Source: Nitratifractor sp.
GTDB lineage: Bacteria; Campylobacterota; Campylobacteria; Campylobacterales; Sulfurovaceae
Assembly: GCF_015487065.1 (NCBI RefSeq)
Contig: NZ_WFQN01000108.1
Location: 1-40,232 of the forward strand
Reading direction: 5' to 3'
Length of the DNA: 40,232 nucleotides
In this document: positions 1-40,232 of the stretch, one piece after another
Layout: each line of letters opens with the position of its first letter
Position numbering within the stretch: position 1 is the first letter of the stretch
Position numbers and translations under genes: made by a program
The notes under the pieces: generated by a model
What the model was told of the DNA's origin: nothing
Seen by the model: only the letters and a program-made list of their open reading frames with translations
The model's database searches: none

Positions 1-1477
1 CACTGTAGCGTTCGTAGCGACGGGTCTTGTCTTTCTCCACCGCCCGCATGATGACCGCTTCGAGCCAGGCGGGGGTGAGGGGATTGAGACGGCGCAGAGG
101 CGTGGGCGTGCGGAAAGTCGGCGTCTGGAAAGGTTCGATCTCCCCGTAGGGGAGTTTGCGACCCAGGGCTTCGTAAAGCGTGACACCGACAGCGAAGATT
201 TCGGTCTGCTCACTGATACTTTCACCGGTGAAGCGTTCGGGGGCCAGATAGCTGGGGGTCCCGGCCCGGGAGGCGAGGGAGAAGATCTCCACGATGGAGC
301 CGAAATCGATCAGTTTGTAGATCCGTTTGCCGTGGCGGCGCAGGACGAGGATGTTTTCAGGTTTGATATCGCCGTGGACCAGATCATAGCGCAGGAGAAA
401 CTGACTGGCATGCAGCAGAAATTTCCCCAGATTGACGGCGTCTTCGACGGGCAGGGGTTTGCGGGCGATCTCTTCCTTGAGCGTGGGGGCGTCGATATAC
501 TCCATCACATAGTAGCGGCAGCTCCGTTTGGCGGGGATGACCGCCTTGGGGAAGAAGCCCGCTTTGAGGCGGGAGGCGTTCCAGGCCTCTTTGACGAAGA
601 GATCCAGATAACTTTCGTCGTGAATCGCTTCAACGGGCGGGAATTTCAGAACATAGCGTACCCCTTTTTTCTCCGCCAGCCAGGTGCGTTCGTTCTGGAT
701 GAGGGGGCGCAGGAGTCTGTAGCCGTCGATCGTTTCACCCTTTTTGAGCTTTTCGGGGATAGGGAGGTCGATCTTCTTGAGGCTTTGGCGCTTGGATTCT
801 CCCAGGATATCGATGACGATCGCCGTCGTGTCGTCGGGGAGGTCATCTTTGACCTTTTTGCTGGCATACTTGATCAGAGGAACCGCGCCGGCGACCATCT
901 GTTCGGTGATCTCCTTTTCGCTGAGCACCGCTTCCAGTCCGTCGCTGGCCAGGAGCAACCGGTCGCCCACATGGAGATTGTTTTCGAAAAAGAAGATCTC
1001 CACCTCTTCCTCCATGCCGATGGCCTGGGTCAGGACATGCTCCATCCCCTCCTCGTGGCTGGTATGGGGAACGCTCAGGCGCAGCAGCTCCCCCTCGCGG
1101 AGCAGAAAAATTGGAGAATCCCCTACGTTGGCGCCGTAGAGGCGGTTCCCCTCGATGACGGTAACGCTGAGGGTGGTGAGGTACTCAGGGCGTTCGTACT
1201 CGTCGATCCCTTCCCGGTAGAGGATTGCGTTGATATTGCTGATGAAGTGACGAAGGGATTTTTCGATACTCCAGCTGCGGGGACGGGCCTTGAAGCTGTC
1301 GATGAGGTAATTGACCGCCCGACGGGATGCTTTGGCTCCGGCGGCGGCGCTGCCGACCCCGTCGCCAAGCACCGCGATACAGAGGTCTTCGACCACCCTT
1401 ACCGCGGCGAAATCTTCACTAAGAGGCTCTTTGCCTTTGGCCAGGCCGAAGGTAGAGGTTTTGAAGAGGGAAGACAT
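1..1477 (-). CDS. Bifunctional PP2C-type phosphatase / Ser-Thr protein kinase (C-terminus beyond window)
   Basis: My own translation of the reverse strand from ATG at 1477 stays open for 492 codons to the window edge; the ORF track omits it. Residues 1-230 are a PP2C phosphatase: metal-site motifs GDGVGS (D39), ANVGDS (D120), ASDG (D179) and DDTT (D216). Residues 250-492 are a Hanks-type kinase: Lys278 in YVLKFP, helix-C Glu297, catalytic loop HGDIKPEN (369-376), DFG (391-393) and APE (412-414). The catalytic loop has HGD instead of HRD, and the Gly-rich ATP loop has no glycines (RLLRPLIQNERTW). It lies downstream of narK on the same strand, so probable co-transcription. The same fusion next to a nitrate transporter is known in Pseudomonas (the PA1782 region). 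A role in regulating nitrate assimilation is inference; its targets are unknown. Confidence 0.93.
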   Translation of the reverse strand, partial: MSSLFKTSTFGLAKGKEPLSEDFAAVRVVEDLCIAVLGDGVGSAAAGAKASRRAVNYLIDSFKARPRSWSIEKSLRHFISNINAILYREGIDEYERPEYLTTLSVTVIEGNRLYGANVGDSPIFLLREGELLRLSVPHTSHEEGMEHVLTQAIGMEEEVEIFFFENNLHVGDRLLLASDGLEAVLSEKEITEQMVAGAVPLIKYASKKVKDDLPDDTTAIVIDILGESKRQSLKKIDLPIPEKLKKGETIDGYRLLRPLIQNERTWLAEKKGVRYVLKFPPVEAIHDESYLDLFVKEAWNASRLKAGFFPKAVIPAKRSCRYYVMEYIDAPTLKEEIARKPLPVEDAVNLGKFLLHASQFLLRYDLVHGDIKPENILVLRRHGKRIYKLIDFGSIVEIFSLASRAGTPSYLAPERFTGESISEQTEIFAVGVTLYEALGRKLPYGEIEPFQTPTFRTPTPLRRLNPLTPAWLEAVIMRAVEKDKTRRYERYS

Positions 1478-1599
1478 GGTTGCTCTTTGTCTATTGGTGT
1501 ATTAGTGTATTGGTATATTGGTATATTGGGATATTGGCAAAGAGGTTCTATTTTCACTCCCAATACACCAATAACTAATATACCAATAACAAAGTCGGA
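1478..1599. repeat. Intergenic repeat mosaic A (CCAATAYA-type arrays in inverted arrangement)
   Basis: The gap between narK and the kinase gene is almost entirely degenerate 7-9-mers of the type TATTGGTG / TATTGGTA (1491-1538), then the same family in opposite orientation, CCAATACACCAATAACTAA, at about 1559-1590. The two arms can fold into a long imperfect hairpin in the narK-kinase transcript. The CCAATACA unit recurs near 5042, 35590 and 37695. Confidence 0.8.
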
Positions 1600-1610
1600 T
1601 CAAATCCGAC
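1594..1610 (-). terminator. Perfect hairpin spanning the narK stop codon
   Basis: GTCGGAT-CAA-ATCCGAC has 7-bp arms and a 3-nt loop. The narK stop (1600-1602) sits at its centre, so the last coding bases are mirrored just outside the gene. On the narK strand it is followed by TTTGTTATTGG, a weak T-tract. It may act as a terminator or attenuator, or be a junction product of the neighbouring repeat mosaic. Confidence 0.5.
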
Positions 1611-2874
1611 CTCCCGCACTCACTCCCCAGGTGGTGCGCCAGCGGGTTTTGACCAGGCTGATGCCGATGATCGCCACGGCGACGACGGCGGCGAAGAGGA
1701 AGAAGCCCGCGGCATAGCTGCCAAAGGCGCTTTTGGACCATCCCAGGGTTTTGATGAGCGCCGTTCCCCCCAGGCCGCCGGCGCAGCCGACGATGCCGGT
1801 CATGATTCCCATATCCCGACCGAAGCGCTGAGGCACCAACTGGAAGACCGCGCCGTTGGCCATCCCCAGGTTGGCCATGATCAAAAAGAGGATCAGGATC
1901 GCCAGATAGAAGTGTTGCACGAAAGCGTTGAAAACCGCCAAAGCCGCCGTGGCCCCGAAGAAGATATAGAGGCTTTTGACTCCGCCCAGTTTGTCGGCGA
2001 TGCCGCCCCCCACGGGTCGCAGGACTGCCCCGGCGAAGATACACAGCGCACCGAAGTAGCCGGCGACCACTTTGACGTTGGGTTCGTTGAGGTATTCCAG
2101 GCCGAATTGGCTCATATCGACCTGATAGGTGCTCATCAGGTAGACCTTCATATAGTTGGCGAAGCCGACGAAACCTCCGAAGCTGACGGCGTAGAAGAGG
2201 CTGAACCACCAGGTATCTTTGTCTTTGAGCAGTTTGAGGTAGTCGCTCAGTTTCTTGGGATTGGGTTTGTAGACATCGGCGGGGGCGTCTTTGGCCATCA
2301 GGGCATACATGATGAAAATGAAGGTCGAGAGAATGGCGCCGACCAGAAAAACTGCCTGCCATCCCCAATACTCCGCGATCTTGGGGGCGAAGAGGAAGTC
2401 GAGAACGACCCCGATATTTCCTGCACCGGCAAGCCCGAGCACCAGCCCCTGCAGCCTGGGGGGATACCACTGTCCCGCCTGGGGGAGTGCTACGGCGAAG
2501 GAGGCACCGGCGAAACCGAGGCCGAAGGCGACGAAAAGCAGCTCGTGGTAGGTGATGTTTTCACCGCGGAAATAGGCATAGAAAAGGGAAGCGATGACAA
2601 TTGCCTGGGAGATCAGCGCCGTCTTTTTGGCGCCGATTTTGTCGACGCCGAAGCCCAGCAGGATCCGCAGGATCGCTCCGGAGAGGATGGGGATCGCCAG
2701 GAGTGTCGCTTTTTGGTTGGGATCGAGGTGGAAGCCGTGGGCCGCCAGCGACTGGCTGATCTCCGTGGCCAGAGGCCCCAGCATGGTCCAGACCATGAAG
2801 CTGAAGTCGAAGTAGAGGAACGCGGCCAGCAGCGTCGGAAAGTGCCCGGCCGTTTTGAGTTCACCGAATTTCAT
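1600..2874 (-). CDS. narK: NarK-type nitrate/nitrite MFS transporter
   Basis: The product has 424 aa, normal for NarK/NasA proteins, with about 12 hydrophobic segments. The N-terminus (LLAAFLYFDFSFMVWTMLGP) and the segment GFAGASFAVALPQAGQWYPP match the nitrate/nitrite porter family of the major facilitator superfamily; the Gly-rich stretch GIVGCAGGLGG fits the nitrate signature region. It should sit in the inner membrane and move nitrate and/or nitrite. The start at 2874 has a strong ribosome site, AAGGAGCACGACAAATG. It is divergent from nirA and upstream of the phosphatase-kinase gene, so the three form an assimilation cluster. Whether it is a nitrate/H+ symporter or a nitrate/nitrite exchanger cannot be read from sequence; next to assimilatory nirA, uptake is the simplest reading. 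No nitrate reductase gene lies in the window. Confidence 0.92.
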   Translation of the reverse strand: MKFGELKTAGHFPTLLAAFLYFDFSFMVWTMLGPLATEISQSLAAHGFHLDPNQKATLLAIPILSGAILRILLGFGVDKIGAKKTALISQAIVIASLFYAYFRGENITYHELLFVAFGLGFAGASFAVALPQAGQWYPPRLQGLVLGLAGAGNIGVVLDFLFAPKIAEYWGWQAVFLVGAILSTFIFIMYALMAKDAPADVYKPNPKKLSDYLKLLKDKDTWWFSLFYAVSFGGFVGFANYMKVYLMSTYQVDMSQFGLEYLNEPNVKVVAGYFGALCIFAGAVLRPVGGGIADKLGGVKSLYIFFGATAALAVFNAFVQHFYLAILILFLIMANLGMANGAVFQLVPQRFGRDMGIMTGIVGCAGGLGGTALIKTLGWSKSAFGSYAAGFFLFAAVVAVAIIGISLVKTRWRTTWGVSAGGRI

Positions 2875-2905
2875 TTGTCGTGCTCCTTGAATGGTTGATG
2901 TCGAA

Positions 2906-2911
2906 ATTATA
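2906..2911 (-). promoter_or_regulatory. Probable -10 box of narK
   Basis: The reverse strand reads TATAAT 32 nt upstream of the narK start. No good -35 is visible, which is common for sigma-70 promoters of Campylobacterota. The AT-rich 135-bp divergent gap to nirA (2875-3009) presumably carries control sites for both genes, but I see no clear operator palindrome. Confidence 0.5.
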
Positions 2912-3009
2912 GATCAGATAATGTCACGTTGTATGTCTATTTTTTGAACAATACCATGAAAACTTTTTGAATATACTTCCGACAAGAAATTGTTATAGTG
3001 AGGTATATA

Positions 3010-4908
3010 ATGAGACTAGAAGCGATCAGCGCCCGACATACAAAAATCAACAAAATAGAGAAGCTCAAAGAGACCCGGAGCTATCAGGAAGCCTGGGAAG
3101 CGTTGCAGCGCTACGCCAAAGAGGGATACGACGCCATCAGCAAAGAGGATATGAGCTACTTCCTCAAGACCTTCGGCATCTTCGATCGCCCGGCAACCCC
3201 CGGAAAATTCATGCTTCGCGTCCGCATCCCCGGCGGACGCCTGACGAGTGAGCAGGCGACCCGACTGGGCGAGCTCTCCCGGGATTACGGCGAAGACGCC
3301 ATGGACCTGACGACCCGGATGCAGGTGCAGCTGCGCTATCTGAAGATCGAGGACCTTCCTACGGTCCTGGAGGGGCTTGAAGCGGTGGGCATTACCACCT
3401 GGCAGACGGGGGTGGACAACTTCCGCAATATTGTCACCGATCCTCTCGACGGCCTGGCCTTCGACAACCTCATCGAGTGTGCCCCGCTTATCGAAGCGAT
3501 GCAGTCGCTCTGGCTCAAACAGCCCGACTATATCAATGTGCTTCCCAGGAAGTTCAACACCGCCATCAGCGGCTCACTGGCCAACCGTTGCAACCTCTTC
3601 GCCCATGATATCTGCTTCGCCTTGGCTAACAAGGACGGAGAATACGGTTTCAACCTCTACCTGGGGGGCAAGGTCGGGGCCATCGCCGAGCGGGCCGATA
3701 TCTTCGTTACCCCCGATGAATTGATGGAGCTCTACAAAGCGGTTATCGATACCTATATCCAATACGGTTTCCGGGACAGCCGCAACCGTAACCGGCTTCA
3801 CTACCTGATCAAAGAGGCGGGAATGGAGACCTACGTCGAAGCGGTCAAAGAGAGCGCCGGCCGGGATTTCGACAGCGCCGGAGAGACCCTGGTCAAAACT
3901 CCCCGCACCGAAGAGGCCGACGGGCGGATCCGCCTCAAAGACGGGACGTGGGCTCTGCATACGGTCGTCCCCTCAGGGATCTTCCACGGGACGGCGATGA
4001 TCGACGCGGCGGAGAATGCTCAAAAGAACGGTTCGGGAACGCTCAACATCTCCACGACCCAGAATCTTTTCCTCCTAGGGGTGCCCACGGAGAAAATCGA
4101 CGCGGCCCTTTCCGAAGCCCCCTACGACCGCTACCGCAACGTCAGCACCCCTTACTTCAATCAACTCGTTGCCTGCGCCGGCTCAGACCTCTGCCCCTTT
4201 GGCGTCATCCCCAACAAAGCCGACGCCATCGAGATGGCCGAGAAACTGGGCGAAAAGGTTCCTCTCCCTGCCGACGCGTCGATCCGGATGCACTGGTCGG
4301 GCTGCGTCAAGGGCTGCGGTGTCCACGAGCTGGGGGATATCGGCTTTGTCGGCTGCAAGGTTAAAGTGGACGGTCAGAGCGCCTACGGTGTGCATATCCA
4401 GCTGGGAGGCAAATCGACCGCCAGTCAGGAGGAAGCCTACACGATCCTCAAAAGTATTCCGCTGACTCAGGCGACCGACTACGTGGCGCAGTTGGCGTCG
4501 GCCTATCGGGATCTGCGCCGGAAGCGGGAGAGCTTCGAACGCTTCGAGAGCCGGGTGCTTCGCCGTTACTCCAAAGGGGCCCTGGGCTTTTTGCTCCACT
4601 GGAATGTCCGGATCGCTCTGCCCAAAGGGTGGGAGGCTCTCGCCATCCGGGAAAACCGAGAAGCCTGCGAAGAGCGCAACGAGATCTTTTTGATGGGGCT
4701 GGAGATCTACAAGGCCCTCGCCGGCAAAAACGCCTATCAGGGCACGCACCATTACGACCCCATTGAGAAGACCCCCGCCGAAGCGCTCCATCGGCTCAAT
4801 CCCTTGGTGAACAAAGAACTCAGTGACGTCGTTATGAAAATGATCGCACCGTCCGAAAAGCGTTACGAAGTCTTTACGGAAGTATTGGCGGATCTGGGAA
4901 TAAAGTAA
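3010..4908 (+). CDS. nirA: Ferredoxin-type assimilatory nitrite reductase (nitrite/sulfite reductase family)
   Basis: Siroheme/[4Fe-4S] reductase for six-electron reduction of nitrite to ammonium. Both ferredoxin-like half-domains are visible (MLRVRIPGGRLTSEQ; the second after about residue 300). The cluster/siroheme ligands are CAGSDLC (C389, C395) and GCVKGCG (C432, C436). The segment TGVDNFRNIVTDPLDG is typical of NirA. The ORF track starts at GTG 2998, but that GTGAGG is the ribosome site for ATG 3010 (MRLEAISARH), giving 632 aa. This is longer than most NirA proteins (roughly 500-590); the last 120 residues or so (from RKRESFERFESRVL) look like an extra helical tail. Sulfite reductase is the alternative, but narK, amtB and the PII gene nearby favour nitrite. 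No flavin or NADPH domain is present, so ferredoxin is the likely donor. Confidence 0.9.
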   Translation: MRLEAISARHTKINKIEKLKETRSYQEAWEALQRYAKEGYDAISKEDMSYFLKTFGIFDRPATPGKFMLRVRIPGGRLTSEQATRLGELSRDYGEDAMDLTTRMQVQLRYLKIEDLPTVLEGLEAVGITTWQTGVDNFRNIVTDPLDGLAFDNLIECAPLIEAMQSLWLKQPDYINVLPRKFNTAISGSLANRCNLFAHDICFALANKDGEYGFNLYLGGKVGAIAERADIFVTPDELMELYKAVIDTYIQYGFRDSRNRNRLHYLIKEAGMETYVEAVKESAGRDFDSAGETLVKTPRTEEADGRIRLKDGTWALHTVVPSGIFHGTAMIDAAENAQKNGSGTLNISTTQNLFLLGVPTEKIDAALSEAPYDRYRNVSTPYFNQLVACAGSDLCPFGVIPNKADAIEMAEKLGEKVPLPADASIRMHWSGCVKGCGVHELGDIGFVGCKVKVDGQSAYGVHIQLGGKSTASQEEAYTILKSIPLTQATDYVAQLASAYRDLRRKRESFERFESRVLRRYSKGALGFLLHWNVRIALPKGWEALAIRENREACEERNEIFLMGLEIYKALAGKNAYQGTHHYDPIEKTPAEALHRLNPLVNKELSDVVMKMIAPSEKRYEVFTEVLADLGIK

Positions 4909-5074
4909 GATGGAAGATGGAGGATGGAAGATGGAAGATTTTGGATAATCATTTGAATGAAATAAAGAACGGAAACATTTTTCATAACACGTAACACTTA
5001 GCACATAGCACAAAATACTTGCGACGGCGCCGAAGGCGCTCCCAATATACCAATACACCAATAACCAAATAACC
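4909..5074. repeat. Intergenic repeat mosaic B
   Basis: Starting at the base after the nirA stop there are four heptamers GATGGAA/GATGGAG (4909-4936), then four heptamers TAACACG/TAACACT/TAGCACA (4985-5012), one CTTGCGA, the block CCGAAGGCGCTCCCAATA, and CCAATATA, CCAATACA, CCAATAA units to about 5074. The last two blocks are shared with mosaic D at 35578-35620. Confidence 0.85.
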
Positions 5075-5092
5075 CCTTGGTGAACGCCAAGG
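5075..5092 (+). other. Small hairpin in the amtB leader side
   Basis: CCTTGG-tgaacg-CCAAGG has 6-bp arms, at the right end of mosaic B. There is no T-tract after it. It may be a structural part of the repeat mosaic rather than a terminator for nirA. Confidence 0.45.
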
Positions 5093-5147
5093 CTCAATTG
5101 CCTAAATTTTATACATTTAACTGTACCGATCACGAAAAAATTTGAAA

Positions 5148-5153
5148 TACAAT
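5148..5153 (+). promoter_or_regulatory. Candidate -10 box of amtB
   Basis: TACAAT lies 38 nt upstream of the amtB start, in an AT-rich stretch after the repeat mosaic. I searched by eye for a sigma-54 type GG-N10-GC element, frequent before amtB or glnK in other Proteobacteria, and did not find one. Confidence 0.4.
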
Positions 5154-5191
5154 GTGAGCATCCAAATCCCAAACGAAAAAAAGGACGTTTT

Positions 5192-6454
5192 ATGAAGAAA
5201 AAACTTCTGACGTTACTCGCAACGCTCCTTCCCGTCGCCGCCATGGCGGGGGAAGCCAAGATCGACACGGGCGATACCGCCTGGATGATCGTCGCCACCG
5301 CCTTCGTCATGCTGATGACCCCCGCGGGACTGGCCCTCTTCTACGGCGGTCTGACCCGCCGCAAGAACGTGCTCAACACCATCGGAATGAGCCTGATCGC
5401 TTTTGCCGTCGGTACCCTGGTCTGGGTGGTCGCCGGTTACTCCATCGCCTTCGGCTCCGGTGATATCATCGGTACCGGCAAGATCCTCCTGGCCGGCATC
5501 ACCGACAAGACGGTCAACGGGAGTATTCCCGAGCTGCTCTTCGTCGCCTTCCAGGGAACCTTCGCCGCCATCGCCGTGGCCATCGCCAGCGGTTCGATGA
5601 TCGAGCGGGTGAAGTTTTCCACCTTTACGATCTTCGCCGCGCTCTGGATCCTGGTCGTCTACGCTCCCATCACCCACTGGGCCTGGGGAGGCGGTGAGAT
5701 GCTCAACTTCGGCGAGATGGACTTCGCCGGCGGTACCGTCGTGCATATCAACGCCGGGGTCGCCGGATTCGTCGTCGCCATGATCCTCGGCAAGCGCCGG
5801 GATTTCGGCAAAAGTGCCTATAAGCCTTTCTCTCCCATCCTGGTGGTTCTGGGAGCGGCGCTGCTCTGGTTCGGATGGTTCGGTTTCAACGCCGGTTCTG
5901 AAGTGGCTGCTGACGGTGTCGCCGCCAACGCCTTCCTGGTCACCAATGTCGCCGCCTCTCTCGGTGTGATCGGCTGGCTGCTTGTCGAGTATCTCCTCTA
6001 TAAGAAGGCGACCCTCGTCGGGGGAGCCTCCGGTGCCGTCGCCGGACTGGTCGCCATCACTCCCGCTTCGGGAAGTGCCGGAGTCGTCGGAGCCATCATC
6101 ATCGGTCTGATCGGCGGTGCCCTGGGTGCCTTCGGGGTCTCCAAGATCAAAAAGCTCTTCAATGTCGATGACTCTCTGGATGCCTTCTGGGTCCACGGCT
6201 TGGTAGGGATCTGGGGATCCATCGCTACGGCGCTGTTTATCGCACCCTATCTGATGCCCGAGAATTTCCATCTGGGAAGCCAGTTGATGGCTCAGATCAA
6301 AGCGGTGCTTCTGACCATCGTCTACAGCGGTGTGATGACCGCGGTAGTCTACTTCGTCTCCAGCCTCCTTACCGGCGGCGGACGGGTCGATGACGAGACC
6401 GAGCTGATGGGTCTGGACGAAGCGGTCCACGGTGAAGAGGCGATCAACCTCTGA
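5192..6454 (+). CDS. amtB: Ammonium transporter AmtB
   Basis: 420 aa, inner-membrane ammonium channel. The N-terminus MKKKLLTLLATLLPVAAMA is a cleavable signal peptide, then about 11 membrane segments as in E. coli AmtB. Family marks include MTPAGLALFYGGLTRRKN, THWAWGGGEMLNFG, and the two pore histidines in VVHINAGVAGF and FWVHGLVGIWGS. The start at 5192 follows AAAAAAAGGACGTTTT, a good ribosome site. The PII gene follows 38 nt downstream, so the order is amtB then PII, the reverse of the glnK-amtB order in enteric bacteria. The PII trimer is expected to plug the channel when nitrogen is plentiful. Together with nirA and gdhA it provides the ammonium supply. Confidence 0.97.
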   Translation: MKKKLLTLLATLLPVAAMAGEAKIDTGDTAWMIVATAFVMLMTPAGLALFYGGLTRRKNVLNTIGMSLIAFAVGTLVWVVAGYSIAFGSGDIIGTGKILLAGITDKTVNGSIPELLFVAFQGTFAAIAVAIASGSMIERVKFSTFTIFAALWILVVYAPITHWAWGGGEMLNFGEMDFAGGTVVHINAGVAGFVVAMILGKRRDFGKSAYKPFSPILVVLGAALLWFGWFGFNAGSEVAADGVAANAFLVTNVAASLGVIGWLLVEYLLYKKATLVGGASGAVAGLVAITPASGSAGVVGAIIIGLIGGALGAFGVSKIKKLFNVDDSLDAFWVHGLVGIWGSIATALFIAPYLMPENFHLGSQLMAQIKAVLLTIVYSGVMTAVVYFVSSLLTGGGRVDDETELMGLDEAVHGEEAINL

Positions 6455-6489
6455 TCCCGGAACTCTTGAGAATATTTCAACAAGGATAA

Positions 6490-6834
<345 letters not shown>

Positions 6835-6844
6835 CTCCCATCTT

Positions 6845-6862
6845 CCCTCCGGCCCCGGAGGG
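6845..6862 (+). terminator. Terminator-like hairpin after the PII gene
   Basis: CCCTCCGG-cc-CCGGAGGG is a perfect GC-rich hairpin 10 nt after the stop codon, followed by ACTTTCTTTC, a broken T-tract. It fits the end of the amtB-PII operon. Confidence 0.65.
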
Positions 6863-7217
6863 ATGCACTTTCTTTCAACTGCTTTCCCTCCTTCTCTTAC
6901 TTTTCGATTCGACTTTATTTCCTGGACGCTCAAATCCTTTTCTTTGCAACCGTTTTTGTCCATCATTTTCAGCTCATGGAGTCTGGACCCCATGGAATAC
7001 CTGGAACCCAAATCATGCATTAGCCAGTACGCCATCTGCCCCAATCATCGGTGACATGGGCGATTCGTCCAAAGCCTCGACGCACCCTCCGGGTGCGCCT
7101 GCGTTTCGGTCGAACACCCCAGCCGACCGAGCGTTGGCACATCTGGCACACTTTCTACTGCATGGTTTGGGTTGAATATAGTATGCTATGCTCCGAAAGT
7201 TCCACAAAGGAGTCGTC
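6863..7217. other. Intergenic stretch with hairpin and repeat traces, no gene seen
   Basis: About 355 bp with no convincing ORF. It holds an imperfect repeat CTGGACCCCATGGAA / CTGGAACCC near 6986-7012, a perfect hairpin CGCACCC-tcc-GGGTGCG at 7081-7097, and an AT-rich end with TATAGT at 7177-7182 that could be the -10 of the following gene. The hairpin resembles the short palindromic units in the other repeat mosaics. Confidence 0.5.
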
Positions 7218-7655
7218 ATGTCCGCTGAGAAAAGCATCAGTTTCCCGAAGAGTCTGAAGCAGGCGGGGCTCTCGATGCTCTCTATGATGCCCATGATCCT
7301 GGCGATCATCGGGCTGGTGGGACTGTTTCAAAGCTATGTCAGTGAAGCGACACTCGCTTCGGTCTTCAACGGAAACGCGGTGCACGATACCCTGGTGGGG
7401 ACGCTGGCGGGGATGGTGGCCGTCGGGCAGGCGATCGTCAGCTACATTTTGGGCGGGGAGCTTCTCAAGGAGGGGGTGAGCCTCTATGCCGTGACCGCCT
7501 TTATCCTGGCCTGGGTGACTCTGGGGGTGGTGCAGCTGCCTCTGGAGGCGTCGGTGCTGGGCGTTCGATTTACCTGGCGGCGAAATCTTTTGGCGTTTTT
7601 TTCGACGATGCTGGTGGCGGTCATGACGGTGAGAATCCTGGAGTGGTGGCGATGA
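7218..7655 (+). CDS. Half-size membrane protein, ArsP/DUF318 permease type (first of pair)
   Basis: 145 aa. I place the start at ATG 7218, not 7188, because ACAAAGGAGTCGTC sits just upstream of 7218. The protein has about four hydrophobic segments (MMPMILAIIGLVGLF; LVGTLAGMVAVGQAIVSYILGG; LYAVTAFILAWVTLGVVQLP; LLAFFSTMLVAVMTV). Overall pattern and pairing with the next gene suggest one half of an ArsP_1-type permease, which normally carries both halves in one chain of about 300-350 aa. No cysteine is seen, so the CSC-type motif of arsenic-exporting ArsP proteins is absent. Substrate unknown. It overlaps the next gene by ATGA, so the two are translationally coupled. Confidence 0.7.
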   Translation: MSAEKSISFPKSLKQAGLSMLSMMPMILAIIGLVGLFQSYVSEATLASVFNGNAVHDTLVGTLAGMVAVGQAIVSYILGGELLKEGVSLYAVTAFILAWVTLGVVQLPLEASVLGVRFTWRRNLLAFFSTMLVAVMTVRILEWWR

Positions 7656-8164
7656 GCAGAGAGCGGAATCGGCCTCGGTGGAGGGGGCTACGACTGCTTG
7701 GGTTGGTGAGTCTGCTTTATCTGGGCCTAGCCCTGGCCGGAAGCCCCGGCGCGGGGCACGCTTTGCACAAAATGTTGACCATTTTGGCCACGCTGCTGCC
7801 GATTTTGGCGGTGGTGGTCTTTATCGCCGGCGCGATCAACTATTTTCTCGATCCGAAAGTTTTGGCCAAACATCTGGGCGAAGAGAGCGGTTGGCGGGGC
7901 TGGATGATTGCCCTGGGAGCCGGGGTGCTCAGTCACGGGCCGATGTATGCCTGGTATCCGGTGATCGAAGAATTGCGACGCCACGGTATGCGTGACGGCC
8001 TGGTAGCGGCCTTTTTCTATGCGCGGGCGATCAAAGTGCCGCTGCTGCCGATGATGGCGGCCTATTTCGGTCTCGATTTCACGATACTTTTGACGGGATT
8101 GACGCTTGTGGCTGCCTGGGGGCAGGGAGTGATGCTAGATGCGCTGGGCACCGGGGATCAATAG
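7652..8164 (+). CDS. Half-size membrane protein, ArsP/DUF318 permease type (second of pair)
   Basis: 170 aa from ATG 7652, which overlaps the previous stop (ATGA); the track start at GTG 7643 has no ribosome site. Predicted membrane segments include LGLVSLLYLGLALAG, MLTILATLLPILAVVVFIAGAINYF, and the last third. The motif LGAGVLSHGPMYAWYPVIEELRRHGMRDGLVAAFFYARAIKVP is typical of the permease family: a loop entering the membrane, then FFYARAIKVPLLPM. With the previous product it would make one full two-repeat permease. Substrate cannot be inferred; the usual Cys motif is missing here too. It converges with the GGDEF gene 17 nt downstream. Confidence 0.7.
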   Translation: MSRERNRPRWRGLRLLGLVSLLYLGLALAGSPGAGHALHKMLTILATLLPILAVVVFIAGAINYFLDPKVLAKHLGEESGWRGWMIALGAGVLSHGPMYAWYPVIEELRRHGMRDGLVAAFFYARAIKVPLLPMMAAYFGLDFTILLTGLTLVAAWGQGVMLDALGTGDQ

Positions 8165-8181
8165 GGATCGAAGCGATCGAC

Positions 8182-9639
8182 TTACTGCTGGAGAAAGACG
8201 ACGTGTCCTTTACCGTTCTTTTTGGCGCGGTACATGGCGGTATCGGCCCGACTGATGAGCGCATCGGGATCGGTGATATTTTTTGGGAGCGGAATCATTC
8301 CGATACTGGCGGAGAGCTGAAGCGTCTCCTTGCGAAGGTAGATGGGGGCTTCGATCTCTTGGATAAGCCGAGACATGATCTTTTCGGCCTCATCGGGGTG
8401 CTTGATTTTTCGTAGGACGATGAGAAACTCATCGCCCCCCAGGCGTAGAAGTTCATCGCCGTTTCTGAGAAAGGCACGGATCCGTGCGGCGATCTCTTTG
8501 AGGACCAGATCCCCTACCGCATGGCCGTATTGGTCATTGATCTTTTTGAATCCGTCGAGATCGAGATAGCAGAGCATCGAGAGCGTATGATCGTCGGCAC
8601 GCCGTTGATGGTTCAAAAGCTGAGGCAGGTAGTGGCGGTTGGGCAGACCGGTCAGCTGATCCTGATGGGCGACGGCGTGCAGATGGGCCAGGGCCTGATC
8701 CTTTTCCCGGAAGATGATGCCGACGAAGAGAGCCAAAAAGAGATTGGAGAGGATGAAAAAGTTGAGATTCAACAGCGATTGGGTCAGATCCTGAGAGCTG
8801 TAGGCGAAGAGCCCCTGGCCGTTGTGGGTGAACCAGAGGGTACTCAAGGCCAATCCGACGGCCGCTCCCAAGCCGTAGAGCATATCTTTGTGGATGCAGT
8901 GGATTAGCAAGGGAATCGTGATCATCATCAGGACGGGGAGGCTGTGGATATGCAGGGTGATCTGCATCAGATAATTGAGCGCGGCCATGCCGAAAATGTA
9001 GACACCGAGTCTTAGGTAATTGATCCGTCGATATCCGGTATGCAGCAAAAGGAGGAAAGGGGTGATGAGCAGCTGTCCCAGGACATTGCCGAACCACCAG
9101 AAAAAGAGGCTATTTTTAAAAGAGGAGAGCGGTTCCATCCCTGCCAGATAGAGGACGCCGTTTCCCAGGATGGCGCTAAAGGGTTGCAGAATGAGGAGGA
9201 TCATCCCCGTCAGCAGCATCAGATCGCGGATGCTGCTCAAATTGAGATCCAGCGCATAACGGCGGGAAAGCCGGTAGGCGATGAGGGCTTCGAGACTATT
9301 GACCAGAGCAATGCCCCCTGCGGGAAACCAGCCGAGGCCGGAATTGAGCGCCAGCAACAGTTGTCCCAGGAAAATCCCCGGGATGATCCGGGGGCCGTAG
9401 ATCAGCACTCCGGCCAGGGCAAACCCCTCCGGCAAAAAAGCCGAGAGTGTCACGACACCGTTTTGGTGATAGATGCTGAAGCTCAACCCTCCCGCCAGGA
9501 GATAGAGAAGAATCATGGCGATGTTGAGAATCGCGATCCTTCCGACCCCGCTACTGAAGTAGCCGGCCATCTCTTCGTCAGGAGATGTATTGATATGCTT
9601 GACCACCTCTTCTTTTCCCTTCCTTCTGCGATACATCAT
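8182..9639 (-). CDS. MASE1-GGDEF diguanylate cyclase
   Basis: 485 aa as given in the track. Residues 30-310 form a polytopic MASE1-like sensor (LSAFLPEGFALAGVLIYGPRIIPGIFLGQLLLALNS), followed by a GGDEF domain from about 330 (DQLTGLPNRHYLPQLL). The active site GGDEF (401-405) is intact, so c-di-GMP synthesis is expected, and RNGD (392-395) five residues before it is a canonical RxxD inhibitory site. Start uncertain: the -10-like TATAAT (9638-9643, reverse) overlaps this ATG, so transcripts would begin near 9631. The in-frame GTG at 9606, preceded by AGAAGGAAGGG, may be the real start (474 aa). The signal sensed is unknown; there is no cognate partner beside it. Confidence 0.92.
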   Translation of the reverse strand: MMYRRRKGKEEVVKHINTSPDEEMAGYFSSGVGRIAILNIAMILLYLLAGGLSFSIYHQNGVVTLSAFLPEGFALAGVLIYGPRIIPGIFLGQLLLALNSGLGWFPAGGIALVNSLEALIAYRLSRRYALDLNLSSIRDLMLLTGMILLILQPFSAILGNGVLYLAGMEPLSSFKNSLFFWWFGNVLGQLLITPFLLLLHTGYRRINYLRLGVYIFGMAALNYLMQITLHIHSLPVLMMITIPLLIHCIHKDMLYGLGAAVGLALSTLWFTHNGQGLFAYSSQDLTQSLLNLNFFILSNLFLALFVGIIFREKDQALAHLHAVAHQDQLTGLPNRHYLPQLLNHQRRADDHTLSMLCYLDLDGFKKINDQYGHAVGDLVLKEIAARIRAFLRNGDELLRLGGDEFLIVLRKIKHPDEAEKIMSRLIQEIEAPIYLRKETLQLSASIGMIPLPKNITDPDALISRADTAMYRAKKNGKGHVVFLQQ

Positions 9640-9772
9640 TATATTTTATGATTTCAAAAAATAATCAAATGGCGATTTAATTTTTATTCTACCAGAAAAA
9701 TGAGATCTGTAAAGCAACAATTCTTTAAAAACTCTTCAAAATTTCCAGTTGTTTAGATCGCATCCCGGCTAT

Positions 9773-11134
9773 TTAGACCGCTCCCTCGTCGATCATGGCA
9801 TCGGCGACCCGGCGGAATCCGGCGATGTTGGCTCCCATGAGCAGGTCCCCTTCGTGGCCGAACTCCCGGGCGGTTTCGTCGGCGGTTTCGAAGATGCTCT
9901 TCATGATGCCGAAGAGTTTGGTATCCACTTCGGCAAAGCTCCAGCGCTGCATGCTGGCGTTTTGGGCCATCTCCAGCTGGCTGACGGCGACACCCCCGGC
10001 ATTGGCGGCCTTGGCGGGGCCGAAGAGCACTTTGTGCTTCCGGAGGTATTCGAGGGCTTCGGGGGTGGTAGGCATGTTGGCGCCTTCATTGACCAGGATG
10101 CAGCCGTTTTTGACCAGGTTTTTGGCGTCGACGAGGGTCAGTTCGTTCTGGGTGGCGCTGGGGAAGGCCACGTCGCAGGGGATCGACCAGACGGCGTGGC
10201 CTCCTTCGGGGTACTGGTGGGCCGGGATGTAGGTGGCGTCGGGATGGAGCTGGGCGTACTTCTCCAGGGACTCTCTGCCCACCTCCTTGATCGCCTTGAG
10301 GGTCTTGACGTCGATCCCCTTGGGGTGGTGGATGGTCCCGCGGCTGTCGGAGCAGGTGACGGGGATCGCGCCCATGCTTTTGAGCTTCTCGATGGTGTAG
10401 GTAGCGACATTTCCCGCTCCGGAGACGCAGCAGGTTTTGCCTTTGAGCTCGTCGCCGTGTTTGTTGAGGATATGTTCGGCGAAATAGACCGAGCCGTAGC
10501 CGGTGGCTTCCCGACGGCCGAAAGAACCGCCCCAGCCGACGCCTTTGCCGGTCATGGCTCCTTCGAAGGTTCCGGTGAGGAGTTTGTACTGGCCGAAGAG
10601 GTAGCCGATCTCCCGGGCGCCGACGCCGATATCCCCGGCGGGGACATCCTTGGTGGTGCCGATATGGCGGTAGAGCTCGTTCATAAAGGCTTGGCAGAAG
10701 CGGTTGATCTCGGCGTCGCTTTTGCCCTTGGGGTCGAAGTTGCTCCCTCCTTTACCGCCGCCGATTCCCAAGCCGGTGAGGGCGTTTTTGAAGATCTGTT
10801 CGAAGCCCAGGAATTTGACGATCCCCAGATTGACGGAAGGATGGAAGCGTAGCCCCCCTTTGTAGGGCCCCAGAGTGGAGTTGAACTGGACCCGGTAGCC
10901 CAGATTGGTTTGGATCTTTCCGGCGTCGTCGATCCAAGTGACGCGAAAGATGATGGTCCGTTCCGGCAGGATGATCCGTTCCAGGATGCTGTGATCCCGG
11001 TATTTGTGTTCCTCTTCCAGCAGAGGGGTAAGGCTCTCGAAGACCTCGGTGGCGGCCTGGTAGAACTCCTCCTGACCGGGGGAACACTCCCGGATGAATT
11101 TCAGAACATCCTCGATGTACTCTTTGGCGCTCAT
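9773..11134 (-). CDS. gdhA: NADP-type glutamate dehydrogenase
   Basis: 453 aa, the normal size of the hexameric GdhA of bacteria. It catalyses 2-oxoglutarate + NH4+ + NADPH to glutamate. Family motifs: GYRVQFNSTLGPYKGGLRFHPSVN with the substrate and catalytic lysines, TGLGIGGGKGGSNFDPKGKSD, DVPAGDIGVGAREIG, and the nucleotide fold VSGAGNVATYTIEKL. NADPH preference is the usual rule for this length class; I have not proved it from the fold. The start follows AAAGGATCCCCATC. It stands alone between AT-rich gaps, but fits functionally with the amtB/nirA block as an ammonium-fixing step. Confidence 0.97.
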   Translation of the reverse strand: MSAKEYIEDVLKFIRECSPGQEEFYQAATEVFESLTPLLEEEHKYRDHSILERIILPERTIIFRVTWIDDAGKIQTNLGYRVQFNSTLGPYKGGLRFHPSVNLGIVKFLGFEQIFKNALTGLGIGGGKGGSNFDPKGKSDAEINRFCQAFMNELYRHIGTTKDVPAGDIGVGAREIGYLFGQYKLLTGTFEGAMTGKGVGWGGSFGRREATGYGSVYFAEHILNKHGDELKGKTCCVSGAGNVATYTIEKLKSMGAIPVTCSDSRGTIHHPKGIDVKTLKAIKEVGRESLEKYAQLHPDATYIPAHQYPEGGHAVWSIPCDVAFPSATQNELTLVDAKNLVKNGCILVNEGANMPTTPEALEYLRKHKVLFGPAKAANAGGVAVSQLEMAQNASMQRWSFAEVDTKLFGIMKSIFETADETAREFGHEGDLLMGANIAGFRRVADAMIDEGAV

Positions 11135-11250
11135 GATGGGGATCCTTTAGGAAATACGTGAAATCATTGTAACACAAAGATCGGGAGTGAAGAGGGAATT
11201 GGAGGGTCGGAAAACCACGACGAAAGACAAAACTGATCCAGCTTTTGTAG

Positions 11251-11272
11251 GGTGGTGCCCTATGGGCCCACC
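11251..11272. repeat. GC-rich imperfect palindrome downstream of hemB
   Basis: GGTGGTGCCC-tat-GGGCCCACC can form a hairpin with one internal bulge. It lies just after the hemB stop in a 146-bp gap. It may terminate hemB or belong to the short palindrome class seen in the other intergenic mosaics; there is no T-tract on the hemB strand. Confidence 0.45.
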
Positions 11273-11280
11273 TTCCCCAT

Positions 11281-12255
11281 TCAACGTTCTTTTAGGATTT
11301 TGGCCGCCTCTTTGGCGTGGTAGCTGATGATGAGGTCGGCGCCGGCCCGCTTGAAGCCCAGGAGCGTCTCCATCATCACCCGCTCGTAGTCGATGACCCT
11401 CGCTTTGGCGGCCATCTTGAGCATGGAGTATTCGCCGCTGACGTTGTAGACCGCCAGCGGCAGTCGGCTGGCCTCCCGGATGTCCCGAAGGATGTCCAGA
11501 TAGGCCAGGCCCGGTTTGACCATCAGGATGTCGGCTCCCTCTTTTTCGTCTTCGAGGGATTCGAGAATCGCTTCGCGGCGGTTGGCGGGGTTCATCTGGT
11601 AGCTGCGGCGGTCACCGAAGCTGGGGGCACTCTCGGCTACGTCCCGGAAGGGACCGTACCAGGCGCTGGCGAATTTGGTGGAGTAGCTCATGATGGGCAG
11701 ATGCTCGTAGCCCGCTGCGTCCAAAGCTTCCCGAATGGCGGTGATCATCCCGTCCATCATCCCGCTGGGGGCGATCATATCGGCCCCAGCTTTGGCATGG
11801 ATCACCGCCTGCTTGCCCAGGTTGAGGAGCGTCGCATCGTTGTCCACGGTCTCCAGGACCGGGTCGAGGATCCCGCAGTGGCCGTGGTCGGTGTATTCGC
11901 AGAAGCAGAGGTCGGTAACGACGAAGAGGTCGGGATGGGCCGCTTTGAGCTCCCGGATCGCCGTGGCGATGATGCCGTGCTCGCAGAGAGCGTCGGAACC
12001 GACACTGTCTTTGACGTCGGGGATACCGAAGAGAATCACCGCCCGGAGCCCCAGGCTTTTGAGCTCATCACACTCCCGGATCGCTTCGTCGATACTCAGC
12101 TGAAAGACCCCGGGCATGGAGGCGACTTCATTGCGGATCCCCTCACCGCTGCGGATAAAGAGAGGGTAGATGAAATCGTCCGTGCTCAGGTGGGTCTCCT
12201 GGAGCAGATCCCTCAGGACCGGAGAGAGGCGTTTGCGTCGGAATCGGGTAAACAT
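11281..12255 (-). CDS. hemB: Delta-aminolevulinic acid dehydratase (porphobilinogen synthase)
   Basis: 324 aa from ATG 12255 ([12 protein letters not shown]). The track start at 12390 adds 45 residues that overlap ribA and lack homology; AAAGGAAACCCCG before 12255 settles the start. It condenses two 5-aminolevulinate molecules to porphobilinogen in tetrapyrrole synthesis, which also serves the siroheme of NirA and heme of the cytochrome in this window. The zinc-site cysteines are intact in [14 protein letters not shown] (zinc-type HemB). The two active-site lysines are in [22 protein letters not shown] and [10 protein letters not shown]. It is divergent from ribA, with only 94 bp between starts. 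Confidence 0.97.
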
Positions 12256-12337
12256 CGGGGTTTCCTTTGAAAGAGGTTTGGCTAATTTTACTCGTTTTAA
12301 CCCAAATTTACGTTTTTGTCTCTGGGGCGGCTTGGGG

Positions 12338-12343
12338 TATAAT
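12338..12343 (+). promoter_or_regulatory. -10 box placed for a leaderless ribA transcript
   Basis: TATAAT ends 6 nt before the A of the ribA ATG at 12350, so the expected transcription start coincides with the start codon. No Shine-Dalgarno sequence is present; CCTCC lies there instead. A weak -35 (TTTGTC) lies 17 nt upstream. Confidence 0.55.
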
Positions 12344-12349
12344 GCCTCC

Positions 12350-12916
12350 ATGAAAAAAATCGAAATCTCCAATATCGCTACCCTGCCCACGCGTCACGGG
12401 ACTTTCCGGATCCAGGCTTTTCGGGAAGGGGACAAAGAGCATCTGGCCATGTTTACCGAACCGCTGCCGGAGGTCCCGCTGGTGCGGGTCCACTCCGAGT
12501 GTCTTACCGGCGATGCTCTGGGATCGATCAAATGTGACTGTGGGGAGCAGCTGCAGGCGGCCCTGGAACGGATCGCCGCCGAGGGGGGGATGCTGATCTA
12601 TCACCGGCAGGAGGGGCGCAACATCGGCCTGCTCAACAAAGTCAACGCCTACGCCCTGCAGGATCAGGGGCTCGATACCGTGGCGGCGAACCATCAGCTG
12701 GGATTCGCCGCGGATGAACGGACTTATGAGATCGTCGAGACGATCCTGGAACATTTCGGCATTACCCGGATGCGTCTGCTGACCAACAATCCCCGGAAGA
12801 TCGAATCGCTGCAAAATGTGGAGATCGTGGAGCGTATTCCTCTCGTTATCACGCCCAACCCCTATAATGAAAAGTATCTGCAGACCAAAAAAGAGCAGAT
12901 GGGACATTTGCTTTGA
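12350..12916 (+). CDS. ribA: GTP cyclohydrolase II
   Basis: 188 aa from ATG 12350 ([17 protein letters not shown]); the track start at 12170 is an artefact inside hemB. First step of riboflavin synthesis from GTP. Motifs: the GTP-binding stretch [24 protein letters not shown] with the three zinc cysteines (C, C, C in ECLTGD and KCDCGEQ), [18 protein letters not shown], and [14 protein letters not shown] stand-alone RibA without a fused RibB domain. The start appears leaderless: TATAAT just before and no ribosome site. The 3' end is embedded in a 33-bp perfect palindrome. Confidence 0.95.
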
Positions 12917-12938
12917 GTGCATTGCACTCAAAGCAAAT
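12906..12938 (+). terminator. 33-bp perfect palindrome spanning the ribA stop codon
   Basis: Arms ATTTGCTTTGAGTGCA and TGCACTCAAAGCAAAT (16 bp each) flank a single T. The ribA stop TGA (12914-12916) lies in the left arm, so the right arm is an exact inverted copy of the gene's last bases. A very stable hairpin, but no T-tract follows. It may stop or stabilise the ribA transcript. Confidence 0.7.
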
Positions 12939-13001
12939 TAGGAATGAGGAATTAGGAATGAGGAACCGAAGAAGTCGGGTAGAGTGGGATTGTAATCCCA
13001 C
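12936..13001. repeat. Intergenic repeat mosaic C
   Basis: Right after the palindrome are two copies of the 14-mer AATTAGGAATGAGG, then GAACCGAAG (a block also in mosaic E), then a perfect hairpin GTGGGATT-gt-AATCCCAC at 12984-13001. The remaining gap to rsmG carries one more inverted repeat (13071-13101) and no gene. Confidence 0.8.
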
Positions 13002-13070
13002 GAACCTGTGAAGAGGCTAAATGAGTACCCCTTTCCATTAAATGAAGGCTTCAGGGTCTCTTCTTCATTT

Positions 13071-13101
13071 CTTTTTCTTTGTTTACGCGACAAAGAAAAA
13101 G
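13071..13101. repeat. Inverted repeat CTTTTTCTTTGT/ACAAAGAAAAAG
   Basis: Perfect 12-bp arms around ttacgcg. The right arm is followed by a partial direct copy, GCAAAGAAAAAGAAAACGCG. It lies 80 bp before rsmG. An A-rich or T-rich stem of this kind can act as a terminator in either direction, here possibly for read-through from ribA. Confidence 0.6.
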
Positions 13102-13183
13102 GAAACGAAGCAAAGAAAAAGAAAACGCGAGGGGCTGACGTCTGTTCGATTATGTCCTGTGGGGAAGATGTTTTAAAGAGTAA

Positions 13184-13822
13184 ATGATGGATGAAAGTGG
13201 ACGGTTATTGAGAGGGCTCCTGCGGCGAAAGTTGAACGAGGGCGGTCTGGAATATGACGAAGCGCTTCTAGAGCGGCTGGGACGTTTCGCCGAGCTGTTG
13301 CAGGAGTGGAATGTTATTCACAATCTGACGGCGGATGCGTCGCCGGAGGCGGTGGCGGCCAATGTGCTGGACTCCCTCTATCCGCATACTTTTGTTGAAA
13401 AACCCGACTCGCTGCTGGATGTGGGAACGGGGGCCGGGTTTCCGGGGCTGATCTTGGCGGCGGCGTGGCCGGAGGTGCCGACGGTGCTTTGTGAACCGCT
13501 GAAGAAACGGGCGGCCTTTCTACGCTATGCGGCCCTGGAGATGGGCCTGGATCGGGTGACGGTCGCCCGCCGACGGGTGGAGGAGCTCCGGCATGCTCCT
13601 TTCGGCCTTATCAGCTCCCGGGCGGTGAGTGATACCGGGCTGCTTTTGAAACTGACGGCGAAGCTGAGTGACGCGCAGACCCGCTACCTCTTCTACAAAG
13701 GGAGTCGTCTGGCAGAGGAGATCGAAACGATTCCTCCGGGGCTTCGGGTCCGGATCGTCGAGCGGGTACCGAGACGTTACCTCTACCTCCTGCCCCAAAC
13801 CGAAAAATCGGTAGAAACGTGA
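13184..13822 (+). CDS. rsmG: 16S rRNA (guanine-N7) methyltransferase RsmG (GidB)
   Basis: 212 aa, typical for RsmG, which methylates G527 of 16S rRNA with S-adenosylmethionine. The SAM motif is LLDVGTGAGFPGLILAAAWP; other family marks are EWNVIHNLTA, ANVLDSLYP, EPLKKRAAFL and LISSRAVSD. The gene begins ATGATG after TTTTAAAGAGTAA, so either of two adjacent Met codons may be used. It heads a forward run of small genes, with the DksA-like gene 39 nt downstream. Confidence 0.95.
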   Translation: MMDESGRLLRGLLRRKLNEGGLEYDEALLERLGRFAELLQEWNVIHNLTADASPEAVAANVLDSLYPHTFVEKPDSLLDVGTGAGFPGLILAAAWPEVPTVLCEPLKKRAAFLRYAALEMGLDRVTVARRRVEELRHAPFGLISSRAVSDTGLLLKLTAKLSDAQTRYLFYKGSRLAEEIETIPPGLRVRIVERVPRRYLYLLPQTEKSVET

Positions 13823-13861
13823 TATGATTACTTCCAATATCTTTTAGTGAGAAGGTGAACG

Positions 13862-14203
13862 ATGAAGAAACGGAACGATCTGGATCTGGAGCACTTCAAA
13901 GCACTGCTTGAGGCGGAACGTGAGCGTTTGCTCAAAGAGATCGACGGTGTGGCCGGAGATACGCAGGCATTGGAGGTGGCAGCTTCCGAAGCGGAGGATC
14001 GGGGCGATATTTCGGAGATCGACGCCCAAAACGCCATCGATCAGCGTCTGTTGCAGGATCTGAAGCGTCAGCTTCACGAAGTAGATGAGGCCCTCAAACG
14101 CATCGAAGAGGGAGACTACGGGATCTGTGAAAAGACCGGCAAACCGATTCCCGTGGAGCGGCTCGAAGCCTATCCGGCCGCCCGTACGCTTGCCGACGTC
14201 TAG
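13862..14203 (+). CDS. DksA/TraR-family protein with degenerate zinc finger
   Basis: 113 aa. An N-terminal coiled coil (HFKALLEAERERLLKEIDG ... DQRLLQDLKRQLHEVDEALKRIEEGDYG) matches the DksA fold that enters the RNA polymerase secondary channel. The C-terminal zinc finger is eroded: CEKTGKPIPVERLEAYPAARTLADV keeps one of four cysteines. Zinc-independent DksA paralogues with lost cysteines are known in other Proteobacteria, so the protein could still be functional. The acidic coiled-coil tip residues needed for polymerase control look present (SEAEDRGDISEID) but I cannot confirm their register. The start follows GAGAAGGTGAACG. Role in (p)ppGpp-linked regulation is inference. Confidence 0.85.
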   Translation: MKKRNDLDLEHFKALLEAERERLLKEIDGVAGDTQALEVAASEAEDRGDISEIDAQNAIDQRLLQDLKRQLHEVDEALKRIEEGDYGICEKTGKPIPVERLEAYPAARTLADV

Positions 14204-14218
14204 TAGGATGGTTGTACC

Positions 14219-14446
14219 GTGTGGCTGAAGCTCTTGATCATCGGCGGGATCCTCTATGCGCTTTATCGGGTAGCGGGGGGAAGTGTGTTGCCCGGGAAAA
14301 AAGAGAACCGCTCCAAAGAGGCTGAAGAGGCTGAAGAGGGGGAGACTCTGGTGGAGTGCAGCAAATGCTCCACCTATGTGGTGAAGAAAGAGGCGATATT
14401 CTATCGGGGAAAATATTACTGTAGTAGAGAGTGCCTTCCCAAATAA
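14219..14446 (+). CDS. Small membrane-anchored zinc-ribbon protein, PP0621 type
   Basis: 75 aa from GTG 14219, with AGGATGG upstream. An N-terminal membrane segment (LKLLIIGGILYALYRVAGG) is followed by a charged Glu/Lys linker and a four-cysteine module VECSKCSTYV ... YYCSRECLPK, the arrangement of PP0621-family proteins. It probably binds zinc on the cytoplasmic side. Function unknown. It sits 15 nt after the DksA-like gene and 39 nt before the next, so all are likely co-transcribed with rsmG. Confidence 0.8.
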   Translation: MWLKLLIIGGILYALYRVAGGSVLPGKKENRSKEAEEAEEGETLVECSKCSTYVVKKEAIFYRGKYYCSRECLPK

Positions 14447-14485
14447 GCGACCTAAAAAAGATTCAAATAATCAAGGAGTATATCT

Positions 14486-14872
14486 ATGCTGATTTTCGGA
14501 CATCCCTGGATCGAAAGTCCCCGCTTTGTCAAAGTCTTTTCTCTGGAGGACATCGCCCGGACACGGCCGGAAGATGTGCTGCTGCTGGAGCCCCTGAGTG
14601 TCTCCATCGAGCTGGCGAAACATTGTCGGAAAAACGATCTGATTTTTGCGGTGACCACCGGGTCGATCAAAGAGGCGATCTTCGCCAATGCCGTCGGGGC
14701 CGCGTATGCCATCTGTCAGCACGAATTGGCGATCGTGCTGCAGAAAGTGGCGGAGGAGTATCTCTTTGATATGAAGATTCTTGTTTTGGTTGAAAGTGAA
14801 CGGGGGATCGAGACGATGGCGCGTTTCGGGATTGACGGGGTGATTTTCTCCGAAGCGATCGTCCAGGCCTGA
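14486..14872 (+). CDS. Unrecognised conserved-looking soluble protein
   Basis: 128 aa, good ribosome site AAGGAGTATATCT. I do not recognise the family. The sequence reads like a small alpha/beta protein: LIFGHPWIESPRFVKVFSLEDI, then LLLEPLSVSIELAKHCRKNDLIFAVTTGSIKEAIFANAVGAAYAIC, then ILVLVESERGIETMARFGIDGVIFSEAIVQ. Short strands alternating with helices and the closing ARFGIDGVIF resemble the last strands of a Rossmann-like or TIM-type fold, but no catalytic motif is visible. Its stop overlaps the rhomboid start (TGATG), so the two are translationally coupled. Confidence 0.75.
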   Translation: MLIFGHPWIESPRFVKVFSLEDIARTRPEDVLLLEPLSVSIELAKHCRKNDLIFAVTTGSIKEAIFANAVGAAYAICQHELAIVLQKVAEEYLFDMKILVLVESERGIETMARFGIDGVIFSEAIVQA

Positions 14873-15561
14873 TGGAGCGGGGAGGGGGATCGACACCGCT
14901 GACCTGGGGGTTGATCGGACTTTCGCTCCTGGGATACATCGCCGAGGGGCTCTGCGGCGGAGATTGGGGGACGATCGGCGGCAAGACCCTGGTCGCCTGC
15001 GGCGGTCTCTACGGCCCGGCGCTCTTTGAAGGCGGAGAGTGGTGGCGGCTGCTGAGCGCCATGTTCCTCCACGGCGGTATCGAACATCTGGCACTGAATA
15101 TGATCTCTCTCTACATCGTGGGGCGGATCATGGAAGTCTACTTTCCTCCTCTGGACTATCTGCTGATCTACTTTCTCTCCGGGATCGGGGGTTTTCTACT
15201 CTCTCTCGCTTTGCACCCGGATACGGTCATCATCGGCGCCAGCGGCGCGATCTTCGGGATCTTCGGGGCGCTAGGGGGCTTCGTCCTCTTTCATCGGGAG
15301 CGGCTGGGGAGTCACTATCATACGTTTCTGAAAGAATTCGGGATCATTCTGGGGTTGAACCTTGTTTTCGATCTGGCGGTCCCCGGGATCGATATGAGTG
15401 CTCATATCGGCGGCCTGCTTCTCGGGGGTATCGGCGGCTATCTGGCCAGCGGGCATCGGCGTTTATTCTATCTTTTCGTCGCGGGGGTTTCTCTCGGGAT
15501 TCTGGCGGGAGCTTTCTGGCTTCAGAAACACTTCGCGCTTTCGTCGATACCATATTTTTGA
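14872..15561 (+). CDS. Rhomboid-family intramembrane serine protease
   Basis: 229 aa, polytopic membrane protein with about six segments. Rhomboid marks: WWRLLSAMFLHGGIEHLALNM (the H-x2-H-x3-N region), the nucleophile Ser124 in GASGAIFGIFGALGG, and the partner His178 in MSAHIGGLLLGGIGGY. It should cleave membrane-anchored substrates near their transmembrane segments; substrates unknown. It starts at ATG 14872 overlapping the previous stop. The gene ends 38 nt before pyk. Confidence 0.93.
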   Translation: MERGGGSTPLTWGLIGLSLLGYIAEGLCGGDWGTIGGKTLVACGGLYGPALFEGGEWWRLLSAMFLHGGIEHLALNMISLYIVGRIMEVYFPPLDYLLIYFLSGIGGFLLSLALHPDTVIIGASGAIFGIFGALGGFVLFHRERLGSHYHTFLKEFGIILGLNLVFDLAVPGIDMSAHIGGLLLGGIGGYLASGHRRLFYLFVAGVSLGILAGAFWLQKHFALSSIPYF

Positions 15562-15599
15562 CAGGAAGGCGTTTCTAGCGGCAGCAGAAAGGAGAGGGG

Positions 15600-17072
15600 A
15601 TGAAAAAACATTGCAAAATTCTGGCGACGGTAGGGCCGGCCTGCCAGTCGGTGGAGCGATTGACGGAGATGATCCGGGCAGGAGCCAATCTCTTCCGGCT
15701 CAATTTCAGTCACGGCGATCACGCCTACCATCGGCAGAGCCTGGAAGCGATCCGGGAAGCCTCCCGCCGGACCGGTCTGCATGTGGGGATTTTGCAGGAT
15801 ATCAGCGGTCCCAAGGTGCGCATCGGCAAGCTGGAGAAGGATCTTTTCCTGGAGGTGGGAGATCGGATCGAGTTTGTCCGGGATGAGGTGGTGGGGCATT
15901 TCGACCGGCCCCATCACCTGGTGGTGAGCCTCAACCACCCGGAGCTTCTGGACAAGCTCAAAGTGGGTGAGCTGATCTACCTCTATGACGGGATCATCTG
16001 TGCCAGAGTGGTGCGGATCGGCCGGAGCGTGGAGGCGGAGGTGATCAGCGGCGGGATGCTCTCGTCACGCAAGGGAGTCAACTTTCCCAACACCCGGCTC
16101 GACCTGGATGTGCTGACCGAGAAGGACAAAGAAGATATCGCCTGGGGGGTCGAGCACGGTGTCGATTTTATGGCGATCTCCTTTGTCCAGAAAGCGTCGG
16201 ATATCACTCGGGTCCGGGAGTTGGTGGGCTCCCTGGAGGGGCAGCAGGATCTCATCGCCAAGATCGAGAAGTTCGACGCGGTGGAGAACATCGACGCGAT
16301 TCTGGCCGTGAGTGACGGGCTAATGGTGGCCCGGGGAGACCTGGGGATCGAGATCCCCTACTATCGGGTCCCGGAGGTGCAGAAGCTGTTGATCCGCAAA
16401 GCCAACGAAGCCTCCAAACCGGTAATCACCGCGACCCAGATGCTCCTGAGCATGACCCATGCGGAGCGGGCGACCCGGGCGGAGATCAGCGATGTAGCCA
16501 ATGCAGTCCTGGACGGCTCCGACTGTCTGATGCTCTCGGAGGAGAGCGCCATCGGGGAGTTCCCGGTCCAGGCGGTGGAGACGATGAGCGTCACGATCCG
16601 GGAAGCGGAAGCGGTCTATCCCTATTTCAAAATTCATCAGTTTCCCTACAGCGACGAAATGGATGTGATCGACGAATCGGCGGTCAACCTGGTGGAGAAT
16701 ATCGACGCGGCGGCGATTCTGGCCATCACCAGCTCCGGACAGTCGGCGCGGAAGCTCTCACGCTATCGTCCGAAGCAGCCGATCTATGCCGTGACCCATA
16801 CGGAGGAAGTCGCCCGTAAGCTGACGATGGTCTGGGGGGTCGTTCCGGCTTTCCGTTCGGCGGCGGAGAGTGCGCGGCAGATGATGATCGACGTGATTCG
16901 CCGGGGATTGGAAAAAAAGGTCCTGAAGCCCGAGCACAACTATGTGGTGACGGCGGGAGACCCTCCGGGAGTCCCCGGGACCACCAACATTATTCGGATA
17001 CTGCGCCGCCGGGAGCTGGAGCATTTCGCCAAATTGGCCCGGGAAAACCGGATCCCGAAAGATTGGGAGTAA
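15600..17072 (+). CDS. pyk: Pyruvate kinase
   Basis: 490 aa, normal length. It transfers phosphate from phosphoenolpyruvate to ADP. It opens with CKILATVGPA, then FRLNFSHGDH (K+ and Mg2+ site), DISGPKVRIGKL, the catalytic loop DFMAISFVQKASD, IAKIEKFDAVENIDAI with the catalytic Lys, MVARGDLGIEIP, and KPVITATQMLLSM ... TRAEISDVANAVLDGSDCLMLSEE. The C-terminal allosteric domain is present (AAILAITSSGQSARKLSRYRP). The start follows AAAGGAGAGGGG. It converges with the Ppx/GppA gene, only 5 nt between stops. Confidence 0.97.
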   Translation: MKKHCKILATVGPACQSVERLTEMIRAGANLFRLNFSHGDHAYHRQSLEAIREASRRTGLHVGILQDISGPKVRIGKLEKDLFLEVGDRIEFVRDEVVGHFDRPHHLVVSLNHPELLDKLKVGELIYLYDGIICARVVRIGRSVEAEVISGGMLSSRKGVNFPNTRLDLDVLTEKDKEDIAWGVEHGVDFMAISFVQKASDITRVRELVGSLEGQQDLIAKIEKFDAVENIDAILAVSDGLMVARGDLGIEIPYYRVPEVQKLLIRKANEASKPVITATQMLLSMTHAERATRAEISDVANAVLDGSDCLMLSEESAIGEFPVQAVETMSVTIREAEAVYPYFKIHQFPYSDEMDVIDESAVNLVENIDAAAILAITSSGQSARKLSRYRPKQPIYAVTHTEEVARKLTMVWGVVPAFRSAAESARQMMIDVIRRGLEKKVLKPEHNYVVTAGDPPGVPGTTNIIRILRRRELEHFAKLARENRIPKDWE

Positions 17073-17077
17073 CGCTT

Positions 17078-18598
17078 TTACCCCTGCCGTCCTATCACTT
17101 CGTCAATCTCGCCGCTGCAGGCACTCTCCCAGCCGTCGAGGAGTTCGACGGTGATCCCTTTGGGGGTCTGGAGACCGGCGATGGCTTCATGGGCCAGATA
17201 GAGGGGACGGTCGCTGTGGATTTGCAGGGTGTCGCCCTTCCAGGAGAAGTCGATGGCGGCTTTGGAAGAGTTTTCGTGGAGGATCAGCGTGAGGGTGTAG
17301 GCGAAACTGAGCCACTTGATCACCTCTTTGGAAGGCAAGAGCGGCTTGTAGCGCCGGTAGAGCGGCTTGTAATAGAGTGAATCCCCTTTGGAGCGCATCA
17401 GCAGGGCGATGGTGAGCATCTGAGAGTGGGTGAAGCCGAAGTTGAGCTCCTGCATGGCGATATAGAAGGCGTGCTGGTGTTCTTTGTAGATGGTGAGCAT
17501 CTTGCCGATATTGGAGAGACTCAGGGCGTCGGAGAGCAGCTGCAGATGCTCCGGTCGGCTTCTGTAACGGTCGGCGACGGTTTCAAAGAGCCGCCGTCCG
17601 ATGCGCTGTTTGTTCCCCTCGGGGAGCTTGAGGAGATCGAAGCGGTCCTTGATGCTGCGGAGGCTGGGGTTGATCCCCGGGGGAAAGCGCAGGCTGTCCC
17701 GACGCAGTAGATCATGGAGGAAGACCCCCTCCCGCACCCCGACGCCGCTGGTGAGAACTTCATCGGCCTCCAGACGGCGCAGGACCTCTAGGAAGATGAG
17801 CGCCCCCTCCCGGATCGTGTCGAAACGGTTCTTTTTGATGGAGAGCTCTCCCAGATGTTCCATCGGGGCTTCGACGATCGTTTTGAGATAGGCTTTGTGC
17901 TCTTTGAGCCGGTAGCCGAAGGCGTGGATCTTGTCGAAAGGGTAGTCGCTTTCGATCATGATGCCCCGGGCCAGGGCCCGGGCGGTTCCGCCGATGCCGA
18001 TGGCCAGGGAACTGCGGAAATTATCGGGGAGGATTTCGAGACGTTGGCGGATAGAGGCTTTGGCCTCTTTGAGGCCGCGTCCCGTATCGGTAAAGAGCTC
18101 TTTGATCCGGACGGTTCCCAGATCCAGGGAGACCGCTTCGACGATGCGACCGTTTCGGATCAGCGCCATATCGGTGGAGCCGCCGCCGATATCGACGGTG
18201 ATGCCCTCCTCGATCGGCAGCAGGTTCAACGCGGCGATCGCCCCGTAGCGGGCCTCCTTGAGTCCGTCGATGACCCGGATCTGCAGACCGAGGCGCTGAC
18301 GGACGACCCGGAGAAAGGCCTCCCGGTTGGGGGCGTCTCGTAGGGCGGAGGTGGCGACACAGTGGATTTTGTGGACTTTGTATTCTTTGAGGGTGTGGGT
18401 AAAAGAGTGCAGAGCTCCGAAGGCCCGGCGGATGCCGACCGGCTGGAGATAGCCCCCCGCCTCATAGGCCCCTTCTCCGATACGGACGCGGCTCTTTTGC
18501 TGGGCGATGAGGTGAAAGCCGTAGCGGCTGGTGCGTTGGAAGATCACCAACCGGGCGGAGTTGGAACCGATGTCGATGACGGCGATACGTTTGGGCAT
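17078..18598 (-). CDS. Ppx/GppA-family exopolyphosphatase / guanosine pentaphosphatase
   Basis: 506 aa from ATG 18598 (MPKRIAVIDIGSNSARLVIF); the track start at 18736 runs into the ferredoxin gene. The ASKHA fold is clear: phosphate-1 motif IDIGSNSARL, CVATSALRDAPN, VIDGLKEARYGAIAAL, phosphate-2 motif TVDIGGGSTDMALI, and IGIGGTARALARG. The rest (from about 330) is a helical C-terminal domain of HD-like type. It may hydrolyse polyphosphate or pppGpp; sequence does not decide. With a DksA-like protein nearby a stringent-response link is possible but only inference. 7 nt downstream of the ferredoxin gene, thus an operon. Confidence 0.92.
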   Translation of the reverse strand: MPKRIAVIDIGSNSARLVIFQRTSRYGFHLIAQQKSRVRIGEGAYEAGGYLQPVGIRRAFGALHSFTHTLKEYKVHKIHCVATSALRDAPNREAFLRVVRQRLGLQIRVIDGLKEARYGAIAALNLLPIEEGITVDIGGGSTDMALIRNGRIVEAVSLDLGTVRIKELFTDTGRGLKEAKASIRQRLEILPDNFRSSLAIGIGGTARALARGIMIESDYPFDKIHAFGYRLKEHKAYLKTIVEAPMEHLGELSIKKNRFDTIREGALIFLEVLRRLEADEVLTSGVGVREGVFLHDLLRRDSLRFPPGINPSLRSIKDRFDLLKLPEGNKQRIGRRLFETVADRYRSRPEHLQLLSDALSLSNIGKMLTIYKEHQHAFYIAMQELNFGFTHSQMLTIALLMRSKGDSLYYKPLYRRYKPLLPSKEVIKWLSFAYTLTLILHENSSKAAIDFSWKGDTLQIHSDRPLYLAHEAIAGLQTPKGITVELLDGWESACSGEIDEVIGRQG

Positions 18599-18605
18599 CG
18601 GAAGC

Positions 18606-18857
18606 CTACTGCTCCTCCTGGAGTTGTTCGAATTTGAATTTGAGCTCTTCGACACTCTCGACGTTGTCGGGATCCGGGATAATGCAGTCAACGGGGCAGA
18701 CGGCGATACACTGAGGTTCGTCGAAGAAACCGACACACTCGGTGCAGCGGTCGGGATCGATGATGTAGATGGGATCGTTCTCTTCGATCGCTTCGTTGGG
18801 GCACTCTTCGCGACAAGCGTCGCAGGCGATGCAATCTTCAGTAATCAGTAGCGCCAT
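18606..18857 (-). CDS. 2[4Fe-4S] ferredoxin, YfhL/Allochromatium type
   Basis: 83 aa. Two cluster motifs: CIACDACREECP and CTECVGFFDEPQCIAVCP; the longer spacing in the second (C-x2-C-x8-C-x3-C) is the mark of the Allochromatium/YfhL class of low-potential ferredoxins. A Glu-rich C-terminal helix follows (VEELKFKFEQLQEEQ), as in that class. Soluble electron carrier; in Campylobacterota it could serve 2-oxoacid:ferredoxin oxidoreductases and possibly NirA, but the partner is not shown by context. The start follows GAGGATGAACC. Confidence 0.93.
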   Translation of the reverse strand: MALLITEDCIACDACREECPNEAIEENDPIYIIDPDRCTECVGFFDEPQCIAVCPVDCIIPDPDNVESVEELKFKFEQLQEEQ

Positions 18858-18931
18858 GGTTCATCCTCGTAGCTGGATTTGATTCCCGAGTTATAGCCAA
18901 TGGAACCTTAAGCGAAAGAGGCAAAAACCGA

Positions 18932-20233
18932 TCAGACGGAATTTTTTTCGAGAGGAAGAATGAAAGTGGCCACCGCTCCTCGTCCGTCCCGGCGGTTGCG
19001 CAGCGTCACTTCGGCTCCCAGGGCATCGGCGGCGCTTTTGACCAGAAAGAGCCCCAGCCCGGCGCCGGGGGAGTCGGCGGAACGTTTGAAGGGGGCAAAG
19101 AGATCCACTCCCTCTTCGATCCCCGGTCCTTCATCCCGGATTTTAACTACCAGGTTGTCCCCTTTGCGATAGGAGAAAAGGCGGACCGTTCCCCCCTCGG
19201 GAGTGAAGCGCAGGGCGTTTTGAATCAGGTTCTGCAGAATCTGGGTCAGCAGCAGGGGTTGAATGCGCGCCGGGAGCTGTTCGGGGGTCAGTCGGGATCG
19301 CAGCCGTTTGCCCGAAGCTTCGGCCAGGAGAGAGAACTCTGCCGCCTTTTTCCGGAGGAGTTCGATGAGGTCCAGCTCTACCGGAGGCTCGAACTGGGCC
19401 CCCTCGGCCCGACCGAATTCCAGGATGGAGCCGACGATCCGGTTCATGTCGTCTACCGTGGCGATATTTTCCCGGATCACCCGCTCCAGTTCTTCGGGGG
19501 TCTTCGTCTTTTTGATTAGCGCCACCTGGCCCCGGGTTTTGATGACCGCCAAGGGGGTTTTCAGCTCGTGGGCGGTTCCGACAAAGAGCTCTTTTTTGTA
19601 GAGGAGAAAACTTTTGATTCTTGCCACAAGCTGATTGATGGATCGTCCCAAAGGACGGAATTCCAGAGGAATCTTTTCCAGGTCGAGCGGCTCGAGAATG
19701 TTTTCATTCATCCGCTCCAGCTTTTGGGAGAAGAAGCGGATCGGGGAGAGCAGCATTTTGGAGAGGAAAAAGGCGTAGAGGATGATGAGGCCCATGGCCA
19801 GAATATTGAGCAGGACAATCGAGCGAAAAACCTGGTGTTCCATTCGTTTTTGTTGGGTGATATCGGCCGTGAGGATCAGATAGCGCTGTTGTTGGAAGTT
19901 GTAAGGGAAATAGGCCTGGAGATAGGTATGACCGTGACGGACAATCTGCTGGAAGTGCCTGGGGCGATAGGCGGCTTCCGGGGCCCGGGCAATCCGGGCG
20001 TTGATCTTGAGCGTTCTACGCAGCAGGGTCCGTTGTTTTTTGAGGGCCTCTTCCAGGTTGTCATATTTGGCGAAGAGGTAGTTGGCCTGTTTGATCATGG
20101 CAGATCGGAGGCTCGTCTCCACATTGATATTGATATAGGTATAGAGAATGACGGAAAAAAAGCTCAACAGCACCGCCATGGAGGCGGTGAGCTTGAGGAG
20201 AAAGTTGAGTCTTAGGCTTTTTGAGGAAAGCAA
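18932..20233 (-). CDS. Two-component sensor histidine kinase
   Basis: 433 aa as given, starting at TTG 20233 and overlapping the regulator gene by 22 nt. Segments: membrane helix 11-33, a periplasmic part to about 135, second helix (IVLLNILAMGLIILYAFFL), a linker, the H-box GTAHELKTPLAVI with phospho-acceptor His222, N-box QNLIQNALRFTPEG, G1 DEGPGI and G2 GAGLGLFLV. All catalytic boxes are intact. No HAMP signature is obvious. The start is weak (no ribosome site; Met19 would cut into the first helix), so coupling to the upstream gene is likely. The signal is unknown. Confidence 0.93.
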   Translation of the reverse strand: MLSSKSLRLNFLLKLTASMAVLLSFFSVILYTYININVETSLRSAMIKQANYLFAKYDNLEEALKKQRTLLRRTLKINARIARAPEAAYRPRHFQQIVRHGHTYLQAYFPYNFQQQRYLILTADITQQKRMEHQVFRSIVLLNILAMGLIILYAFFLSKMLLSPIRFFSQKLERMNENILEPLDLEKIPLEFRPLGRSINQLVARIKSFLLYKKELFVGTAHELKTPLAVIKTRGQVALIKKTKTPEELERVIRENIATVDDMNRIVGSILEFGRAEGAQFEPPVELDLIELLRKKAAEFSLLAEASGKRLRSRLTPEQLPARIQPLLLTQILQNLIQNALRFTPEGGTVRLFSYRKGDNLVVKIRDEGPGIEEGVDLFAPFKRSADSPGAGLGLFLVKSAADALGAEVTLRNRRDGRGAVATFILPLEKNSV

Positions 20234-20883
20234 AAGCGGTAACCCCGCCGGCGTACGGTTTCGATGGTGACGATGCCCAGAGGTTTATCCATTTTCTGGC
20301 GGATCTGGTTGATGGCGACTTCGATCACGTTGGGGGTGACCAGCTCGGGCTCCTCCCAGATGGCATCGAGAAGCTGCTCTTTGGAGACGATCTGATCTTT
20401 GTGCATCGCCAGGTGGGTGAGGACTTCGAAAGGCTTACCTTTGAGTTCGATAGTCTCGCCCTTGTAGATGATCTTCTCTTCTTCGGGATTGATGACCAGC
20501 TCCTCGATCTCGATGATGTTGCTGCCGCCGAAGCGGAGCTTGGCTTCGATACGCATCAGGAGGATGTCAAAGTCGAAAGGCTTTTTGATGTAGTCGTCGG
20601 CTCCGGCCCTCAGCGCCTCGATCTCGCTCTCTTTGTCGTCCCGGGCGGAGAGGACGATGACGGCGGTCTTGGGGCGCTTCTCCTTGATCTCGGGAATCAG
20701 ATCGACCCCGTTGCCGTCGGGGAGCATCCAGTCCAGCAGGATCAGATCATAGTTGCGGATATCCAGGTAGTAGCGGCCGTCGGCCAGACTCTCGGCGATA
20801 TCGTTCTGGTAGCCGTACTCTTTGAGCCCTTCACCCAGGGTTTTGCTCAGAGTCACCTCGTCTTCGATGATAAGAATACGCAT
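20212..20883 (-). CDS. OmpR-family response regulator
   Basis: 223 aa. Receiver domain with acidic pocket EDE (8-10), phospho-acceptor Asp51 in LILLDWMLPDGNG, and the Lys switch in DDYIKKPFD. The C-terminal winged helix (ITYKGETIELKGKPFEVLTHLAMHKDQIVSKEQLLDAIW ... VEVAINQIRQKMDKP ... TVRRRGYRF) is OmpR/PhoB type. A cytoplasmic DNA-binding regulator that pairs with the histidine kinase downstream. The start follows GAAGGCTTAACG. Regulon unknown. Confidence 0.95.
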   Translation of the reverse strand: MRILIIEDEVTLSKTLGEGLKEYGYQNDIAESLADGRYYLDIRNYDLILLDWMLPDGNGVDLIPEIKEKRPKTAVIVLSARDDKESEIEALRAGADDYIKKPFDFDILLMRIEAKLRFGGSNIIEIEELVINPEEEKIIYKGETIELKGKPFEVLTHLAMHKDQIVSKEQLLDAIWEEPELVTPNVIEVAINQIRQKMDKPLGIVTIETVRRRGYRFCFPQKA

Positions 20884-20916
20884 CGTTAAGCCTTCATTCA
20901 GTTTAAGATTTTTTTA

Positions 20917-20922
20917 ATTATA
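20917..20922 (-). promoter_or_regulatory. -10 box of the two-component operon
   Basis: The reverse strand reads TATAAT 34 nt upstream of the regulator start, in an A/T-rich stretch without a clear -35. Confidence 0.5.
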
Positions 20923-20958
20923 GCACAAATATAGCAGAAAAAATTCCTCTCCTCCCCT

Positions 20959-20978
20959 GAAAAAAGCCGATTTTTCAA
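20959..20978 (-). terminator. Terminator-like hairpin after folB
   Basis: On the reverse strand TGAAAAA-tcggct-TTTTTCA follows the folB stop by a few bases. The A/T stem followed by its own T-run is terminator-like but low in GC. Confidence 0.4.
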
Positions 20979-20984
20979 ATATTT

Positions 20985-21311
20985 TCAACGCTTCCATCGT
21001 TCACTGACGGCAACGGTGCACTCCTGGAGGATATCAGGTTTGCTCAGACGGATAAAAAGAGAGGAGATTTCGGGATGTTCGGTGATGATCTGCCGCTTCA
21101 GAAACGCCAGGCCCTCTTCGAGCAGGCCGAATTGCTCTCGGACCAGTGTCCGGCGGATCTCCTGCACAACAGCGGCATAGTCGAGGTAGTGTTCTCCGTC
21201 GTAGCGATATTCCGCTTCCAGATCGACAAGGATCTTCTGGGGGGTTTGACGCTCTGTCGGAAGGATCCCGATGACGGCGTCGATCTCGAGGGAGTGGATT
21301 TCGATTTTCAT
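20985..21311 (-). CDS. folB: Dihydroneopterin aldolase
   Basis: 108 aa from ATG 21311 (MKIEIHSLEIDAVIGILPTERQTPQ). The long track ORF 20985-21686 is an artefact running through plsY in another frame. FolB converts dihydroneopterin to hydroxymethyl-dihydropterin in folate synthesis. Family marks: IGILPTERQTPQKILVDLE and LDYAAVVQEIRRTL, with the conserved Glu and Tyr. The start overlaps the plsY stop by four bases (ATGA). The plsY-folB pair is also found in other Campylobacterota. Confidence 0.88.
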   Translation of the reverse strand: MKIEIHSLEIDAVIGILPTERQTPQKILVDLEAEYRYDGEHYLDYAAVVQEIRRTLVREQFGLLEEGLAFLKRQIITEHPEISSLFIRLSKPDILQECTVAVSERWKR

Positions 21312-21940
21312 GCGACGGGGGCTTCCTCTTTTTTGAAGAGGCGGACGAGATTGGGGATATGTTTGTAGAAGACGGTGATGGCAATGATCCAGACCGGGGC
21401 GTGGGTGCCGATGCCGGGAACCCCCTGGGGATAGAGGACATAGCTGGCGATCAACAGCGTGGCCAAGGCGATCAGGGAGGAGAGGGAGGAAATTTTGATG
21501 GTTTTGGCGGCGACGGCCCAGGCAGCCAGGGCGATCAGGGTCGGAACGGGAAGGAGAAAGAGCAGGACGCCGAAGCCGGTGGCGACGCCTTTGCCCCCTT
21601 CGAAGCCCAGGAAAATGCTGAAACAGTGCCCCCAGACCGCCAGGACGGCGATGGTCCAAAGGGTGGAGGGAGGAGCCCCTAGCCATTTGGCGACCAGGAG
21701 GACCGCAACCCCTTTGACGGCGTCGAGGAAGAGCGTGGCGGCTCCCAGCTTTTTGGCCAGGGCGGGATCGCGCTCCTTGAGGACCCGCAGGACATTGGTG
21801 GCGCCGATGTTGCCGCTGCCTTCCTGCTTGATATCGACCCCGGCGAAAGACTTGGCCAGCAGATAGCCGAAGGGGATGCCGGCGATCAGGTAGGCGGCGA
21901 GGTAGAGTAGAATATTGAGATTGGTAAAGAGCTGTATCAC
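21308..21940 (-). CDS. plsY: Glycerol-3-phosphate acyltransferase PlsY
   Basis: 210 aa from GTG 21940 (VIQLFTNLNILLYLAAYLIAG), preceded by AAAGGTCTCTCT; the track start at 22015 adds 25 polar residues in the nadA promoter region and is unlikely. PlsY transfers acyl from acyl-phosphate to glycerol-3-phosphate, in the inner membrane. The three motifs are visible: GSGNIGATNVLRVL, WGHCFSIFLGFEGGKGVATGFG, and the C-terminal segment APVWIIAITVFYKHIPNLVRL. About five membrane segments. A separate enzyme from the two-component system downstream. Confidence 0.95.
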   Translation of the reverse strand: MIQLFTNLNILLYLAAYLIAGIPFGYLLAKSFAGVDIKQEGSGNIGATNVLRVLKERDPALAKKLGAATLFLDAVKGVAVLLVAKWLGAPPSTLWTIAVLAVWGHCFSIFLGFEGGKGVATGFGVLLFLLPVPTLIALAAWAVAAKTIKISSLSSLIALATLLIASYVLYPQGVPGIGTHAPVWIIAITVFYKHIPNLVRLFKKEEAPVA

Positions 21941-22027
21941 AGAGAGACCTTTCGTTCCATTATGGGTAATCTTTTTACGATAGGGTGTCGTTTTTCGGAT
22001 CGCTATTTTACCCAAAAAGGAATAGTG

Positions 22028-22033
22028 TATAAT
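22028..22033 (+). promoter_or_regulatory. -10 box of nadA
   Basis: TATAAT lies 32 nt upstream of the nadA start, in a divergent gap of 125 bp with plsY. Confidence 0.55.
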
Positions 22034-22065
22034 TCAGGAACTTTCACACAAAGGTGGTCCAAGCA

Positions 22066-23061
22066 ATGAGTATCGACTATCGCGCCGAGATCGAGCGCCT
22101 GAAACGCGAGCTTCCCGTAACGGTGGTGGCCCACTACTATCAGCGGGACGAGGTCTTCGAGATGGCCGACGTCACCGGCGACAGTCTGGAGCTGGCCCGC
22201 AAATGTCAGGCCGATGAGAACCCCTGGGTGGTCTTTTGCGGGGTGGGTTTCATGGGACAGAGCGTCAAAGTGATCGCGCCAGAAAAACGGGTACTGATGC
22301 CCAAAATCGCCTGCTGCGCCATGGCGCGGATGATCGACAGCAGCTACTACGACGAGACCGTCGAAGCGATCGAAAAGGGTGGGGTGAGCCGGGAGGAGCT
22401 TCTGCCCATTACCTACATCAACTCCGATGCTACCGTCAAGGCCAAGGTCGGCAAGATGGGCGGTCTGGTCTGTACCAGCTCCAACGCCGTCAAGATCATC
22501 GAAAAGGGTATGGAGAGCGGCAAGAAGATCCTCTTCGTCCCCGACCGCTGTCTGGGGCAGAATGTGGCCAACATGATGGGGCTCAAATCCTGTGTCGTCG
22601 GGGAAGAGGGGTGCGATCCCAAAGCGGCCGACGTGCTCTGCTTCAACGGTTTCTGCTCCGTCCATCAGCTCTTTACCGTGGACGATGTCAACTTCTACCG
22701 CCGCAAATACCCCGATATCAAGATCGCCGTCCATCCCGAGTGTGACCCGTCGGTGGTGCAGGCGGCGGATTTCGTCGGCTCCACCTCCCAGTTGATCAAG
22801 TATGTCAACGCACTCGATCCCGAGCAGAAAGTAGCCGTGGGGACCGAATACAACCTGGTCCACCGCATGCGCGAGAAAAACACCTATGTCCTCTCCTCCA
22901 CCAAGCCCGAGTGCCCCACGATGAACGAAACGACCCTGGAGGATCTCTACCGTGCCCTCAAATCCATCGAAGAGGGTACCCCTCTCAATGAGATCCACGT
23001 GGACGAGGAGACAGTCCACTATGCCCGTCTTGCCTTGGAACGTATGCTGGAGATCCGATGA
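22066..23061 (+). CDS. nadA: Quinolinate synthase
   Basis: 331 aa from ATG 22066, with AAAGGTGGTCCAAGC upstream; the GTG at 22054 lies within that ribosome site. The [4Fe-4S] enzyme condenses iminoaspartate and dihydroxyacetone phosphate to quinolinate, for NAD. Motifs: VVAHYYQRDEV, DSLELARKC, VVFCGVGFMGQSVK, VCTSSNAVKI, ILFVPDRCLGQNVA, CSVHQLF, VHPECD, and KPECPTMNETT. Its stop overlaps nadC by four bases. Confidence 0.97.
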   Translation: MSIDYRAEIERLKRELPVTVVAHYYQRDEVFEMADVTGDSLELARKCQADENPWVVFCGVGFMGQSVKVIAPEKRVLMPKIACCAMARMIDSSYYDETVEAIEKGGVSREELLPITYINSDATVKAKVGKMGGLVCTSSNAVKIIEKGMESGKKILFVPDRCLGQNVANMMGLKSCVVGEEGCDPKAADVLCFNGFCSVHQLFTVDDVNFYRRKYPDIKIAVHPECDPSVVQAADFVGSTSQLIKYVNALDPEQKVAVGTEYNLVHRMREKNTYVLSSTKPECPTMNETTLEDLYRALKSIEEGTPLNEIHVDEETVHYARLALERMLEIR

Positions 23062-23894
23062 CCGTCTCCCAACGACTGATCGAGGATTTTGTCCGCCGGG
23101 CTGTCGAGGAGGATCTAGGGCGGGGGGATCTCTTCGCCCGGATCAGCCAATCGCGCCCCCTCGGCGCCTATATCCTGGCCAAAAGCGAAGGGGTCTTTGC
23201 CGGGCGGGAGTATATCGAGGCGCTGGCGGGGATTTACCCCCTGAAGCTGGAGTGGAAGATTCGGGACGGAGAGCGCTTCACTCCCGGAGATCGACTGCTG
23301 GAGATCCGGGGGGATTCCCGGGATCTGCTCTCCCTGGAGCGGACGATTCTCGACCTGGCTCTTCATGCCAGCGGTATCGCCACGCTGACGGCCCGGTACG
23401 TCGCCGAACTGGAAGGCGCTGATTGTGTGCTCCTCGATACCCGCAAGACCCGTCCGGGACTGCGGGCCTTCGAGAAGTACGCCGTGCGCTGCGGCGGCGG
23501 GCAGAACCACCGTATGGGGCTCGACGACTGTCTGATGCTCAAGGACACCCACCTGCGGGCCATTGGGGATTTGGAATCCTTTATGAAACAGATTCGGCGT
23601 CAGATTCCCTTCACCGCCAAAATCGAGATCGAATGTGAGGATCTGGAGATGGCCCGTCAAGCGATGGCGGCGGGAGCCGATATCGTGATGTGTGACAATA
23701 TGGATAGTGCGACGATCCGGGAAGTGGTCAACCTCCGTAATGAGCGCTATCCTCATATCCTGTTGGAGGCCAGCGGCAACGTCACGCTTGAGACGATCCG
23801 CACTCTCGCCGGAACCGGCGTGGATGCTATCAGTTCCGGCAGCATCATCCATCAGGCGACCTGGCCCGACCTCTCCATGAAGGTCGAGGCGTGA
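23058..23894 (+). CDS. nadC: Nicotinate-nucleotide pyrophosphorylase (quinolinate phosphoribosyltransferase)
   Basis: 278 aa, ATGA overlap with nadA. It converts quinolinate and PRPP to nicotinate mononucleotide. Family signature DTRKTRPGLRAFEKYAVRCGGGQNHRMGLDD with the catalytic Arg, Lys and His; LMLKDTHLRA; IEIECEDLEMARQA; IVMCDNMDSATIREV; LEASGNVTLETIRTLAGTGVDAISSGSI. The DHH phosphoesterase gene overlaps its stop. Confidence 0.97.
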   Translation: MTVSQRLIEDFVRRAVEEDLGRGDLFARISQSRPLGAYILAKSEGVFAGREYIEALAGIYPLKLEWKIRDGERFTPGDRLLEIRGDSRDLLSLERTILDLALHASGIATLTARYVAELEGADCVLLDTRKTRPGLRAFEKYAVRCGGGQNHRMGLDDCLMLKDTHLRAIGDLESFMKQIRRQIPFTAKIEIECEDLEMARQAMAAGADIVMCDNMDSATIREVVNLRNERYPHILLEASGNVTLETIRTLAGTGVDAISSGSIIHQATWPDLSMKVEA

Positions 23895-24874
23895 AGCACG
23901 ATAAGAAACTCCACTTCTCCCCCAAAGAACGGGAGCAGTTTCTTCAGCTTCTGGGAGACCATACCGCCGTCAGCATCCTCTCCCATATCCATCCCGATGC
24001 CGATGCCATCGGTACCTCCCTGGGTATCTACCTTCTTCTCAAAAAAGAGGGGTACCGGGTGGAGATTGCCAACGCAACCCGTGAGCTTCCCCGACACCTC
24101 GATTTTCTCGAAGGGTTCGGGCGAATCAAACAGAAGATCGACTACGACAATTCGCTGATCATCACCTGCGACTGCGGCAGTCCGGACCGACTGGGTTTTG
24201 ATCTGGAAGGGCGCCGGATCGTCAACATCGATCACCATCCCAGCAACACGGGATTCGGCACGCTCAACCTGGTGCGGCCGGAGGCGGTGAGCAGCTCTGA
24301 GGTGGCCTACCGTTTTCTCGAACCTCTTTTCGAGATTCCCCGGGGCAGTGCCGAGGCCTTCTATGCGGCTCTCATCTCCGACACTCGTTACTTCACCACC
24401 GCCAACGTCAGTGAGGAGAGTTTCGAAGTGGCTCGGGAGCTGATCGCTCTGGGGGTGGAACCCGGTCGGGTAGCCCAGGCGATGCTGCAGCGCCGCTCCC
24501 TGGCGTCGCTGCGGGTTTTGGGACGGGCTCTGGAGTCACTGCGTCTCTACTTGGAGGGGCAGGTGGCGGTGATGACCGTCACCCGCAAGGATCTGGAAGC
24601 GACCGGGGCCCGTTATGACGATCTGGATGGGATTGTGGACTATGCCCGTTCCCTGGTGACGGTAGAGGTGGCGATTCTAATCGTGGAGCGTCCCGACAGT
24701 CGCAAAGTTTCTCTGCGTTCCAAAGGAGCCGATGTGATGAGGATTGCCCGGGAGTTTGGCGGTGGGGGGCATACCGTCGCCGCCGGTTTTGAGACCGAAA
24801 CGCTTTCGACGGAGGAGTTGATCGATCGACTCCTGGATCGGATCAAAGAGGAAGGAGTCATAAATATACAATGA
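23891..24874 (+). CDS. DHH-family phosphoesterase, NrnA-like
   Basis: 327 aa from GTG 23891, overlapping the nadC stop (GTGA). DHH domain: HIHPDADAIGTSLG, ITCDCGSPDRLG, NIDHHPSN and LISDTRYFTT carry the metal-binding Asp and His residues. The DHHA1 domain ends in AREFGGGGHTVAAGF. NrnA-type enzymes degrade nano-RNA and 3'-phosphoadenosine-5'-phosphate; which one is dominant here is not known. GTG start without an own strong ribosome site implies translational coupling. It is followed, overlapping by four bases, by the M23 gene. Confidence 0.92.
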   Translation: MKHDKKLHFSPKEREQFLQLLGDHTAVSILSHIHPDADAIGTSLGIYLLLKKEGYRVEIANATRELPRHLDFLEGFGRIKQKIDYDNSLIITCDCGSPDRLGFDLEGRRIVNIDHHPSNTGFGTLNLVRPEAVSSSEVAYRFLEPLFEIPRGSAEAFYAALISDTRYFTTANVSEESFEVARELIALGVEPGRVAQAMLQRRSLASLRVLGRALESLRLYLEGQVAVMTVTRKDLEATGARYDDLDGIVDYARSLVTVEVAILIVERPDSRKVSLRSKGADVMRIAREFGGGGHTVAAGFETETLSTEELIDRLLDRIKEEGVINIQ

Positions 24875-26274
24875 GACGAAATTATGGATACGGACGTCGC
24901 CGAAAAAAACGGGGAAGCTGGCTCTGGTTGATTCTGCTGCTTCTGGTGGCGGGAGCGGCGGGCTATCTCTACCTCTCGCCCCGTTTTGAACGCATACCGC
25001 CGAAAGTCATCTTGCAACCGAGTTTTTTCTGGGCACCGGGCAAGAGTATCAAAGTAGCCATCGAAGACAATCAGGGCTTGGGAAGCTATTGGGTGCTTCT
25101 GGGAGACGGGAAACGGGAAGTGACGGTAAGCTCTGGGACTTTTACTGCCCCGCAACGTCAAAGTGTTATCGCCGTCACGCTTCCCAAAGAGAGTGGGCTC
25201 GATCCCCAAAAGGCCCCCTGGCATCTGAGGGTGGAGGTCAAAGACCGAAGCCTCTGGAACCTGGGAGAGGGCAACCGTGCCGCAGCGGTAGCCAAGGTTC
25301 TGGTCGATACTCGTCCTCCACGGGTGGGAATCGTCGCCCGGAGTCCCAGTGTCGTCAAAGGGGGGAGCGGACTGGTGATCTTCCGGGCGACGGATAAGCA
25401 TCTGGAAGATGTCTATGTCCAGGTGGGTAAAAAACGTTTCAAACCCTTACCTTATCGGGTCAAAGGATATTGGGCAACCCTGGTGGCTTGGCCGTTTCGT
25501 GATGAGATTTTCGATCCGAAAGTGGTGGCGGTGGACAAGGCCGGCAACCGCACCGAAGCACGTATCGCTTTTGAACGGATCGATCGGAGCTATCGGGTCT
25601 CATGGATCGGACTCAGCGACCGTTTTCTCCAGGGAAAGATCGCCGAGATTGCCCGACTCGATCCCAAAATTGCAGCCATCACCGATCCGCTCCGCCGTTT
25701 CAAAGCGGTCAATGAAGGGATGCGACAACACAACGAAGCTCTGATCCATCACTACACCGCCGCTCCCAGTCCCGTTGATTTCTACCGCTGGCGTCTGAAA
25801 GCTTTCTATCCGCTCAAGAGTGCCAAACGTGTCGCGGATTTCGGGGATGAACGCCACTACTACTATCGGGATCGTAACCGTCAGGTTTCTCTCTCCTACC
25901 ATCTGGGGTACGATCTGGCCAGTGTCCGCCATGCGCCGATCGTCAGCTCCAATCCGGCGACGGTGGTCTTCGCCGGTTACAACGGGATCTACGGCAATAT
26001 GCCGATCCTGGACCACGGCTTCGGTCTCTACACGCTCTACGGCCACTGCTCCTCGGTCCTGGTCAGCGAAAAGGAGCATGTGCGGGCCGGGCAGGTGATC
26101 GCCCGAACCGGCAAGACGGGATTGGCTTTGGGGGATCATCTCCATTTCGGGATTTTGGTCCAGGGGGTGGAGGTCTGGCCCATGGATTGGATGAAGCAGA
26201 ACTGGATCAACAGTCATATCAATGCCGTCTTCCGGGAAGCGGACAGGATTATCGGCGGGGGAGCGAAACCGTAA
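24871..26274 (+). CDS. M23-family peptidoglycan endopeptidase
   Basis: 467 aa. A basic cytoplasmic N-terminus (RRNYGYGRRRKKRGS) and one membrane helix (WLWLILLLLVAGAAGYLYL) anchor a periplasmic protein. The C-terminal LytM domain holds the zinc site: His344 and Asp348 in YHLGYDLAS, and His423/His425 in DHLHFGILVQG; also NGIYGNMPILDHGFGLYTLYGHCSS. Residues 45-330 form an Ig-like and helical inhibitory-type N-domain. The gene occupies the position of C. jejuni Cj0131 (from memory). Likely trims cell-wall crosslinks. Overlaps the previous gene by ATGA. Confidence 0.93.
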   Translation: MRRNYGYGRRRKKRGSWLWLILLLLVAGAAGYLYLSPRFERIPPKVILQPSFFWAPGKSIKVAIEDNQGLGSYWVLLGDGKREVTVSSGTFTAPQRQSVIAVTLPKESGLDPQKAPWHLRVEVKDRSLWNLGEGNRAAAVAKVLVDTRPPRVGIVARSPSVVKGGSGLVIFRATDKHLEDVYVQVGKKRFKPLPYRVKGYWATLVAWPFRDEIFDPKVVAVDKAGNRTEARIAFERIDRSYRVSWIGLSDRFLQGKIAEIARLDPKIAAITDPLRRFKAVNEGMRQHNEALIHHYTAAPSPVDFYRWRLKAFYPLKSAKRVADFGDERHYYYRDRNRQVSLSYHLGYDLASVRHAPIVSSNPATVVFAGYNGIYGNMPILDHGFGLYTLYGHCSSVLVSEKEHVRAGQVIARTGKTGLALGDHLHFGILVQGVEVWPMDWMKQNWINSHINAVFREADRIIGGGAKP

Positions 26275-26296
26275 CTCTTGGGTTTTTCAAAGAGTT
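26273..26296 (+). terminator. Weak hairpin at the end of the M23 gene
   Basis: AACTCTT-gggtttttca-AAGAGTT has 7-bp arms and starts in the TAA stop codon. It has no T-tract after it. It lies just before the lpxC -10 box. Confidence 0.35.
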
Positions 26297-26305
26297 CAAT
26301 TCAGG

Positions 26306-26311
26306 TATAAT
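26306..26311 (+). promoter_or_regulatory. -10 box of lpxC
   Basis: TATAAT 44 nt upstream of the lpxC start, in the 81-bp gap after the M23 gene; this suggests lpxC and what follows have a promoter of their own. Confidence 0.5.
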
Positions 26312-26355
26312 AGAGGCAATCACTCCGCGTCGTCAGCGCGAAAGGAAAGGAAGAA

Positions 26356-27240
26356 ATGTTTCAGCGGACTATTGCGAAACCGACCGAAGTGGTGGGAATC
26401 GGTCTCCATAAGGGTGAATCGATCCGTCTGAGGATCGAGCCTCTCGATGCCGACAGCGGCATCATCTTCTACCGCAGCGACCTGGGCCGGAGCATTCCCC
26501 TCAGCCCCTCCGCCGTCATCGATACCCGGATGGCCACGGTCATCGGAGCTCCCGACGGCTATATCTCCACCATCGAACATTTCCTTTCGGCCCTCTACGC
26601 CCACGGAATCGACAATCTCCGGATCGTCCTGGAGGGCAATGAAATGCCCATCATGGACGGCAGTGCCGTCTCCTTCTGCCTGTTGCTTCAGGAGGCGGGG
26701 ATCCGCACGCTCGAACGGCCCAAGCGCTTCCTGAAAATCCGTCAGCCGGTGGAGATTCGGGAGGGAGAGAAGTTCGTCCGCCTGGAGCCCTCCGAGGAGA
26801 TCAGCTTCGATTTCGAGATCGATTTCGACCATCCCGCCATCGGTCGTCAACGTTTCGCCTTCGATTTTACGTTGAGCAGCTACATGGAGGAGATCGCCCG
26901 GGCCCGAACCTTCGGCTTCGCCAAAGATATCCAGTATCTTCAGAGTCAGAATCTCGCCCTGGGCGCCAGCCTGAAAAACGCCATCGGCCTGGACGAACAC
27001 AAGGTTCTCAACCCTGAAGGCTTGCGCTACTCCGACGAGTTTGTCCGCCACAAGATCCTGGATGCCATGGGGGATATGATGGTGACGGGTCACAACCTAT
27101 TGGGCCGATACCGCTCTTTTGCCGGCAGCCACGATCTCAACCATCGCCTGACGGAAAAGCTCCTGGCCGATGTGGCCAACTACGAGGTGGTGGCGCTGGA
27201 ACAGATTCGCAGTCCCCAGTATGAGCGGTGTTTTGCCTAA
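26356..27240 (+). CDS. lpxC: UDP-3-O-acyl-N-acetylglucosamine deacetylase
   Basis: 294 aa, the committed step of lipid A synthesis. Zinc ligands His75 (STIEHFLSAL), His232 and Asp236 (VRHKILDAMGD), with the general acid His259 in GSHDLNH. Also VGIGLHKGESIRL, MPIMDGSAVSF and ARTFGFAKDIQYL. It starts with AAAGGAAGAA upstream. Presence confirms a Gram-negative with lipid A. It overlaps the next gene by 20 nt. Confidence 0.97.
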   Translation: MFQRTIAKPTEVVGIGLHKGESIRLRIEPLDADSGIIFYRSDLGRSIPLSPSAVIDTRMATVIGAPDGYISTIEHFLSALYAHGIDNLRIVLEGNEMPIMDGSAVSFCLLLQEAGIRTLERPKRFLKIRQPVEIREGEKFVRLEPSEEISFDFEIDFDHPAIGRQRFAFDFTLSSYMEEIARARTFGFAKDIQYLQSQNLALGASLKNAIGLDEHKVLNPEGLRYSDEFVRHKILDAMGDMMVTGHNLLGRYRSFAGSHDLNHRLTEKLLADVANYEVVALEQIRSPQYERCFA

Positions 27241-27688
27241 GCGAACGCTTCTGATCAATCCTGTCGCCTCTCCACTGCAGTTTGCCCTTTATGAGGGAGG
27301 TGAACTGCAGCGCAGCTGGGAACGCGACGGCTATGCTTCCGAGGTTCTGCTGCCGGAACTGGACCGTCTCTTGCGTGAAGAGAGGCCTGACGAGATCCTC
27401 TATGTCAACGGTCCCGGCAGCCAGATGGGGATCAAACTCACCTATATTGCTTTGGAGACCTTGCGACTGCTGCGGGGGATCCCCTTCGGAGCGGTCAGTG
27501 CTTTCGCCCTCAACGGCGGTCGCCCCCTCAAGGCCATGGGTCGCCTCTATTTCGTCAAAGAAAAAGAGACTATAATTACGCAACCTCTCGAGGAAACCAT
27601 TGTGCAGGAGTTCTCGTTCCCCTCTTCGTTGGAGGCACTGGAACGGGAGCCGGGAAACCGGCCCGACTATCGACTGCCTGCCGTCTAA
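27221..27688 (+). CDS. TsaB-like protein, short form
   Basis: 155 aa from ATG 27221 (MSGVLPKRTLLINPVASPLQFALYEGG); the track start at 27170 is inside lpxC. The segment ILYVNGPGSQMGIKLTYIALETLRLLRGIPFGAVSAF corresponds to the GPGSFTGLRIG region of TsaB, the dimerisation partner of TsaD in tRNA t6A synthesis. At about 155 aa it is shorter than usual TsaB (about 220-230), and the first actin-like motif is changed (LLINPVAS for IDTS). Position between lpxC and thrB matches Cj0133 of C. jejuni (from memory). Function inferred. Confidence 0.7.
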   Translation: MSGVLPKRTLLINPVASPLQFALYEGGELQRSWERDGYASEVLLPELDRLLREERPDEILYVNGPGSQMGIKLTYIALETLRLLRGIPFGAVSAFALNGGRPLKAMGRLYFVKEKETIITQPLEETIVQEFSFPSSLEALEREPGNRPDYRLPAV

Positions 27689-27697
27689 AGGCCCGAT

Positions 27698-28582
27698 GTG
27701 TTTATCAGTGTACCCGCGACGAGTGCCAATCTGGGGCCGGGGTTCGATACCCTGGGGCTCGCCATCGATCTGCGCAACGAGATCATCATCAAGCCCTCCC
27801 GATTTCTGAGTGTCTCCACCAAGGGGGAAGGGGCTGAAAATCCCAAGATCAAGAAGAATACCCTCTTTCTCCATATCTTCAACGAACAGTACCGGCGCCT
27901 TACCGGGGGCAAACAGCCGGTCTTTCGCTTCGAGTTTACCAATCGAATTCCGATTTCCCGGGGGCTGGGGAGTTCTTCGGCGGTGATCGTGGCTGCCATT
28001 ACCGCCGCCTATGTTGCCGCGGGGGTTCGCTACAACAAACGCAAAATCCTCAATACCGCTCTGCGTTATGAGCATCACCCCGACAATATCACGCCCGCGG
28101 TGATGGGGGGCTTCAATGTGGCCTGCCTGGAGGGAGAGAGAGTCTACAGTAAAAAACGGCGTCTTCCCGCCTATCTGCGGGCCGTCCTGGTGGTGCCGAA
28201 CCAAAGGATCTCCACTAATCGCTCCCGCAATGTCCTTCCCAAGATGTATACCAAAGAGGAGTTGGTCTATTCCCTCTCGAGAGCAGCCTATATGACGGCG
28301 CTCTTCATGAGTGAATCCTGGGATCTGCTGCGGATCGCCGCCAAAGACAAGATCCATCAGGAGCGTCGCATGAAGATGATGCCCGAACTCTTTGACGTCC
28401 AGAAGACCGCGCTGGAGCACGGAGCGCTCATGAGCACCCTCTCCGGCAGCGGGTCGACCTTCTTCAATCTGGCCTACGCCGACGATGCCGATGCCCTGGC
28501 GGCAGCCCTGGCGGAGCGCTTTCCCCAGTTCCGGGTCATGACCCACGGTCTTGACAATCTCGGCGTCATAGGAAAGTCCTGA
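27698..28582 (+). CDS. thrB: Homoserine kinase
   Basis: 294 aa from GTG 27698, with TCTAAAGGCCC upstream. The GHMP kinase fold: [24 protein letters not shown] and the ATP loop [21 protein letters not shown], then [17 protein letters not shown] and [15 protein letters not shown]. It phosphorylates homoserine for threonine synthesis. 9 nt after the TsaB-like gene, in the conserved cluster leading to infB. Confidence 0.95.
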
Positions 28583-28591
28583 CTTTTTTGG

Positions 28592-28597
28592 TATAAT
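28592..28597 (+). promoter_or_regulatory. TATAAT overlapping the annotated ylxR start
   Basis: TATAAT overlaps the ATG of ylxR (28596-28598). If used as a -10, transcription would start near 28604, so a transcript from it would start at GTG 28602 or lack the first codons. It may also be incidental, since thrB lies just upstream. Confidence 0.35.
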
Positions 28598-28841
28598 GCC
28601 CGTGAAAAAATATCCTATTCGAATGTGTATTGCCTGCAGAAACAGAGAACCCCAACATACATTAATCCGAATACAGTTTGAAGGTGGTCGGGTCATACCC
28701 TATCGCGGTCAGGGCCGGAGTAGTTATATCTGCCGCGCCTGCAGTCAGAATACGAAGAGGATCAAACAACTGTCAAAACGCTTCCGGATCGAGGAGGAGG
28801 CTTTTGTCAAGCTACTAAAGGAGTGCTACACTGATGGGTGA
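28596..28841 (+). CDS. YlxR-family RNA-binding protein
   Basis: 81 aa (DUF448). Motifs: RMCIACRNREPQHTLIRIQ and GRSSYICRACSQNTKRIKQLSKRFRI, matching the YlxR fold found upstream of infB in many bacteria. The four cysteines form CIAC and CRAC pairs. Its stop overlaps infB by eight nt. Start may be ATG 28596 or GTG 28602. Role is not settled; it is a nucleoid- or RNA-binding protein in other species. Confidence 0.88.
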   Translation: MPVKKYPIRMCIACRNREPQHTLIRIQFEGGRVIPYRGQGRSSYICRACSQNTKRIKQLSKRFRIEEEAFVKLLKECYTDG

Positions 28842-31449
28842 TAAAGTCAAGATCCAGGAGATTGCGGCCGAAGCCGGAATGTCCAACAGCGAGCTGCTGA
28901 ACAAAGCCAAAGAGCTTGGATTCGATGTCAAAGTTGCGGGGAGTTCCGTGACGCTGGACCAGGCGGCGATGCTGATGGACTATGCGATGACGGGACGCTG
29001 GCCTGCCGGCCTCCCGAAGCCGGGAGCGGAAAAGGCGTCATCGGCTGCAAAAGAGAATAAGACTGAAAAAGCGGCTCCCGAAGCCGAGGGTAAACAGGGT
29101 GTTGAAGAGACCGCAAGTGTCGAGGCAGCAGCCGAGACCCCGGCAGAGGAAGCACCCGCCGTTGAGGCCGCCGCACCGAAAAAGAGTGCGACGGTCCGCA
29201 AAGGGATCACTGCCACCGCCCGCAAGAGTGCCGAAACGGCCGAAGAGGAGGCGGAGACACCCCTGCGGCGTGCCCCCCTGCGCAAAAAAGGGATCACCAT
29301 CGTCAAGAAGGCGAAGCCGGCTCCGAGCCGGGAGAAAAAGATCTCCCTGACCGACGTTTCCCCGAGCGCCTCTTCCAAAAAGAAGAAAAAGAAGACCCCT
29401 GCCGAGGCCAAATCCACCGGCGAAAAGCTGGAGATCCTGGGCGAGCGGGATCTGGGAGGCTCCGTCGAACTCTTCGAAGAGCAGGAGGTCGTGCTGCTCG
29501 ATTTCTCCGACAAGACCATCTTTGAAGAGCAACAGCGCCAGGAGGAGCGGCGCCGTGCCGAAGCCAAGCGGCGGGCCGCTCAGGGAATCGGCGGGATGCC
29601 CCAGCGCAACTTCCCCAACCGTCCCGGCGGACGCAATATCCGCCGCGGTGGACGCCGTAGAAAATATACCAAACAAGAGAATACAGAAAAGGTCAGCGTG
29701 GTAAGAATCCCCGAAGATGTCCGTGTCTATGAGTTCGCCGAGAAGGTCGGCAAGAGTGTCGGCGAAGTGGTCAAGGTCCTCTTCGCCCTGGGAACCATGG
29801 TGACCAAAAACGACTTTCTCGACAAGGATGCCATCGAGATCCTGGCCGAAGAGTTCGACGTCCAGGTCGAGACCATCAACCCCCTCGACGAGCTGGATTA
29901 TGTCGCGGCCTACGATGCCGAGCCCAATACCGTCGAAGAGCCCCGCCCTCCGGTCATCACCGTCATGGGACACGTCGACCACGGAAAGACCTCCCTGCTG
30001 GACTATATCCGCTCCACCAAAGTGGCCGCCAAAGAGGCGGGAGGGATCACCCAGCACGTGGGGGCCTATCAGGTGGAAAAAGACGGGCACAAGATCACCT
30101 TCATTGACACTCCGGGTCACGCCGCCTTTACCGAAATGCGGGCCAGAGGAGCCCAGGCGACCGATATCGCCGTTATTGTCGTCGCGGCCGATGACGGGGT
30201 GATGCCCCAGACCAAAGAGTCCATCGCCCATGCCCAGGCGGCCGGAGTTCCCATCATCATCGCCATCACCAAGATCGACAAACCCACCGCCAATATCGAC
30301 AACGTCAAGTCCCAGCTGGCGGAGAACGGTATCCTCCCCGTGGATTGGGGCGGAGAGTACGAGACTGTCGCCGTCTCCTCCCACACCGGTGAGGGGATTG
30401 ACGAACTGCTGGAGACCATCGTGCTCCAGTCCGAAATGATGGAACTTACCGCCGATCCCACCCGCCGGGCCAAAGCGATCGTCATCGAGAGCTCGGTGGA
30501 GAAGGGCTTCGGCCCCGTGGCCAACGTCATCGTCAAGAACGGTACCCTCCACGTGGGGGACAACGTTATTGTCGGGACCACCTACGGCCGGGTACGGACC
30601 CTGATCCTCGACGACGGCAGCCGGGCCAAAGAGATAGGACCCAGCACTCCCGCCGCCGTGGTGGGACTCCATGACGTGCCCCAGGCCGGAGAGGTGCTGG
30701 TGGGCATGGAGAGCGAGAAGGAGGCCAAGGAGCTGGCGGACAAACGCAAAGAGTACGCCCGGGCCAAAGAGCTCTCCAAGAGTACCAAGGTCTCCATCGA
30801 CGAACTGGGAAGCCTCATTGCCGAAGGGAAGATCAAGAAGCTTCCCCTGGTGGTCAAAGCCGATGTCCAGGGATCCCTGGAGGCGATCAAGTCGGCCCTG
30901 GCGGATCTGAAGAACGAAGAGGTCAAAGTCGATGTGATCCACGGCGGGGTCGGCGGGATCACTGAGAGCGACGTGCTCCTGGCCGATGCCAGTGAAAACG
31001 CGCTGATTCTGGGCTTCAATGTCCGCCCCACCGGTGCGGTCAAGAAGAAGGCCGAGGACCTGGGGATCGAGGTCAAGACCTACTCCATCATCTACGACCT
31101 GATCGACGATGTCAAAGCGCTGCTGGGCGGCCTGATGAGTCCCGTGGTCACCGAAGAGGTCACCGGTCAGGCGGAGGTACGGGAGACCTTCAGCGTGGCC
31201 AAGGTCGGGACCATCGCCGGATGTATGGTCACCGACGGTGTCATCGAGCGCAACGCCGGCGCCCGGCTCATCCGCGACGGTGTGGTGGTCTATACCAGCC
31301 GCATCAGCTCTCTCAAGCGTTTCACCGAAGATGCCAAAGAGGTCCGGGCCGGTTTCGAGTGCGGAATCATGCTGGAGAACTTCAACGATATCAAAGTGGG
31401 TGACGTCATCGAGACCTTCAAAGAGGTGGAGGAGCAGGCGACGCTATGA
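28834..31449 (+). CDS. infB: Translation initiation factor IF-2
   Basis: 871 aa. IF2_N at the N-terminus (VKIQEIAAEAGMSNSELLNKAKELGFDVKVAGSSVT), then a long charged Ala/Glu/Lys linker up to about 290, a second IF2_N (VRIPEDVRVYEFAEKVGKSVGEVVKVL), and the GTPase: G1 GHVDHGKT (379-386), G3 DTPGHAAF, G4 TKID. Domains II-IV follow, ending in MLENFNDIKVGDVIETF. It brings initiator fMet-tRNA to the 30S subunit. The start overlaps ylxR (ATGGGTGATAAA), ribosome site AAAGGAG inside ylxR. Confidence 0.98.
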   Translation: MGDKVKIQEIAAEAGMSNSELLNKAKELGFDVKVAGSSVTLDQAAMLMDYAMTGRWPAGLPKPGAEKASSAAKENKTEKAAPEAEGKQGVEETASVEAAAETPAEEAPAVEAAAPKKSATVRKGITATARKSAETAEEEAETPLRRAPLRKKGITIVKKAKPAPSREKKISLTDVSPSASSKKKKKKTPAEAKSTGEKLEILGERDLGGSVELFEEQEVVLLDFSDKTIFEEQQRQEERRRAEAKRRAAQGIGGMPQRNFPNRPGGRNIRRGGRRRKYTKQENTEKVSVVRIPEDVRVYEFAEKVGKSVGEVVKVLFALGTMVTKNDFLDKDAIEILAEEFDVQVETINPLDELDYVAAYDAEPNTVEEPRPPVITVMGHVDHGKTSLLDYIRSTKVAAKEAGGITQHVGAYQVEKDGHKITFIDTPGHAAFTEMRARGAQATDIAVIVVAADDGVMPQTKESIAHAQAAGVPIIIAITKIDKPTANIDNVKSQLAENGILPVDWGGEYETVAVSSHTGEGIDELLETIVLQSEMMELTADPTRRAKAIVIESSVEKGFGPVANVIVKNGTLHVGDNVIVGTTYGRVRTLILDDGSRAKEIGPSTPAAVVGLHDVPQAGEVLVGMESEKEAKELADKRKEYARAKELSKSTKVSIDELGSLIAEGKIKKLPLVVKADVQGSLEAIKSALADLKNEEVKVDVIHGGVGGITESDVLLADASENALILGFNVRPTGAVKKKAEDLGIEVKTYSIIYDLIDDVKALLGGLMSPVVTEEVTGQAEVRETFSVAKVGTIAGCMVTDGVIERNAGARLIRDGVVVYTSRISSLKRFTEDAKEVRAGFECGIMLENFNDIKVGDVIETFKEVEEQATL

Positions 31450-31811
31450 ACCAGGCAGAGATCAAGCGCAAACGGACCGAATCGGTTCTGCGCGAGTTGA
31501 TCCCCGAAGCCCTGGGGACCCTGGACGACGAACGGATCAACGCTTTGAACGTCACGGAGGTGCTCTGTTCCCGGGGCCGCTACGATGCCAAAGTCTTCCT
31601 GGATCCTGCCGGAATCGAAGCGGAAGATCAGGAGGAGGTGCTGCGGCGCCTGCGGAAAGTCGCCGGCTATCTGAAGACCTACGTCAAAGAGGCGGAGGGG
31701 TGGTACAAAGCCCCCAACTTCACTTTCGAATTCGATGACGAGCTGGAGCGGATCAGCCGGATGGACGAGCTTTTCAAAAAGATCGAAAAGGAGATCGGCG
31801 ATGCCTCTTGA
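31446..31811 (+). CDS. rbfA: Ribosome-binding factor A
   Basis: 121 aa, KH-type fold that acts in 30S maturation of the 16S 5' region. It overlaps infB by ATGA at its start and rimP by 11 nt at its end. Typical pattern: KRTESVLRELIPEALGTL, TEVLCSRGRYDAKVFL and LRRLRKVAGYLKTYVKEAEGWYKAPNFTFEFDDELERISRMDELF. Slightly divergent from the E. coli form but right in position and length. Confidence 0.93.
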   Translation: MNQAEIKRKRTESVLRELIPEALGTLDDERINALNVTEVLCSRGRYDAKVFLDPAGIEAEDQEEVLRRLRKVAGYLKTYVKEAEGWYKAPNFTFEFDDELERISRMDELFKKIEKEIGDAS

Positions 31812-32241
31812 AGATCAGATCGCCAAGATTGTCGCCAGTCACGGCGCGGAGTTCTACGACACCGAAACGGTCAAAGAGAACGATCAGACCATCTTCCGGG
31901 TCTACATCACCAAAGAGGGCGGGGTGGACCTGGATACCTGTGCCGAGATCTCCAACGACCTCTCACCCCTGCTGGATGTCCACCCCCCCGTGAGCGGCAA
32001 CTACTTCCTGGAAGTGAGCTCCCCCGGAATTGAACGTACTCTCAAAAAACCGCGCCATTTCCAAAGTGCCGTCGGTGAGCGGGTCAAGCTCAAAATCGCC
32101 GGCGGAGAGAAGCTCAAAGGGATCCTCGAGTCTGCCGACGAGGAAGGGATTGTCCTGCGTAACAAAGAGGGAGAGCACCGCTTCGGCTATCCCCAGATCC
32201 TCAAAGCCCGCACCTATTTCGATTGGGCCAATCAGAAATAA
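31801..32241 (+). CDS. rimP: Ribosome maturation factor RimP
   Basis: 146 aa from ATG 31801 (MPLEDQIAKIVASHGAEFYDTE), inside the rbfA end; the track start at 31735 is an extension in the wrong frame of rbfA. RimP helps 30S assembly. Motifs: IFRVYITKEGGVDLDTCAEISNDLSPLLD and NYFLEVSSPGIERTLKKPRHF. The order infB-rbfA-rimP is that of C. jejuni (from memory) and differs from the rimP-nusA-infB-rbfA order of gammaproteobacteria. Confidence 0.95.
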   Translation: MPLEDQIAKIVASHGAEFYDTETVKENDQTIFRVYITKEGGVDLDTCAEISNDLSPLLDVHPPVSGNYFLEVSSPGIERTLKKPRHFQSAVGERVKLKIAGGEKLKGILESADEEGIVLRNKEGEHRFGYPQILKARTYFDWANQK

Positions 32242-32263
32242 TTTCAATTTTTCGGAGATTATA

Positions 32264-32440
32264 TCAGGCGGCTTTGTGCCGTAGAATTTTTGAGCTCGTT
32301 CTCGGGTTTTTACAGGTAGTATACGCCGCCTCTTTCCCACGGATATCCATACCGAGAGCGGAGAGACGTATCACGATCTGATAGAAGATGACTCCGATAA
32401 CGATCATAGTGTAGATGAAGATCTTTTCAAGTAGTTTCAT
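32264..32440 (-). CDS. Small single-pass membrane protein (58 aa), not in the ORF track
   Basis: From ATG 32440 the reverse strand encodes MKLLEKIFIYTMIVIGVIFY... to TGA at 32264, 58 aa. A strong ribosome site AAAGGAAAGCAA precedes the ATG. Residues 7-27 form one hydrophobic helix; the tail is basic (GKEAAYTTCKNPRTSSKILRHKAA) with one Cys. I recognise no family. It converges with rimP and is divergent from the pentaheme cytochrome, with about 190 bp between starts. It may be a small accessory membrane protein or a false ORF; ribosome site and membrane helix support a real gene. Confidence 0.6.
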   Translation of the reverse strand: MKLLEKIFIYTMIVIGVIFYQIVIRLSALGMDIRGKEAAYTTCKNPRTSSKILRHKAA

Positions 32441-32589
32441 TTGCTTTCCTTTCTATTTGGTGGAATAGAATTGTCGCAAAAGAGACTTACTTAGTTATTA
32501 CCGTAGAGTTGTTTGAACCCAAATTTCGGCTTGAAGATTAGTCGAATTTTCTTTTGGTAAAATTTATTTTCCGTGAAGGAGTAACGCTC

Positions 32590-32605
32590 TATAATTAATT
32601 ATAAT
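32590..32605. promoter_or_regulatory. Palindromic -10 region upstream of the cytochrome gene
   Basis: TATAATTAATTATA (32590-32603) is a perfect 14-bp palindrome. It supplies TATAAT boxes on the forward strand at 32590 and 32600 and one on the reverse strand (32598-32603), so it may drive the cytochrome and the small ORF in opposite directions, or bind a dimeric regulator over the promoter. Confidence 0.5.
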
Positions 32606-32631
32606 CTGTTCACAGAAAGGATAGAGAGTAG

Positions 32632-33831
32632 ATGAGATTATTTATATTGTTTTGGCTGCTAGGCTCGCTCTCTGCGCTTTTCGGTGTCGAAACGGCACCG
32701 ACACTCGATAGCAAATATCACGACTCGTCGAAATGTAAAGCGTGTCATGGCCATATCGTCAAACCCTGGAGCCACTCCTATCATGCACGGTCCCATTATA
32801 AAAAAGATGAGTATTTCCGGAAAACGATAGATTATGTGGCAAAAAAGACTTTTCAGCCGGTCAATGCCATCAAAGTCTACTGTGCGGCCTGTCACAATCC
32901 GCGTATTTCGGTGACCTCCACCGATATGAGCTATGAGATCAAGGTTTTGATGGGTGAAGATAAAAACAGCGCAGTAAACAAAGCGGTTAATGACAGTGCG
33001 ATTTCTGAGGGAATCAACTGCCTCGTTTGCCATAATATCAACAAAATCAAAGAGCATCTTCCCCCTTCGAAACGTGGGGTTCATCGTATCCGATGGAATC
33101 CGGTGGGGACGATGAGCGGTCCCTTCAAAGATGCGGATTCTCCCTATCACAAGACCCAGTATCGGGAGTTTTTCGATACAAATTCCAAGCAGCTCTGCTT
33201 TGTCTGTCATGCCAATGAACGTTCTATTTACAATGTCGAGTTCACCAATACACAAAAAGAGTATGTTAAAACAGATAAACAGTGTATTGAATGTCATATG
33301 GGTCCCAAAAAAGAGGGTTTCGCCTCCTCCCTGCCTATCGATCACGGTAAACCGAGGAAACGTATGGTAAGGGAACACAGTTTTATGGGAGGGCATTTCA
33401 AGCAGCTATGGAAAGGGGCCTTGGGGCTGAAGGCAAAAAGGGAAGGCAAGGATCTTTCCGTGACGATTCTTAATCCCAATCCCCACAATATTCCCACCGG
33501 ATTCGGAGCCAGGGAGCTGATCGTAGAAGTAACCTATCGTGATGCATCCCAAAAGGTGCTTGCGACTAAAAGTGTTTCGATTACACCGCACTATAGGGAT
33601 CGTGACGGCAAAGCCACCCTCCCTCATCTGGCGACGAAGATCATCGACAATCCCTCCATTCCCGCCCAAGGAGAGAAGACACTGACCTTTCCTCTTGTCA
33701 AAGGAAGCAAGCAAATCACGATCGAAATCTATTATCGATTGGTCAATGATGAGGTACGCGGGCTACTGCATCTCAAGGAAGCCCAGTGGAGCGAAAAGAA
33801 GTTTGTCAATCGAACGACACTGGAGCTCTGA
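32632..33831 (+). CDS. Periplasmic pentaheme cytochrome c
   Basis: 399 aa. A signal peptide (MRLFILFWLLGSLSALFG) precedes five CxxCH heme sites: CKACH (35), CAACH (84), CLVCH (130), CFVCH (189) and CIECH (218). Several free histidines (HSYHARSHY, SFMGGHFKQLW) may act as distal ligands. From about 250 the protein turns into a beta-rich domain without hemes (LSVTILNPNPHNIPTGFGARELIVEV). The family looks like the multiheme cytochrome c554-type group; a specific substrate cannot be given. Base composition is visibly AT-richer than the flanking genes, with codons such as tta, ata and aaa, suggesting transfer or different selection. Ribosome site AGAAAGGATAGAGAGTAG before the ATG. Confidence 0.88.
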   Translation: MRLFILFWLLGSLSALFGVETAPTLDSKYHDSSKCKACHGHIVKPWSHSYHARSHYKKDEYFRKTIDYVAKKTFQPVNAIKVYCAACHNPRISVTSTDMSYEIKVLMGEDKNSAVNKAVNDSAISEGINCLVCHNINKIKEHLPPSKRGVHRIRWNPVGTMSGPFKDADSPYHKTQYREFFDTNSKQLCFVCHANERSIYNVEFTNTQKEYVKTDKQCIECHMGPKKEGFASSLPIDHGKPRKRMVREHSFMGGHFKQLWKGALGLKAKREGKDLSVTILNPNPHNIPTGFGARELIVEVTYRDASQKVLATKSVSITPHYRDRDGKATLPHLATKIIDNPSIPAQGEKTLTFPLVKGSKQITIEIYYRLVNDEVRGLLHLKEAQWSEKKFVNRTTLEL

Positions 33832-33868
33832 GGGGGTGCCCGCAGCGACCTTCCGAAGCTATCGTTTG

Positions 33869-34576
33869 CTATCCCCCGAGATAGGCGGCACGTACCCTTT
33901 CATCTTTTTCAAGTTGAACGGAGAGGCCTTCGCGGACGATACGGCCGTTTTCTAAGAGATAGGCTCTGTCGGTCTGCCGGAGGGCCAGATGAGCGTTTTG
34001 TTCTACGAGGAAGATGGTGGTTCCGCTCTCTCTCAGTTTTTTGAGAGTTTCGAAGATCTCCTCGACGATCACAGGTGCCAGGCCCATACTCGGCTCATCA
34101 AGAAGCAATAGATTTGGTCGGCTCATCAGTGCCCGTCCTACGGCGACCATCTGTTGTTGACCTCCGCTGAGAGTACCGGCGTAGGCTTTGCGTTTCTCCT
34201 TCAGGATGGGGAAGCGTCGATAGATCTCTTTCAGATCGTGAAGGATCTCTTTTTGATCCTGTCTGGTATATGCGCCGAGAAGCAGGTTGTCCTCGACAGT
34301 GAGCGTGGCAAAAAGCCCTCGCCCCTCGGGCACTTGAGCGATCCCCTCTTTGACCCGTCGGTCGGAGGGAAGGCGGGTGATTTCACGGCTGAAATAGTCG
34401 ATCCGACCTCTGTGTGGAACAATCAGACCGCTCAGAGTACGCAGCAGCGTCGTCTTTCCCGCTCCGTTGGCTCCGATCAATGCAACGATCTCTCCCTCTT
34501 TGATTTGCAACGAAATCTCATGCAGTGCTTCGATCTTGCCGTAATTGACGGAGAGATTTTCCACAATTAAAATCAT
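33869..34576 (-). CDS. livF: ABC transporter ATPase LivF type
   Basis: 235 aa from ATG 34576 (MILIVENLSVNYGKIEALH); the track start at 35002 is an out-of-frame extension through livG. Walker A GANGAGKTT, signature LSGGQQQMVAVGRAL, Walker B LLLLDEPSMGLAP, H-loop in FLVEQNAHLAL. The short length and QVPEGRGLFATLTV are typical of LivF. It overlaps livG by four bases (ATGA). It provides energy for branched-chain amino acid-type import together with LivG. Confidence 0.95.
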   Translation of the reverse strand: MILIVENLSVNYGKIEALHEISLQIKEGEIVALIGANGAGKTTLLRTLSGLIVPHRGRIDYFSREITRLPSDRRVKEGIAQVPEGRGLFATLTVEDNLLLGAYTRQDQKEILHDLKEIYRRFPILKEKRKAYAGTLSGGQQQMVAVGRALMSRPNLLLLDEPSMGLAPVIVEEIFETLKKLRESGTTIFLVEQNAHLALRQTDRAYLLENGRIVREGLSVQLEKDERVRAAYLGG

Positions 34577-35328
34577 CGATTCCCTCCCAGATAGGCTTCG
34601 ATCACCTCCGGATCGTTCCGGATCTCCTCCGGGGGCCCTTCGGCCAGTTTTTTTCCGAAGTGCATAACGGTGATACGATCCGAGAGCTCCATGACCATGC
34701 GCATATCGTGCTCGATGAGGATCACCGTCACTTCGTCGGTGACGATGGTGCGGATCAGCTCGGCCACTTCGGCGGTCTCTTTGGGGTTGAGCCCTGCGAC
34801 AGGTTCGTCCAGCAGGAGCAGTTCCGGGCCTGTGGCCAGTGCCCGGACGATCTCCAGCTTTTTCAGGATGCCGTAGGAGAGATTGTGTGCCTTCTGATGG
34901 GCATAGTCTCGAATATCGATAAGCTCCAGAAGGTGCATTGCTCTTTCGGTGTAGCGCCGTTCCTCCTCCAAGAGCTTTCGCGAACGCAGCAGGGTGGGCC
35001 ACAGCCCCTTGCTCAGATAGCGGTCGAAGCCGAGCATCACATTCTCCAGTACCGTCATACCGCCGCAGATCTCCAGATTCTGGAAAGTGCGGCAGATCCC
35101 CCGATAGACCAGTTGATCGGTGGGGGTGTCGGTGATGTCCGCTCCGTCGAGCCAGACGCTCCCCCCGTCGCTGCGGTAGACACCGCTGATGGTGTTGATC
35201 AGTGTGGTCTTACCCGCTCCGTTGGGACCGATGACGGCATGGATATGCCCTTTGGCCACCCGGAAGCTGATGTCGTCCACCGCCGTCAGGCCTCCGAAGC
35301 GTTTGGTGAGGTTGCGGATCTCAAGCAC
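34573..35328 (-). CDS. livG: ABC transporter ATPase LivG type
   Basis: 251 aa from GTG 35328. Walker A GPNGAGKTT, the signature region is the degenerate LSYGILKKLEIVRAL, Walker B LLLLDEPVAGLNPKET, and H-loop VTVILIEHDMRMVMEL. The insert TFQNLEICGGMTVLENVMLG is LivG-like. The ribosome site AAAGGGGAATCC lies in a hairpin stem (35332-35347). It is separated from livM by repeat mosaic D, although both belong to one operon. Confidence 0.95.
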   Translation of the reverse strand: MLEIRNLTKRFGGLTAVDDISFRVAKGHIHAVIGPNGAGKTTLINTISGVYRSDGGSVWLDGADITDTPTDQLVYRGICRTFQNLEICGGMTVLENVMLGFDRYLSKGLWPTLLRSRKLLEEERRYTERAMHLLELIDIRDYAHQKAHNLSYGILKKLEIVRALATGPELLLLDEPVAGLNPKETAEVAELIRTIVTDEVTVILIEHDMRMVMELSDRITVMHFGKKLAEGPPEEIRNDPEVIEAYLGGNR

Positions 35329-35625
35329 GGATTCCCCTTTGGGGGAAATGAAGAGTGAAAAGTGAGGAGTGAGGAACTGAAAACTTCGCTTTCGAGTGGT
35401 GAATGATGAATGGTGAATGGTGAATGGTTTCGGTAGGCGTTGCTTTGCAACACATCCTGTTTAATGGAGGCGGGACTTCAGTCCCGCATGCAGGGCCAAA
35501 GCCCTGCCCCCAATGACCAATGACCAATGACCAATGACTCTTTTCTTGCAACTTGCGACTTGCGACTTGCGACTGTACCGAAGGCGCTCCCAATACACCA
35601 ATACACCAATAACCAATAACAAGCA
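35329..35625. repeat. Intergenic repeat mosaic D (inside the liv operon)
   Basis: No gene. In order on the forward strand: GAGTGAR units (35353-35375), GGTGAAT heptamers (35396-35427), a hairpin GTTGC-ttt-GCAAC, the perfect hairpin GCGGGAC-ttca-GTCCCGC (35470-35487), the hairpin GCAGGGC-caaa-GCCCTGC (35490-35507), four CCAATGA heptamers (35510-35537), four CTTGCRA heptamers (35545-35572), CCGAAGGCGCTCC, and CCAATACA/CCAATAA units to 35619. Nearly the same series occurs in mosaic E. Confidence 0.9.
35332..35347. promoter_or_regulatory. Hairpin burying the livG ribosome site
   Basis: TTCCCC-tttg-GGGGAA. On the transcript strand the AAGGGGA ribosome site is in the 3' arm, so the stem could lower livG translation. 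Confidence 0.4.
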
Positions 35626-36570
35626 CTATCTCTTCCTCCCCATCCCATCAAAAAGCGAAACGATCCCCTTCGGCATGAAGATCATCACCCCGATGATGAT
35701 GGCACCGTAGATCAGGGTCTGATAATCCTCGAAGGTGGTGAGCAGCTGGGGGAGCAGCGTCAGGATCACCGCACCGATGACGGCACCGTAGAGACGCCCC
35801 ATACCGCCCAGAACCACCATGACCACCAGTTCGATGGAGCGGTTGAACCCCGCCTCCTGGGGGGAGATGAACCCTGAGAAAAAGGCGTAGAGACTGCCTG
35901 CCAGGGCGGCGACGACCACAGAGAGGACGAAGACCAGGCTTTTGTAACGGGCCACGTTGACCCCAACGCTGGCCGGAGCGCGTTCCGAGTCATGGAGACT
36001 GCGCAGGATCCGTCCCAGGGGCGATTCGATGAGGTTCTGGGCCAGCCACAGCAGGAGCAGCAGATGCAGGGCCGCCAGGAGATACCACTCCCAGCTCTCG
36101 GTGAAGGTGTGGCCGAAAAGGGAAAAGCTCTCCACACTCATCCCGTCGGTTCCGCCGGTGAGCTCCTCTTCGTTGTTGAGAATGATGGAGACGATGATCC
36201 CCACCCCCAAGGTTGCCATGGCCAGATAGTGGCCCCGCAGTCGGAGGATCGGACGGGCGAGCCCATAGGCCAGGAACGCCATGATCCCCAGACTGACGGC
36301 GATGGAAAAAAGCGGCGCCAGGCCGTAGCGTCCCGTCAGGATGGCGGCGATATAGCCGCCCAGCCCGGCGAAGGCCCCGTGGGCCAGGCTGATCTGTCCC
36401 GCATAGCCCATCAGGAGATTGAGCCCCACGGCAATCATAGCGTTGAAGAGGGCGAGAATGGCGATCTCGTAATAGAAATCGTTGCTCAGCATCCACGGTA
36501 CGAGGGTCAGGATCAGGGCGGTCACTCCCAGGGCGGGGCGAAGGTTCCAGCGTCTGCAGAAAGCTCTCAT
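35626..36570 (-). CDS. livM: ABC transporter permease LivM type
   Basis: 314 aa, about 8-9 membrane segments. LivM marks: LNLLMGYAGQISLAHGAFAGLGGYIAAIL, the conserved loop RPILRLRGHYLAMATLGVG, and YKSLVFVLSVVVAALAGSLYAFFSGFISP. The start at 36570 overlaps the livH stop (ATGA). It forms the channel with LivH. Confidence 0.95.
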   Translation of the reverse strand: MRAFCRRWNLRPALGVTALILTLVPWMLSNDFYYEIAILALFNAMIAVGLNLLMGYAGQISLAHGAFAGLGGYIAAILTGRYGLAPLFSIAVSLGIMAFLAYGLARPILRLRGHYLAMATLGVGIIVSIILNNEEELTGGTDGMSVESFSLFGHTFTESWEWYLLAALHLLLLLWLAQNLIESPLGRILRSLHDSERAPASVGVNVARYKSLVFVLSVVVAALAGSLYAFFSGFISPQEAGFNRSIELVVMVVLGGMGRLYGAVIGAVILTLLPQLLTTFEDYQTLIYGAIIIGVMIFMPKGIVSLFDGMGRKR

Positions 36571-37436
36571 ACCCGCTGGACCCCCCGATGGCCAAAGAGC
36601 CCGCCGGGCCGGAAGAAGAGGATCAGGAGCATGATGATGAAGGCGACGGCGTCTTTGTACTCCGAAGAGAGATAGCCCGCTACCAGCGCCTCCATGATGC
36701 CCAGGATCAATCCCCCCGCGACGGCACCGAAAGGGTTGGAAAGCCCACCGGTGATTGCCGCGGCGAAGCCCTTGAGTCCCAGCATGATTCCCACTTCGTA
36801 GTTGGTGGAGGTGATGGGGGTCAGGAGGATTCCGCCGATCGAGGCGATGGCGGCGGCCAGGGAGAAACTGAGGATCCAGATCTTTTTGAGGCTGATGCCC
36901 ATGAGCCGGGCGGCATCGGGATCGAGGGAGACGGCGATCATCGCCTTGCCGGTGCGGGTCCGGCGAAAGAAGAACCAGAGCCCCGCTACGATGAGTACCG
37001 AAGCGGTCATTACCAGCAGTGCCTGATAGCTGAGTGTTGCCCCCAGGATCGTCAGGTGTCCTTCACCCAGCATGGGAGGCAGGGTATGAAGCTCCTTGTC
37101 GAAGACCACCTCCGCCGCTCCACGTAAAAAGATGGCGTAGCCCAGGGTGAGGATGATCAGAGATTCCTGAGAGCTCTCTTTGGAGAGATCGGTCAGTTTC
37201 CAGAGCAGTACCCCCAGCAGTGCCGTCAGCCCGATCGCCAGGAGATAGGCGGGCAGATAGGGAACTCCGCCTGCCAGCAGAAAGACCATGATCATCCCCC
37301 CGGCCATGACGAACTCCCCCTGGGCGAAGTTGATGATCCCGCTGGCGTTGTAGATGACGGTAAAGCCCATCCCCACCAGGGCATAGACGAAACCGACAGT
37401 CAGACCGGTGAGGAGAAAGGCGAAAAGCTCTGTCAT
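36567..37436 (-). CDS. livH: ABC transporter permease LivH type
   Basis: 289 aa from ATG 37436 (MTELFAFLLTGLTVGFVYALVG); the track extension to 37565 is translated repeat mosaic. Marks: IYNASGIINFAQGEFVMAGG, GMALxxxLRGAAEVVF-like segment (YAIFLRGAAEVVFDKEL), and LKGFAAAITGGLSNPFGAVAGGLILGIMEAL. The start codon lies in the stem of a hairpin with 11-bp arms. Confidence 0.95.
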   Translation of the reverse strand: MTELFAFLLTGLTVGFVYALVGMGFTVIYNASGIINFAQGEFVMAGGMIMVFLLAGGVPYLPAYLLAIGLTALLGVLLWKLTDLSKESSQESLIILTLGYAIFLRGAAEVVFDKELHTLPPMLGEGHLTILGATLSYQALLVMTASVLIVAGLWFFFRRTRTGKAMIAVSLDPDAARLMGISLKKIWILSFSLAAAIASIGGILLTPITSTNYEVGIMLGLKGFAAAITGGLSNPFGAVAGGLILGIMEALVAGYLSSEYKDAVAFIIMLLILFFRPGGLFGHRGVQRV

Positions 37437-37462
37437 TTTTCGCTCCAGATGGCGAAAAATGA
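37433..37462. promoter_or_regulatory. Hairpin enclosing the livH start codon
   Basis: TCATTTTTCGC-tccagatg-GCGAAAAATGA, perfect 11-bp arms. The livH ATG (37434-37436) is in one arm and the ribosome site GGAG lies mostly in the loop. It marks the boundary between livH and repeat mosaic E. Confidence 0.55.
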
Positions 37463-37738
37463 GTGAGGAGTGAGGAGTGAGGAGTGAGGAACCGAAAGCT
37501 TTGCTTTCGAGTGGTGAATGATGAGTGGTGAATGGTGAATGGTTTCGGTAGGCGTTGCTTTGCAACGCATCCTGTTTAATGGAGGCGGGACTTCAGTCCC
37601 GTATGCAGGGCCAAAGCCCTGCCTCCAATGACCAATGACTAATGAGCAATGGCTCTTTTCTTGCGACTTGCGACTTGCGACTTGCAACTGCGCCCCCAAT
37701 ACACCAATACACCAGTACACCAATAACATATCTCTTAT
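37437..37738. repeat. Intergenic repeat mosaic E (inside the liv operon)
   Basis: No gene. In order: four GAGTGAG heptamers (37461-37488), GGTGAAT-type heptamers (37512-37540), perfect hairpin GCGTTGC-ttt-GCAACGC (37552-37568), CGGGAC-ttca-GTCCCG, GCAGGGC-caaa-GCCCTGC, degenerate CCAATGA units, CTTGCGA heptamers (about 37659-37687) and CCAATACA units to about 37727. It is a near copy of mosaic D, same orientation, about 2.1 kb away. It separates livK from livH. Confidence 0.9.
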
Positions 37739-38881
37739 CTATTCCGCCAATTTCCAATCGCCATTTTTGATCCGCAGCATCACCAGACCCGATTTGGTAT
37801 CGAGCCCCAGGTGGTCGGTGGGGCTCATGTTGACTACCCCGTCGATGCCGACGAAATCGTGCAGGCTCTCCAGGCCGTCCCGGATGGCCGCGGGAGAGGT
37901 TCCTATACGCTTGACGGCGTCGGTGATGGCGTACAGAGAGTCGTAGGCGTGGCCTCCGAAGCTGGCCACGGGAGTGTGGAAGGTTTTTTCATACTCGTTC
38001 TTGTAGGCCAGACAGACCTTTTTGACCGGGTTGCTGTCGGGGAGCTTGGCGGCCACCACGACCGGCGGAGAGACCACATAGACCCCTTCGGCGGCGGGAC
38101 CGGCGATTTCGATATATTTTTTGGAGGCAACCCCGTGGGATTCATAGAGGGGCATTTTGAGCCCCAGCTGCTTGAAGTTCTTGGTTACGATAGCGGGCCC
38201 CTGACCGAATCCGGGGTTGAGGACCGCCTGGACACCGGGAGTGTTTTTGATCTTGAGCAGCTGGGCGCTCATGTCGGTATCCTTCTTGCCGTAGGTTTCG
38301 TCGGCGAGGATATCGATCCCCATATCCTTGGCCACCATTTTGCACTGTTTGCGCATCGACTTGCCGAAACCGCCGCTGCCCGAGAGCATGGCGATCTTGG
38401 AGATCTGATGGGCTTTCATATGTTCCATGATTTTTTGACACGCCATCCGGTCGGTAGCGACGATTTTGAAGACCCACTTTTTGACCGGATCGATGATGGG
38501 GACCCCTCCAGCCATGGAGAGCATGGGGATCTTCGATTTCTGGATCAACGGGATGAGGGCCATGGTCTCTCCCGTGGTGGAGGGGCCGATGACGGCGGCG
38601 ACCTTGTCTTTATAGAGGAGCCGCTTGGCGAAGGTGACTGCCTTCTTGGGATTGGCGCCGGTATCGTAGGCGACCAACTCCAGCTTGTGTCCTGCGACGC
38701 CGCCGGCATTATTGATCTTTTGGACGTAATGCCGGAGTGTTTTGAGCTCCGGATCTCCGATGAACGAGGCCGGCCCGGTGGCGGAGACCAGGGCGCCGAT
38801 GCGGATCGGCTCCTCTGCCAGAGCGGTTCCACTCCAGAACAGGGTGACAAGTGCCAGAATTTTCAACCATATCGATTTCAT
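37739..38881 (-). CDS. livK: Periplasmic substrate-binding protein, LivK type
   Basis: 380 aa. A signal peptide (MKSIWLKILALVTLFWSGTALA) precedes the type I periplasmic-binding fold: IRIGALVSATGPASFIGDPELKTLRHYVQKINNAGGVAGHKLELVAYD, VAAVIGPSTTGETMALIPL, and FGGHAYDSLYAITDAV. It captures the substrate for LivHMGF. Proteins of this class take branched-chain amino acids, but also aromatic or aryl acids; the ligand cannot be told here. It begins the operon with a strong ribosome site CAAGGAGGAGAAAG. Confidence 0.95.
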   Translation of the reverse strand: MKSIWLKILALVTLFWSGTALAEEPIRIGALVSATGPASFIGDPELKTLRHYVQKINNAGGVAGHKLELVAYDTGANPKKAVTFAKRLLYKDKVAAVIGPSTTGETMALIPLIQKSKIPMLSMAGGVPIIDPVKKWVFKIVATDRMACQKIMEHMKAHQISKIAMLSGSGGFGKSMRKQCKMVAKDMGIDILADETYGKKDTDMSAQLLKIKNTPGVQAVLNPGFGQGPAIVTKNFKQLGLKMPLYESHGVASKKYIEIAGPAAEGVYVVSPPVVVAAKLPDSNPVKKVCLAYKNEYEKTFHTPVASFGGHAYDSLYAITDAVKRIGTSPAAIRDGLESLHDFVGIDGVVNMSPTDHLGLDTKSGLVMLRIKNGDWKLAE

Positions 38882-38910
38882 CTTTCTCCTCCTTGAGCGA
38901 CGATGACTCT

Positions 38911-38916
38911 ATTATA
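38911..38916 (-). promoter_or_regulatory. -10 box of the livKHMGF operon
   Basis: The reverse strand reads TATAAT 30 nt before the livK start. Confidence 0.55.
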
Positions 38917-39000
38917 GCCTTCGCTTTATAAGATTTCCGATGATTTGAATCAATTGGCAAAACAAAATAGTGTATTTTTTACTAAAATATCCAGAAAAAG

Positions 39001-39075
39001 CTCACAACAATTATTAGAAGTGATAATAGTGGTGTCATGGCATATAATAATTGTAATGATTAAGAGAATTGTGAG
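39001..39075. promoter_or_regulatory. Nested inverted repeats in the livK-iorA divergent region, with iorA -10 box
   Basis: An outer pair CTCACAA (39001-39007) / TTGTGAG (39069-39075) encloses an inner perfect pair ACAATTATTA (39007-39016) / TAATAATTGT (39045-39054). The TATAAT at 39043-39048, the likely -10 of iorA, overlaps the right inner arm. This fits binding of a dimeric regulator that controls iorA and perhaps livK. Confidence 0.55.
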
Positions 39076-39127
39076 TAAAATGGGATGCGCTAGGTGACAT
39101 TGGGAGTGAATCGAAGAAGGAGGAGTG

Positions 39128-40232
39128 ATGAAAGAGACCCTGATGGGTAACGACGCTATCGCCTGGGGGCTGATCCACGCCGATGTGGAGATGGTCTCAG
39201 GCTACCCCGGGACCCCTTCCAGCGAGATCCTGGGGATGGTACAGAAGATCAAAGCTAAACTGAAACTGCCGGTCTACGCCGAGTGGGCCACCAACGAAAA
39301 GGTAGGTTTCGAGGTAGCCTATGCCGGGGCCATCGCCGGCAAGCGGACCGCCGCGACGATGAAGCAGGTGGGGCTCAACGTCGCCAGCGACGCCTTGATG
39401 TCTGCGGCCTATATCGGAAATACAGGGGGATTCCTGCTCATCGCCGCCGACGATCCGGGCTTCCACTCCTCCCAGACGGAGCAGGACAGCCGGGTCTTCG
39501 CCAAATTCGCCCGGATCCCGGTACTCGACCCCGCCACCCCCCAGGATGCCTACGATATGACCCGCTACGGGGTGGAACTCTCGGAGCGCTTCGAGACACC
39601 GGTAATGCTGCGGCCCGTGATGCGGGTCTGTCACGCCCGGGAGATCATCGAGATGGAGGATACCACGGACTTCCATCCCAAAGAGGGGAAATTCGTCCGC
39701 AACATCCCCCGCTGGGCAGCGGTCCCCAGGGACGGGCGTCTGCAGCAGGGCTACGAAGCCCTCGATCGCATCGAAGCGATCGCCGCGTACAACTGGGAAC
39801 ATCATCTGAAGCCCCGATTCGATGCCCTGGAGGGCACAAGCGATCTCCTGATCCTCGCTTCCGGGACCGGATACGCCTTTACCCGGGAGGCGATGGAGGA
39901 GTTGGGGGTCGAGGCCGATCTCGTCAAAGTGGAGATGCCCTATCCCCTGCCGGTAGAGGAAATCCGCAAACGCTTCGAAGCCTACAAGAAGGTTCTGGTG
40001 GTCGAAGAGCCCTATCCCTGTATCGAAGAGCAGGTGATGGATCCGGCCAAGGTCCACGGGCGCCTCGATAAAACGATGAATCGCATCGACGAGATGAAAA
40101 AGGAGCATATCCTCGAGGCCTTCAGGAAACTGGGGCTCTACGAAGGGGAGAACATCTACGCCCCCAAACTCACGTTCAGCCTCGACGTGCCCCCCAGACC
40201 GCCGGCCCTCTGTCCGGGATGCCCCCACCGGG
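39128..40232 (+). CDS. iorA: Indolepyruvate:ferredoxin oxidoreductase alpha subunit (C-terminus beyond window)
   Basis: 368 codons to the right edge. It starts at ATG 39128 with AAGGAGGAGTG before it. Thiamine diphosphate enzyme of the 2-oxoacid:ferredoxin family that oxidises arylpyruvates from aromatic amino acids to aryl-acyl-CoA. Visible: the N-terminal pyrimidine domain MGNDAIAWGLIHADVEMVSGYPGTPSSEI, EWATNEKVGFEVAYAGAIAGKRTAATMKQVGLNVASDALMSAAY, DDPGFHSSQTEQDSR, the domain II end VLVVEEPYPCIEEQV, and PPALCPGCPHRG which opens the TPP domain. The divergent liv operon is a plausible supplier of its substrate. Confidence 0.95.
   Translation, partial: MKETLMGNDAIAWGLIHADVEMVSGYPGTPSSEILGMVQKIKAKLKLPVYAEWATNEKVGFEVAYAGAIAGKRTAATMKQVGLNVASDALMSAAYIGNTGGFLLIAADDPGFHSSQTEQDSRVFAKFARIPVLDPATPQDAYDMTRYGVELSERFETPVMLRPVMRVCHAREIIEMEDTTDFHPKEGKFVRNIPRWAAVPRDGRLQQGYEALDRIEAIAAYNWEHHLKPRFDALEGTSDLLILASGTGYAFTREAMEELGVEADLVKVEMPYPLPVEEIRKRFEAYKKVLVVEEPYPCIEEQVMDPAKVHGRLDKTMNRIDEMKKEHILEAFRKLGLYEGENIYAPKLTFSLDVPPRPPALCPGCPHR

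Follow-up and report, generated by a model that had tools for sequence, protein, structure and literature searches.

The window analysed here, a stretch of 40,232 nucleotides of Nitratifractor sp. (contig NZ_WFQN01000108.1), begins with a gene that joins a phosphatase and an opposing kinase in one chain, next to the nitrate transporter gene narK. The arrangement raises the question of what the two enzymes act on, the transporter itself, the nearby nitrite reductase NirA, or another product of the nitrogen cluster.

Kinase-phosphatase gene and its protein

The open reading frame at the edge of the window (Table 1) encodes an N-terminal PP2C phosphatase and a Ser/Thr kinase in one chain, with Pfam matches to PP2C_2 at residues 20-191 (E 2.6e-16) and to Pkinase at residues 320-446 (E 5e-21). 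Its 492 codons are open at the window edge, which is base 1 of the contig, so the gene is incomplete in this assembly. The orthologue in a genome of the same genus (G001, 96% identical) is full-length, with about 543 aa and a C-terminal hydrophobic helix. The window protein is short of about 51 C-terminal residues, including this putative membrane-anchor helix, which the sequences show in the orthologue of G001 and throughout the homologues. The C-terminal end of the complete orthologue in locus L021 reads VYRWAFTVSLVINLILLVLLLR. The AlphaFold2 model of the window protein has a mean pLDDT of 84.7 with both domains well modelled, and a pTM of 0.65, which leaves the mutual placement of the two halves unsure. 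The folds nearest to the PP2C half are tPphA, PstP, and Stp1, and the fold nearest to the kinase half is PknB.

The phosphatase metal sites are intact, as expected from the original prediction: D39/G40, D120, D179/G180, and D215 were all found in the window protein, and the four aspartates are invariant in 83 of the 83 homologues aligned. Two oddities of the kinase half noticed earlier were likewise seen, namely HGD instead of HRD (H368-G369-D370) and an ATP loop without glycine, the beta1-beta2 loop RPLIQNERTWLAEK. Related Ser/Thr kinases usually carry a glycine loop. In the homologue alignment GxGxxG is absent from this loop family-wide, and the middle residue of HxD is Q in 37, R in 34, G in 10, and A in one of the 82 rows; HGD represents the Campylobacterota version of this family, whose kinases are largely non-RD. 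Every row that extends to Lys278, Glu297, Asp370, Asn375, and Asp391, 82 in all, has these residues unchanged. Since no catalytic residue of either half varies among the approximately 83 homologues, HGD and the glycine-poor loop are characteristic of the family rather than damage, and decay of the kinase is rejected. The suggestion that the kinase half is weak or acts as a sensor is not borne out by this variable HxD, the family-wide loss of GxGxxG, and the conserved catalytic residues. The active sites of both halves are intact and both enzyme activities are predicted.

narK and neighbouring genes

The gene narK lies directly upstream of the kinase-phosphatase gene, on the same strand and at a gap of 122 bp, in agreement with the earlier description of a phosphatase and a kinase in one protein adjoining narK. 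Its product matches MFS_1 (E 8e-39; 133.9 bits against a gathering threshold of 33.4 bits; Pfam). The top NCBIfam match is the NarK subfamily TIGR00886, which covers the whole transporter core at 242.7 bits, below the curated cut-off of 311.7. The AlphaFold2 model of NarK is all-helical, with a pLDDT of 86.9, and the NarK and NarU structures in the PDB are distant relatives.

Genes for AmtB and GlnK come after nirA, on the strand opposite to narK. The T-loop of GlnK, RGAEY, possesses Tyr51 and has Ala at the position of cyanobacterial PII Ser49, which rules out a PII Ser49 phosphorylation system. An ArsP_1-related permease gene further downstream is apparently divided between two ORFs of 155 and 173 aa that overlap.

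Tandem 8-bp units of CCAATAYA occur at a minimum of four places in the window (1492-1588, 5042-5063, 35590-35611, and 37696-37725), and the search with CCAATATACCAATA gave 14 matches of this repeat at two or fewer mismatches, against 0.02 expected. Rfam gave no match in positions 1-12500 of the window.

Table 1. Features of the kinase-phosphatase and narK locus, with positions in the window
Feature	Position	Strand	Evidence
Kinase-phosphatase open reading frame	2-1477	-	
PP2C phosphatase domain, about residues 1-225, metal-binding D39, D120, D179, D215	803-1477	-	Pfam, alignment, AlphaFold2 model
Ser/Thr kinase domain, residues 250-492, cut off by the contig edge	2-730	-	Pfam, PknB-like fold
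Glycine-less ATP loop, residues 256-269, LRPLIQNERTWLAE	671-712	-	Sequence
HGD motif, H368-G369-D370, catalytic Asp kept	368-376	-	Sequence
Intergenic spacer between narK and the kinase gene, CCAATAYA repeats	1478-1599	-	Sequence
narK, MFS nitrate/nitrite transporter, directly upstream of the kinase-phosphatase gene	1600-2874	-	Pfam, NCBIfam, AlphaFold2 model
NarK tail motif R411-W-R-T414-T415-W-G417, candidate site of phosphorylation or docking	1624-1644	-	Alignment, model
NarK Asp218, start of TM7 after central loop, most kinase-associated column	2221-2223	-	Column scan, model
nirA-like ferredoxin nitrite reductase, divergent neighbour, not a constant partner	2998-4908	+	Profile matches
GlnK gene	6493-6834	+	
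ArsP_1-related permease gene	7188-8164	+	

Partner of the kinase-phosphatase in related genomes

In a set of 101 genomes, composed of the genome of the window and 100 relatives, 43 genomes possess both the kinase-phosphatase and NarK, 55 possess neither, and three are exceptions (G028, G032, and G081), each of them located at the end of a contig. Fisher's test gives p 6e-25, without correction for ancestry. NarK without the kinase was found in one genome only of the 101, at a contig end. In most related loci the two genes lie side by side and point in the same direction. NirA-like genes (E up to 1e-100) were present in 56 of the 101 genomes, and since 13 of these lack the kinase, NirA is not an obligate partner and was ruled out as a constant one. 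The reductase beside the pair varies, being NirA, NirB/NirD, a cyanase nearby, or none; the transporter is the constant, because the same kinase family is elsewhere found beside NirB/NirD, cyanase, or no reductase.

Some relatives show other arrangements. In L035 (6939-8954) and L037 (10496-12493) a hybrid gene of a histidine-kinase-like ATPase and a response regulator separates narK from the kinase-phosphatase gene. Distant Campylobacterota homologues of a second type (L063 and L064, 25-28% identical) have a histidine kinase as neighbour in place of NarK, and in L063 siroheme synthase and NirA are encoded close to the homologue.

Survey of Pseudomonadota and partner loyalty

The search of 349 Pseudomonadota genomes revealed 134 homologues of the kinase-phosphatase in 113 genomes. 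At least 101 of the 134 lie less than 1 kb from a transporter gene (NarK in 55 and FNT in 46), a lower bound because the coordinates of NarK and FNT come from the matches listed, and in 97 of these the transporter gene directly precedes the kinase-phosphatase gene on its strand. Twelve genomes carry two copies, one by NarK and the other by FNT. NarK lies 1-6 kb from the kinase homologue in six further cases. Of the remaining 27 homologues, 20 were inspected. NarK belongs to the cluster in ten of them, several sit at the end of a contig, and a few have unrelated surroundings, for example PPi-phosphofructokinase. The latter are divergent members and a real exception. In L199 and L200, such divergent homologues lie near genes for PPi-dependent phosphofructokinase and inorganic pyrophosphatase, which suggests another dedicated partner.

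Plasmid-borne homologues, about 30% identical, bear the NCBI name 'bifunctional protein-serine/threonine kinase/phosphatase' and are mostly beside a nitrate/nitrite MFS transporter, an FNT formate/nitrite channel, or cyanase, and across the collected loci the kinase-phosphatase gene most often comes directly after NarK or FNT. The link near nasA in Pseudomonas, mentioned in the original prediction, was recovered in L078, L079, and L081, where the order is NarK, kinase-phosphatase, NirB.

A tree was built from 83 kinase-phosphatases with NasA-type NarK (41), NarK-II (17), or FNT (25) as partner. It requires two changes of partner, the minimum possible, compared with 35.5 in shuffles. Partner loyalty thus holds across the sampled kinase-phosphatases despite the unrelated MFS and FNT folds. 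The FNT clade linked to the kinase has the signature GESKI.MSTRDTLIR and THVKT.PKR, with a Ser/Thr-rich N-terminus and THVKT.PKR in the tail; kinase-less FNT of the same clade are too few for a contrast, and those sampled retain the signature. Kinase-adjacent FNT channels are at times close to the cyanase gene cynS (L069, L170, L171, and L181), hinting that some of them carry cyanate.

Residues of NarK associated with the kinase

From Campylobacterota to alpha-, beta-, and gammaproteobacteria, the tails of NasA-type NarK adjacent to the kinase read R-W-R-T-T-W-G or R-W-T-R-T-W. Two Thr between the tail Trp residues were found in 70 out of 70 of these proteins (66 RTT and 4 TRT). Sixteen NarK of the same subfamily without a kinase of their own served as controls; five keep two hydroxyl residues (4 RTT and 1 RSS) and eleven do not, a contrast (Fisher p 1.8e-10) that is not corrected for ancestry and concerns a motif first spotted by eye and tested afterwards. 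L225-L244 were set aside as controls, as they belong to other NarK subfamilies. Kinase-less tails include RWRARW and KWVGAW, and a counterpart tail peptide is KTRWRTTWGVSAGGRI. Since five kinase-less NarK retain RTT or RSS, the tail could serve some other purpose.

On a tree from which the tail had been omitted, six losses of the motif were inferred, all on kinase-less branches, which represent 18% of the tree length (p ~3e-5, assuming losses proportional to branch length). The Treekit independent-pairs test gave about 3.2 agreeing and no opposing pairs on supported branches, too few pairs for its median p of 0.25 to be decisive. A scan of 127 conserved columns, independent of the motif, ranked D218, T414, G417, G404, and T415 as the five NarK columns most associated with the kinase. 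In the NarK model the last helix spans residues 388-416, with T414/T415 at its end, and a helix break separates 209-216 from 219-250, so that D218 opens TM7 after the central loop. In an MFS protein of 12 helices, both D218 and T414/T415 would be expected on the cytoplasmic side.

The other partners have tails of their own. NarK-II tails are conserved but different (EP.G..E..DG[ST]V), and the tail contrasts of NarK-II and FNT gave no clean single universal acceptor. In L302 the kinase gene follows FNT and a nearby NarK has the tail WRSLW, in line with a private pairing of kinase and transporter.

Proposed transporter switch and alternative explanations

The predicted coupling to NarK is strengthened by the near-perfect co-occurrence, the transporter directly upstream, the co-inheritance, and the kinase-associated Thr-Thr tail; between the two substrates initially offered, NarK and NirA, these results favour the former, and the 13 genomes with NirA-like genes but no kinase count against the latter. 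We consider it somewhat probable that the gene encodes a tail-anchored, single-chain kinase and phosphatase dedicated to the upstream nitrate transporter, which it would switch through phosphorylation of the cytoplasmic tail. The kinase half would phosphorylate Thr414 and/or Thr415 in R-W-R-T-T-W-G, Asp218 at the start of TM7 would provide a second contact of the kinase-phosphatase on NarK, and the PP2C half would take the phosphate off the tail. Nitrate uptake could in this manner be closed or opened within minutes, with no need of new transcription. The most plausible trigger would be ammonium, nitrite, or a cell energy status that makes uptake unwanted. Paralogues would act likewise on the second NarK lineage and on FNT nitrite/formate channels.

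The constant adjacency and the conserved contacts on two cytoplasmic patches would also be accounted for, with NarK not being a substrate, if NarK or FNT were a sensor that reports substrate flux through its tail contacts while the enzyme acts on another target, such as a regulator or a reductase. The hybrid gene between narK and the kinase gene in two relatives would suit such a signalling role. However, no gene other than the transporter is constant beside the pair, the reductase being NirA, NirB/NirD, cyanase, or none, and, of the positions in the tail, those with hydroxyl residues are some of the most frequently lost when NarK has no kinase, so we regard a sensing transporter as unlikely. 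Less likely again is that the kinase half is a pseudokinase scaffold docked on the transporter tail, with the PP2C half alone active. The missing GxGxxG loop and the non-RD HxD of many members (HGD, HQD) point in that direction, but Lys278 and the other four catalytic residues, which drift would erode, are invariant, and the cluster has no other constant kinase that could supply the phosphate.

The target could also be NirA, AmtB, or the PII protein GlnK, whose genes all accompany that of the kinase-phosphatase in the window, and the order kinase-phosphatase, AmtB, GlnK recurs in L039, L043, and L053. Nevertheless, AmtB and GlnK are missing near most copies of the kinase-phosphatase, and together with the kinase-less NirA genomes and the Ala in the GlnK T-loop this makes such a target very improbable. 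We give equally little credence to operon hitchhiking, in which the gene would be carried along in a nitrogen-assimilation cluster and have no action on the transporter. Nitrogen genes generally cluster and travel together, but the adjacency is specific to the transporter across different clusters and two unrelated transporter folds, the kinase clades match the transporter type, and the residues of the transporter tail match the presence of the kinase.

Relation to known systems and significance

By its sequence, the window protein is a member of the NCBI family 'bifunctional protein-serine/threonine kinase/phosphatase', of the PA1782 type of P. aeruginosa. It shares with this type the N-terminal PP2C and the C-terminal kinase, and its full-length orthologue probably has the C-terminal hydrophobic anchor too. 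Pseudomonas and plasmid homologues, about 30% identical, likewise adjoin nitrate or nitrite transporters. The Campylobacterota branch differs in HGD/HAD and a shorter chain. The combination of PP2C and kinase was reported in 2005, when the class was called uncharacterised (Krupa & Srinivasan, PMC1262709), and the passages of that paper on PP2C contain no link to nitrate transport. Papers in the open-access literature searched list PA1782 among kinases or regulated genes. No paper on a transporter link of the kinase-phosphatase was found in this open-access literature.

The Stk1/Stp1 and PknB/PstP pairs are the top fold matches for the two halves. These pairs are separate proteins with extracellular PASTA sensors and roles in the cell wall. 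Pfam detected no PASTA domain in the window ORF, which reaches 108 bits against the PASTA kinase model NF033483, with a cut-off of 450. The PP2C half is nearest in fold to tPphA, similar to the cyanobacterial PphA/PII system; unlike in that system, GlnK of the window has Ala at the phosphorylated position. Plant NRT2 transporters belong to the MFS. According to a passage of PMC10944928, citing Ohkubo 2021, phosphorylation of Ser501 in the C-terminal tail turns NRT2.1 off, and the PP2C phosphatase CEPH restores its activity. The proposed switch of NarK would resemble this control in having a phosphosite in the C-terminal tail of a nitrate transporter from which a PP2C removes the phosphate. The resemblance is a functional analogy and not membership, as the plant kinase is a separate protein, the phosphatase is built differently, and the sites may be unrelated by descent.

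More tentatively, the surveys may point to a widespread, unrecognised class of transporter-dedicated kinase-phosphatases in Campylobacterota and Pseudomonadota that privately gates nitrogen-oxyanion uptake. Every clade would serve a single transporter lineage exclusively (there being two of NarK and the unrelated FNT channel) and would modify the cytoplasmic tail of that transporter, giving a rapid post-translational shut-off of nitrate or nitrite uptake convergent with the control of plant NRT2.1.

Roughly one in three of the Pseudomonadota genomes sampled has a kinase-phosphatase of this family, and no functional study of them was found in the searched literature. The residues named here, Thr414, Thr415, and Asp218 of NarK, D370 of the kinase, and D39 of the phosphatase, make the proposed switch directly testable. 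If true, it would represent a new variant of bacterial Ser/Thr kinase-PP2C regulation within a named family, and would explain how bacteria with MFS carriers, and not PII-regulated ABC systems, could rapidly control their nitrate uptake.
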